A stretch of 64,000 nucleotides of DNA, taken from NCBI GenBank assembly GCA_002989075.1, contig PSQN01000002.1, positions 1,442,097-1,506,096 on the forward strand, written 5' to 3'. This document shows positions 1-64,000 of this stretch, in pieces. This DNA comes from Arthonia radiata. Lineage: Eukaryota; Ascomycota; Arthoniomycetes; Arthoniales; Arthoniaceae. The position numbers and the translations under genes were made by a program. Below the pieces are notes generated by a model, which made no database searches, was not told the DNA's origin, and saw only the letters and a program-made list of their open reading frames with translations. Each line of letters starts with the position of its first letter. The first letter of the stretch is position 1.

Positions 1-241
1 TCTTCTCACCATCCTCTGTGATCTGGGGGATGTCATCCATATCGTTGTGCGACCCTAGCACAACACCATGCTGTGTTTTGTTCTGGTCATTGTCTATCGT
101 CGACCAAACATTCTCCTCGTGATTAGAGATTTTGGGCGCAGCTTCGTTCGACTCTGGAAAGTTACGGTTCTGCCCATGGGAGTATGAGTCTGTTTGCCCC
201 TGCTGCGCCCTTTTCGACTCGCCATTACTCGCTCTTGACAT
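1..241 (-). CDS. N-terminal part of an unidentified protein, runs off the window
   Basis: An ATG on the minus strand at 239-241 opens a frame with no stop to the left edge of the window (about 80 codons). The visible residues are polar and acidic (MSRASNGESKRAQQGQTD at the start, later DNDQNK and NDMDDIPQITEDGEK), with no signal peptide or membrane segment. A charged cytoplasmic tail of this kind often precedes the first helix of a fungal MFS transporter, but nothing in the visible part proves that. Kept as a probable gene start because the frame is open to the edge and the codon use is ordinary; the function is unknown. Confidence 0.5.
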   Translation of the reverse strand, partial: MSRASNGESKRAQQGQTDSYSHGQNRNFPESNEAAPKISNHEENVWSTIDNDQNKTQHGVVLGSHNDMDDIPQITEDGEK

Positions 242-592
242 GTTTGTTCCAGCTGATAGGTTCAAGCTTATCGGCCCAGTATGGAAGAGTGAAGATTGGT
301 GATGCTACTAGATAGACTGTGCAAAGCCTTGAAAATATTTGAGTTGATCACCCGAACACGTTCACGTTGCACCGGTCACGAATAGGACGTCATTAAGTCC
401 GAGCACGTGGCAAAGGCCATCACGTTCGCGAAAATTCTATTGGCTCATTACGCGCGAGCCGAAAACTGTCCTAACTCTGGCTCCTCTTCATACGAGCTTA
501 CAGAGAACCTTCCAGTTCCAAAGACTACCTGTAGAGCTCTTGCTCCGATCTATGTATATGTAGTCTATTCACAGCCAATTTTCGCCTCAGCA
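242..592. other. intergenic, no gene seen
   Basis: Lies upstream of the edge gene (minus strand) and downstream of the permease stop. It should contain the promoter of the edge gene and the 3' end of the permease. No RNA gene, repeat or convincing reading frame seen. Confidence 0.6.
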
Positions 593-2452
593 CTACTCAA
601 AATACCGGATGTCCATTTCAATTTGCGGCCCATGGTAATTATGCTTCCCGAAAAAAGCGTAATAAACAAGTCCAAACAATAAAGCCCCTCCAAACACGAG
701 ACAGGAGTAGTTCATGTTCTCGGCGCTCACTGGTAGTTGTGGCGGAAAGAATGAGAACAGGGTTGTTAGCAGCAGAAACATCAGCGCGAAGACGTTGACA
801 GCGAAGCCAAGCTTTCCCATGCGCCATGGCCCAAATTTGATCGAGTTTTTCTGCACTCGCCTGATAGCCAACAATAAGATAGGCAGGAAGTATGAGAATG
901 AGAGTCCCGCAACTGTGATTGACACAATAGCGTTGAAGGCAGATGTCGAGCCAATGTTGATAAGCGCGAGAAGGGCACTTATGATTGTTGACAGAGCGAT
1001 TGCGTTTAATGGCAGCGCCGAAGGCTGATGGACCTATATCCCTGTTAGCAACTCCAAACTATACATGCTTGCCAAAGGAGTGTCGCAAACCTTTGCCAAG
1101 AGCCTAGAAAAAGGCAAGCCACGATCACGAGCAAACGCCCAAGTCAATCGAGATGTTGATGCGAGAAGGCCGAATGTTGCAAAGCAAGCCAATGCAATAA
1201 GGACGGAGACCATTGCATCTGTTCCTGATAGGGAATTTGTGATGTTGTAAAATATCTGGATAGAATCATAACCAGTCGGACTCTCTAGTACACTTTCGAG
1301 ACCGCCAAGTGTGTAAAGAAAGGCAATGACGATACCTAGGGCCAATAGACCATTGACTAGGATCGCAGTGACCATACACCAAGGCACGATAGTTGCTGCG
1401 TCTTTAACTTCCTCGGCTGCACTAGGCTGTCAGTAAAATGTCTCGAGCGTTTTTGGTAATATGCCGTACCCATATGGCAAGGCCCATCATACCCTAGCGT
1501 CGCGCATTAGAACACAACTATCTCTCGTAGGATCACCACGCCCTTGACTGCACTTACCAAGGAACGGGTAGACTCCACTCAAAAGCCCGATAAACCAAGC
1601 AGCGCCTCGGTTCTCCCATCCGGAAAGATTTACAAACGTTGCGAAGACGAACTTGGCATCGTGTTTGGGCGCGAGGTATGTAAGTGGAATGAGGATAGCA
1701 AAGAAGCCAAGAACGTGGATGATGAGTATCAGGCCTTCAATGCGAGGAAGAGCCTTGGCCGCAAGCGTGTTTGTAAAAACACAAATAACCAGCACCAGAT
1801 AGAAAATCAGTGTGCCCTGCCAACGTTGGGCATCGTATGTCGGATAGTTGAGGATGACTAGACCCTGGGTGACTGTAGCGCAGATAAACGCACCGCTCGC
1901 AACAAAAGCTTGCCAGCCGATGAAAGAAAGCCAACCTGAGAGCCATCACCGTTTATCAGCTTGAGAACTTCGAGCGCATCCGGGCGACAGACAGACCTGT
2001 GACCCAGCTAAGGAACACGCGGTGCTTTGGTGGAGCAAGCATTGCTACCCAATGGTATTGTCCTCCGGATACTGGAGCCATTGAGACTAGCTCAGCCATC
2101 GAAGCTGCAGTTGCGAGAGTTCCAAAGAAGCAGAAAATGAAGCCATAGAGCAACCCGACAGGTCCAGCCTCCTCGAGGGCTGTTGGATTCACAAAGAAGA
2201 TTGCCTCCCAAGACACCAATTCTGTGGTTGCAAGACCTAGCATCGACCAAAAACCAAAGTTGCGCTGTTGTATGCTATTAAATTTATGCACGATCAATGG
2301 GAAGGATCTCTCGTTGGGGCACATACCTTTAGCTGAGGGCGCTTCCCTTGTCGTGCCAATACCTCGTCGTCGTTTTGCTGAGCCGATACATATGATCGTG
2401 ACTTGCCTTCAGAGCGCTCGCCCAGCTCGTATGCTTCGTCAACAGCATTCAT
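593..2452 (-). CDS. APC-superfamily amino-acid/GABA/choline-type permease
   Basis: Integral plasma-membrane transporter of the fungal APC (amino acid-polyamine-choline) family, importing an amino acid, GABA or choline with protons. Six exons join in frame: 2452-2327, 2264-1997, 1935-1558, 1493-1470, 1416-1091 and 1033-593, giving about 520 residues, normal for the family. The first hydrophobic segment follows the family-typical RNFGFWSMLGLA; further recognisable pieces are SGGQYHWVA, GYDGPCHMAEEVKDA and TSRLTWAFARDRGLP. Exon 4 is only 24 nt. An in-frame TTG 36 nt upstream is not a credible start; the ATG at 2452 gives a polar 40-residue tail. The substrate cannot be read from sequence; GABA-permease or choline-transporter relatives are the closest in feel. 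Confidence 0.9.
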
Positions 2453-3544
2453 GACAAGATGATCTTGTGTGCGTGCAAGCGAATCCAAGTCAAGTTTTGC
2501 GCCTGAACCAAATGTCTGGCAAGGAAAAGATGTTTTAAAGCTACAGCGATCCTGCGTTGTAGCAGGAAGGCAACCTTCACGTGAATGCTCCTCGGGGCCG
2601 ATGAATGATCTGGCAAGTGGGGAAGATGCAGTGCACCATCGCCTGATGATGTATTGCAGTCATTCTGGGGAGAGGTATGCTTAGGAAATAAAGCTCAGCA
2701 GGCAAACTCTTAACAGTTGCATTAATTCACGCAGTGGCTGTCGTGCTTCGGCATTGGCTCACACAGCGCAATGTGGATAAGCACACCGACTTTTGGGTAT
2801 CCACGAACTGATGGATCAGCGTGCTGAGCCCCATTCTGGCAGACGACAAGGTTGTGACTCTGTCAGACAAAACTTTGTGCTATCGCTGCACCGCTCTACT
2901 TCAAGTTTCGTGCAACCAACGTGGATGCACAAAGTCCGAATACACCTTTCCAACGGATTGTACAGAGGGGACGAGCTAGATACTGACAGTGTTGGCCTGG
3001 AAACGAGAAGACGTCAAGGACGTCAGTCCGCGTCCCTCGGTCCTAGCGCGCCCAAACAACGCTAGGAAGCCCCTGCAGATCCGCTCCGTCACGCATAAGC
3101 GCCCAAAGGCGCGAGACTTTTACGCAGTACTCTCAACTTGCCGATCCATCTTCACTAGGTCACCGGCGGCCTGCATGCTGTCGCAGCGCTTCCAGCCTAA
3201 ACATATACATCAAACGTTACTGGCAGTGCTGTCATTGGACGGGCCACACTCCCTGCGTCAACGCCGCGTGCCGACGTCACCATCCTTGTGTTTCTCACTC
3301 CCTGAATCCGACGGACGCGCACATATGCGGACAAGCCGCCATTGCCTTACGTCTTCGGGAACACGGAGGCGAACAGCTCTGGCGCTGCAGATGACCTGAA
3401 AGCTCTGTGCAGCATGCGCCGCTCGTAGCAAGATGTGAGCCGCTCGCCCCGTTGGCTCAATCGCCCCTCCTAAGAAGTCACAATGGCCATCTCAACACCC
3501 GGTCGTTTAATCTATCGTATCCTTTGCTGCTCTATGTGACTACA
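2453..3544. other. intergenic, divergent promoter region
   Basis: About 1.1 kb between the start of the permease (minus) and of the rhodopsin-domain gene (plus), so it should hold both promoters. Frames at 2793-3065 and 2989-3399 are open but low in recognisable content and I do not call them. Confidence 0.6.
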
Positions 3545-4843
3545 ATGATGGTCATGGCATTTCAAGAGCTTAGATCTCGGCAAGTTCTCATTACCCCTCA
3601 AAACACCGGGCCTCTTGCCAACATCGTAGCTTGGTTCCTCATCGTTGCTGTGGTTCTGGCTGTCATAACTCGAATCTCCATCAAGAGGTTTACACGTTCG
3701 GATAAAGTTTCATACGAAGACTATGCCGTGGTCGGCGCGACAGTATGGTATCCCTCTTTTCGTGGACCGACTTGGATTACTGACAAATATGCACAGGTCC
3801 TCGCCTCTGTTATAGTTGTTCTGATATCTCGCGCAGTTGATTTCGGCTTGGGCCGACCTCGCGATCTTGTTGATGGAGATTCTCGGCACAGGCTTGAAAA
3901 GGTAACCTGTCTGCAACTTGTATGACCAGCGTCGACTTACGATCAACAGCTACAAGCTGCGATCGATGCTCTGTACGTGGTTACAGTGGCCTTGACAAAA
4001 TATGCAACAATCCAACTGCTAGTCAGGCTGGGAGCTTTTCGACAATACTTTGGACTCAGTTACTGGATTCACACTGTGACCGCTGTTCTCTGGGCGGTGG
4101 TAGGCGTAATAACGATCGGTGCACAATGCGGAGGGGGACGATCATGGGACGCAGCGCCTGGCTGCATCAATATTGTGAGTCCAAAATAAAAATAAACAGT
4201 ACTCGGCTAGAGTGACGAAATCGAGGGCATTGCTGACAACGCACCAAGATTAGTTTCTGGGAAGCCATGGAGACTGTCAACATCACAACTGAGCTAAGCC
4301 TCTGCCTTCTTCCTATCTGGCTGGTATGGGGACTTCAAATGAATTTCAGTCGCAAAATCGTCGTGGTCGTGGCATTTGCATTGCGAACGAGGTACGCAAC
4401 ACAAAATTTTCTCCTTAGCTTTCTTCTGATGTGCTGTCACCTCCAGCGTGATAGGGGCTATTATCGCGCGGCTTGTCGAGCTTACAAAGGACAACCAAAT
4501 TTCGAGATCAGGAGTCATCGGTGGATCCGTACCTTCAACTAATGCTACACAATGCGTAATCGCATTTGCTATCATCACGGCATGCACACCAGTCCTGAAG
4601 CCTTTTCTTGACAACTTCACCTCAGGCGTCTTGGGTGCATCGCTCAAAGACACGTCACAAGCAACGACGTCTTTCAAAGACAGCTACAAACTCCGCTCAC
4701 TGCGGTTCCAAGAACATGACCGACTACGCTCATCCGACGGCCTCAACAATGGCGGACACAACGGACTGTTGGAACACCAAGGCCCACCGTACAGTCTACA
4801 AGATCAGAATGCCGAAAGCTTGGCAACAGCTGATAGAGTGTAG
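3545..4843 (+). CDS. fungal rhodopsin-domain integral membrane protein
   Basis: Seven-helix membrane protein of the fungal rhodopsin-domain (SAT4/PTH11-like) family; many members are orphan receptors, no retinal binding is implied. Five exons: 3545-3742, 3797-3901, 3950-4174, 4249-4391, 4447-4843, giving about 355 residues. Family landmarks are SYEDYAVVGAT (end of helix 1 loop), the Gly-Leu-Gly-Arg loop GLGRPRDL, YVVTVALTKYATIQLL, the Cys-containing PGCINI, FWEAMETVNITTELSLCLLPI and a final helix AFAIITACTPVLKPFLD. The polar C-tail (from about residue 270) is typical. No Cys-rich CFEM domain is present at the N-terminus. All introns are GT..AG of 48-74 bp. The ligand is unknown. Confidence 0.85.
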
Positions 4844-5818
4844 CAAATCTGCAATGCCTGCGACGCTGTAGAAGAGGCTCTAGGAATAAAGCTCATCAAA
4901 TATGGCGGCACGTGGCAGAGAAACGCAAGGGACGCATTCTCCCATACATTGTTCGTGTGAAACTGTCAGAGATACTTACTTAGGCGTTCTACTTCATTTT
5001 CCAGCAGTAAATACCAGTCAATACTGTATCCTCTGAGACCTAAGTGCAGCCTAGCTTTGGGCGTGTCTCTGAAGTGCTTATGGCGTCAAGTCTTTCATGA
5101 TCTTGAAAGAGAGTGCGACGAGCTGCGCGGCATGTTCATGCTCAAGTTTGAGACCACATGGAGTAGTGACCCGCTGGAGACACTCGAATCATTTACGTCA
5201 GTGGCTGATGATTTTCAGTGGATCAACTTAGAAGGATGATGAATGGCTAATGCACAACAGCGGCTCAGCAACCCCTTCACCGAGGCTGATCACTTCCGAG
5301 GCCGCGCAGCATGCATGATGCAGTGCTGTGGCACTACCTGTGCAGAATGCTTGCTTGCTACCATTACATCGAGACTATCTACAGTCCGCCCGGGGCGCCT
5401 TCCGTAGAGTCCCTGCATGAAGACGGTTTGGATTGCATTCACGCCTAAGATCTTTTGGAAAAGCCAAGCATGATTGAGGCGCCTCGGTAAGGTGTGATGC
5501 CCACGAAGGTACTGCATACGCTTCGAGTGACCAAGTGGATGCACGATAGCTACGCCGCATAGCCCACCTGCAACATGAATACTCGCGGCTGAACATCGGG
5601 TTGCGCAACGCTGACATCATAAGGACAATCTGCCAAAGTAGCAAGTAAACATAAAATGAGGATCATCCTCATGTCCTTGCCGCTGATCTTTTTCTTATCC
5701 AAAGCTCAGATCGAAGCAGCTCTGAACGCACGGACCAATCTCTGTATCGTCAATACCCATCCAAAGGGGTAGGTCTCACGTCTCCAATGAGATCCATGAC
5801 GAAAAGAGTCTCCTGCTA
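4844..5818. other. intergenic, no gene seen
   Basis: Nearly 1 kb of normal-composition DNA. A 60-codon frame at 5057-5239 lacks a proper ATG and recognisable motifs. Nothing else stands out. Confidence 0.5.
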
Positions 5819-6049
5819 ATGGCGACTATTAGTCTCACACATAGCTCTCCCGTCACAATGACTCGATCCGACTCCCAGCAGCCCGCCTGGATGGTCAAAA
5901 TCCGCGCTCAGGCTGAGAAAGACACCCGCGCCCAACCGTGGAAGAGCACGCTCGGCGCTATCGACAACACCAAGTTCGACGAGTCCAACCCGGATGTCGT
6001 CTACAGCGTCCCCATGCTCAACATTGGTCAGACCTACTTCAAGGCTTGA
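5819..6049 (+). CDS. possible small protein of unknown function
   Basis: A 76-codon frame beginning at ATG 5819 (second ATG at 5858 would give 63 codons) and ending in TGA. The product is polar and rich in D, N, S and K with the stretch RAQPWKSTLGAIDNTKFDES; no signal peptide, cysteine pattern or membrane segment. It could be a genuine small gene, the last exon of a spliced gene, or chance. I do not recognise it. Confidence 0.3.
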   Translation: MATISLTHSSPVTMTRSDSQQPAWMVKIRAQAEKDTRAQPWKSTLGAIDNTKFDESNPDVVYSVPMLNIGQTYFKA

Positions 6050-6673
6050 GCTCAGACGGCCGCTGTTCGAGGATGTGAGTGGAGCTATGGATGGATTACA
6101 TATGCTTTCTAATGTTTTTCAAGTGATGAGAGTCGTGCAATCATTCGCTACGCACAATTGTTACACACGCCCTTTAACTGCGACAGGCTTCGGCTTGCAA
6201 CACCTTTGAAGCGCAGAGACATGCTTGAAGCCTCACGTTGGATCATTCGCTTGGATATTTGGTGAGATTGTTGCTGTAGAACTTATGGCTCAGGGCTCTA
6301 ATGCCTATGAGACAACCCGATATAGCAATGGCATCATCTTTCCCTTAACGTTGTTGATCGTAAGTGTCTAAGCTTGACATTGGTTCATGCATGGGGAAGC
6401 GTAGATGAATCAGGAATACCCTGGCCGTATGTCTCGCTTGGCTGCAAGTCTAGGATGATCGTTGCCTACTGTCAGCTTGATGTCTCCGAAGTTCAAGTCA
6501 GCGAAAACATCTCTTAGAGATGTAAGTAGACTGTTATCTCAGAGCTTGGTTGTACCAGATCGAAATACATCAGATCCGTCAAGAATACCTTCCATGACTT
6601 CAAACCAACCAGATGCTTTGACGATAGTATGAGACGTGCGCCCCTTCCCCACATATATTTGCAGTCGACAATC
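6050..6673. other. intergenic, no gene seen
   Basis: Between the small frame above and the 3' end of the AsaB-like gene. No motif-bearing frame or RNA gene recognised. Confidence 0.5.
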
Positions 6674-7755
6674 TCACTCAGGTTTTGAAGTGAATACAAT
6701 CGCTCTGAACTCGATGCTTTCACGAGGCAGTCCGTTTGGTGGAGGATCCTGCACGTGAAACGCGCAGTGGGGACAGCCTGGCGACTATCAGTATGATGTC
6801 CTTTAGGGTGAAAAACAACATCAAGAGCTAACGTTTGGCTACATTGTCCGCTGAGTCGAACTGCTTGTGTATGATCACTTCATCGCGAGCTTGCTTGCTG
6901 AGATAATGCCATTGGTGCGTAGGCCGATTCACTGCGAAGATAGCCGAGGTAGAGTATGTCTGTCGGATGCTGTCGCATTCTATAAGGTCATTCTCATGGA
7001 CAGAACGAGCGTCACAGAGTGCTAGAGGCCAATCCCATACGGTAGGAACCAGTGGATGCCACACGCTATCGATTGTGCGTCAGTGGAATTTCGAATACAG
7101 AATGAGACGAAAAGCCTGCATACTTTAGAATTCGCATACGTCCGTGTAGGTATTCGTCAGGTTCTGATTCAGCGTGTGATAAAACCTTGTTCAGCGCACC
7201 CATTGACGATTGATCTATTCGGTCAAATAGAGGCTACAGGAGCAGGAGCACAACGAGAACACCCACCACAATGAACAAACGGAGATGGTTGCAGTGGAGC
7301 AGACTTGTCATTCAAATCGATCCTTTGACCTTGAACTTCAGACGGGGGTTGATACAGTCGAACCTGTCTTCATATTAGCAATCAGCTGTCATCACTTACT
7401 GCACACATACTCTGTGATCGAAGATGATCACTCGATCTGCACCCTCGACTTCTGTCTTGATGAGCTGCTCAATTTCAGGCATGTAGTGGTTGGTAACGCT
7501 TTCAGCATCAGTGAATTGTCCAAAGTCACTCTGATGCCGACAGATCTTGAAACCCTGTATGTCCAAATCAAACTCAGATTCCCGGCCACGAACATCTTTA
7601 ACCACACATGTTTTCTCTTCGAACTCCATGTTCGTCTGACGCTGGTCCGGGGCGTTAGCAGGTATGTTGAAGAACAGTTGGAACGGTTTCTCCTTCTGGT
7701 AAATTTCCTGCCATTTCAAGTAGCTAATGGGAGCTTGCTCAGCATTGACGGCCAT
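6674..7755 (-). CDS. AsaB/CmcJ-like hydroxylase-desaturase family protein
   Basis: Member of the fungal AsaB/CmcJ-like family (annotated as hydroxylase/desaturase; found in aspergillic-acid and other secondary-metabolite clusters, also scattered singly). Five exons: 7755-7411, 7363-7267, 7214-7124, 7065-6833, 6777-6674, giving 289 residues, typical length. Family landmarks, in order: GFKICRHQSDF, GADRVIIFDHR, the VHCDQSS motif split across an intron, the segment RMRILNVWHPL followed by WDWPLALCDARSV, HQWHYLSKQARDEVIIHKQFDS, and a C-terminal HCAFHVQDPPPNG with RESIEFRAIVF. All splice joins keep the frame. Introns are 47-58 bp. Neighbouring acetyltransferase and permease might be functional partners, but there is no core biosynthetic gene nearby. 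The substrate is unknown. Confidence 0.88.
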
Positions 7756-8371
7756 TTTGAGTGGTGATGTTTAGCAAGTAAGGCAATCAATGGGGAAGGT
7801 TTCACATTCATGCTGAATTGAGACGACTCAAGGATTGAGAAGTCATCAGTGCCAAATATACCGGTGCGAGCGGCCAAGTCAGCATGTGATTGGCTTGCAG
7901 TTCGGTAGCAGAGAGGTAGGCTAGACGCCACACAAGCACGTCAAATGCGGCGTATGCGAGTCAGCCCCGCCACAAGACCTTTTGATCTTCAACGCTACTG
8001 CACGTACGCGGCAGACTTGATCCTGCAGATCCAATGCACGACTGCATGCACGAAACCCGATGTGGATCCAACGTTGCGACAATTCTTGGAGAGCTTGCGT
8101 AGCGCAGGCGATGAATCTGCCTTGCGGACCCCCATGATTGTGAGTATGGATTCGCCAATGACTTTCCTTATACAGAACGAGACCCTGCGGCAACTGTGCA
8201 GGCCTTAGCTGATAGGCGGCTAAGCGGTAAAGGCTTCCAACATCCCCGCACGAAAGCCACTGTCTTCCGTCTGCAAACATCTTCCAAAGACAATATCCAG
8301 CGAAGCAGCGTCTGACTCGCAACTGAAGACCGCGGTACTATTTGCTCCTTTGTAACTTCAGCACTAACACC
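7756..8371. promoter_or_regulatory. divergent promoter region between AsaB-like and GNAT genes
   Basis: The two genes start 616 bp apart and point away from each other, so both promoters must lie here. Overlapping frames at 7921-8322 on both strands show no family motif and are probably chance. No specific operator recognised. Confidence 0.45.
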
Positions 8372-9095
8372 ATGGCCTCACCCTCGTTCAAGCTTGTCGA
8401 TGCAACACCTTCAGATACGGCAGATATGGCTACTTGTTACTTCGAGGCATTCGTAGACATGCCACATCCACAAGCCCAGTTTTACGGCCAAATGTTTCCC
8501 AACCGACCGAGCGTCCACGAATTCTTTGCGAAGAGTCTTTCGGAGCAAATGCGCCGCGAGCCACAGGCCGCTTTCCTCAAAGTTGTGGATGCCAACGCCA
8601 ATGATAAGCTGGTGGGATTCATCAAATGGACCGCGCCCAGGAGCGGCGAGTCATACTGGGCAGACTGTGCCGTGGACTCGGACGCATCTTTGTGTGACGC
8701 CTTTTTTGGAGCAATGGCCGAGAACCGTAATCGCCTGATGGCTGAGCGCCCACATTGGTGTAGGTTTTGAAGCTCCTAGGCCTCGTCAATGTATGAGAAG
8801 CTGATGACACTGGGCAGACGTTGAGCTCATGGGCGTCAGCTCGCAGTACGCTCGTAAGGGAGCTGGATCGATGCTCATTGATTACGGTTGCAAGCTGGCG
8901 GACCGAGACAACGTTGAAGCCTACGTGGATGCAAGTCCAGTTGCGAGACCTCTGTACGAACGGTACCAATTTGAGGTCAAAAACACAACAACGATGCCGA
9001 GTCCGTTTGATTGGTACGTTGAGAGCTTCATGGTCAGGTCGCCGAACAAACGTAGGAGAAGACTAGAACAATGCATTGGATGTCGATCTATCTGA
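8372..9095 (+). CDS. GNAT-family N-acetyltransferase
   Basis: Acetyl-CoA-dependent N-acetyltransferase, probably cytosolic; the substrate is unknown. Two exons, 8372-8759 and 8818-9095, join in frame (TGG T + AC GTT) to give 221 residues. The N-terminal half has KLVDATPSDTADMATCYFEAF and the strand KLVGFIKW; after the join comes the core YVELMGVSSQYARKGAGSMLIDYG, where Q/R-x-x-G-x-G/A is the acetyl-CoA binding motif, then PLYERYQFEV, the usual C-terminal Tyr-bearing segment. The first ATG sits in a good context (ACCATGG). It resembles the fungal family of short GNATs found near metabolic clusters. Confidence 0.88.
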
Positions 9096-9582
9096 CCGAA
9101 CCTTAGTAGTGATTGAGTCGGAAGGTTAGTGAGATTGGGGTGAAGACAATGATACTGCGCTCAGTGTTGGTAGTGTAGGTGTGAGCATTAGAGAATGGCT
9201 CGTTACCGCTATAATGAGCTAGCTTCTAAAGCTTGCCCCTTACTAGTCTCAGCCCGCTCAGACCCTTGGCCGTCTGTGCGTGTTTACTACGCTATCTCCC
9301 TTTAGGTAGTAGGTACCTAAAGAATATAAGACGCGATAGTAACTTTTTTAGTCTTATTAACTAAGTTTCACTCTAACTATTAAAATCTAATTTAAAAAGT
9401 ATATTAACTAAGTTAATAATATCTTCTTGTTAAGAATTTATAGACGCTAAAGTTCTAGTTTAATCTTAACTTTTATATACTAGCTATAGTATACTTTAGT
9501 ATAGCTATAGTACTATAATATCTAGAGTTAGAAAGGCTTAGTATCTAGATTTTATCTATAGAATGATTCTAGTATTCCTAGC
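9096..9582. other. transition from genic to AT-rich DNA
   Basis: Ordinary composition to about 9300, then an abrupt change to AT-rich sequence with very few CpA/TpG. No gene. A small palindrome TAGGTACCTA lies near 9310. Confidence 0.6.
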
Positions 9583-9587
9583 CTACT

Positions 9588-10059
9588 TGTTACGGGCACC
9601 AGCCCTAGACGGCCTAGCGCACACCCAAGCATCAACCACCGCCAGTCATCTCAGCCCTATCAGCACCATTCCCGACTAAGCCTATAAACCCGCTGTAGGC
9701 ATTATCGGACAAGACGGCTATAAAGGCCTACATTCCCTACAAACCCGACATAGGCATTGTCGGGTTGGCGAACACGAAGGAACTCCCCCTGTGTACCTTA
9801 AACTATATAGCCAGACTAATAACTAACCTTTAAATAGACTTTAGTCTATTAACTTAACATTTGAATATAAGTTCCTTAACTCTATTTAAGTAACGTACTT
9901 TACCTTCTGTCTATCTTAGTCAAGCCCCTCTTACCTTCTATAATCTGTCTCGCCTCTCCTACCTTTTAGTCTCTAGCATATAAGATACCTACTATTAAGG
10001 TCGACAAGCACACAAGGTAAGTGAGCCTTAGTTCGGTTCTCTCAGCGACCGGCGTTATA
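9588..10059 (+). repeat. 5' LTR of Gypsy copy 1
   Basis: Starts TGTTACGG and pairs with the 3' LTR at 16458-16931. It contains a TATATAG box at 9804-9810. It keeps noticeably more C and G than the other three LTRs of this family in the window. Confidence 0.9.
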
Positions 10060-10071
10060 CTTTAATAGACT
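9843..10071 (+). promoter_or_regulatory. likely self-priming pair: R start in LTR and primer-binding site after LTR
   Basis: The LTR has AGTCTATTAA at 9843-9852, about 35-40 nt downstream of a TATATAG box, where a transcript could begin. Immediately after the LTR, at 10062-10071, is TTAATAGACT, its exact reverse complement. That is the arrangement known for self-primed elements of the Tf1/sushi group (the 5' end of the RNA folds back as primer). Inference; no known tRNA match was noticed here. Confidence 0.5.
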
Positions 10072-13000
10072 CGCTACGAAAGTAGAGAAAGCAGATTAAT
10101 TATGTCTACTACTTTAGTACCTAACAGCTGCGACGCTGCAAACAGATTGGCCAACAAAATAACCAATACAAGTAAGATATTAGACGTTAACACTAAGATA
10201 GGAAAAAGCTTCTTAGGTAAACGTTCTAAAGTTACTTTATTCTTAATACGCCTAGCCGTATACTTTAGAACTTATAAAGACTAGTTTCCGAACGACACTA
10301 CTATAGTTCTATTTGCTACCTCTTGTATAGACAGAGATGCCTACAAGTAAGTTAAGTACTACCTCAACGACTTCTTGTTTACTCCGATAAAGAGTAGGCG
10401 CGAGGACACCAATGAGTTCTTCGCCAGCTTCGCCTTCTTTTAGAAGAAGCTTCGTAAAATCTTTAGACAGACCGACGCTAGACGCGTCGCTATTAAGAAG
10501 CTTCGGAACCTTAAGTAGATAGGACTAACAAGCAGGTACGCCGCCGAATTTATATAGTATGCTAATTAAACAGGATAAAACGAGAAACCCCTTATTAAGA
10601 CCTTTTACGAAGGGCTCAAGGATTATATTAAGGAAATAATCTATATTTATAGAGAGAAGTTTAATAATCTCGATAACTTTATACAACAAGTAAAGAAGAT
10701 CGACGATAGCAACTTTAAAAGATAAATAGAAAAGAAGAGTAATCTTACTAATAGATTTTATAGAACAAAGAATTAAGCAAACTTACGATAAAACTAAGAC
10801 GACCCAATAGAGTTAAATTTTATTAGACCTCGAGGGAAACTAAATAATTAAGAAAGAGAACATAGAATAAAGAACAAGCTATGCTTGTATTACAGAAAGT
10901 TAAGGCATTAAGTTAAAGAATGCCGTTCTAAGAAATAACAGTTTAATAGTACCGGCAGAAATAAGTACAACAACCGACCTTAGAAACCCCGTTTCCTACG
11001 ACAACAGTTTAATATAACTACTTAGACAAAAGAGAACAACGGTCGTAATAAGGCAATAGAACTACTAGCAGCCTTCTCCGACCGCTAACAAAAGAACCTA
11101 ACCGAGGGCTACCTTCTTTAAGAATTAGGTCTCCTACAAAAGACTACCCAGAACTAGTATAAGTACGTTACTAAACTAACTAAGAAGTAGAAGGATATCT
11201 ACTAAAATACCTTCTGTAACTAGAAAAATACTCACTAGGTTTCGTTCAACGAGAAGCACTAAGAATAGAATTTATTTAATTTATACAAAAACTGGGATAC
11301 AGACATTAAGTTATAAGAAGAAATAAAGAAACGACAAATAAAATAGGAATAACGAAACTTATAGGACTAAAATAACATTAACCGCACTATTCCGAGACAG
11401 TAGGTATAAGATACCGCTACACTATACGGAACACTATTCTAAACTGCGTACTACAATAATAATTGTACGACCCACGAATCTAATAAATTGGAATTAGAAT
11501 GGTGGCCGAAGAAACCGATATCTCTGAAACAAGGTTCGACACAAGAACTAGACCTCACCCGAGAACGATCTAGGTCACCTTATCTAAAAACCTAAGGGAA
11601 ATCTAAGGAAGAATAGACCGTAGAAGCTAAGTAAGATAGCAGCTACGATACGTTACAGACAAGATAACGACTCGAAGATAAAAATATAGATTCTAATGGT
11701 ACAGAATTCTTGCTCGAGAACGATACTAACTAGAAAGAGCAAACCCCAACCCGTTGGGAAGGAATAATATAGAGACTTTATTAGTTGGCCTTCTACGATA
11801 GAAAGTTAAGCGCTAATAAAGATATTAACGATATTCTAAGATATATTTACTTACGCTTACGACGACTAGTAGACTACCTTATTAGGGGTCTAGAATTGCG
11901 TAGTCAGTACTAATATCTTCGACTAACAATATATAACTTATAGATACGACGAATCTTAACTAGTAATAGTTGTATAATTAAAGCAGAGATTGTAAACAAC
12001 AAACTAAACGTTATAATAAGAGCAGTACTAAAACACTCTATACAGGAATTCTTACAGCAAATTAATCGATAATAGGTTCCGGTACCTAAAATACTTTAGA
12101 ACGTATACAATTAACAGAGAAAAGACTAAACCGACTGCTTCGAGAGTAGTAGTACCGACCCGTTCAACGGTTAGACCCTTTAAAAGTCTAGTTCTACGCG
12201 AGCTTAGCTGCTTATAGAACATACCTACACACTCGAGCAACAATAAACTACAGAAACATTAAAATTATAATTAATTTAGACGTAACAGGCAACTTTATCT
12301 CTATACGCTACGTAGAAGAGTACTAAATATAAATATAAAAGAAGAAATTACCCTACACACTGTCTAGATTTTAAGGAGCAGAGGAAAGAGTCGACTACAA
12401 AACTTTGCTAATAGATATAACAATTAGAAACTATTAGGAAGAAATTACTTATAATATCGTAGATATTAATCAGCACTACGCTGTACTAGGTATACTCTAG
12501 TTATAACAATATAATCTAGAAGTAGATTAGAGAACTAAGAAGCTCCTCTTTACTAGATATAAGTACTTTAGACAAGAGTCGTTCTGCAGAACAAATACTC
12601 TACAAGCTATTTTTAGTAGTAAGAATAAGAAGTACGATAAAGAACTTATGCGGGTTAGTACTACTATACTCCGACATTCAGATATCCTATGAGAGGAGTC
12701 TAACGCAGTATCTCGTCTGTAGCTAACTATATATAAGTATAAACAAGAGACGACTGTACGCCAACGATTCTACACGACGATAAGTACTCAGTCGATTACT
12801 AAGATACCTAAGGAATACAATCAATTCCGATACCTGTTTGAAGAAGCTAAGTCGAACTTAGCTCTTCTAGAACACAAGCCGTAGAATTACACAATACCTT
12901 TACAGGAGAGCAAAACGCCAATATTCGGTCTAATATACTTCCTATTAGAAGCAGAAAATTAAGTACTTCGCGACTATCTTAATAAAAATCTTAAGAAAGG

Positions 13001-16000
13001 ATTTATCCGGAAATTAACATTACTAGCCGGATACCCGATACTCTTCGTATTAAAGAAGAATAGCAAACTACGACTCTACGTAGATTATAAACAGCTAAAC
13101 AAAATAACTATTAAAAACTAATATTCTTTGCTACGCATCGACGAAATAACAGATTAATTATATAACACGCAATAGTTTACTAAGTTTAACCTATAAGAAG
13201 TCTATAACCTAATCTATATAAAAGAAGGCAAAGAATAGAAAACAGTCTTCTACACTAGATACGGACTTTTTAAGTATTGCGTTATACCCTTTAGACTAAT
13301 AAACGCACCAGTATTATTTTAGAAACTAATTAACAACACACTTAGTAACTACCTAGATATATTTATAACTACTTATCTAAACGATATCTTAGTATACAGC
13401 CGTATACTAAAAGAATATAAGAAACATATTAAGAAGGTATTAGAAAGATTAGTGCGTATCGATTTACAAATCGATATCGAGAAAACCTAGTTTTACCAAT
13501 AATCCGTCGAATTTCTTAGATTTATAATTACCGAGCACGGTCTTTAAATAAAAGATTCGAAGATTTAATCTATTCTAACCTAACCTATATTAAAGAATGT
13601 AAAACAACTACAACAGTTTCTTAGTTTTATTAACTACTATAGGCGGTAGATATCTAACTTTGGTCGAATTATAGCACCGCTGTCTTAATAGACGAAGCAA
13701 TCGATAGGATTCTTCTGGACGTAGAAAGAACAATTAGCATTTAAAGAGCTTAAGGAAGCTTTTAAGATCGGGCCTGTACTAGCAATATTTAACCCTAACC
13801 TACCGATTATTATAGAAATAGACGCGTTAGACTATACAATTAAAGCATGTATAAGTTAAAACAATAAAGAAGGAAAGCTTAGACCAGTAGCTTTCTACTC
13901 AAGAAAGATATTATCTACAGAACAGAACTACGAGATTTACAACAAAGAGCTTTTAGCTATTATAGCAGCATTCGAGACATAGCGAGCTTACCTAGAAGGA
14001 GCAAACTATACGATTATAGTATATATAAACTACAAAAATCTAACTTATTTTATAACAATAAAGAAACTTAACCGCAGATAAGTTAAATAGTTAGAAACTA
14101 TAGCTCTATACGACTTTATTATTACCTACAAGAAGGGTTCTAAGAACGATAGAGCCGACGCTCTAAGTCGACGACTAGATTACCTTAATAACAAGGAACA
14201 CGTCGAGCATGCAATATTCTAAGAACACAATAACGAGATTAGATACAATTAATTAGCTATAACAACCGAGTTTGTTATTAAACTAGACAGCCGAATCCCG
14301 GATATCCTAAACGACCCTAAAACCTACTAAGAAAACGAGAAACGATACCTAAAATTAACTAAGAACAATAAGAAATATTACGAATTCTAAGGCAAAATCT
14401 ATGTTCCGAGGAACCTAATCCAAAACATTATTAGTAACTTCTACGATAACCCAACTAAAGAATATAAAGGTATCGATAATACTATAGAAAAGATTATAAG
14501 AACCTACTACATCCCGAGGATTCAATACTACGTCGAGAATTATATCTGAGAATGCGACATATACGCAAGAACTAAGTACCCGAGGCATTTACTATATAGT
14601 AAACTACAACTACTAAAGACACTTAAGAGACTATAGTATACAGTCTTACTAGACTTTATTACTAAGTTACCAATCTCTAAGGATCTATTTATAGAAGTAG
14701 CTTACAACGCTATCCTAGTTATATACGATAAACTAACAAAGTACGCGTACTTTGTACCTTACAAAGAAGCTAGCAACTTAGAACAGTTAGTATATACCTT
14801 CCTTCGGATTATCTTAGCAAACTATAGCTAACCCCAAAGAATTGTCTTAGACAGAGATCAAAAGTTCGTCTTACGGTTTTAGACATCTCTAATATAACAG
14901 CTAGGGACAAAACAAAAAATATTAATGTTATTCTATCTACAAACAAACAGACAAACAGAACGAACAAATTAAACGCTAGAACAGTATCTCTGGGCATACA
15001 TTAACTACCAGCAGAACGACTGGGTACAGTTACTACTAGTAGCGCAAGCAGCGTACAACGATACAAAGAACGATATAACTAAGACAACTCCGTTCTACGC
15101 CTTATATAGCTATTATCCTCTTTAAAGAAGACAGCTATAAAATACTATAGAGAACAAATTAGCTATACGAATAGCTACAAACATAAAATACCTGTACCAG
15201 CAGTTAAAGTCTGACAGCAAGTTTATTAACAAACGAACAAGAAAGTAGTATAATAAGTTAAGAACAACCCTAAACACAAGCATAAAAGAAGGGGGAAGAG
15301 CTTACTTACTTATAAAAAACTTAAAAACTATTAAACTAAGCAAAAAACTCGACTATACTAAGACAGAACCGTTTAAAATCTTATAGTAATTAGGATCCGT
15401 AACATTTAAACTCAGACTCCCGAAGACAATAAGAATATATTCTGTATTCTACGTAGCGCTGTTAAAACTAGCCTACTTCCGAGAAGCAGAACGACCTAAC
15501 CCAGAAATCCTTTCTAACAATTAAGAACCCGAGTATAAGGTTGAAACGATCTAAGCTTATAGACAATACCGAGGCAAACGACAGTATCTTATAAAGTAGA
15601 AAGAATATTCTAAACATAAAAATTAATGGAAACCGAAATGAAACCTAATTAACTATAAAGACACTATTTAACGATATTAGAACTAAAATATTAGTTAGTC
15701 GTAGCAGCACTAACACTCTAATCTACTACCTAGTGTGCCTCGCCGACACTTAGATTACCCTTAAACGAACTAGCTTACTATGTTATAGAATTACTACTTA
15801 ACACTAAATAGAGATTACTCTAAAAGTTAATAAATAACCTACTCGAACACTTAAATATATTACTATCAGCTATCAACACAGTAAACTCTTCTTACTTCAA
15901 TAACTTATTCTAAGCTAACTTCGCTGCTATCTACGTACGAGTCTTCTTAACCTCCTCTTTCAACTTCCGAACCTTAGATCGGTTACGCTGTATAGCCGCA

Positions 16001-16457
16001 ACCAACGCTGCTGCCTAAGCCTTTAACGCACGCAATTAGCTCTTTGCGCGCTAAAGGGCAGCCAACTAAGAGGAATATTGAGAATAAACTAAACGCGCTG
16101 CAATTAAGTTAGTTCTAGTTACTATAAAAGGACACTAAAAAGGTATAATATCTACTATTAATACCCGTAAATTACAACTCTTCCTATCCCGAGTATATAC
16201 TAAACACGTCGCCTTTCTAAACTAAACTACATATCTTTCCTTAGTCGACGTACATCTGAAACAAGGAGGCATTTCGATACCGCAGACTTTAATTAACAGG
16301 TATTAGCTGTACTTTTTATTAGGATCCGCAGCAACAGACTTTATACGAGGTATAGCGACTTACAGATTAGTTACAAAAAGAAGAGACGAGACGTAACTTA
16401 TAGGTATTTAAAAGGCTAAGGGTCAATTAAGAACAATTTAACTAGAAGAGGGGGAAT

Positions 16458-16931
16458 TGTATTACGGATACTAGCTCTAGACGGCCTAGCGCACATTTAA
16501 GTATTAACTACCGCTAGTTATCTTAGCCCTACCAGCACTATTCCCGACTAAGCCTATAAACCCGCCGTAGATATTATTGAATAAGACGGCTATAAAGGCC
16601 TACATTCCCTACAAACCCAATATAGGTATTGTCGGGTTAGCGAATATAAAGGAACTCCCCCTATGTACCTTAGACTATATAGCTAAACTAATAGCTAACC
16701 TTTAAATAGACTTTAGTTTATTAACTTAATATTTAAATATAAGTTCCTTAACCCTATTTAAGTAACGTACTTTACCTTCTGTCTATCTTAGTTAAGCTCC
16801 TCTTACCTTCTATAATCTATCTCGCCTCTCTTATCTTTTAGTCTCTAGCATACAAGATACCTACTACCAAGGTCGACAAGCATACAAGGTAAGTAAGCCT
16901 TAGTTCGGTTCTCCCAGCGACCGGCGTTACA
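16458..16931 (+). repeat. 3' LTR of Gypsy copy 1
   Basis: Pairs with 9588-10059. It is preceded by a purine-rich tract (about 16445-16456) and followed by the CTACT target duplication. Confidence 0.9.
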
Positions 16932-16936
16932 CTACT

Positions 16937-18216
16937 ACTAATATAAATTATTACTAAATTAACTATAATTTTTAATACTTATATTTCTAAATATATAAAA
17001 ATTTTAATTAAAAAGGTTTAAGAGCTACTTTAGTTATATATAATAATATATATAGTTACTAAAAATACTAATATAGTACTTACTACTAATATTATTTAAC
17101 TAATCTATTTAATATTTATTAGATAAAAGTTAAGTAACTTAAAGCTTTAGAGATATTAAAAGTTTAGTAAAACATTATATTAATTCTAAAATATAAATTC
17201 TAAAAGATACTTATTTTTTAAGTATTTAGTCTACTTTATATACTAAATCTAAATATTATATTAATTATTAGCTTTTTAAAGATAATTAAAAATAATTAAT
17301 ATAAAGTAATATAAAGTAATATAAAGTAATATAAAGTAATATAGTAGCTTTAAAAGATATAAAGTAATATAGTAGCTTTAAAAGATATAATTATTTATAT
17401 TAAATAGTTTAATTAATAATAAAGAGGAATATTAATAGATTATATTAAATAGTTTAATTAATAATAAAGAGAAATATTAATAGATTATAGCTAAAAAGTA
17501 TATATATATATAGTTTAATTTTAAAATTATATTAAGTAATATCTTTTATAAAAATATAATTAAATAGTCTTTTTTTATAAAGCTATTTATCTTTTTACTA
17601 TTAATAAACTATATATTTATAGTAAATAAGAAGAGTTTTTTTATTTTAAGGTTTTTAAACTTAATTTACTTTAATATTTATTACTAGACTATATTATTTT
17701 CTTTATAACTATAGCTATACTCTTAATTTTAATATTTTATAAGTCAAAGTTTAAGTTTATATTTGAAAACAGTATATATATTATTTAAATATTAATTAAT
17801 TTAAGTAATATTAATCTATTTTTAAAAGAAAGTCTAATATAAGTCTTTTAACTATCTAGTAGTATATTAATTAACTACTATATAATAAAGCTTAATAACA
17901 AGCTAATAAGTAGCTACTAAATATAATTATCTATATATAAAAAATATTAGAAGTTATTATTCTTATTACTTAAATTTAAATATAGTTAATATAGCTTAGA
18001 ATACTAGTTTAGTTAATAAATAGTATTATTTAGCTATATTATAGCTAACTATAAAATTATATATAGAAGACTATTTTACCTATATTTAATAATAATTAAT
18101 ACTTAGTAATCTATATAATAGTTATATTTAGCTTTAGTATTAACTCTTATAATATTAACTATTTTTTTAAAGTTAGATAAGATAGTCTAGTTAATATTAA
18201 GTAGAAGCTTAGTTAG
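16937..18216. other. anonymous AT-rich stretch
   Basis: Extremely AT-rich with almost no CpA or TpG; probably a repeat worn beyond recognition. It includes the tandem repeats at 17301-17485. No gene. Confidence 0.6.
17301..17485. repeat. three adjacent short tandem arrays
   Basis: Three different units follow each other: ATAAAGTAAT four times (17301-17340), a 28-bp unit beginning ATAGTAGCTTTAAAAGATAT about 1.7 times (17341-17388), and a 45-bp unit twice (17396-17440 and 17441-17485, nearly identical). The 10-bp unit is also embedded in the 28-bp unit, so the arrays probably grew from each other by slippage. Confidence 0.85.
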
Positions 18217-18221
18217 ATAGG

Positions 18222-18727
18222 TGTTAAAAAGGGTGCAGGGAAGAAGAAAGATACTACTACAAAGAGTAGGAAGACGAGACTAGCTTGGGACTAGTGCAAT
18301 ACTTAGGCTTGTTACAGGTACAATACTTAGTAACAAAGAGAAGCTGTTGTTGTGTTGTCTGTCTTGTTAGCTAGAATCCTCTAGAGGGATCCTAGCTTAT
18401 ATATCTAAGTCTAGCGGCCCGTGCAGGACTTACTAGATATCTGTTCTTTTGATAGGGGCCAGATAACCCGTAATTTACCGCACAAGACGGTAATTCCGTC
18501 TATCTAAAACTGTTAGTCTCAGTCTATCCCGTGTTGTCTTAGACTACGGGCCAGCTGTCTAGGACGGGTCGTGCAATGCTCCTTTTTGTCCTAGGCCCGG
18601 GCTACTAGGCCCGATCCTTTAGGTAAAAGGCTTGTTCTATTCTAGGCCGGGACAGCTGGTAGGACCTGTCCAATACTCCGGGCCCCTGAGGGTTCTGGCT
18701 AACCAGCTAGTTGGTTAATTTCCAACA
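18222..18727 (-). repeat. solo LTR A of the Copia family, least worn copy
   Basis: 506 bp flanked by a perfect 5-bp target duplication ATAGG (18217-18221 and 18728-18732). On the minus strand it begins TGTTGGAAATTAACC and ends in TGCACCC..TTAACA. It is clearly more GC-rich than its surroundings and than the other copies of this LTR, so it is probably the youngest. A solo LTR is the normal product of recombination between the two LTRs of a full element. Confidence 0.88.
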
Positions 18728-18732
18728 ATAGG

Positions 18733-20060
18733 CTATAATAGATATATAGGCTACTTCTATATAGTTACTAAGGCTAAGTTAGTTAGACTATAGCTTAAAA
18801 ACCTTAATAAATAGTAGTAGTAGAAGTAAATAAAACTTTATAAATAGTAATATAGCTAGTTAAGTCTAGCTATTAAGGTCTTTTAAGATACTTTAAGTAA
18901 TACCAATAGTAAGTAATTTAACTAATTAATAATAGCTCTTTAAGGCTAATTCTTAGAAATACTAGATCTAGAATAGCTTCTATATATATATAGGTATACT
19001 TAGCTACTTCAATAAAAGACTTTATTAAGAGTAGTATAATTTAATATACTTTTGTTATAATTCTTAGCTACTTAAGCTTCTAAAAGTATATAATATATAG
19101 TACTATAATACATCTACTAATATTTAAGCTTAATTTATTAAATAGCTTAAAGTTTAGTAGTAGATACTTCTTATCTAGCTATAGAGGTCGATATTTAATT
19201 TAGTTAAAGATCTATATAATAAGCTAGTACTTTTTAAAAAGTAGATAAATGTTTAGTATTATCTATCTATAATATTACTAGAGGTTAGTTTAATAGCTAG
19301 ATATAGATAATTAAGTATGGTACTAAAGTCTTAGCTATTATAAAATATATTTTTATTTAGAGATTATATTAACTACTATTAATATCTACTATTTAATCTA
19401 CTTAGATATTTTTAACTTCTATTAACTCTAGTATAGTCTATTCTATATAAGCTATAATCTTTATTACTAAATATACAAGTAATTAACAAGATCTAGACTA
19501 AGTAAAGAATACTAGTATACTCTATATATAAGGAATTAAGTAGTAAATACTTATTAAAATAATAAAGATACTACTAGTTAATACTAACTATAATTATTAT
19601 TAGAGCTTTAACTCTATATAGCTACCTTATAGGTACTATAGCTTAATTAAGTAGATACTAATAGAGTAGTATATAGTATATCTACTTAGCTATATAGCTA
19701 CTAAAAGATAGTAAAACTTATATTATTAAGTAATAGAATATATAGTAGTCTTTATAGTAGTAAGGTAGATTAAGATTGTAATCTGGGTGTAGGGCAGGGA
19801 GCAGTTAGGTGGCAAAAAGGGCCCAAATAGGCCCTACTAGTGTTCAAGCTAATTATTGAGGAGAAAAGAAAGGGATACGTTTACTGGACGGAAGATATCC
19901 TTCTAGAATCGCAGCCTTCCCAAATAGGCAATATTTTGTTCTAATTCGCTATCGAGACGTTTATACATTATAAAGATATAGTAGTTATAAGAATTATAAT
20001 TAGATTCTTTTAATAGACTCTACTAAGTTTTAACTATATTTAATACTACTCTATACTCTT
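18733..20060. other. anonymous AT-rich stretch with a GC-richer island
   Basis: No gene or recognisable element. A block at about 19780-19960 keeps ordinary composition (for example AGGGCAGGGAGCAG and GGACGGAAGATATCC) and stands out from the worn flanks. Confidence 0.55.
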
Positions 20061-20533
20061 TATATTACGAATACCAGCTCTAGACGGCTTAGCGCACGTC
20101 TAAGTATTAACCACCGCTAGTTATCTTAGCTTTATTAGCATTATTTCCGACTAAGCCTATAAACCCGCTATAGACATTATTAAACAAGACAGCTATAAAG
20201 GCCTATATTCCCTATAAACCCAATATAAGTATTATTAAATTAATAAATATAGAGAAACTTTTCTATGTACCTTAGACTATATAGCTAGACTAATAGCCGA
20301 TCTTAAAATAAACTTTAGTCTATTAACTTAATATTTAAATATAAGTTTCTTAACTATATTTAAGTAACGTACTTTATCTTCTATCTACTTTAGTTAAGCC
20401 TCTCTTACTTTCTATAATCTGCTTTATCTCTTCTATCTTTTAGTCTCTAGTATATAAGATATCTACTACTAAGGTCGATAAGTATATAAGGCAAGTAAGC
20501 CTTAGTTCGGTTCTCCCAGCGACCAGCGTTACA
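20061..20533 (+). repeat. 5' LTR of Gypsy copy 2
   Basis: Aligns end to end with 9588-10059 and with 26501-26974. It is followed by CTTCAACAGACT, in the same place as the primer site of copy 1. Confidence 0.88.
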
Positions 20534-23500
20534 CTTCAACAGACTATCTAGATACAGGTGAACAAGAGCCGCGATAAAGCAATAGACTTGCTAGCTATGT
20601 TCGCTAATCGTTGGGGCATGGATTCAACCAGAGGTCGCACGCTCTAAGATCTAGGGCTTCTACTAAGAATTAACTAGAACTGATATAAGTACGTTATTAA
20701 ATTAACTAAGAAGCAGAAGAACATCTACTAGAGTGTCTTCTATAAATAGAGAGATACTTACTAAGTTACTTTCGACAAGAAGTACAACGAACTAAACTTA
20801 TTTAATTTATATAAAAACTAGAATACAGACAGTAAGTTATAAAAAGAAACAAAGAAACAATAAATAAAACAGGAACAATAAAGTCTATAGGGTTAGAACA
20901 ATGTTAACTGCACTACTCCGAGGCATTAAGTATAGAGTATCGTTATATTATACGAAACACTATTCTAAACTGCGTACTATAATAATAATTGTACAATTTA
21001 CGAATCGGACAAACTAGAGTTAGAACAGTAGCTAAAGAAACCGACATCTCTAAAACAAGGTTTCGATACAAGAACTAGGCCTTATCTAAGAATAATCTAG
21101 ATTACCTTATTTAGAGACTTATAAGGAATTTAAGGAAGAATAGACCGTAAGAGCTAAGCAAGATAGCATCTACGATACGTTATAGATAAGACAACAACTT
21201 AAAGACAAAAATATAGATTCTAATAGTACAGAATCCTCTCTTAAGGACAATATTAACTAGAAAGAATAAATTCTAATTTGCTGGGAAGAAATAATATAAA
21301 GACTTTATTAGATAGCCTTTTACAAAGAAAAGTTAAGCGCTAATAGAGATATTAACGACATTCTAGAATATATTTACTTATATCTATAACAGCCGATAAA
21401 CTATCTTATTAGAGGCTTAGAATTATATAGTTAGTACTAATATCTTCGACTAACAATATACAACCTATAAATACAATAAGTTTTAATTAGCGATAGTTGC
21501 ATAATTAAAGTAGAGATCGTAAATAATAAACTAAACGTTATAATAAAAGTAGTACTAAGATACTTTATACAGAAATTCTTATAGTAAATTAACCAACAAT
21601 AGGCTCCGGTACCTAAGATACTCTAGAACGTATACAATTAACAGGAAAAAGACTAGATCAACTACTTTAAGGGCAGCAGTTCCGGCCTATTTAACGGTTA
21701 AACCCTTTAGAAGCCTAATTCTATGCAAGCTTAGCTACCTATAGAATATATCTATATACTTAGATAACAATAAACTATAGAGATATTAAAATAATAATCG
21801 ATTTAGACGCAATAGATAACTTTATCTTAATACGCTACGTTAAGGAGTATTAAATATAAACACAAAAAAAGAAATTACTCTACGTATTATTTAAATTTTA
21901 AGGAACAGAAAAAAGAGTTAACTACAAGACTTCGCTAATAGATATAATTATTGAGAACTATTAGAAAGAAATTACTTATGATATCGTAGATATTAACTAG
22001 TACTACGCTATACTAAATATACCTTAGTTATAACAATATAATCTAAAAGTAGATTAAAGAACTAAGAAACTCCTCTTTACTAGATATAAGTACTCTAAAT
22101 AAGAGTCGTTCTATAGAACAAATACCTTATAAGCTATTTTTAGTAGTAAAGATAAGAAGCGCAATAAAGAACTTATATAAATTAGTACTACTATACTCTA
22201 ATACCTAAATATCTTACAAGAGAAGTTTAACGTAGTATTTCGTCTATAGCTAACTATACGTAAGTATAAATAAGAGACAACTATACGTTAACGATTCTAT
22301 ACAACAACAGGAACTTAGTTAATCGCTAAAATACTTAAGAAATATAATTAATTCTAATATCTATTCGAGAAAGCTAAGCTAAACTTAGCTCTCTTAGAAT
22401 ATAAACTGTAAGATTATACAATACCTTTATAAAAAGGCAAAACGCTAATATTTAGTTTTATATACTCTTTATTAGAAGCAGAAAACTAAGCGCTCTGTAA
22501 CTATCTCGATAAAAACCTTAAGAGAGGCTTTATTTAAAAATTAATATTATTAGCCGGATATTCAATACTCTTCGTACTAAAGAAGAATAGTAAACTACAA
22601 TTTTACGTAAACTATAGACAACTTAATAGAGTAACTATTAAATTTAATATTCTCTACTACGTATTAATAAAATAATAGATCGATTATACGACGCGTAATA
22701 GTTTACTAAGTTTAATCTATAAGAAGCTTATAACCTAATTTATATAAAGAAAGATAAAGAATAGAAAACAGCCTTCTATATTAGATATAGACTTTTTAAA
22801 TATTACATTATATTCTTTAGACTAATAAACGTACTAGTATTATTTTAGAAACTAATTAACAATATACTTAGTAATTACCTAAATATATTTATAACTGCTT
22901 ATCTAGACGCTATCCTAGTATACAGCTATATACTAAAAGAACATAAAGAACATATAAAAAAGGTATTAGAAAGATTAGCGCGTACCGATTTACAAATTAA
23001 TATCGAGAAAATCTAGTTTTACTAACAATCTGTCGAATTTCTTAGATTTATAATTACCGAGTATAATCTCTAAATAAAAGATTTAAAAATCTAATCTGTT
23101 CTAACTTAGCTAACATTAAAGAATATAAAATAATTACAATAGTTTTTTAGTTTTACTAACTACTATAGGCGATAGATATTTAACTTTAGTCGAATTATAG
23201 CACCGCTGTCTTAACAAATAAAACAATCGATAGAATTCTCTTAGACGTAGAAAGAACAATTAGTATCTAAAGAGCTTAAGGAAGCTTTTAAGATTAAACC
23301 AGTACTAGCAATATTTAACTCTAACCTACCGATTATTATAGAAATAGATATAGACGCGTTAGACTATATAATTGAAGTATATATAAGTTAAAACAATAAG
23401 GAAAGAAAGCTTAGACCAGTAGCTTTCTACTTAAAGAAAATATTATCTATAGAATAGAATTACGATATTTACAATAAAAAGCTTTTAGCTATTATAGCAG

Positions 23501-25789
23501 TATTTAAGATATAGCGAGCTTATCTAGAAGAAGCGAACTATACGATTATAGTATATACAGACTATAAGAATCTAACTTACTTTATAACAATAAAGAAACT
23601 TAACTACAAACAAGTTAGATAGTTAGAAACTATAACTCTATATAACTTTATTATTACCTATAAAAAGGGTTCTAAGAACGATAGAGCTGACGCTCTAAGC
23701 TAACGTTTAAATTATTCTAATAACAAGGAACACGTTAAGCACGCAATATTTTAAGAACACAATAACAAGATTAGATACAATTAATTGGCTATAATAATCG
23801 AGTTTGTTATTAAACTAAACAGCCAAATTCTAAATATTCTAAACGACTTTAAGATCTACTAGAAAAATAAGAAACGATACCTAGGATTAACTAAAAACAA
23901 TAAAGGCTATTATAAATTTTAAGACAAGATCTACGTTCCGAGAAATCTAATCCGATATATTATCAGTAACTTCTACAATAACCCAATAAAAGGATATAAA
24001 GGTATCGATAACACTATTGAAAAGATTACGAGAACCTATTATATCCCGAAAATTCAATATTATATCGAGAATTATATTTAAAAATACGACGTATACGTAA
24101 GAACTAAGTACTTAAGATATTTACTATATAGTAAACTACAGCTACTAAAAATACCCGAAAGACTATAGTATACGGTCTTACTAGACTTTATTACTAAGTT
24201 ACTAATCTCTAGGAATCTACTTATAGAAGTAGCTTACAACGCTATTCTAGTTATATGCGATAAACTAATAAAATATATATATTTTGTATCTTACAAGAAA
24301 GCTAGCAATTTAGAACAATTAGTATATACATTTCTTTAGATTATTCTAGCTAACTATAGTTAACTACAAAGAATTGTCTTAGACAGAGATTAAAAATTTG
24401 TCTTACGATTTTAAATATCTTTAATATAACACTTAAAAACAAAATAAAAAATGTCTATCTTATTCTATCTATAGACCAATAAACAAACAGAAAGAATAAA
24501 TTAAACACTAGAATAGTATCTCTGAGTATATATTAACTACCAGTAAAACGACTGGGTACAGTTACTACTAGTAGCGCAAGCCGTATATAATAATACAAAG
24601 AACGATATAACAAAAATAACTCTATTCTATACCTTATATAGCTACTACCCTCTTTAGAGCAGATAAATATAGAATACTACAGAAAACAAAATAGCTATAC
24701 AAATAGCTATAAGCATAAAAACCCTATACCAGTAGTTAAAGTCTAACAGCGAGTTTATTAATAAACGAACTAGAAGATAATATAATAAGTTAAAAACTAC
24801 CCTAAATATAAGTATAAAAGAAGAGGAAAGAGCTTACTTGCTAATAAGAAACTTAAAAACTATTAGATTAAGCAAAAAACTTAACTATACTAAGACAAAA
24901 CTACTTAAAATCTTACAGTAATTAGAATCTATAATATTTAAACTTAAACTTCTAAAGATAATAAGAATATATTCTATATTCTATGTAGCAATATTAAAAT
25001 TAGCCTATTTCTAGAAAGTAGAACAATCTAACCTAGAAATCCTTTTAAATAACTAAGAATCCGAGTATAAAGTTAAAACGATTCGAGCTTATAGACAATA
25101 CCGAGGCAAACAACAATATCTTATAAAATAGAAAGAATACTCTAAACATAAAAACTAGTAGAAACTAGAACGAAACCTAATTAACTATAAAGACACTATT
25201 TAATAATATTAGAACTAAAATATTATTTAGTCGTAGCAGCACTAACGTTCTAATTTACTATCTAGTATACGCTACTAGTATCTAGGTTACCTTCTAACGA
25301 ACTAGCTTACTATATTATAAAACTACTACTTAACTTTAAGTAAGAGTTACTTCAAAAATTAATAAATAACCTGCTCAAGTATTTAAATATATCGCTGCTA
25401 GCTAGCAACGCGGCTAACTTCTCTTGCTCTAACAATTTGTTTTAAGCTAGCTTCGATGCTATCCGAGTACAAGTCTTCTTAACCTTCTCTTTTAACTTCC
25501 GGACCTTAGATCGGTTATACTATACAGCCGCAATCAATACTACTATCTAAACCTTTAACGTACATAATTAGCGCTTTGTACGCTAAAGAACAGCCGACTA
25601 AGAGAAATATTAAGAATAAACCGAACGCGCTGCAACTACGTTAGTTCTAGGCATTATAGAAAAACAACAATAGAGCATACTATCTATTATTAATACCCGT
25701 AAATTATAACTCTTCCTATCTCGAGTATATACTGAACACGTCGCCTTCCTAAACTAGACTATATACCTCTTCTTAGTTAATACATATCT

Positions 25790-26296
25790 TGTTAGAAATT
25801 AACCAACTAGCTGGTTAGCCGAAACCCCTAGAGGTCCGAAGTATGGAATAGGTTCTACTAGCTGTCTTAGCTTAAAATAGAACAAGCCTTTTATATAAAG
25901 GGTCGGGCCTAGTAGCCCGAGTTTAGAATAAAAAGAAGCATTATATAACCTATTTTAGACAGCTAGCCTATAGTCTAAGATAATACAGAATAGACTTAAA
26001 GACTAATAGTTTTAAATAGATAGAATTACTCTCTTATATAGTAAGTTATAGGTTATCTAGCCTCTATTAAAAAAATAGATATTTAGTAAGTTTTATATAA
26101 GCCGTTAAACTTAGATATATAAGCTAAAATCTCTTTAGAGAATTCTAGCTAACAAAACAAATAATATAATAATAGCTTCTCCTTGCTACTAAGTATTGTA
26201 TCTATACTAAGTCTAAGTATTGTACTAGTCTTAAGCTAGTCTCGTCTTTCTACTCTTTGTAGTAGTATTCTTTTTCTTTCCTGCACCTTTTTAATA
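25790..26296 (+). repeat. solo LTR B of the Copia family, nested in Gypsy copy 2
   Basis: 507 bp beginning TGTTAGAAATTAACC, flanked by a perfect 5-bp duplication TATCT (25785-25789 and 26297-26301). It sits between the chromodomain region and the 3' LTR of the Gypsy element, so it arrived after the Gypsy insertion. Confidence 0.88.
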
Positions 26297-26500
26297 TATC
26301 TAGAACAAGAAGGTATTTCGATACCGTAAGCTTCGATTAGCAGGTATTAGCTATACTTTTTGTTAGAACCCATAGTAACGGACTTTATGCGAGGCATAGC
26401 GACTTACAGATTAGTTATAAAAGAAGAGGCGACACGCAACTTATAGGTATTTAACGAGCTAAGGGTTAATTAAGAACAATTTAACTAGAAAAGGAAGGAT

Positions 26501-26974
26501 TATATTACAGATACCAGCTCTAAACAGCTTAGCGCACGTCTAAGCATTAATTACCGCCAGTTATCTTAGCTCTACCAGTATTATTTCCGACTAAGCCTAT
26601 AAACCTACTATAGGTATTATTAAACAAGACGGCTATAAAGGCCTATATTCTCTATAAACCTAATATAGGTATTATCGAATTAATAAATATAGAGAAACTT
26701 TTTTATGTACGTTCAACTAATATAGCTAGACTAATAGTCGACCTTAGAATAGACTTTAGTTTGTTAACTTAATATCTAAATACAAGTTTCTTAACTATAT
26801 TTAAGTAATATACTTTACCTTCTATCTACTTTAGTTAAGCTCCTCTTACCTTCTATAATTTATCTCACCTCTCCTATCTTTTAGTCTCTAGTATACAAGA
26901 TACCTACTACTAAGGTCGACAAGCATATAAGATAAGTAAGCCTTAGTTTGGTTCTCCTAGCGACCGGCGTTATA
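26501..26974 (+). repeat. 3' LTR of Gypsy copy 2
   Basis: Pairs with 20061-20533; a purine tract (AAAAGGAAGGA) precedes it. Confidence 0.88.
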
Positions 26975-27648
26975 CTTTACTTTTAAGACTATTTTACTAC
27001 TAAGTCTTTTTCTAATCTTCTATACTAACTTCTATCTTATTTTATCTAACTTCTACTACTAAAACTAACCTTAGGCTTAGAAAGCTAACCTTTAGATCTT
27101 CTTAATATATTTAAATTCAGCTATAAAGAGTAAATATAGGCTAAATTCTCTATACTAAATCTTTTATTTATTAAGATTAATCTTTTATATCTACTTTCCT
27201 TTTATTAACTTCTAAAGTAGTATTAAGAAGCTCTAATACTTAGACTAACTACTCTTAAATATTTAATAGTATTATTAGATTATATAGTTTAATTATTTCT
27301 ACTCTATTAGCTTTCATCTATCTATTTATTTAATATTTTCTATTTTTCTTTTATATTTAGAAGAGTAGTAGTAAGCTATATAGCTTTCTACTAATCTTTT
27401 CTAAATAATATTAAAACTTATAGTAGATTTATAGTTATTCTTTATATTCTTACAATATATTTATATATATAGACTAAGCTTTTATACTAAAGACTTATAT
27501 CTCTCTTCTACTTCCTTTTAATTACTTTTAGCTATTTCTTTCTTATTCTTTTATTAAAGTCTTATTAAACTATATCTTAATTATTATATATAATAAGCTA
27601 GCTTATAGTCTTTATATACTTCTTTTCTACTTAATTCTACTTTATATT
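26975..27648. other. anonymous AT-rich stretch
   Basis: Very AT-rich, no reading frame or recognisable element. Confidence 0.55.
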
Positions 27649-28156
27649 TAACAAAAATTAATCAACTAGCTAGTTAGCCGGAACCCTCAGAGGCCTAGAG
27701 TATCGAATAGGTCCTACTAGCTGTCTTGGTCTAAAATAGAACAAGCCTTTTACCTAGAGGGTCGGGCCTAGTAGCTCGAGTTTAGGACAAAAAGAAGCAT
27801 TATACGACCTGTTCTAGACAGCTGGCCTATAGTTTAAGACAACACAGAATAAACTTAAAGACTAATAGTTTTAAATAAATAGAATTATTATCTTATATAG
27901 TAAGTTACAGGTTATCTAACCTCTATTAAAAAGAATAGATATCTAGTAAGTTCTATATAAACCGCTAAACTTAGATATATAAGCTAAAATCTTTCTAGAG
28001 AATTTTAGCTAATAAGATAGACAATATAAAAACAGCTTTCTCTTGCTACTAAGTATTGTATCTATATTAAGCTTAAGTATTGTACTAGTTCTAAGCTAGT
28101 CTCGTCTTTCTACTCTTTATAGTAGTATTCTTCTTCTTTCCTACACCTTTTTAATA
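27649..28156 (+). repeat. solo LTR C of the Copia family
   Basis: About 508 bp aligning over its whole length with LTR B (shared ends ATTAA..CAACTAGCT and TTTTTAATA). Flanks are TATTT-like on the left and TATTC on the right, only an approximate target duplication, so the exact left base is uncertain by one. Confidence 0.8.
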
Positions 28157-29178
28157 TATTCTATTTTATTCTACTTCTATTCTACTTCTACTTCTAATAG
28201 AATTACTATCTTCTATAGAGAACTCTATCTCTTTTTAATACTATCTTCTTTAGAATAGATATAAAAGCTTAGTTTTAAAGATTATCTTTAATTAATACTA
28301 GACTTATAAGGCTATTAAGTACTTTTAACTAGCTGTTAATAGCTTATAGCTACTAAAAGTAAGTATATTAGTTAAAAAGTTAGTATAAATTAATAGTATT
28401 ATAAATTTATATCTACTTCTTTTTAGTTTAGAAGAGCTTTTAAATTATTATAGACTCTTAGTAAGTATTCTTCTATCTATTTCTTTTTTTAAAGCTATTA
28501 AGTACTAATAAGCTATTAGATACTAATTTCTTAGTCTTAAAAAAATACTTAATTAATTATTTAGCTTAGTTAAATTTACTTACTTTTAATAATATAAAAG
28601 AAGCCTAGAAGCTATTTTATACTTTTTACTAAGAATTTAATTAGAATACTTAGTTAAGCTAGTCTATTAAAAATTTATCAAATAATTCTTATTTAGAGTA
28701 ATATAATAATAAGCTAGTTTTTTATACTAGTATAGATTAGTCTAAGATTATAGTTCTTATTTATTCTCTAAATATTATCTTTAATACTAATATATTATAT
28801 TATAGCTACTTACTTACATATAGGCCTTTTAAAGTTAGTCTTTATCTTTTCCTTAAGCTTTTTAAAATTAAAGCTAATTAATATTAAAAGATACTTTCTT
28901 CTTAGAGATAAATATATTTAAACTATTAAGTATAGTTATATTCATACTAAGTATACTTTTAATAATAGATAGTCTATATACTTATTCTCTACTTATAAGT
29001 TTCTCTTTTTCTTAATATTTAGCTAACCTAATTAACTATATAAATAGTCTTTAATAAAAAGAAGTCCTTTAACTACTTAAAGAAGGCTTTAAAAGATACT
29101 TAAGTTAGTAGTATTATAGTTAACTTTCCTTCTATTACTACTACTAAACTAAAAAAGCTTAAATAACTTATAGATCTT
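28157..29178. other. anonymous AT-rich stretch with a MITE end fragment
   Basis: No gene. At 28211-28226 the 16 bases are identical to the right terminal repeat of the MITE-like element at 37265-37753, and the sequence just before is a TTCTA/CTTCTA-rich tract like that element's interior, so a fragment of a second copy may lie here, interrupted by LTR C. Confidence 0.5.
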
Positions 29179-29183
29179 ATTCT

Positions 29184-29607
29184 TATTAAAAAGGTACAGA
29201 GAAGAAGAAGAATACTACTATAAAGAGTAGAAAGACGAAACTAGCTTGAGACTGGTACAATACTTAGACTTAGTACAGATACAATACTTAGTAGCAAGGA
29301 GAAGCTATTGTTATATTGTCTGTCTTATTAGCTAAAATTCTCTACCTATGACTTACTGTATAAGATAGTAATTCCGTCTATCTAAAACTATTAGTCTCTA
29401 AGTTTATTCTATATTGTCTTAGACTACAGGCCAGCTATCTAGAACAGGTTGTATAATGCTTCTTTTTGTTCTAAGTCCGGGCTACTAAGCTTAATCCTTT
29501 AAGTAAAAGGCTTGTTCTATTTTAGACTAAGACAGCTAGTAGAACCTATCCGATACTCTAGACCTTTAAGGGTTTCAGCTAACCAGCTAGTTAGTTAATT
29601 TCTAACA
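29184..29607 (-). repeat. 3' LTR of the Copia fossil
   Basis: 424 bp, same family as the solo LTRs; the adjacent purine tract at 29608-29616 fixes it as the 3' LTR of a minus-strand element. Confidence 0.85.
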
Positions 29608-32600
29608 TACCCTCTTAATCGACTAGTTATTTTAGCCGGATTGTAAGCTAATTTAAGTTCTAAACGTTAGTATTTTAGCTAAGTCGATCGGTTTTGTTAA
29701 ACTGTCTGCTAATTGTTTCTTTGTAGAAACGTATTTAAGCTCTGTTTAGCCTGCCTAAACATTTTCTCTAATATAGTGATACTGTATATTAATATGCTTA
29801 GATTTAGCTTAGAAGGTAGAGTTTTTTGTAAGTTCTTTTGCCGAATTGCTGTCGGTAAGTAACAGTTTTACCGGTAAAACCAGGGTCTCCGGTCTAATTT
29901 GACCGGCTTGCCCGGACAAATATATGCTTGCCTGGTGCGTTGGAGCCCGCCGAGTCTTTTTATCCGCAAACTTTTTAAAAGTACCCGCTAAAACGGTAGT
30001 AATCGAATTTTCTTTAAAAATCCTAGACAGTTTGATAGCAATTAATCGGATAAATAACTGTTCCTTTATAGCTTCTTTAAGGACTATATATTTAGCCTTA
30101 CAAGAGCTTAAGGCGACCGTTTTTTATAGCTTTAAATTCTAGCTAAGGGCTCCGTTTCTGAGTAGAAAGATATAGCCGGTAGTCGATCTCCTAGTACCAA
30201 GGTTCCCCCCCTAATCTGCGTTACAATAGCCGGTTATACCGTCTATTGAGAGAGATTTATAGTAAAGGCTAAGATTAGGAATTTTATCTAAGTAAGCCTA
30301 AAGGCTACTTAAAACTCTTTAGTGCTCTTCACTAAGATTCGACATGTACCGAGTTAGTAGGCTAGTTATAAAGGCAATATTGGGTCTTATCTTTGTTGTT
30401 AAGTACAAAATCGACCCAATTTGTTGCTAATAATTAGAAATATTAGCACTACTAGCTTAGTTAGGATTCGGTGTCAATTTTAAGCCAACGGGTTACGGTA
30501 TTTTTTCGGGCATTCGGCCGTTTTTCTTTAAGTATTTGGTTAAAATTTTAGCTAAATAAGTTAACTAATCTAAATGAATCGTTTTTGCCGAGCGATCTCG
30601 GGTAATTTTAATTTCTAGGAACTTACCAACGTCTTCTAAGTTCTTAACTGTAAGAGTCTTATTTAGTTCCTAGTAGATTCCGGAGATTGTTTCGGTAGAA
30701 TTAGATACAGCTAATATATTGTCTATATAGATAATTAAAATTGCCTGCTTTTCGGTTCTTTAAATATAAACCGACTAATTAGATACTAGGAGTTTAAAAT
30801 CTATGCCCCTTAGTAATTCTTAAAGATAGACTTTTTACTATCGGTCGGCCTGTTTTAGACCGTAAAGGGCCTTCTTTATTTAATAAACTTTATTAGTTCT
30901 GTTAGATAAGCTAGTTAGTTGCTTAATATAGACAATCTTATCTAACTTTGCGTTAGAATAAGCTAATTTTACGTCTTATTGCTTTATTTTCTAGTCTTTC
31001 TCTGCTGCTAAGGCTAGTATAAGCCGGTAAATAATTAAATTTACTATATTTACAAAGGTCTCTATAAATTTAAGGCCGGGTCTTTGCTAGCAGCCCTTGG
31101 CTATCCAGTAGGCTTTAAAAATCGACTCGCCTTTCGGGGAGTACTTAATCTTCGGTATCCAGCGCCCTTTTAGCGCCTTTCTACCCGGCGGCAGCTCGGT
31201 TAATATCTAGATTTCTTAGTTAGCTAGCTCTTTGAGCTCCGACTGCATTGCGTCTAGCTAAGAAGGCTAATCCTTAAATACTCTTATTTATTTTAAGTTA
31301 TTAGGCTCTTTAGTAACTATAACTAAGGCCTGCTCGGCGTATTGTTCTAGATTATTGTAGCACTCGTTTCATTAATTTTTGTCGGCGTTTTTGTATATAA
31401 AATCTATTTCCTGGGCGCAATCGGTATCTATCCGGCCAAGGTCTTTAGTACTTCTATAATCTAACTCGATAGGAAGGTTAAACTTGTCTAGAGCTCTAGT
31501 TTAGTATAGTTCTTGTTTAGATTTGTCCGCTAGTTGTTAAGATATAGGGGGGGTATACTGTTTCTTATACAGAAGACTTCCTTCTTTATTAGGAGGTACC
31601 TCTCTATTATCTTAAGGTTTAGCGATCGGATATAGCTTATTTTTGAACTCGACTTCTAGTTGTTCTTTAAGCTCTTTAGAAATACTTTTAGTTAATTAAT
31701 TAACCGTAGATCTCTGTAGGTCCTAAACAAATTTTCCTTCTTAAATATATACGTCTCTTCTCTAGTAAACTTTCCGGCTATTAGGGTCTAAGAGCTTATA
31801 TTGGTTCAATCCGTAGTCTATTAGAATATAGATAGTTACTCTAACGTCTAGTTTTTTTAGTTTAGGTTCCTTAAGATAAGTAACTGAGCTCTAGATTTTA
31901 ATAGTACTAATATTTGGTTTTTTGCCGTATTTTGCTTTGTACGGGGTAATAAACCCCAGTAATCTGGTATAAGAGGTCCTGTTATAGATATAGATAGCTG
32001 CTTTTAGCGCTTTACTCTAATATATCTAGGGTAGCCTAGCGGTATAAAGCATTGCTCGAACTTTACTAACAATTGTTCGGTTAAAGCGTTCGGCTCGTTT
32101 GTTTTGCTAGGGGGTATATAGTACGGATGTCGTTAAAATAGCTTCTTTTTGTTTTAGAAGCTGTTTTACCTAGCCTTCCCGGTATTCTTTTGTGTTGTTT
32201 AAGTATAGTCTTTTAAAAGAATGCTCAGACTACGTTTCTTTCTGAGTAATATAGATAGATAGTACGTTAAAAACCTAATCTTTAGACTATAGTATCTTGG
32301 TAGTTGTATACCAGGTTTTATTATCTATAAAGCTAGTAAATAATCGACCTTTAGAAGGGGTTTGCGGTACAATTGGTCCGCAAATATTTAAGTAGACTTT
32401 TTCTAAATAATTGACCGATTTGTCTAGAGTTTCTTAGCTAACTTTAGCCGTTGCCTTTACTTCGAAGTAAATTTAGCAATTATCTTCTAATTTGTCCGAA
32501 TAATCTGTTCCTAGGGCAACCTTTTTAAGCTATTTTAAGGCGTTTTCGCCTATATGTCCTATCTATTGATACTAAAGGTCAGTTTTTAAAAAAATAGTAA

Positions 32601-33990
32601 AGAGAGATCGGACTGTATTAATAGTCTAAGCTTTTATTACTATTAAGCTGTTAACATACCGCCCCTCGGTAGTTAGTTGTCCGGCTCAATTAACTTTTAG
32701 CTTGTTTTAGTTAAGAGTTACCTTATCTTCCCTCTTTCCAAGCTTATTAAAGCTTAGAAGGTTAATTTTGAATTCCTTAACAAACAAAACTTCGTCTAGA
32801 ACATGTATTTTGTTCTTAAAGAACAGTTTTGCTTTGTCTATCTAAAAGGCTCGAATTAACTTCCCTCCTCCTCAATAAATAATTCGGTTAGTTGGCCGGA
32901 TATCTGTTAGAAGATCAATATTCGAGCAAATATAGCTTATTAAGCCTATATCGAGGATTTAAGAATTAGTAGAGTAATTAACTCTGTCTAGTAATGCTGT
33001 AAAGCATTGTTCTTCTTGTAGGTTAGAACTATATACAGAAAATATTAAAAAATTGGTGTTTTTAGAGCTTTTGTTGAAATTTAGCCAGAGATTTAGGTAT
33101 TTTTTTCAACAAGTTGCCGGTTTATGCCCCTTTTTGTTGTAAAAGGGGCATTTTTCTTAGTTTTTACTTACAGATTTTAATTTTTCTTCGGTCTTTTACG
33201 TCGATTTGTTGTCTATTGCAGTAAAAACCTTTTCTACTAGGATACTACCACGGATTCGGCGAGACTCGTTTATAAGTTAACTAAATAAGTTCTGTAAACT
33301 TATATCGCTAGTCGTTTGCCGATAACTTTGGCTAATAATAGCTACTGTGTGCTTATATTTGGGAGTCAGATTGTAGAGAACGTAGACAGCTACCACCTTG
33401 TTGGGTAGTACTAGTCCTCAGGTTGCTAAATTGTCCGTTAATTGTCTAATTTTAGTAAGATAAAGCTTAAGGTTTTTTATCTTACTAAGTATAGTGCTAA
33501 AGAGCTCCTTGCAAATTAGAAACTTGAAACTAAAACCTTTCGATTCGTATAACCTTTTTAGGCTATCTTAAAGTTCTAAAGAGTTATAGATCCTCTTTAT
33601 TTAAATAAGAGGACCGTTCTCTAGAGTTAGTCGAATAAGGACTGCTACCCTTATTAACTGTTTTTAGCGGCTAGCTTTAGTAATATCTTTAGCTAAATAG
33701 CCGGAAAAGGGGATTATAACATTACTGTAGCCCTTTTTAGTTAAAAGGGCCTCTATTCGAATCGATTAAATGTTCTAATTAGTTGAGCTCTTAAGTTTAG
33801 GAATCTTATAAGAGGAGTTTATAGCCGAATATATAGTCAGAGATTTCCGAAAAAAAAGAAAATTCTGTTCTAATAGTTAAATTGAGCTAAAAATTTAGAG
33901 TCGATTGGTAATAGAATCGTTTAAAGGTGCCGATAAATGTAGTAGAGGAAATATTTTCTAAAAAGAAAATTTAAAAGAAATTGATGCTAA

Positions 33991-34005
33991 CTCGAGCTTA
34001 TAACC
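33991..34005 (-). promoter_or_regulatory. primer-binding site resembling the anticodon arm of initiator tRNA-Met
   Basis: Read on the minus strand, directly after the 5' LTR, the bases are GGTTATAAGCTCGAG. This closely matches the complement of the anticodon stem-loop of eukaryotic initiator tRNA-Met (GGTTATGAGC core), the half-tRNA priming known for copia and Ty5-like elements. Confidence 0.6.
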
Positions 34006-34511
34006 TATAAAATAGTGCAGAGAAGAAGAAAAATACTACTATAAAGAGTAGAAAGACGAGACTAGCTTAAGACTAGTACAATACTTAGGCTTAGTACAGG
34101 TACAATACTTAGTAGCAAGGAGAAGCTATTGTTATATTGTCTGTCTTATTAGCTAAAATTCTCTAGAGAAATTCTAGCTTATATATCTAAGTTTAGCGGT
34201 CTATATAGAACTTACTAGATATCTGTTTTTTTAATAGAGGCTAGATAACCTATAACTTACTGTATAAGATAGTAATTCCGTCTATTTAAAACTATTAGTC
34301 TCTAAGTTTATTCTATATTATCTTAAATTACGAGCCAGCTGTCTAAAACGGGTCGTACAATGCTTCTTTTTATTCTAAACTCGGGCTACTAGGCTCGACC
34401 CTTTAGATAAAAGGCTTATTCTATTCTAGACCGAGACAGCTAGTAGAACCTGTTCGATACTCTAGGCCCCTGAGGGTTTCAGCTAACCAGCTAGTTGGTT
34501 AATTTCCAACA
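34006..34511 (-). repeat. 5' LTR of the Copia fossil
   Basis: About 506 bp; its outer end TTTCCAACA abuts the ATTCT duplication. The inner border is set by the primer site at 33991-34005. Confidence 0.85.
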
Positions 34512-34516
34512 ATTCT

Positions 34517-37264
34517 TAAATATATTAAAATACTACTTTTATATTTAGTAGTAAATTAATAATAGAGAAGCGTTTCTATAAAATCTATCTTAAGAATAAA
34601 ATTAATACTAAAGATACTAGTAACTAGTAAGTATTCTTCTTTAGTAGTATAGTAGCTTACTCTATCTATATAAATTAAGCTTCTTATTTAGTATAGAACA
34701 ATATACTTACTAGCTTAGAATTCTTATTAATAGATCTTTAAACTAGAAGAGTATCTTAGAGTTCTCTTAAAATATCTTAGAGATTAAAGGCTTATATAAT
34801 AAGATATATAATATATAAGGCTTTTTATAGCTTTTATTCTATCTTAAGTAACCTCTTTAAAGATATTTAATAGAGTTAGTAGTCTTATATAGTAGTTCTT
34901 AGTCTTATTCTTTTAAGTCTATATAAGTAAATTTAAATTATATTAATTAATCTCTCTTTTCTTTATACTTAAGCTATTCTTATATATTATTAATATATTA
35001 TCTACTTCTAAGTATAGATTTATAAAAAATATATAATATAAGAATTTTTAATACTAACTAGACTAACTAGCTATTTCTTAACTACGCTACTAAGTTTAGT
35101 AAGATAGCTTAGTATAGTAGTTAGTAGGTATACTAATTATATATAGATTATAAGTAGTTAATAAAGACTACTTTATTAGATACCTTCTATTATAAGATAC
35201 TTAGAGAGATTATCTTTTTAGCCTAAAGTTTAATTCTAGAGGTAATTCTTTCTTTAAGATAATTTATTAACCTCTATTATACTATATTTTATATCTTACT
35301 TTTTATTAAGGTGCTCTAAAGTATATTAAAACTAGCTAGACTTAATACTATTTTAGTAGAGTCTTTTAGCTATTTACTCTATATAATAGTATAATTTACT
35401 AGTAGTATTTACTAGCTATACTTTAGAGAGTAGTAATATATTAGAATAGAGCTACTATAAGAATAGATTAATTACCTTATTATTTAATTTAGTTTTATTA
35501 GTAATAAAGTAACTAATATAGCTATTAATACTCTAGCTTCTAATAATACTAAGAATAGAAGCTATAATATTCTTACTAGTATAATTACTAAAGATATTCT
35601 ATAGGGTAATTAAAGATATTTAGTAAATACTATACTAGTTAATAAAGTATACTATTACTATAATAATTAGTATCTATACTAGTAAGGTCTAGAGATTAAA
35701 AGAGAGATAAATATTAGTTTAGATATTTAGTATTATTATCTACTAGGTTAGCTTTTCTAAATTAAAGTATTCTAATATCTTATTATATACTATACTTCAA
35801 GCCTTTAGAAGAAAGGTAGCTAGCCTTAGGGATAAAAAACTAATTAATTAATAGAAATAGTTATTCTCTACTATTAAAAAGAGTATATAGTATATTATAA
35901 TCTACTGTACTATTAGTAGCTTAAAGTATAGAAGTATATTGTAAAGAATTATCTTAGTAAGTATTAACTTATTTTTAAAGACTACTTACTAATAAGCTTT
36001 ACTAGAATTAACTAGATTACTCTTATTATTAAGGCTATGGAAAGACTCTATATAAGCTAAGCTACTATATATACTATTAAGAATAGATAACTACTATTAC
36101 TACTCTAGCTTTTTATACTTAAAATAGAAATAGTATTATAGCCTATCTTTATACTTAATAATCTTCTTACTAAATTACTATACTAGTAATATTAGATCTC
36201 TCTAGTATCCTCTTACTAGATTACTAGCTTTCTAATACTAGACATTCTTATACTTAAATAGTACTAGATAAAGATTACTATCTATTTTAAGCTTAGTAAG
36301 AGTAGAAGAAAGAGAAGTAAGAGTAGAGCTAGTAGTTAATATCATTAGAATTATATACTAGAAGAGCTATACTAGATACCTATATCTAGTGTAATCTTTT
36401 ACTATTCTTTTATAATATTAATAGTATATTAGATTACTTCTTAGTTAGTCTATATAGCTCTAGTAGTAATAAGAGTATCTTAAGTTGCTTCTTACTATTA
36501 TAGGCCTTAGCTATAGAAGATAATTTAGTATAGAGTAAAGAGATAATTTAGAAGTTTAAGTACTTAATAAACTTATTTATCTAGTATAAGTAAAATTAAA
36601 ATTAACTTAATATTAAAACTAGTATAGTAGTAATAGTAGTAATATATAGCCTTTAAGTAGATAGTATATATAAAAGAATATAGTAGTAAAGGCTATAGTA
36701 TTTAATTTAAATAATTTAGCTACTTAGCTACTCTTACTATCCTTACTACTCTTATTACTAGTATTACTACTAGTATCTAGCTTTACTCTTATCTTATCTA
36801 GCTAGTATATAGTAAGTATAGTAGAGCTAGAGCCTACATATAGTAACTATATCTAAAACGGGCCTTACTATACTAAATATTTACTATAGTAAGTCTACTA
36901 ACTATATATCTTACTAAACTATTTCTAATACTAAGTATTACTATACTAGAGAGATTACTATAGATAGAATAAGATAGCTAGATAGATAGTTTGTTAGGTA
37001 TAGTTAGAGTAGTATACTATTATAAGAAGCTATTATACTAACTTATAGATTTAAAGAGATATAGATTAGTAATAGAAATAAGATAGATAACTTATATACT
37101 TAAAAAGTAGATAGAATCTTTTATAGTAACCTTATATTATCTATAATAAATACTATAAAAGTATTAGAGAAAGTAATATATAATAGTTTAGAATATAATA
37201 TATATTATAGTAGTTAATGTTTACTTATAGCTAATATAGTTCTTAGATAAACTTAAGTATATAT
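34517..37264. other. anonymous AT-rich stretch
   Basis: 2.7 kb of strongly AT-rich DNA with almost no CpA/TpG. No domain or element could be recognised; probably one or more old repeats worn past recognition. Confidence 0.55.
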
Positions 37265-37753
37265 AGAGCTCCCTATAGAAGATTGTTTTCCCAATAGGAG
37301 ATAGAATAGAATAGAAGATAGGATAGAATAGAAGCTAAAATCTCTCTTCTATTAAATTAGAAATAGGATAGAAGTCTAGAAATAAAAATTCTATTCTATT
37401 CTTAGTATTCCTAGATAAATAGAATAGAAATTATAATTAAAATAACCTTTTTTGAAATATATTTCTAAGTTATTTAAGGGTATATAGCCTCTAAAGGTCC
37501 CTAAATATATATATTTAGAGCTTAAAGCCCTAATTAATTAATTTTTAATAGAGTTCTTAGCCCTAGGCCCCTAATATATTAATTTCTCTTCTAGTAAGTC
37601 CTTCTTCTATCCTATCCTACCCTAATAGAAATAGGAATAGAAGCTAAAATCTCTCTTCTATTCTATTAGCCTCTACTTCTATCCTTCTCCTAATAGAATA
37701 GAAATAGAATAGAATCCTAGAACCCTCTTCTATCTTATTCTATAGAGAACTCT
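37265..37753. mobile_element. MITE-like non-autonomous DNA element
   Basis: 489 bp with 16-bp terminal inverted repeats: AGAGCTCCCTATAGAA on the left and the complement of AGAGTTCTCTATAGAA on the right (14 of 16 match, both differences being C/T). The flanks are AAGTATATAT on the left and AAGTATATAA on the right, a 9-of-10 target duplication, the size range typical of Mutator-like elements. The subterminal interior is built from ATAGAATAGAAG-like repeats in inverted orientation; the centre holds AGGTCCCTAAATATATATA. No coding capacity. Confidence 0.75.
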
Positions 37754-37763
37754 AAGTATATAA

Positions 37764-38937
37764 CGCTTAATAGTATTAAGATATAACTACTCTAGTAAAA
37801 TATATCTAGCTCTTCTAGATTCTATAACTACTATAAGGTAGATTAGCTTAATACTAGAGATTAACTAGTTACTAATAGACTTAAAGAGTTAAATATAGCT
37901 ATTCATAGATTCTAATTAAATAGTTAAGTTATACTATATATTAATAATAATAAGCCTACTAATCTAGTATTAGTAAGACTAATTATAGTAAAATATATAT
38001 AACTACCTTAAATAGCTATACTATTAAGATTTATTTATACAAGATACTTAATAGAAGTAAAGCCTAAGGTAAAGAATACTAGTTTAGTACTATTTGTATT
38101 ATATTATCTTTATTATAAAGACTTTATTACTAGAGTTCTTAAAGCTAGAAATATATATTATAAGATATAAGACTTACTATTTTATAGCTATACTAGGCTA
38201 TACTAAGATATTAGACTAGTATTAAGCTCTAAAAGGATAGTTCTTTACTTTATATAATAAGAGATATCTTATTATCAGTAAAAGTATAGAAGAAAGATAG
38301 AGCGCTAGGTTAAAATAGTATACTATTATTAGCTACTATAGAAGAAAAAACTACTAAGAGAACATATATTAGCTTATATATAGAGAAGCTTAGTACCTAT
38401 ATAGTATATATAGACTACCTCTAATAAAGTAATAATCTAAATATATATTAAATATATTCTAGGTTATATTTAATATATCTTAGAGTAAATATATATTTAT
38501 TCTATATTAAATATATTATTATATCTATTACTTAGCGTTAACTTCTATAAGGAGCCTTCCTGCCTTTAAGAAGCTCCTCCTACTAAAGCTGTATAGGGGT
38601 TTCTCTACCTTCGCTCGAGGGCGAAGGATAAATAATAGTATCTAGGGGAGAAAAAATTGGGTATGTCTCTAACATATGTTAGAGATATACTAAGTATATT
38701 ACCTAAGTAGGGTTAATCCGTGCACGCTGTGTGGGCGCCAAGCTTCTCCGTGTGTGAGCCGACGTGTAACCTGTCGTTTTGATCGACATCTGGTCGGTCA
38801 TACGTATGATACTAGTCAGGGACTTCAATGTGATTGTAATGACCGTAAAAATGGCTGAACATTAATCAAAACATTGCAGACACAGGTGTATGCGTGTCTG
38901 ATAGTTTCACACGATTTTGGTACTCACCAGTGTCGAC
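37764..38937. other. right edge of the AT-rich compartment
   Basis: AT-rich and gene-free to about 38520, then mixed, then ordinary composition from about 38710. It contains a CCTTCGC/GCGAAGG hairpin near 38620 and the palindrome at 38661-38690. 38710-38937 should hold the promoter of the following gene. Confidence 0.6.
38661..38690. repeat. 30-bp near-perfect palindrome at the compartment boundary
   Basis: Inner 20 bases TCTCTAACATATGTTAGAGA are a perfect palindrome; it extends through one mismatched pair to GTAT..ATAC, giving 14 of 15 base pairs. Confidence 0.85.
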
Positions 38938-39969
38938 ATGAGCGAGCAAAACATCAACCTAGAAGCGCAGCGACGGGATCTAGATGCGTATTTTCGGAAG
39001 GTGTACAGACTGGATGAACCCTGGACAGCAGAGAAATGCAAGCGCCTGCTCCAACCGATCATAAAAGGCCTGGCAGTGCACGAGAAATTTCAAGAGCTCT
39101 CCCGGACTGATTGGGCGACTCGCCGGTCGCTGAGACTGTCTCCTGAGCAACATCCGCGCCTACGGAAGCGGTCTTCTGAGCATTTACGTGAGCATGGCGA
39201 GGTTGACAGTAGCAACAATGACCAGGGCTCACAGCATGTGTCCGGAAACCCTCGGAAAAGGAGGAAAGTGGATGACCCACCGACGGCTCTCACCTCAGCT
39301 ACTCCCTTTATGCATTGCTTACGAGTTGACGAGTCTGACAAGATATTTCATGAGTCGCAGTTACATTTCAGAAAACCGAATTCATACTTGAGTAAATCTG
39401 TGAAGAGCACCGCTGTATTCGTGAAAGTGTGCGGCCCGTTTTTCCATGTCCTCAAAGCTACTGACGACCCGACATCATGCTCAACAGAATCTCCTTCACT
39501 GTTCTCTATGTGTCTGCGCAAAGTCCCACATCACATGGCTGATGAAGAAGTGCGGCGACGATCCACAAATCCCAAGGATAGCAGCGACGTTGTTACTGAG
39601 ACGTACGATCTCCTCGCAGCACTTGGCGTGCAGGAGCATATCTGGCCCCCTCTCCGCCATGTATTGAGGGAGCATGCTGTCATACTGATGGAAGAGGCCG
39701 GCAGCCAAGGCCTATTTGATGCCGAGAACATCGAAGTCACCCTGATGCGACTTGCGAACGGCGGGTACAACGATATCAGAAGTCGAATACTATCTGCTTG
39801 TGTGGATTCGTATCGAAGACGACACACTTCTGTCGTATATTCTTCCCGAGGCCTTGAGAAGGACGAGCCAGAAGTCGTTTTTCACCGGCTGATAAAAGAG
39901 GCCAGAGCGCTGAACAGACGCATGGAGCAACGGAGTGTGAAGCGGCACATGCGTTCCCTCGGTTGCTAG
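38938..39969 (+). CDS. conserved-looking protein of unknown function, probably nuclear
   Basis: A single-exon frame of 343 codons starting at ATG 38938 (MSEQNINLEAQ). The N-terminal third is helical and charged (DAYFRKVYRLDEPWTAEKCKR), the middle holds a basic cluster PRKRRKVD that looks like a nuclear localisation signal, and the C-terminal third is a predicted helical region with ALGVQEHIWPPLRHVLREHA and IEVTLMRLANGGYNDIRSR. I do not recognise a family. It is the first gene beside the repeat compartment, but its base composition and codon use look normal. A longer in-frame opening beginning at TTG 38917 is not a credible start. Confidence 0.75.
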   Translation: MSEQNINLEAQRRDLDAYFRKVYRLDEPWTAEKCKRLLQPIIKGLAVHEKFQELSRTDWATRRSLRLSPEQHPRLRKRSSEHLREHGEVDSSNNDQGSQHVSGNPRKRRKVDDPPTALTSATPFMHCLRVDESDKIFHESQLHFRKPNSYLSKSVKSTAVFVKVCGPFFHVLKATDDPTSCSTESPSLFSMCLRKVPHHMADEEVRRRSTNPKDSSDVVTETYDLLAALGVQEHIWPPLRHVLREHAVILMEEAGSQGLFDAENIEVTLMRLANGGYNDIRSRILSACVDSYRRRHTSVVYSSRGLEKDEPEVVFHRLIKEARALNRRMEQRSVKRHMRSLGC

Positions 39970-40824
39970 CACTGACTGCAGGAACAAACAGCAGACAACT
40001 CGCAGATGTACGCGATGAGCAAGCGCAGTGAAAGCTGACTTGTCCGTCTCCATCTCTCCTGAGCGGCGACGCCGCTCTGGCAATCATGACAGACGACAGA
40101 CCCACGGCAGTAAGCGCATAGATGCTACAAGAAGTCTTCGAGAGCCCGTAATAGTCTGGATAAAGAGAATATGCAATGGACATTTTCTAGCTTAGAGTCA
40201 GCGTATCTGAACAGCTTCGGCGCTCCATCACCCCTTACGGACGACTCGACATGACAACTAACGTACACAGGTGCTATCGAACGGCCTCCGAGGGCCTTCA
40301 TATAATCCAGATGAGGAGCAGATGCAACAGACAATTTTCAATGTAAAATCGACTATTTGAGCAGCAATGGCGCATTGGCAGTCCTAACGGCTCGCTTAGA
40401 GCGATATGAACCATGCCCAAATGCTCCTCTTGAGTGCCGGAGGTTGTCTGAGCGACGAAGACATGAATCGTGCAACTTCTGGTCAAAACGTGGACTTTCG
40501 GGCAACGATAATGCCCCGGTAGCCACAAAGGCGATCAATAAAGATCACTCCAAACATGCGACGGCCGAAAAAAGCTTTGTTCAATGGGCCTGGAGTAACA
40601 CGTGCAAAGAATATGTGTGGTCCAGACTTTCCAGTCCGAACACGGCGTTTCCCAGCAACGACAGCGCCTTGGTATGGGACCAAGAATTTTGAAAACAAAA
40701 GATTGTGAGAACTCAGGCTGTTCATAACATGTTCATTCGTTACTCGTTACAGAAACTCTCGTTACTCATTACAAGAGCCCATTCATTACTCATTACAACG
40801 CTGGCGCAGAGCCCCCACGCTGCC
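39970..40824. other. intergenic between convergent genes
   Basis: Holds the 3' ends of the genes on both sides. At 40736-40800 a motif like CGTTACTCRTTACA recurs three times (about 40738, 40756 and 40778). No gene; overlapping frames at 40357-40692 carry no motif. Confidence 0.6.
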
Positions 40825-43800
40825 TCAGTCCCATCCCAAGCGTGCCCGAACCTCCGGCAGCACGACAGAACGATCAGGAACGAACTGGAAGAAGTAATCT
40901 GGGTCCTCATCCCACGGCATCGGACCCGGGTCCTCCCATCCCTCCGGCGTCTCCACTGGCTTCTGTAAGTCTATCAGCCAGCGAAAGCCAGCATACTTAT
41001 CGTCCTCCTCGCTACTGCCTGTTCCGGCTGGTGGTGCCATTGGGGGCGCCGCTGCTGGTGAAGAGCTGAGGCGGCTCGCCTCGCGCAGGCGTGATGGTGT
41101 CTTTGGCTTGTACTTCTCAGCCTCCTCCCTAGCCCGCTCTCTGGCTCGATCGACTGCTGATGGCGTCTGTGGAGCCGGCGTGGCTGGTTCAGCAACAGTC
41201 GGGGCGGACTGCTCGCTCTCCGTAGGTGCTGTCTCCGCACCAACATCCTGGGCAAGCTCTTCGGCTTCCGTGCGTGCTGTCTCTGCACCGACATCGCGGG
41301 CGAGCTCATCGGCTTCCGCGCGTGCCTTGGTTGCGGCTTCCTCTGAAGCCTTCTGTCGAGTGGCCTCGGCCTCCTTCTGAATGCGTCGCTCCTCATCGAC
41401 GTATCCATACTGACCGCGGCGCTTAGTGCGACTAGTGGAAAGTGGGTGCTCCCCGCCACTGACATAGCGGCCTTCCTCACGCCCTTTGATGACGATGTCA
41501 TGGATAACTTGGTTGTTGTAATACCAGGGATCGTCGAAAGCGCACCTGAACTGGTAGTGAAGGGATGGGTATTCGGCGAGGACACTAGGTGTGCCCGTAG
41601 ACTGTTCAGTATCCGAGTCGGGTTCTTCGGTGACATGCGGAACCCAAAAATTGGGATTGATGTGTGACCAGTGTCCTGGTCCTTGACCAGGAACGGATCG
41701 CCTCTGAGGGCTGCCATTGAACATGGAGTCAGGCATGGTCGATGGAATGTAGCGGCGGTTGATGATGCGACCTGGACGACGTTGTTGATCTTCAAACTTC
41801 ATACGTTTGCCGGGCCTGCCGAATGGACCCTTCTCCGGAATGGGAGAATAGTCGTCGTCGTCATCGTTTATGTCATTGCGAGCTCGAGAAGCCTCCGGTG
41901 TCGGCTGCTCGTCTTCTTCTTCTGAAGAAGAATACTCGGGGACACAGAATGTGCCTGGTGAAGGATGGCCAGAACGACGCTTGCGCTTATCGCCTGCTAC
42001 CTGTTCGTCTGCAATGCGCTGCTCTTCGGCGATGGCAGCCTCTTCTTGCTGGCGAGCCTCTTCTTGAGCGCGCTGAGCAGCTTCCTTGGCTCGTCGTGTG
42101 GCTCTGAAGCTCTCTTTCAGCTGACCAAACACGAGATCTTGCTCTCCAATCATTGCTTGCTGATTGTCCTTCTTTCGTTGCTCTTCGGCTGCTTGTTCAC
42201 GGGCTCGTTGACGCTCAAGGCGCACTGTCCTCATGATGCGAGTCGGGCGGCTTGGGAAGCGGTTTGGGGTGGGTGTTGGTGGGGCGAAGGAGTCTTCAGG
42301 CAGTATTGGAGATGATCCTTGATAGTCGTTCATGTCGACATCATTTTCATCATTGAGTTGGGTGGGTAGAACACTGCTGCGACGTGCCGACGGAGACTCG
42401 GGGGTGTCGGGTTCGATAACATTCTGTTGCATCTGTGGTTGTGTGATGGTTGGGGTGTTGGCTTGTGGGGCGGCGGTGGTGCGTTGAACAGGTGCAGTGT
42501 GAGGTGCGGTGGGAAGAGCAGGTGCAGGTGCCGGCTGGCGCTTCCAGAACAAGCCGCCCACTCTTCCGACAGTGGATGCCAAGATACCCTGTCGTGGCGC
42601 TGATGCTGGTGTTTGATCCATGGTAGTTGCTGCCTGCTGGTGCTCGTTGAGGTGAGTATCGGCGGAGTATGTTGGTTCGGAGTCGGCTGATTGGTTGCTG
42701 AGAGAACGATGTTGCATCTGCTGCTTGGGCTCCTGGACTTGAGGACTTCCCCGGCTTCGCTCGTCGTTGCCCTTCTCCAACCTGGCGATCTTTGCGTCCC
42801 GGTCTGCAATCTGGCGCTTGAGTCCCAGGTGCTGATCACGAGCCATGTTGGCAAGGTGCTGTGCACGGCCGACGTCTCCCTCGGCACGCTTGGCTCTGAT
42901 CGACCAATGCCCACTGGCGTCTTTGAGCTCCTCAATCTCCTTGTTGCTGGCGGTGATCGCTTCCTCCTGCTCTACGGCAGTCTTTTCCTGAGACTTGATG
43001 ATGATCGATTGCTTCTCGATCTTTTGCTCACATTCGAAAATGGTGGTAGATTGCTCTTCAATCTGTTGCTTATACTCCTTGATAAAAGCCGCTTGGTTTT
43101 CGACTTGTTGCTCGAACCCCTTGAGATCCCTAACGTTTTCCTCGAGAAACCGGATTTGCTGCCCGCTTTCCGTGGCAATGGTCTCGAACTGCTTGATAGT
43201 ATTCTTCTGGGTATTGATGGTAGTATCACGGTCACCGATGGTGGCCTCTCGGTCTCTGACCTGCTGTTCACGGTCTTCGATGATGGCCGCTTGGTCTTTG
43301 ATGTCTTGCTCACGCTGATGGAGATCGGCCTCGAGTTGTTTGATGCGAGTTTCGAGTCCTTGAGTAGTCTCGTCACTCTTCTGGATGGCTTGCTCTTTCT
43401 GTTGAAGAGCTTCCTGTTGCTCTTCGATGGTGCGCTGAGACGACTCGATGGTCTCTTCAAGCTGTTGAGTGATCACGTCGTGCTGGGAGTTGGCAGTAGT
43501 GAGGTCGGTGTTGGTAGACTCGAGTTGAGAGTTGGTAGTCTGGAGCTGGGTATTGGTAGTCTGGAGCTCTTCAATGGAGCTTTGTTGTTCATCAACAATT
43601 TTCTGGACTTGTTTGATGGTGGGTTTCTTGGTAGTAGAAGTGACCTTCTTCTTAGTAGTTACAGTCTCAGTCGGTGTCTCTTCTTCAATAGTGGTCAAGA
43701 CAGTCTGAGATTCGACCTCCTCGGCGGAGCGCGAAGCTTCCTCTGATACTTGACGCGACACGGAGCGGGTGACACGGTTGTTCTTGGACTTCTTGACAAC

Positions 43801-43875
43801 TCCGGATGGACCAGCTGATGGTGATCGGGAAGGTGCCTTGCGGGGACGCCCGGGTTTCTTCTGGGAAGCGGCCAT
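40825..43875 (-). CDS. AT-hook and long coiled-coil protein
   Basis: A 1016-residue single-exon product starting MAASQKK (ATG 43873-43875; an upstream TTG is in frame but unlikely). Residues 6-13 form an AT-hook core (KKPGRPRK), which binds the minor groove of AT-rich DNA. About 85-385 is a long Q/E/T-rich coiled coil with heptad-like repetition (QTTNTQLQTTNSQLEST). A proline/glutamine-rich disordered part follows, then a second short coil (about 550-640, ERQRAREQAAEEQ) and a third Ala/Glu-rich helix with two copies of an ELARDVGAETART-like 17-mer (about 870-910). The C-terminal 60 residues (FRWLIDLQKPVETPEGWEDP) look folded. No named family recognised; chromatin or nuclear-scaffold role is inference. 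DNA of the coil is repetitive, which gives long shadow frames on the plus strand. Confidence 0.8.
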   Translation of the reverse strand: MAASQKKPGRPRKAPSRSPSAGPSGVVKKSKNNRVTRSVSRQVSEEASRSAEEVESQTVLTTIEEETPTETVTTKKKVTSTTKKPTIKQVQKIVDEQQSSIEELQTTNTQLQTTNSQLESTNTDLTTANSQHDVITQQLEETIESSQRTIEEQQEALQQKEQAIQKSDETTQGLETRIKQLEADLHQREQDIKDQAAIIEDREQQVRDREATIGDRDTTINTQKNTIKQFETIATESGQQIRFLEENVRDLKGFEQQVENQAAFIKEYKQQIEEQSTTIFECEQKIEKQSIIIKSQEKTAVEQEEAITASNKEIEELKDASGHWSIRAKRAEGDVGRAQHLANMARDQHLGLKRQIADRDAKIARLEKGNDERSRGSPQVQEPKQQMQHRSLSNQSADSEPTYSADTHLNEHQQAATTMDQTPASAPRQGILASTVGRVGGLFWKRQPAPAPALPTAPHTAPVQRTTAAPQANTPTITQPQMQQNVIEPDTPESPSARRSSVLPTQLNDENDVDMNDYQGSSPILPEDSFAPPTPTPNRFPSRPTRIMRTVRLERQRAREQAAEEQRKKDNQQAMIGEQDLVFGQLKESFRATRRAKEAAQRAQEEARQQEEAAIAEEQRIADEQVAGDKRKRRSGHPSPGTFCVPEYSSSEEEDEQPTPEASRARNDINDDDDDYSPIPEKGPFGRPGKRMKFEDQQRRPGRIINRRYIPSTMPDSMFNGSPQRRSVPGQGPGHWSHINPNFWVPHVTEEPDSDTEQSTGTPSVLAEYPSLHYQFRCAFDDPWYYNNQVIHDIVIKGREEGRYVSGGEHPLSTSRTKRRGQYGYVDEERRIQKEAEATRQKASEEAATKARAEADELARDVGAETARTEAEELAQDVGAETAPTESEQSAPTVAEPATPAPQTPSAVDRARERAREEAEKYKPKTPSRLREASRLSSSPAAAPPMAPPAGTGSSEEDDKYAGFRWLIDLQKPVETPEGWEDPGPMPWDEDPDYFFQFVPDRSVVLPEVRARLGWD

Positions 43876-45026
43876 GATGAAGTTCAATCTGACATGCAGG
43901 TGAGGGACAGAGGGAGGGAGAGAGTCGAGAGTTTTAGGGCAAGATGATCCAAAACAAGGGCCCGTGCTTAGGTCCGTGTGCTGGTCTGTGCTTCGATGCG
44001 TTGCCAGCCAAGATCGATCTCGAACAGTGTGAGCCCATCCGAGGACCTAAGGACTCTCAATTACACTAAGCAATCAGCTACTCCGTACGCCAGCACGTTA
44101 TCGAAGCTGTCTTCAAAAACCAAGCGCAAGGTCATTGGCATGAATACTCATGTGGAGTCCCGAACTGATGGGCCGTGCGCTTGTGCATGGTCTCTGCAAA
44201 TGGCTTAGCGCGTGACGATTGGCGCCCTCGCACTGCAGCGTGTTTTTGCTGATCTTTTGACCACCGCTCAATATCATTGCATGAATTCACCTGATCCTTC
44301 ATCTCTAAAACGCGACTAGTGTCGCGGTAGTTTAAACTCTAAATCTCTGCGGGTGGGGCTTTTTGTTGGCTTGCAGAAGCTGTTTGGGAGATCAAACCCT
44401 CCAAATCAATCCGGTGATCTACCTAACGAAAACCATCAACAGAGCCTTCGACGACGATACCTTGGAGTGATCTTCCATGCACAGCCTAGCTCAATGAGTG
44501 TTGACTAAACCAGCGCACCTATATCTTGAATCAATTCCGATCCCATCACTTATTCATCCGAACCAAGTCAACTAGTAAATGCTTGGGACTTCACACAGAC
44601 TGAGCCGTGAGCGGACGTGAAGGTTAGCTACTATCTATGAGATCATGAGAAGTGTCGGAACTCAGTAGTATCGGCATTGAATTCTTGGCAACCGTGCGTC
44701 TCGACGTACAAATGTGAGACCGTAAATTCCTTGACTCGCAAGGAGGCAAAGAAAGTCCATTACCCTTCCCATCGACCAACTTAAGGTGACTGCAGTAAGA
44801 GACTTGGTCCGAGATAGGAATAAGTACCTACTCCAGTCTAAGTCCGTTGGACTGTCTTCGAGTACAATCATGGCAATTGCAAATCAGATTTTCGTGAGGG
44901 TACTAACCTCCAACAGCACCCACATCCACCCACACCACCATTCCACGCTCGCTCTCCCCACGATATCGTCTGTGATTCAATCGAAGAGCAGACAACAGAA
45001 CTGACCGTGTCGACAAGCTGCTTGGA
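43876..45026. promoter_or_regulatory. divergent intergenic region
   Basis: 1.15 kb between the start of the coiled-coil gene (minus) and of the dehydrogenase (plus). Both promoters must lie here. No individual site recognised and no further gene. Confidence 0.5.
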
Positions 45027-46229
45027 ATGTCGCCCAAGCCCCCACCACCCCCCACACCCCCCTTCCCCCTCCTCAGCCTCGACGGCCTCTACGCCCTGCT
45101 CATCCGCCCACTCACAAACCCCCTCTTCACCCTCCTCCCACCCCTCATCGTCCTCTCCCTTAATCCGGACCCGCACGTCCCCGCCTTCACCTACGCCCTC
45201 TACTTCACCCTCGCCACCCTCATCTTCCAACTCCTCTCCCTCCTCAACTCCCGCGTCGCCGGCGGACCCCGCAGGCCCCTAGACTGGGAGCGCGAAGTCA
45301 TACTCATCACAGGCGGCGCGGGCGGCCTCGGGCGCTGTCTAGCGGAGTATTACGGCTCCATTCGGCGGGTCGGCACGGCGGTCGTGGATGTCCTGCCGGA
45401 GACGGAGGATCGGTGTGGGGAGTGGGAGGCGGTGGGATGTCGGTACTACTGCTATGACGTCTCGGATTTCGCGGCCGTCGAGCGGTTGAGGCAAAGGGTG
45501 CAGAGCGAGCTGGGGAGGGTGAGTGTGCTTGTTCTCGCCGCTGGGATCGCGACGAGTAAAACTGTGTTAGAGATGACGCCGGAGGATGTGGAGAGGAGTA
45601 CGCGGGTGAATTGGTTGGGGAGCGTGTGGTGTGTGAAGGCGTTTTTGCCGGGTATGCTTAGTACCTCCCCTTCTGCTCCTTTCCGCGATGGAAGCGGTCC
45701 AGGCCGCGAAAGCGAACAGATAGCAAACGATCATAGCGGGAGAGACGATGATGCGAGCATAGGCGGCACCATCGTCACCGTCTCCAGCGTGCTAGGCTAC
45801 CTCGGCGCCGCCGGCCTTGCGGACTACACCGCGACGAAAGCCGCCCTCAACGCCTTTCACTCATCCCTCCAAGCCGAGTTATCACTACAACCCCACAAGC
45901 AGAGAGTCAATCTCATTCTCGTCGCCCCCGGCCAACTCTCCACCCCGCTCTTCGCGCACGTGCCGTCACCGCCGCTCGCATGGTTCTTGGGGCCGACGGT
46001 GACGCCCGCGCTGTTGGCCGCTGAGATCATCAAAGCGGTGGATGAGGGCAGGGATAGGGAGATCAATGTGCCGCTTTATGCGGGGTGGATCGGGGTGTTG
46101 AGGGTGCTGCCGGCGGGGTTGGCGAGGGTCGTGAGAAGAGCGGTGGGGGTGGATTGGGCGGGGTGGGAAGGGACGAGGGCACGAAGAGCGCAAAGAGCGG
46201 AAGAGAGGGAGAAAGTAGATGAGAGATGA
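45027..46229 (+). CDS. membrane-anchored short-chain dehydrogenase/reductase (SDR16C/RDH10-like)
   Basis: NAD(P)-dependent oxidoreductase with a Rossmann fold, probably acting on a lipid-like alcohol or ketone at the ER or lipid droplet. 400 residues from ATG 45027, no intron. A proline-rich start is followed by hydrophobic segments (about 33-45 and 53-73), then the cofactor motif TGGAGGLG (95-102), an Asp at the end of strand 2 (VVD, 119-121), D144-V, the LAAG motif (170-173), N195, Ser253/254 and the catalytic YTATK (Tyr267, Lys271). The arrangement matches the SDR16C branch. An insertion of about 35 polar residues (211-246) between N195 and the catalytic Ser is unusual for the family. Upstream C/T-rich coding sequence is strongly biased to C in third positions. 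Confidence 0.88.
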   Translation: MSPKPPPPPTPPFPLLSLDGLYALLIRPLTNPLFTLLPPLIVLSLNPDPHVPAFTYALYFTLATLIFQLLSLLNSRVAGGPRRPLDWEREVILITGGAGGLGRCLAEYYGSIRRVGTAVVDVLPETEDRCGEWEAVGCRYYCYDVSDFAAVERLRQRVQSELGRVSVLVLAAGIATSKTVLEMTPEDVERSTRVNWLGSVWCVKAFLPGMLSTSPSAPFRDGSGPGRESEQIANDHSGRDDDASIGGTIVTVSSVLGYLGAAGLADYTATKAALNAFHSSLQAELSLQPHKQRVNLILVAPGQLSTPLFAHVPSPPLAWFLGPTVTPALLAAEIIKAVDEGRDREINVPLYAGWIGVLRVLPAGLARVVRRAVGVDWAGWEGTRARRAQRAEEREKVDER

Positions 46230-46398
46230 AGGTCACGCGGATCATGTTACGTAACGTTCGACTCGACACCTAATCGCTTCATTCACACACGCCCACACAC
46301 AGCGCCACGCTCATCAAGGGCACCGTAATTACAACCACGGAAAACATTATTATACCAGACAAGGACGCTGCACATCGTCATGTCGTGAATCGTAATCA
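46230..46398. other. short intergenic between convergent genes
   Basis: 169 bp; 3' ends of the dehydrogenase and the kinase gene. Nothing else seen. Confidence 0.6.
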
Positions 46399-49115
46399 TC
46401 AAAACACCGCCGCCAGCCCGTTCTTCGAGTGTCTCTTAGAAAAGCGTTTCCGCCCTTTGATGCTGTCGTCGTCGTCGCCGCCTTGGACGGGCTTGCGCAG
46501 GATGTTATGCCTGTGGGGTAGCATTGAGGTTCCGAGGTTGGAGTCGGAGGGGTCCATGGTGGACATGCCGGTGGGGCTGGTGGCGGACATGCCGTCGAAG
46601 ACGGAGGCGCCGGAGTAGGAGGTCGCGTTGCTTTGCGACATGTGCTCTTTGGAGGCTTCGACCATGTCGAGCCATTCTTGCGTGGAGCGGACGGAGCTGC
46701 CGGGGTCGCCTGTGTTGGCTTTGGAGTCTTCGAAGGTTAGGTGGCGGTCGCGCTAGCGGGGTTGTCAACATAAGACCTTTTCGGTGGGAAGACTTCTTGC
46801 AGTGTACTTACAGTCATCACACACCACACCGTGTAGCCCTTCGCATCTTGCTGGCTCTTGCACACGACATCGACGTCTGACAACTCAATCAGCTGCTTAG
46901 CCTCCTTTTTACCACCACCTGACGGTGCAAGGATCAGCCGTCCCGCGCTGCTGATCATGACCAGTCTTTCCCTCTTCTTAGAGGCGCTGGCTCCGAAAAG
47001 TCGGGAGAATTTGCTTGGCGTCTCGGTTGGCGTCTCGACAGACGGTGGGCCTCTTGACGTAGGTGAATGCGGTGCAGGTGCTGAAGTGACGACCAGATTA
47101 CCAAGCTTCAATATTCGCTCATTGGGCTTGTTGAGAACGGGCGACCAATCAATGTCTAATTGACTTGGCGGTGCAAGCTCTGTGATCACTCGTGGTTGCG
47201 GTCTTGATGAAGTTGAGCTTGTTGAATTTGGCGCCTTCGTTGATGGCTTGCTTGATGGCGGTGGTAAAGCCTCATTGAGAGGGGCTGAGTTTTGTCTCTG
47301 TGATGCGTGAAGCTGTGCTGACCGAGGAGGAGCATTTGGATTGTGTGCTCTTAGTCGCGGCGGCTTCTGTTTCCATAGACTTTTGCCCCACTGCATGCCC
47401 TCGAAGAAGCGATGTCTTTTGATCCCAGTGATTGGCAATCTATCTGCGGGATTCAGGACCAGTAGCTTTTCGATGAGGTCCTTGGCTGCATGAGGAAAGC
47501 CGTCAGGAAACGTGTAATCCAGATTGACGATCTTTTGAAACGTCTGATACTCGTTTGAAGCTTTGAAGGGCGGCCGCCCTGCCAGTAACTGGTAGATGAT
47601 GCAGCCGAACGCCCATAGATCGCTCGCCTTGCAGGCATTCTTGTTTGTCAGCAGCTCTGGGCTCACATACTCAGCGGTACCAACAAAAGACACTGCGCGA
47701 TCGGTCTCACTGCCATCCAAAGGGTCGTTTGACACAGACACCTGACCAAATTGTGATTGCTGCACAGGCTGTGGGATCTCTAGTATCTTCGCTGTCCCAA
47801 AGTCGGTAATTTTGACATGCATTTGATCATCCAGCAACACGTTCTCCGGCTTCAAGTCCCGATGTATGATTCCTCTTGAATGCATGTATTCTACCGAGTC
47901 GAGGATTTGCGCACCATAAAACCGTGAGCACTCTTCATCAAACGAAGTAGTCTTTTTGAGCACTCCAAGTAACTCCCCACCAGATGCTAGGTCGAGGACA
48001 AAGTATAGTTGCTTCTCGTCTTGAAACGTGTAGTACAGCCTTACAATGCCGGGATGATCCGTGAGCCGGTTGAGCGTGTCCTTCTCGATATTTACGTACT
48101 TCACCTTCTTTTCCTTGATAATGTGTCTCTTGTCCAGGACTTTGATCGCGTATTCGCGATTTGACGACCGATCTGTCGCGGCCATGACTGTGCTGTATGA
48201 TCCTTCGCCCAAAGTACGCCCAAATTTGAAGTCTTTCACGCCCTTCTTCACGACTTTGGTCGTTGTCTTGCCATCCTTTCCGTGTACCTTCTGCACACCG
48301 GACGCAGCACCTCTCTCTTCCCATTCTTGACTTGCCGCAAGAGGCGTATCTTCAGGGTTCGCCAATCCAGTTGTCTGCGAAGCGGCGCGATTGAGTTGAT
48401 AACTATCGCTAGAAATAGGCCCGGAAGGCCGCGAACTTTGCCGCGGAGGGAAGTATTGCTGATTGTGAGATGCAGACGCTGCACCTGGAGTATAGCGTGA
48501 TCCAGAAGCAGCTCTTGGTGTGCCTGCGCCCTGCATTGCCGCTGCCGCCGCGCTCGCCGCGGTTCGTGAGCTGCTTCTTCGTACACTCACGGGCTCGCTT
48601 TGTGACGTATCGCCCCTTAAACGTTGATATGACCCTTCCGGATACTCGGGATATGGCGACCTCGGAGGAGCCATGCCTTGCGCGCTTCGATTGGCCGCAC
48701 CGGCTGGGGGCCGAGAAGTGTGGGGGATGGAACCTGGGTATCGCGAGATAGGTGCCGGATGATCTTGTCCCTGCTGGCCGAATCCTCGCGAATTTCTATG
48801 GCTCAGTCTGCGGTATACATAGGCGGGTTCAGAGGGAGACCGCGGTCGAGGAGAGGTTGTCGGCGATTGTGGATTGGACTGAAAGGCGTAGGCGGTGGGG
48901 TTATAGCCAATGGAGGATGCGACATCTAGGCCAGCCGCAGCGTCAATGTTGGGTCGGTCGTGTGTGAAGCCGTTCTGTGTGACTGGAGAATGCTGTGGAG
49001 AACGAAAGTGTGGGCCGGATGGAGTAGGCGAGATGGAGGTAGACCTGACATCATCGTCCGGATTGGCGATGCGCAGACCTCCCAGGGATTGCGACAAACT
49101 CAGGTCGCCATTCAT
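46399..49115 (-). CDS. PDK1: PDK1/Pkh-type AGC protein kinase with C-terminal PH domain
   Basis: Serine/threonine kinase that phosphorylates the activation loop of AGC kinases (Ypk, Pkc1, Sch9 in yeast) in sphingolipid and cell-wall signalling. Two exons, 49115-46812 and 46752-46399, give about 885 residues. The first 290 residues are disordered and Ser/Pro-rich. The kinase domain is about 295-565: LGEGSYSTV glycine loop, AIKVL with Lys325, HRDLKPEN (418-425), DFGTAK (438-443), SFVGTAEYVSPE activation segment, and WAFGCIIYQLLAG. A PH domain follows (about 665-810; LVMISSAGRLIL and YTVWCVMTRDRHLTFED), and the intron falls inside it after CVMT. The start is ATG 49115; an earlier GTG in frame is not credible. 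The fungal orthologues are Pkh1/2 and ksg1. Confidence 0.93.
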
Positions 49116-50137
49116 AATCACTATTTTACCAGCATTAGAAGGTTGTAAGAATGAGACGACGGCCAGTAGGCCCAGCGGGCGGTTGACGAGGATTGAGTCG
49201 GGTGATTAGGAGGAAGTGGTTCCCCAAACCGGAAGATTGCACTTGGGGCGTTTCGGCTCGAATAGGGGACTCTGCTTCTCCACACCCAACGTTCAAATTA
49301 AAGCGCTGATGATGATCTGGAAGCACGCAGGACAAGGTCTTCATCAGCGGTATCAACCATTCTGCACGGCTGCGGTTACTGTGTTACGTAGGCCTGGTAG
49401 AAATCACTCAAATGACGGCAGGGTACATTAAGGCAGCCCTGTTTTCCAGCAAAAATAGGCCCTGCGTGACCTCCTTCCCTCTTCCTTCTAATGGGGATCT
49501 GAAGCTATCAGATACTTCGCGGCGAAGTATATTCTACGCTGGAGCAGGACACTCGCGATTTGATAGGAGCAGTTCCCCACGGTCGCCGCAGCTGTATTGG
49601 ACGACTTTGCTTGGCAGGTGATCATGTGTGTATGGTATACGGAGACTTGAGTTTTTCAAAGTCCATTGATCTATGCCTAGCATATGCATGGTGCGATGAT
49701 CGAGCATGGCATTACGATGGGACCGCGCAGTCGTATAGGAGACATACATGATGGATGTTTGGTCCCTACACCAGCGGAGCCGTGTCGTCGGAGCTGTGAT
49801 GAATCCTGCAAGGATATTGAACCGACTCCTCGCCCAGATTCGTTCGAGCTGCCTACAATGAGTTCCATGTCCGTGGAGATGTTGTAGGCCCAATTAAGGT
49901 GATGAGAGAGGTAAGTTGAGCTTAACGGAATTCAAAACACGAGAGGAAGCTACGTTCTGGTTGTGCTTGCCAGGTGCTGCGTGCAAAATGGGCGATGCTC
50001 AAAACAGGAAGCATGCTTTCACGCTCCTGCCTCATAGTCACAGTATCTTGAGCAATGCCGCTGCCTATGTCTCGCGAGAGCCTGGCGTCTTCTCTCGTTC
50101 CCTCTCCTTGAATTTTACCTCTTCCTCACATGTCGAT
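49116..50137. promoter_or_regulatory. divergent intergenic region with a 19-bp palindrome
   Basis: 1.0 kb between the kinase start (minus) and the start of the next gene (plus). At 49512-49530 is ATACTTCGCGGCGAAGTAT, a perfect 9-bp inverted repeat around a central base, a plausible dimer-binding site. No gene recognised. Confidence 0.5.
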
Positions 50138-52210
50138 ATGCTCCGTTTACAACCTTCAGAGATCGGCTTGACCGCAGCGGACCTCCAGACGTACAAAAGG
50201 CGGCTTGAGGCTCGTCGTCGCGCACGGTTGCAAGTCCTCAATGGCGAGCTTGTAAGCACGCAACGGTTGCATCCGCGGATACATCGGGGTCCTGCACGCT
50301 CTCGCGATGACGCCTTGACTACCACCTCTGACACAGTCGCCTTATCATACAGCGTTTACGATAGCAGTGGAGATCACATTGTCGATGATGATGTTCAGGT
50401 TGAGATGAACGATGCTGCAGTAAGCGCCGACAGCCTCACGAGGTAGGTCTAGCCAAGACTCCTCAAATATGAGGCTCCAGCTCTCAACGAATGTCAACCA
50501 TATCCGAAGCGGAACTATGTTGAAAAGCAGCAAATCGTCACGGGAAGTGTCAGCTACTTTTGCTAACCTCCAAGCCAGACAAGACCGAGACAGCTCAAGT
50601 CGGCCCCAGGGTAATCGAGTTGCAGGTGATCAGAATGCTCGCTTGCCTATTGATGCCTCCAAGCACTCCAGCGAATCGATGAGCCAGCTCGATGGATCCA
50701 TTGATATACCGCAGGTACACCTGCGAGTACCACAAGGACGGCGGTATCGTCCACGCTCATGGTCCGATCCTCAGCAGACTGACGACACTTCCGACCTGAT
50801 TCAACCTCGACGACGACCAGGTCTCTCAGGCCGCCTTCACGAGCGAGCTTCCTCGGCGCGGACTGGTCAAAGCATTGAGCATCAATCTGCGTACCAAGAA
50901 CTTTTGCTGGGCGGCTTGGACCATCCAGTCATCAATCAAAAGGGTAGCTCTCCCATTGGCCATAATGGCCCGGTATTAGCGGCGTACATGGCACTTCGTA
51001 ACACACAGTCGCCTCTGGAAAGAGTAGCGTCCGCATCCAAGGCTTTGTCTCGAGCGGGTCCTAATTGGCAAATGGAGCTCCCCTTTCGCTTACCAGATCC
51101 TGTGAAGGTTCCAAACGGACGCAGTATTGTCTCTGATGCTTCGGCCGGCCCTTTCACTCCTCCTGGTATCGCCACTTGTACCGAATTCAGCGAAGATTCG
51201 ACCCCGCGCCCAAGCGCACCTCGCTTGACCCCCAGGCAATTACATGGTCGAGACGTTGCAGAGCAAATTACAAAAGCAGACCGTAAAGATCAGCACGGTG
51301 CCACGGACTCTGACGCTCTGACAGCATCATCATCCATCAGCCCAGCTCGTACCACTCTTTGCCGTCGCAATGCTGTCCATCGATCACGAGCCAGCGTCGA
51401 TTCAGTCTCCGACGACGCCACAAGCCGCCGCGGTCGAGACGCCAGTCCCGTTCAGCCACGACCCCCCTCCAGACCCCTACCCGCACTGATTGCTCGCCGT
51501 ACATATGCCAGTCCTCGCCGTCCCAATTCCTCAGATCATCAAAGTCGTCAACTTTTCCATGATGCACTCGAAGGCCAAAAAGCGACATTCTTTCGAGCAT
51601 TAGCGCGTGCGAAAGGCGGCAGCGTGCCTCGAGATGCTGACAGGCGGTGGCTTTCATATCTTGAAGAGCATGGCTTCACACAGTCCGAAAATTATGGGGA
51701 GTCGAACGTGAGCGACGCTTCGCAACCTCCTACTAATGGTGGCCGAGGTCAGACTGAAAATAGCTCGAGTGCTTCACCTCATCGCTATCGTCTCCCTAAC
51801 GGCAAGTCAAAACACCCTGCATCTCTTTTTTTCTTCGCTAACACCTAGCAGACCGGAACACTGGCACCTTCGAATCCTCCACCGAAGACGAGCAGACTCG
51901 GGAGCATCCACATGCACCCAACTTCCAGTTTGCAGTCACGCGCGGCGGTCGCCCAATGACAGAGCTTTCGACTACTGCCATCCCGCAGCGCATGCCTCAT
52001 CGTCCACTACCGCCATTTGCACGACGTCAAAGCGAGCAGGAGAACATGGAGGATGAGGAATTGGAGCGTTTCGAGCATGAACGACGTGCGAGGCTGAGAA
52101 GACTAGAAGTGAGACGACAGGGCGATACGAGTGGGTATGGCGCTGATGGCGAGGACAATGATGAGGATGCCACGCCTCCGCCGTTGGGGAGGTTGGAGAG
52201 GATGATGTGA
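50138..52210 (+). CDS. unknown, largely disordered protein
   Basis: Three exons join in frame: 50138-50442, 50531-51801 and 51852-52210, for 644 residues. The first 50 residues begin MLRLQPSEIGLTAADLQTYK and form a basic helix (YKRRLEARRRARLQVL). The centre is Ser/Pro/Arg-rich and disordered, with SRASVDSVSDDATSRRGRD. A folded-looking patch is ATFFRALARAKGGSVPRDAD with RRWLSYLEEHGF (about 480-510). The C-terminus is a charged helix (EELERFEHERRARLRRLEVRR). I do not recognise a family. The second intron uses a GC donor. The RRxRLxxL-type basic helices near both ends resemble each other and may be binding motifs (inference). Confidence 0.72.
51802..51851 (+). other. GC-AG intron
   Basis: Exon 2 ends AAC G and the intron begins GCAAGT; it ends CTAGCAG and the next codon is completed as GAC. 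The 50-bp length, the perfect GCAAGT donor and the restored frame on both sides support a minor GC-AG intron rather than a sequencing error. Confidence 0.7.
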
Positions 52211-52480
52211 GATCGATAACTTTGTGTTGCTGGATGGTGCGACGGAAGCCGGAAAGGAATGGCTATTGGTAAGGAATACAGACTTGGTCAAGATCCCATT
52301 TTTAGAGGAACATTGTATGGCCTGCGTTCATTGGATGCACGGATTGCTTCACGGAATGGCTTTTGAGCGCGAGACTGGGGGAGATCAATTACCTTGGCGA
52401 CATCGTCTCTGCTGTATCTGTACATATCGTTGGGGGTATCACAAATCACAAACATCCGGGCATCAAGATTTTCTCTGTTT
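52211..52480. other. intergenic between convergent genes
   Basis: 270 bp holding the two 3' ends. No feature recognised. Confidence 0.5.
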
Positions 52481-54409
52481 TCAACCCCACACACCCAGCC
52501 CCGTCCCCTCCTCCCTTCCTCTCCCCACGACTAAACTCACCCGCCCCTTCTTCTCCGGACTCACACCACTTCGCCTCTTCTCAGGGCTCACCCCACTCCT
52601 TCTCTTCTCAGGACTGATCCCACTCCGCCTCTTCTCTGGACTCACGCCACTAACCCTCTTGACCGGACTCCCCGTCCTCGCCTCCCTACCCTTCCTGCTC
52701 TCCCTCTCCAGCCCTGCCAGTCCGTGCGTCAAGAGGGCTTCGCGATCGATCTCGACTGCGCCCTTCACGCGGAGCCCGGACATGAGCGAGGCGCCGGCCC
52801 AGGGCCCAAGGGTTTGAACGGCGCGGAGTGTGATTTTCTGGCGGGGCGTGTGGGTTGTGTGCGACGGAGGGAGGTTGTGGAGTTTCGCGTAGATGGGGTC
52901 GGGGAGGGGGGTTTGGGCGGAGAGGGAAAGGGGCTTTTTGGTGGGTTCGGAGGATTGGGCGGCGGTGAGAACGTGTTGTTCCGTTCGGTCGGTGGAAGCG
53001 GGATCGGTCGGCTCGTGCACGATGGTCGTCTCACCTGACGCGAACGAATCTGGTGAATCAGGTGGCGTTGGGCTCTCCCTCCGAATATCAGGCGGTGCAT
53101 TCGGATCAGGTAAACCCGCGATTTCGACGCTAATACCATTCCACTTTTGAGGCACGCGTCCGTAGCTGGCGACGGGGCTCCAGCCTTTCGTGCGGATTAG
53201 AGAGGCCAGATCAGTCATGATGCGGGGTTTGAGGCCAGGGATTGCGCTGCACCCGCCTGTGAAAATTATGCGGGTGAAGAGGTGGCCGCGGATGTCTGGG
53301 GGGAGGCGGAGGAGGGTGGTGTAGAGGAGGGTGGGGAGTGGTGTTAGGTCTGTGTCTGGTGGTGGGGTGGGTGGACCGCGCTCTGGTGAGGGTGTGTTGG
53401 GTGGTGCGGTGGTGGCGAAGAAGGTTGATTCGACCGGGTCGGAGAGGGTGGTGAAGGGGACGGGGAGGATGGTGGATGGAGGAAGTGACGGGAGGGTGAT
53501 GCTGATTGTTGTGTCTTCTGTGTTGGATGCTGGAATGGTGGCTTGTTTGCGACACCATATCATGCGGCGGACGACTTCTTCGACGTCTTCGGCTGTGATT
53601 CCGTGTTGCTTTTCGTGATCCGGTAGGTATTGCTGCAGCAATTGCGCGACCTCCCACGCCAGTCTCTTACCAGCGCCCTGACTACGCTCCATGCGGATTT
53701 CCCGGTACTCGTACAACACCGTAACAACCGTCTCGTGCCAGCCGACGTCAACCACTAGTGCGCTCCGGAGACCGGCTGCGACGGCGCACATGACGCTTTC
53801 GCTCAGTAGCGTCATTGTCGTCGGTTGGGGATAGAGCTGGAACACTTTTTCGAGTATGACTTGCAATAGCGGCTGCGGCATCGCGCTCGACACGACGAGA
53901 TATCCCTGCCGTTTCCTGCCTCCACCCTCGTCCATTACGAGCACGTCCTCCTCATTCGCCTGCCGTACCGCGCGCTCCAGGGTGTCGCCCACCAGTCCCA
54001 TGTCCAAGCCGCGCAGGTCTGGCCGATAGAGCTCGTGCTCCCGTGCCCATTGCTCCACGCCGCCCTCATGCTCAGGCCCGGGCATTTTCCGCCGGCTCTT
54101 GAGGTATTCATGCTGTGGTGTAAGGTACTTTTGGTAGTTGCCTGGGCGTTGCTGCAGTTCCGGTCCGAAGCGAACATGTGAGCGCGGTACGTTCTCTCCA
54201 CCGAGGCCCAGGCGAAGGGCTGTGGAGGAGAGGTGGTAGATGTAGATCTCGTCGTCGGTGCGGAAGGCATTGGGATTTGAGAGGGACGGTGAGCCGAAGC
54301 CTGAGAGCGAGCGGGAGAAACAGGAGGGTGTGCGCGGGCTTGGTGCTGCCGGGTTGGTGGGTGAGGATGGAAGAGGAGGAAGTTTCGCGGGGCCGGACCT
54401 TGTGGTCAT
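52481..54409 (-). CDS. ARP10: actin-related protein, Arp10/Arp11-like dynactin subunit
   Basis: Actin-fold protein of the dynactin pointed-end complex (yeast Arp10, Neurospora ro-7/Arp11), needed for dynein-driven nuclear and vesicle movement. 642 residues, single exon, ATG 54409. After a Pro/Ser-rich start come IYIYHLSSTALRLGLGGENVPR (strand and phosphate loop region), GYLVVSSAMPQPLLQVILEKVF, LLSESVMCAVAAGLRSALVVDVGWHETVV (phosphate 2 loop, with DVGWHET in place of the canonical DxGxxxT), and IIFTGGCSAIPGLKPRI (adenosine loop). The family normally has about 400-550 residues; the excess is a Pro/Thr-rich insert (about 290-360) and a C-terminal tail with a tandem repeat. Assignment to Arp10/11 rather than another Arp rests on overall feel and is less certain than the actin fold. 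Confidence 0.75.
   Translation of the reverse strand: MTTRSGPAKLPPLPSSPTNPAAPSPRTPSCFSRSLSGFGSPSLSNPNAFRTDDEIYIYHLSSTALRLGLGGENVPRSHVRFGPELQQRPGNYQKYLTPQHEYLKSRRKMPGPEHEGGVEQWAREHELYRPDLRGLDMGLVGDTLERAVRQANEEDVLVMDEGGGRKRQGYLVVSSAMPQPLLQVILEKVFQLYPQPTTMTLLSESVMCAVAAGLRSALVVDVGWHETVVTVLYEYREIRMERSQGAGKRLAWEVAQLLQQYLPDHEKQHGITAEDVEEVVRRMIWCRKQATIPASNTEDTTISITLPSLPPSTILPVPFTTLSDPVESTFFATTAPPNTPSPERGPPTPPPDTDLTPLPTLLYTTLLRLPPDIRGHLFTRIIFTGGCSAIPGLKPRIMTDLASLIRTKGWSPVASYGRVPQKWNGISVEIAGLPDPNAPPDIRRESPTPPDSPDSFASGETTIVHEPTDPASTDRTEQHVLTAAQSSEPTKKPLSLSAQTPLPDPIYAKLHNLPPSHTTHTPRQKITLRAVQTLGPWAGASLMSGLRVKGAVEIDREALLTHGLAGLERESRKGREARTGSPVKRVSGVSPEKRRSGISPEKRRSGVSPEKRRSGVSPEKKGRVSLVVGRGREEGTGLGVWG
52547..52676 (-). 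repeat. in-frame minisatellite at the C-terminus of the actin-related protein
   Basis: A 27-bp unit, here four to five copies, encodes the tandem peptide RRSGVSPEK (variants ISPEK and KRVSGVSPEK). The unit length is a multiple of three, so copy-number change would keep the frame. Each unit contains an SPEK/SPxK candidate CDK site. Confidence 0.85.
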
Positions 54410-54700
54410 GGTTGCGGAGGTGAGGACTGGAGGTGGTTGGACCGAGAGGATGCTATCGTTGCCTTTTCATCGATTTGAAGTCCGTGCAGCACGATCGCAT
54501 TGCGATCCACTTCTTTCATTGAAACCGCATCACTAGATCATATCAAAATTAACGAGTCGCTGACGCGGTCGCGTCGAGCTCTTCGATCTAAGAGCCGCTA
54601 TCTCCGGCGAAGAAGGGTCCATAGCAACGGGTGTAAACATTGAATCATCGAACCGCATCACTCCGCCTACGTTGCGGAGTCAATGCTATTCTAGAATAGG
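54410..54700. promoter_or_regulatory. 291-bp bidirectional promoter
   Basis: The actin-related gene (minus) and the resolvase gene (plus) begin 291 bp apart and face away from each other, so they must share this region. No individual factor site could be assigned with confidence. Confidence 0.6.
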
Positions 54701-57584
54701 ATGGGCATCAAAGGGTATGTTGGTGACTGTTATGGGTTTATTAGAGTCGCTTCTGACCTCGTGCTAGTATATACCAGGAGATCGGTCCTGGGAGGCGGGT
54801 GGCGCTCTCAAGACTAGCTGTTGAACATTATGAGAAGCATGGCCGACCGCTTCGGCTGGCTATCGACATTTCTATATGGCTCTTTCAAATACAGTCTAGC
54901 AAAGGTGCGCACGCTCATGATTCATTTCGATCAGTGACTGATGTTCAGCAGGCGGCACCAACCCTGCCCTTCGGACCTTTTACTACCGCCTTCTTCGTCT
55001 GATCTCACTCTCGATACATCCTCTATTCGTTTTCGATGGACCAAACAAACCCCCGTTCAAGCGCAATAAGCGCATTGGGCCTAATGTTGCGTCCATCCCG
55101 GAGTTCCTGGCGAAGCAGCTCCTCAAGCAGTTCGGCCTCCCTTTTCACCTTGCGCCGGGTGAGGCGGAAGCAGAATGCGCGGTATTGCAGCAAAAAGGCG
55201 TGGTAGATGCCGTGCTTTCAGAAGATGTTGATACACTCATGTTCGGCTCTGGGCTGACATTTCGAAGTTGGAGTCCAGAGCCAACTGTGAAGACCAAGTC
55301 GCCAACGCACGTCAACATTTACGATGCTAAAGAGACGAAAGAAACCGCGGGTCTGGACCGACAAGGCATGATACTGGTAGCCATGATGAGTGGCGGAGAT
55401 TACATCCCAGAAGGCGTGCCAGGGATTGGACAGAAGACGGCCTGCGAGGCTGCACGAGCGCGATTTGGCGAAGATTTGTGCCGCATCAAGAAAGGCGACA
55501 AGAAAGCGATCGCGGAGTGGAAAGAGAGGTTGGTGCATGAGCTGAAGACAAATAAGAGCAAGTACTTCAAACAGAAGCACAAAACCCTGGAAATCCCAGA
55601 GGACTTTCCAAGGACGGATGTGCTTGGCTACTACACAAACCCCGTAGTGTCTTCTGGCGACAAGGTGGAGCAGCTGAAGACCACAGTTTTATGGGATCAA
55701 GAGTTCGACATTTCAGGGTTACGCACATTTTGTGCGGAAGCATTCGATTGGGTGTGCATCAGCGGTGCGAAGCACTTCATCCGCAATCTGTCGAGAGCGT
55801 TGCTCGTACGATCTCTGCGTATGCGAGCAGACGAGCCGAGCTCCGATGATACCTACGAAGTCGCAACAAGAGAAGCGCTGTTGGTCAAGACTATCCACGC
55901 TCGCAGACAACATCCCTCTACGGACAACATTGACGAGTTGCGCATCGGCTTCAGACCGCTTGACATTGTTCCGATCGACCTCGATGCGGAAGAGCCCGAT
56001 CCTGAGCAGGCTATCGAAGGTGTTGAATCTGATGAAGAAGGCGCCAATGAACTTGAGGACGCTGCTGAGCCCGGTGAAGAGCCGGCCTCACCCCGAAAGA
56101 AGCGAAAGACAACCGCATATGATCCTGCATCTATCGTCAAGGAGTGGGTCTTCGAGACTTACATAAAAGTTGGTGTGCCTCTCAAAGTGCAAGATTGGGA
56201 AGAGTCGTTCCGGAATGCCAAGAAGTATGAGTTGATGAAGAACCAACGTAGGCGCGTTGAGAAGGAAGCAAAAGGCAAAAAGACTCGAGGCGGTATGGAA
56301 AGAGGCGCTCTGGACGGTTTCACCAGAGTGACCAAACCAGGCATAAGGTCGACAAAGAGTCCTACGCCGGTGTCTCTCACTCAGCCTCTGTCTGCGCCGA
56401 AAGTTGATGAGATGGAGCCAGTACCACTTACACAGCCCAATCGGTGTTTTCGTCCCCAAGGAAATGCCCAAGCCAGCAGTCTTTCCCAGAACCTCAAAAG
56501 TTCCTTTCGTGCCCCACCAATCATACCATCCTCTTCTCCGGCTCCTGAAGAGACCATTCATCCACCAGCTACCATCGATCTGCTCTCTTCCCCGCCGCAG
56601 AGATCTGTCGTGCCTAGTAAGAGACCGCTTCGAAGAGCAACATCCGACCCATTCAAGCTTGTCGATGATAAGGATGTCAAGCCGAGCAGTCAACTTGCCA
56701 ATGCCATCTCAGACCGCACGCTGCCTGCAGGAGTCTCACCCAAATCTCAGTCTCGTCGGTCGAACTTTCGCCGAACACATACACTTCCGGAGCCTCCAAG
56801 CTCTGCACCGTACGAGCTGGCACAATCACTGCCTTCACAACGTGGATCGTTTGGAGAGGCAACGTCCCCTTCTTCTCGAGCCTCGGGGACCACCTCTCAA
56901 TCTAAACAAGCTTTCAAGAAACCCAAAGAACTCCCACCAGCGTCGGAAAAGCCCAGTCCCAATGCCACGCCACGCGGCGCGAAGAGAACCCAGAAACGAG
57001 CCGCTGCTTCTCCCTCTAAAGCTATCGAAATCACTTCTTCGCCAGCTACTTCTGCGACGAAAATAAAGCAACAGTCTATTACGAATTTCTTCAACTCATC
57101 CCCACCCGCCTCACCATCACCCGTGAGAACGAGGCGGAAGCGTGAGCTTAGCCCATTCTACGCTAATAGCGGGCGCGATTATGACTATGCAAACTTGCCA
57201 AAGATGTCGCCTTTGAGGCCGGCTGTAGCGTCCGGTGTTGACGTGGCGGACGAGAAGCTTCGCGGAGATGACGACGGTTTTTTAGGCGGAGAGAATGACG
57301 TTGCTGATAGAAAGCCCTGCCGCAGCCCACGACTTGGAAAGATTAGCGATATAACTCGAAGAAAGCCACTGACGGAGACCGCCGCCAACCGCATCCGGTC
57401 GAGCGCGGCCTGGAAAATACATGAGGAGCGTAAGAGAACCGTCAGGCTCAGAGATAGCCTTCAAGGGGCATTCGCGCTTGACAACATCGCAGAAGGTGAG
57501 AGTCCGAAGCCAATTGCAGGCAGTACTCGCAAGGGCAAGCGCTGGCGCGTGAGCGAGCTGGAGCTTCTGGACTTGACCGCCTGA
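54701..57584 (+). CDS. GEN1: GEN1/Yen1-type Holliday-junction resolvase (XPG/Rad2 nuclease)
   Basis: Structure-specific nuclease of the Rad2/XPG family that cuts Holliday junctions and flaps during recombination repair. Three exons: 54701-54714 (only 14 nt), 54768-54904, 54952-57584, giving 927 residues. The N-domain has MGIKGIYQEIGP and LAIDISIW (Asp38), VFDG (Asp78); the I-domain has APGEAEAEC (Glu120, Glu122) and SEDVDTL (Asp141, Asp143); GGDYIPEGVPGIGQKTA (Asp199) opens the helix-hairpin-helix. All seven metal ligands of the family are present. The following region (to about residue 370) matches the GEN1/Yen1 extension rather than FEN1, and the rest is Ser/Pro-rich. A PIP-box-like QQSITNFF lies near residue 757. 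The 14-nt first exon is supported by the conserved start motif and frame. Confidence 0.9.
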
Positions 57585-58181
57585 CATCAAAATTGTCAGA
57601 TACCCCTATTTGTATTCACGATATCACGAATCATATGTTGTTCACCAGGAAAACTTGCAACGCTGGAATTTCCAGATGCGGATTCAAATCCATCCACTGA
57701 CGACAGGGGTCGGTGTCCTGCAGAGCAATACTCAACGTGTCGTATGACACTCTTCTCAATGCTGTTCATCTGGATAAGCTATTCGGTGGTCAAAAGTGCT
57801 CCCTTCGACTAAGGAGACACTGCACGAAGGCTATACATAAGGCTACCAGATGACTGACTGACGCAGCGATCTATACTGCGGGACTTGTCGATAACAAGAT
57901 CAATTTGTGACTGCTATCATCGGACAAAATGGTAGGCGTTGAGGTGAAACCAAGCACTGACGCTAGTCGTCTCTGCCGCGCCATAGCGGGACGGCCCGCT
58001 CTCCTAACTTGGCATGCCAACTGCCGAAAATAGCATAGTCATCTTATTCAGACGGCAGCGCTGACGAAATGATCCTTCAGGCGGCCGCTTTTCATATTTT
58101 TTTCGCAAAAGGCCAGCAGCTTGCCAGAAAAGCAGTGGGCGCTCCTCCTCTCAATACGCACTGGGTGTTAAATTTTGGACA
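57585..58181. other. intergenic; promoter of the transcription-factor gene
   Basis: About 600 bp between the resolvase stop and the regulator start. No gene or repeat recognised. Confidence 0.5.
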
Positions 58182-61100
58182 ATGTCCGACGATGTGAAAC
58201 GGGCGCAGGCCTCGCCAGCGCAAGAACCACCTCAAGAGACACCGAGGTCTGGTTCTGGCCAGTCTGATCAGACTAGTCCCAGGCGCAGAGAAGCAGTGCA
58301 CGCAATAGCATGTACGACATGTAGTACACGTAAAGTAGGTAGCAGATTGTGACTCCAGACGCCGGCGGCAATCGCGATAGCGGAGTATCCGAGGTCCGGA
58401 AGGCTCGGCTTCGGCTGCACTGTTTATACGCGTGCCAGAAATAACACATCAGCTTACTCGATGCTTACAAGGTCAAGTGCGATCGATTGGATCCCTCATG
58501 CACGAATTGTATGTTGTTGACGTCATAAACAGTGTTACAGATGTGGTCTAATCGAGTCCAGGCGGCAAGAACAACCTAACCTGCGAGTATCGCGCACCGC
58601 TACCTCGAGGTCCGCGTAAACGCAAGTATGGTCCTGATGAGGATTTGCATGCGCGATTGGAGCATTACGAGGTAAGCTTGTGGCGTCCGCAACCAATGCC
58701 AATATTCTTTGTGTTCCCACTTAACGCAGCAAGCCAAGCTAATTGCATGCTGGCTTTGCTAACCACGGATTTTAGGAGCTCTTGAGAAGCTGCGGCATTC
58801 CTCATCCAGCTCACACCACCGTCGGGGAGAAGACCACACTTCCGGTCCGGGACTCTGCGCCGCCCATTAGGGCGGTGCCACGGATCGACGGAGAAATAGT
58901 CACTTTGGAGCAGGGAAAGCCCAGATACATTGAGAAGTGCGCCCGCTTGCCCATTGAATCGTCTCAAAGACTAACAAACGTCCAGCAAGCTATGGCATTC
59001 TGTTGCAGAAGAGGTGCGCAGCCTTTCCTTGTCATCTGTTGAGTGAAACACTAAAGAAACGCAGATACCGCATGATCAAGATGACGACAACGAAGAAGAA
59101 GAGGAACATCCATTCCAGCCCATCAGTAAGTCTCAGAGCAGCCACAGATTTTGTTCTGATACTTTGAAAGCAACGCTTGGCAGCCAGCGCACCGGCGTCG
59201 CCTCAAAGCACCTTGTTTGAAACATTGCTATTCTTCAGAGGCAGCTGTACTGACGCTCTCTTTCTAGGTAAGCCTTAGAGCAGCCACACCCCCGGTTCTT
59301 CGGCCATAAAACCATCATCGGGCAGCTAGCGTGCCGGCGTTGTACTGAAAACCTCGTTTAAAATCGATGAGTATAGAAGGGGCTGTGCTGACATCTCATT
59401 TCTAGGCCTGACACCTGGATCCGCAACTACATCTCAAACTCCCAGCAGCTGGCATAGTGGGCTATTGCTCGGCAATCTATCAGGTAATTCACCTGGCCAA
59501 CATTGGAACTCGCAGCCTCAACATCTCTCTTTTGAGCACACAATGGCTTTACTGGACGTCTTTTGCGCGAATGTCGATCCGCTGACGAAGCTCGTCCACA
59601 TGCCTACTTTTGCAGCCAAAGTTGAAGCGGCGGCCACCAATCCAAGCGCTTCAAACCGGAAATTTGACGCTCTGCTGTTCTCGGTGCTGTTCATCTCTGC
59701 GACTACGATATCGAATCAGGAATGTGATGAGGCTTTTGGTGTGACAAGGTCAAGTTTGTTGGACAACTTGCAAGACATTGCTTCTCGTGCTTTGGTCGCT
59801 GCGGACTTTTTGAGGTCAAACGACATGGAGGTGCTGCAAGGCTTCTCATTGTACTTGGGTGAGTTCAAAGCCCTCACACAATCTCCTGCGATGAGTTTAA
59901 GCACTACTACGATGGATACTCGAGCTCAGAAATATCCCATTGCTCCTAGTTTGTAGAGGCGCTCGAACTGTTGTTTGGACTGTGCTGACCTTTCAATCAC
60001 AGTATGTCCGCATTCCAGTGTCTACTGCTGAGCAAGTGTGCCCTTTTCAGACTGCGTTTTACTGACAAATGATCCAATTCACAGCTAGCCATGCGCGAAC
60101 GTCTCGATCTTAGAACAACTTGGATGCTCAGTGGTACTGCTATCCGCATAGCAATGGGCATGGGCCTCCACCGTGGCGGAGCCTTCGAACACCACTTCTC
60201 GCCTTTCGAGACTCAGTACCGCCGTCGCTTATGGTGGCAGATCGCCGTCATCGACGCACGCGTGGGCGAGTTAGCTGGCTTCGGCGCATCCCCTGTCGCC
60301 TTCGACTCGGACACCGACTCCCCTTTGAACTACAACGACGCTGATCTCCATCCAGATATGAAGGAGCTACCGCCGTCACGGGAGGGTGCTACAGACATGT
60401 TGTTCGTGACGTGCCGTTGCAAATTCCGCGAAGCCGGTCGAAGTAAGGGTATTGGCGCCATGTTCATGGGTGTGAGCAGGTTCAATATGAAGCTGCCTGA
60501 GCGTGAGCGTCGCATTGAAGAGATGGAAAAGATGTTCGAGAATCAGATCTTGAGATATTGTGATCCGTTGGAGCCACTGCATGTGCTTGTATCGGGTAAG
60601 TCTGACCTTGTTGTCGTTCATCTGATGCAGCAGCGGTCAGCTGTTATTACGTCCTATTGTGTCGAGTAAAGCGACTTGCACGGACCTAGCCGTGCTTAAC
60701 AGCTCACTTTTGCGTCTATCGTCGTCATTCACTGACAATGAAAATAGCTATGGCACGTGTCGTCTGCCACCGCCTCCGCCTGAAAGCCTACCACCCCCAA
60801 GTCAACAAAGGTAAGCATCCACCACACATACCACCATCTATCTCTTACATATACTGATAATTCACCCCAGACGAAGGTGCCGAGCCCCTCACGCAAAAAG
60901 AAGAAGACACCTGCTTCCACGCGGCCGTCAAATCCCTCGAATATGACAACCTGCTCTTCGGCTCCCCCAGCGTCCAGGGCTTCCTCTGGCACGTCCGCTC
61001 CCATTACCAATGGGTAAGTCTTACAGCCTCCGCACACTCCGTTCTGGTACCTGGCAACTCTTGCCAGGCAGCCAGCGCGCCGGCGTTGTCTTGACATACT

Positions 61101-61904
61101 GTGTTTAGAACAATGAATAAACTTCAGAAGGTGCTCTGCTGACATCCCGTTTGTAGGACGCCCTCATCTACGTGCTCACGGAGCTCAAACGCCGCGGCCA
61201 CAATGCCGAGACCGCCCGCGCCTGGAAACACGTCGAAGCGTCTTTCAACTATCACCCGGAGTTCATCACCGAGACGCGGAAGCCGCTCCACGCGGCCGTG
61301 TCTAGTCTATGCCTGAAAGCGTGGGCGGCCCGCGAGGAAGCGCAAACGGCGGTAAGTCCTAGAGCTTCTACACCTTTAATTATATATCTCTTTACAATCC
61401 ATTCAGCGGCCTTTCTACCGGCATTGCTCTAGAACATTTGACTCGGCTGCAGTTATAGCTGGTATAGATGCTGTACAGAATCATCAGCACCAAAGTATGC
61501 ACAATATCTATTGAACCGCCTCAAACCCACCGTCCGGCAACAAACGCGCCGGCGTCGTCTCACAATCCTTTGATCGAACCAGACTCCAGAAGCGGCTGTG
61601 CTGACTCTATCTCCAGGCCAGTGCCACGCACACGCACCCGCCCGCGCCAAAGTTCATCGACGCGATCCGGGAGAAGCAGGCGAAGCGCAAGATGCCGAGT
61701 CCGGCCGCGCAGCCGCTGGAGCACAAGAACACCGCGTTTATGAACCAGCCTGATTTCGCGGCGTTTGCGAACGCGAGTTTGGATCCGACGTTTTTTGCGG
61801 ATGGGACGGCGGGGTGGGGCGAGCAGATGGATTGGAGCCTGTGGAATGATACGTTGCAGTTTCATGAGCCTACTGTGATGCAGGGGTTGCCGTGGTTGAA
61901 GTAG
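58182..61904 (+). CDS. Zn2Cys6 fungal transcription factor with fungal-trans (MHR) domain
   Basis: Nuclear DNA-binding regulator. Twelve exons fit in frame: 58182-58334, 58472-58508, 58562-58671, 58776-58936, 58986-59013, 59065-59125, 59406-59857, 60085-60595, 60748-60810, 60871-61013, 61157-61351 and 61617-61904; about 733 residues. The zinc cluster is assembled across exons 1-3: CTTCSTRKVKC then DRLDPSCTNC and GKNNLTC, a perfect C-x2-C-x6-C-x6-C-x2-C-x6-C, followed by a basic linker RGPRKRK. Later YIENKLWHSVAEE and, in the MHR domain, LYLLAMRERLDLRTTWMLSG, GLHRGGAF, RRRLWWQIAVIDARVGELAG. The gene is unusually rich in introns, several 137-280 bp long while neighbours have 47-60 bp; at least four are introner-like. 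Its targets are unknown; no cluster partners adjoin. Confidence 0.85.
59126..59267 (+). mobile_element. introner-like intron, first of a head-to-tail pair
   Basis: 142 bp, GTAAGT..CTAG. Core GCAGCCAGCGCACCGGCGTC at about 59180 and 3' end CTGTACTGAC (branch site) + TTTCTAG match the other copies. It is followed with no gap by the second copy. Confidence 0.75.
59268..59405 (+). mobile_element. introner-like intron, second of the pair
   Basis: 138 bp, GTAAGC..CTAG, with the core GCAGCTAGCGTGCCGGCGTT and 3' GGCTGTGCTGACATCTCATT + TCTAG. Removing the first copy leaves a complete donor next to exon 6, so the two can be spliced in steps or as one 280-nt intron. Confidence 0.75.
59858..60084 (+). 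other. probable [D1,2] spliceosomal twin intron (stwintron)
   Basis: An internal intron 59859-60002 (GTGAGT..CACAG, 144 bp, ending GGACTGTGCTGACC + TTTCAATCACAG like an introner copy) separates the first and second base of the outer donor. After its removal G59858 joins TATGTCC to make GTATGT, and the outer intron ends CACAG at 60084. The resulting protein reads FSLYLLAMRERLDLRTT, the expected MHR sequence. A single intron 59859-60088 is a possible alternative and also keeps the frame (one residue fewer). Confidence 0.55.
61014..61156 (+). mobile_element. introner-like intron
   Basis: 143 bp, GTAAGT..GTAG. Core GCAGCCAGCGCGCCGGCGTT (about 61070) and 3' TGCTCTGCTGACATCCCGTT + TGTAG match the pair at 59126-59405. 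Confidence 0.75.
61352..61616 (+). mobile_element. compound introner-like intron
   Basis: 265 bp, GTAAGT..CCAG. Its last 110 bases carry the core ACGCGCCGGCGTCGTCTCAC and the 3' end CGGCTGTGCTGACTCTATCT + CCAG. The first half contains a second intron-sized piece ending near GTTATAG (61458), so it may be two introns run together. Confidence 0.6.
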
Positions 61905-61956
61905 GGGTTGATGGGGAAGAGGGGGTGATGAGGGCGTGTTGGATGGGTGGGTGGGT

Positions 61957-62125
61957 GAGGTGAGTTGGAAGCGGAAGAGCAGGCGCACATTCCGTCAGGC
62001 GGCTTTGGGGTTTTCGTTGGGTAGCTGGTGTGCCGGCGCGGTCTCATGATGCTTTGTTTGAACCGAAGCTTCAGCACGGGCTGTGCTGATGTTTTGTTTG
62101 TGATCGGTGGGAGAGGTGAGTTGGA
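61957..62125 (+). mobile_element. introner-like copy outside the coding sequence, with 13-bp direct repeats
   Basis: Core GTAGCTGGTGTGCCGGCGCG and 3' GGGCTGTGCTGATG + TTTTGTTTGTG match the introner copies. The 13-mer GAGGTGAGTTGGA stands at 61957-61969 and again at 62113-62125, bracketing it. It could be a 3' UTR intron of the regulator or an insertion with a target duplication. Confidence 0.55.
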
Positions 62126-62605
62126 TTGCAGGGATGTGGTTTGGTTCGTGTAGATACTGTCGAGACTCTCAGCTTGGAATTGCGGGCTTATTCATCTCTA
62201 TATGCTTTTATGACAGTGTTGGCATGTGCGTTGCTCGTACAGATATGGTGGCGAAGAACGTGGTCGATAGCGTGCGTGCGACGAAGACTTTTAACGAGAC
62301 GGTCCCCGCGTCCTCTGCCTTTCTGGCGGCCTGCATCCCATGCTCCTCGCGAGACAACGATATCTCACCAGCGATTTTCGAAATGCTCTCGGTCTCTGGA
62401 GCTCAGGTGTCAAGATCCCAATTGCTCCTCGCAAACCTCATGCGTACCCATCGAGAATAACTTGGAGCAAAACTCTCACACGGGTTTTCAAGAAGCTTCA
62501 GTCTGGACTCCAATGAAGCTCGTAGTGTTCGGAGACGATGAGCAGTGTACGGTATCACAGCGACCTCAAGCGCCACAGCATCCGCAGGTTCCGCTGCGTT
62601 TTTAA

Positions 62606-62705
62606 TGAGCAATTCTCAATACTGAAGCGATGGCGTCGCCTCGGAACCACTTCTCCAGGGCATCGACAGTTCTCAAAGAAAGCTGTGCTGATGACTTGAA
62701 TACAG
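62606..62705 (+). mobile_element. introner-like fragment
   Basis: GGCGTCGCCTC is identical to the core of copy 59126-59267, and the 3' end AAGCTGTGCTGATGACTTGA + ATACAG has the shared branch site and an AG. No flanking exon is evident. Confidence 0.5.
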
Positions 62706-64000
62706 CTTTTGGGCAAGCAGTGTGCTGTGATAGCTGAACGAAATTTATTCGGAGTATCTGGCTTCATGGACTTGCTTTGCCTAGCTTTAGTGATCGCAAA
62801 ATCTATCAACGGTGATGGCGCATCCCGCAATATGCGCATTTGTTACGCGGCGAATGGGTAGAAGACAGCTGCCTTTTACTCACTCGTCGCAGCTAGGCAC
62901 AAGGCTCCGCTGACAGCAACGTCTGTGATCCGCTGACAAGTGGGGTGAAGTTATCACTTCATCGCAAACATTCAGGGAGACACATGACTGACCTGCGTTG
63001 GCTATCAGCCAGCGGCCCAGCATTACATACATTGGCACTCGTTATAGCATTTTATCACTCCTTGCAGGCGGGTTATCAGGTGATGTCAGCGGCAATCGCG
63101 GGTTAGGCGGAAACGCGGCAGACGCAACACTGCCAATTAAAAGTGATGTTATAGCGGTGGTCACGTCTACTCACCTGCTCGCATGCGTCCAGGAAGCAGG
63201 ATCGTCCCTCGCTATAAGCGTGTTTAGTGATCCGAACCAGACTGATCCGGTAGAGTGCAACAGATGGTAAGAAAGGTGAGCACAACGGCTGATGCGTTAG
63301 CGAAGCGAGAGTGACCCGCCTTTGACGCAAGCAACAGCTGCCGACGCAGGATTCAAGCCCTCGCCATCGCAGATGGATTCATTCGCCTTCACGTAGACGC
63401 CGTGGAGGTGCTTCTCGTGGTCCATTGCACGACTGTGCGAGCCGTTTCTGTGCTTTTGGGCACCTTTTCCCAAACAGGTCCTGATGTCAAGACCAGCTTG
63501 TTTTCGCAGATAGATCTACCCCATGCTGTTTCTGACCAGCATTCGCGCCTGGTGGAGTCTGCTTCAGGAACTGTGTTCAAACTTGGATTTTCTGGACACT
63601 GTTATGCGGGTGAGTAACAGTGCTGCACGGACGCACTTGAGTAGCCGTGACCATGGTGAACCTGCGAGCACGTTTGTCAGTGCGTGAAGAAAACATGTAT
63701 CAGATTCTCATGCAAAACGTGTGTCGTCGAATGAACACATCGCTGTAGATTTCGCGCTCAAATGTGAAACACATCTCTCGCCGAGGCCTCAAGGTCCGCC
63801 AGCTAACAAAAACATCAGCGGGGTTTGCCTATGGATCATGACAGATCACCGATCGAGCATGTTCATGCCAGCTGGAAATCGAAGTCTAGACTGGTCTCAA
63901 GGGTTGTTGTAAGATGGCCTTTGCTGCTCATGTCATATAAAAGTCTTAGAACAATGACTCTTGATGAGATGACAATCAAGGCCCGCATCATTATCAATTG

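Follow-up and report, generated by a model that had tools for sequence, protein, structure and literature searches.

The window analysed here, a 64-kb stretch of the Arthonia radiata genome, carries a gene for a transcription factor with Zn2Cys6 and Fungal_trans domains. Its 12 predicted exons (58182-61904, + strand) join into a 733-aa protein with zero internal stops, in which Pfam matches to the Zn2Cys6 cluster (PF00172, 1.9e-10) and to Fungal_trans (PF04082, 1.2e-18) were found. The 11 intron positions measure, in order, 137, 53, 104, 49, 51, 280, 227, 152, 60, 143 and 265 nt. The stretches 59126-59267, 59268-59405, 61014-61156 and 61352-61616 all run from GT to AG, and their excision (the first two jointly) leaves a single open frame; retention of an intron gave a premature stop in all seven cases tried. 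The features of the gene and its 3' side are listed below under the reading favoured in this work, as copies of an introner-like element (ILE).

58182-61904, + strand: Zn2Cys6/Fungal_trans transcription-factor gene with 12 predicted exons, encoding 733 aa (frame-consistent model and Pfam)
59126-59267, + strand: ILE copy A, 142 nt, GTAAG...CTGAC-13 nt-end, first of a back-to-back pair (leave-one-out E 7.2e-21, branch-to-end spacing)
59268-59405, + strand: ILE copy B, 138 nt, starting at the base after A's AG (leave-one-out E 1.1e-19, sequence)
59858-60084, + strand: predicted [D1,2] stwintron, intron 7; the external intron, 83 nt, is the G at 59858 plus TATGTCC...CACAG at 60003-60084
59859-60002, + strand: probable ILE copy E, 144 nt, predicted internal intron of the [D1,2] stwintron (CTGAC spacing, z with A)
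61014-61156, + strand: ILE copy C, 143 nt, sole intron at its position (leave-one-out E 1.5e-22)
61352-61487, + strand: probable ILE copy D1, decayed, making up the first half of intron 11; its border with D2 is placed to within about 10 nt (shuffles, pairwise z)
61488-61616, + strand: ILE copy D2, making up the second half of intron 11, having lost its 5' splice site (leave-one-out E 2.1e-14, alignment)
61968-62101, + strand: ILE-derived copy F, downstream of the stop codon, acceptor position without AG (leave-one-out E 5e-13, alignment)
62568-62697, + strand: faint, likely ILE-derived copy X, roughly 0.66 kb downstream of the stop codon (E 0.0001-0.0065, 0 of 500 shuffles, alignment)

Several other features were seen in the window. 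Directly upstream of the Zn2Cys6 gene, the ORF 55185-57584 encodes a Holliday-junction resolvase-like protein with XPG_I and GEN1_C domains, and 27-nt tandem repeats lie at 52549-52683 within a minus-strand ORF carrying an actin domain. The block 10000-38500 is AT-rich (29% GC) and holds diverged repeats; its RIP-like indices are 1.69 for TpA/ApT (flanks 0.57-0.71) and 0.37 for (CpA+TpG)/(ApC+GpT), compared with 1.24-1.30 in the normal flanks, a composition that agrees in a general way with a filamentous ascomycete. Scans of the window with Rfam (gathering threshold) and for tRNAs returned no matches.

Members and age of the intron family

The sequence-only reading had proposed that at least four introns of this gene are related. 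Using nhmmer profiles that omitted each of five members (A, B, C, D2 and F) in turn, all five omitted members were recovered from the 64-kb window, and the four intronic ones among them (A, B, C and D2, E 2.1e-14 to 1.5e-22) confirm the proposal. A profile built from A, B and C and run over both strands at E <0.01 also matched D2, F and X and gave no further match on either strand. In the profile scans of the window, no match to a family member lay outside 59-62.7 kb at E <0.01, and every member detected at that level sits on the + (sense) strand. X was in the seed of none of the six profiles, yet obtained E 0.0001 to 0.0065 with all six. Pairwise alignment of the introns, the check suggested with the sequence-only reading, was carried out as well and showed significant similarity for A-B, A-C and B-C, with scores 11.9-13.7 sd above letter shuffles (200 per pair). 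The similarity spans the full length of A, B and C, and in D2 the whole length except the 5' end.

A common core and a common 3' end had also been claimed. Two short sequences were counted in the window, and both are enriched over shuffles and concentrated in the family copies. The sequence GCTGTGCTGAC, with at most one mismatch, occurs 8 times in the window against 0.54 expected, a count attained by 0 of 100 shuffles; seven of these occurrences fall within A, B, C, D2, E, F and X, and one (47312) lies in an opposite-strand kinase ORF. The sequence CAGCNNRCCGGCGTYG, with at most two mismatches, occurs 5 times against 0.46 expected (0 of 100 shuffles as many), four times within A, B, C and D2 and once at 2544. 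CTGAC stands exactly 13 nt before the end in A, B, C and E. In silico, judged by frame and domains, A, B and C have complete splice signals and can be removed seamlessly. When a two-part pattern was searched in viral and prokaryote contig collections, 3 and 11 loci were found, none of which was a member on profile scan (0 of 14, best E 0.77), so that these loci are attributed to chance.

With respect to length, the proposed cluster at 138-143 bp describes A (142 nt), B (138 nt) and C (143 nt) well but not 61352-61616, which measures 265 nt and reads as two copies. A, B and C are longer than introns 2, 4, 5 and 9 (49-60 nt); the non-matching introns 1, 3 and 8 are also long (137, 104 and 152 nt). 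The profile scan gave zero matches in introns 1, 2, 3, 4, 5, 8 and 9 and in the external part of intron 7. Introns 1 (58335-58471, 137 nt) and 8 (60596-60747, 152 nt) thus combine a family-like length with no profile match, and may be older, unrecognisable copies or belong to another family.

D1 and E are weaker when each is taken alone and are regarded as probable copies on the basis of sequence comparison. The profile score of D1 was attained by 0 of 500 of its dinucleotide shuffles and its pairwise z was 4.5 with A, 5.3 with B and 3.7 with C; its whole-window E was only 0.17-5.8, and against D2 no pairwise match exceeded z 3. E has a pairwise z of 5.4 with A and below 3 with B and C, and a profile score of 1.8 bits that 1 of 500 shuffles equalled. 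In the window scans E was not detected whole, at most its 3' end being found (one of six profiles, E 4.1). By these comparisons, family membership is firm for A, B, C, D2 and F and likely for X, and the gene appears to carry at least four, probably six, related intron copies.

Outside the coding region, F starts about 64 nt and X about 664 nt beyond the stop codon, both in sense orientation. Each has lost at least one splice signal at a place where no reading frame needs it (n=2): X keeps a branch-like site and acceptor (CTGAT 13 nt before AG) but shows no GT where the donor should be. At least one signal is likewise lost on the inner side of the D1/D2 pair. This pattern, in which the outside copies are as few as two, suggests that splice signals are retained where the frame requires them.

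The gapped pairwise identity of A, B and C is 67-72% (A-B 97/135, 72%; B-C 98/137; A-C 95/142, 67%), and 59-68% in the eight-way alignment. Since the copies are only 59-72% identical, the insertions of A, B and C are old, and the sequences are a decayed family left by a past wave of insertion, not by a recent burst. For comparison, the excerpted text of PMC4457414 gives 98-99% identity for ILEs that are still active and a much lower value for Dothistroma septosporum. The earlier interpretation as introner-like elements remains the best reading, whereas the "strong local burst" that went with it is unsupported at 59-72% identity. The copies are also more numerous than had been listed, given that 61352-61616 counts as two, that E probably belongs, and that F and X lie past the stop codon.

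Back-to-back pairs and intron 7

At the sixth intron position, the end of A (TTTCTAG) abuts the start of B (GTAAGCC) with zero bases in between, and the two splice sites that meet there, the acceptor of A and the donor of B, are preserved in sequence. The exon junction around the pair is ATCA/GCCTG in phase 1. Excision of A alone or of B alone leads to a stop in frame, which implies that both are excised, either jointly in a single 280-nt intron or in succession. Intron 11 (61352-61616, 265 nt) looks like a second, worn pair with decayed inner splice sites, the donor being kept in D1 and the branch site and acceptor in D2.

Intron 7 reads best, judging by its splice signals and frame, as a [D1,2] stwintron with an internal intron similar to the family copies. 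The frame is lost if 59859-60084 is removed as a simple GT-AG intron. If 59859-60002 is excised first, the newly joined G+TATGTCC can serve as donor of an 83-nt intron whose last base is 60084, and the two-step excision restores the frame as ...GFSLYLLAMRERLDL... The internal intron would split bases 1 and 2 of the external donor (G^GTGAGT...CACAG^TATGTCC...ACTGAC...CACAG). A donor, a branch site and an acceptor are present for both introns of the predicted stwintron, as far as sequence can tell, and one other in-frame splice exists: it uses the acceptor CTAG at 60088 and yields a product of 732 aa, one residue shorter. When a 130-aa piece was scored with the Fungal_trans model, the stwintron reading obtained 44.5 bits compared with 41.4 for the CTAG splice.

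It is conceivable, if somewhat improbable in our estimate, that A+B and D1+D2 each form one long intron and that intron 7 is a single intron ending at CTAG 60088, with neither a stwintron nor sequential splicing involved. Excision of A+B, D1+D2 or intron 7 in one piece is compatible with the frame, which the CTAG acceptor preserves as well, and D2 has lost its own donor. This account is opposed by the intact acceptor of A and donor of B and by the 3.1 bits by which the [D1,2] reading is better on the 130-aa piece.

Origin of the copies

All copies detectable within the 64-kb window are confined to the region of the Zn2Cys6 gene. We interpret them as a family of introner-like elements, spliceosomal introns of about 140 nt that multiplied sense-wise into this gene, and assign this reading a probability of roughly 0.83 from the sequence. 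It is supported by the relatedness of the copies, their exact ends, the open frame upon removal, the abutment of A and B and the finding that A and B are not each other's best match. In the proposed mechanism, the element would bring its own donor GTAAG, a branch-like CTGAC and an acceptor 13 nt downstream. Copies would have moved as excised intron RNA that returned at the pre-mRNA stage, by reverse splicing or by capture of the RNA at a DNA break, and was then fixed in DNA. Some insertions may have fallen exactly on existing splice junctions, giving the back-to-back pairs A/B and D1/D2, while insertion of E into an existing donor would have produced the [D1,2] stwintron; the ancestor of intron 7 without E would then have been an ordinary intron, GTATGTCC...CACAG. 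Both the movement as excised RNA and the landing on splice junctions are inferred. A crude, post hoc estimate, which omits D1/D2 and presupposes that E and the stwintron reading are correct, puts the chance of two of six insertions falling exactly on intron ends at 8.5e-4.

Local duplication of a single intron of the gene at the DNA level, tandem or ectopic, instead of a dispersed mobile family, would explain why every copy detectable in the window lies in or just after the Zn2Cys6 gene, and the gapped identity of A-B (72%) equals that of B-C. However, tandem duplicates should be nearest relatives, and A and B each align better with C (A-B 125, A-C 139, B-C 141). The site patterns agree: of 62 two-against-one columns in a five-way alignment, A=B accounts for 13, A=C for 24 and B=C for 25, and on a star tree 13 or fewer A=B columns have a probability of 0.024. 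Self-BLAST of the gene at E 0.01 listed A-C and B-C, not A-B, and revealed zero duplicated exons, and F and X are located beyond the coding region. An origin of A/B by tandem duplication is thus disfavoured by scores and site patterns and not by percent identity, A-B being equal to B-C and above A-C in that measure; overall, we consider local duplication unlikely.

A non-autonomous, MITE-like DNA transposon carrying splice sites appears unlikely too, by a slightly lower estimate. Most introners outside ascomycetes resemble such transposons according to the excerpted text of PMC9860276, and two of the copies are located beyond the coding region. In one register, a short near-terminal stem is paired in 83.9% of cells (17 of 500 shuffles as high), while a terminal stem in another register was matched by 256 of 500 shuffles; both registers were picked after inspection, and no structure is claimed. 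Self-complementarity is raised in E (z 2.7) and F (z 2.4) but is low in A, B, C and D2 (z 0.1-0.9). Further, no flanking repeat beyond 1-2 nt was seen when the contexts of introns 6, 7, 10 and 11 were inspected by eye, as is likewise reported for ascomycete introners in the part of PMC9860276 excerpted. The members found are all in sense orientation, including F and X, although two copies say little in this respect. Secondary structure is described as typical of fungal ILEs in the excerpts of PMC8469720 and PMC9024468. Stable folding was not found in A, B, C, D2 and F (z -1.30 to +0.96); D1 and E gave z +0.61 and -1.71, and the RNAalifold consensus held 4 pairs only (-1.67 kcal/mol). A stable structure could be hidden by decay.

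Relation to known introners and stwintrons

Introners, nested introners and stwintrons have all been published. Compared by description rather than by sequence, the introner-like family favoured here shares with the Capnodiales ILEs of Fulvia fulva, Dothistroma and Zymoseptoria, as presented in the excerpted text of PMC4457414, long related introns with their own splice signals, several per gene, that decay with age. Four Capnodiales genes are described there as holding two ILEs each, one of these genes being a fungal transcription factor. A literature search with short strings of published ILE sequence retrieved only unrelated papers. The A. radiata copies differ from that description in being old, in having no strong secondary structure and in forming two end-to-end pairs. 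As in the [D1,2] and sister stwintrons of Hypoxylaceae/Xylariaceae, the predicted donor of intron 7 is split between bases 1 and 2, and the weak near-terminal stem recalls their NTIRE-10; in those families whole stwintrons multiply, whereas in the A. radiata gene an element made of one intron has apparently inserted into the donor of an ordinary intron (PMC8469720, PMC9024468 and PMC12403724, as excerpted). Micromonas introners are similar in being sense-only, in having nested or merged copies and in leaving decayed ones near UTRs and inside older introns; they differ in belonging to a green alga, in their thousands of copies and in their motifs (PMC3879977, excerpted text). A similar inference, the return of intron RNA, is drawn from nested or merged introners in the same excerpts, and the excerpted part of PMC12403724 proposes that intact intron RNA inserts at breaks, also within an existing intron.

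In conclusion, what stands out at this locus is the possible landing of a fungal introner on splice sites that were already there; end-to-end or nested fungal ILEs may have been described before. How new introns originate is a long-standing question. Copies that lie end to end or inside another donor without being nearest relatives would, if real, require insertion machinery that recognises splice sites or unspliced RNA. This would speak for a route through RNA rather than DNA transposition and would provide a simple origin for stwintrons, although a single gene is not enough for a decision. We consider it doubtful, yet worth stating, that a fungal introner family preferentially inserts at existing splice junctions, turning simple introns into zero-length-exon pairs and [D1,2] stwintrons. 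If this were true, introners and stwintrons would be steps of one spliceosome-guided process.
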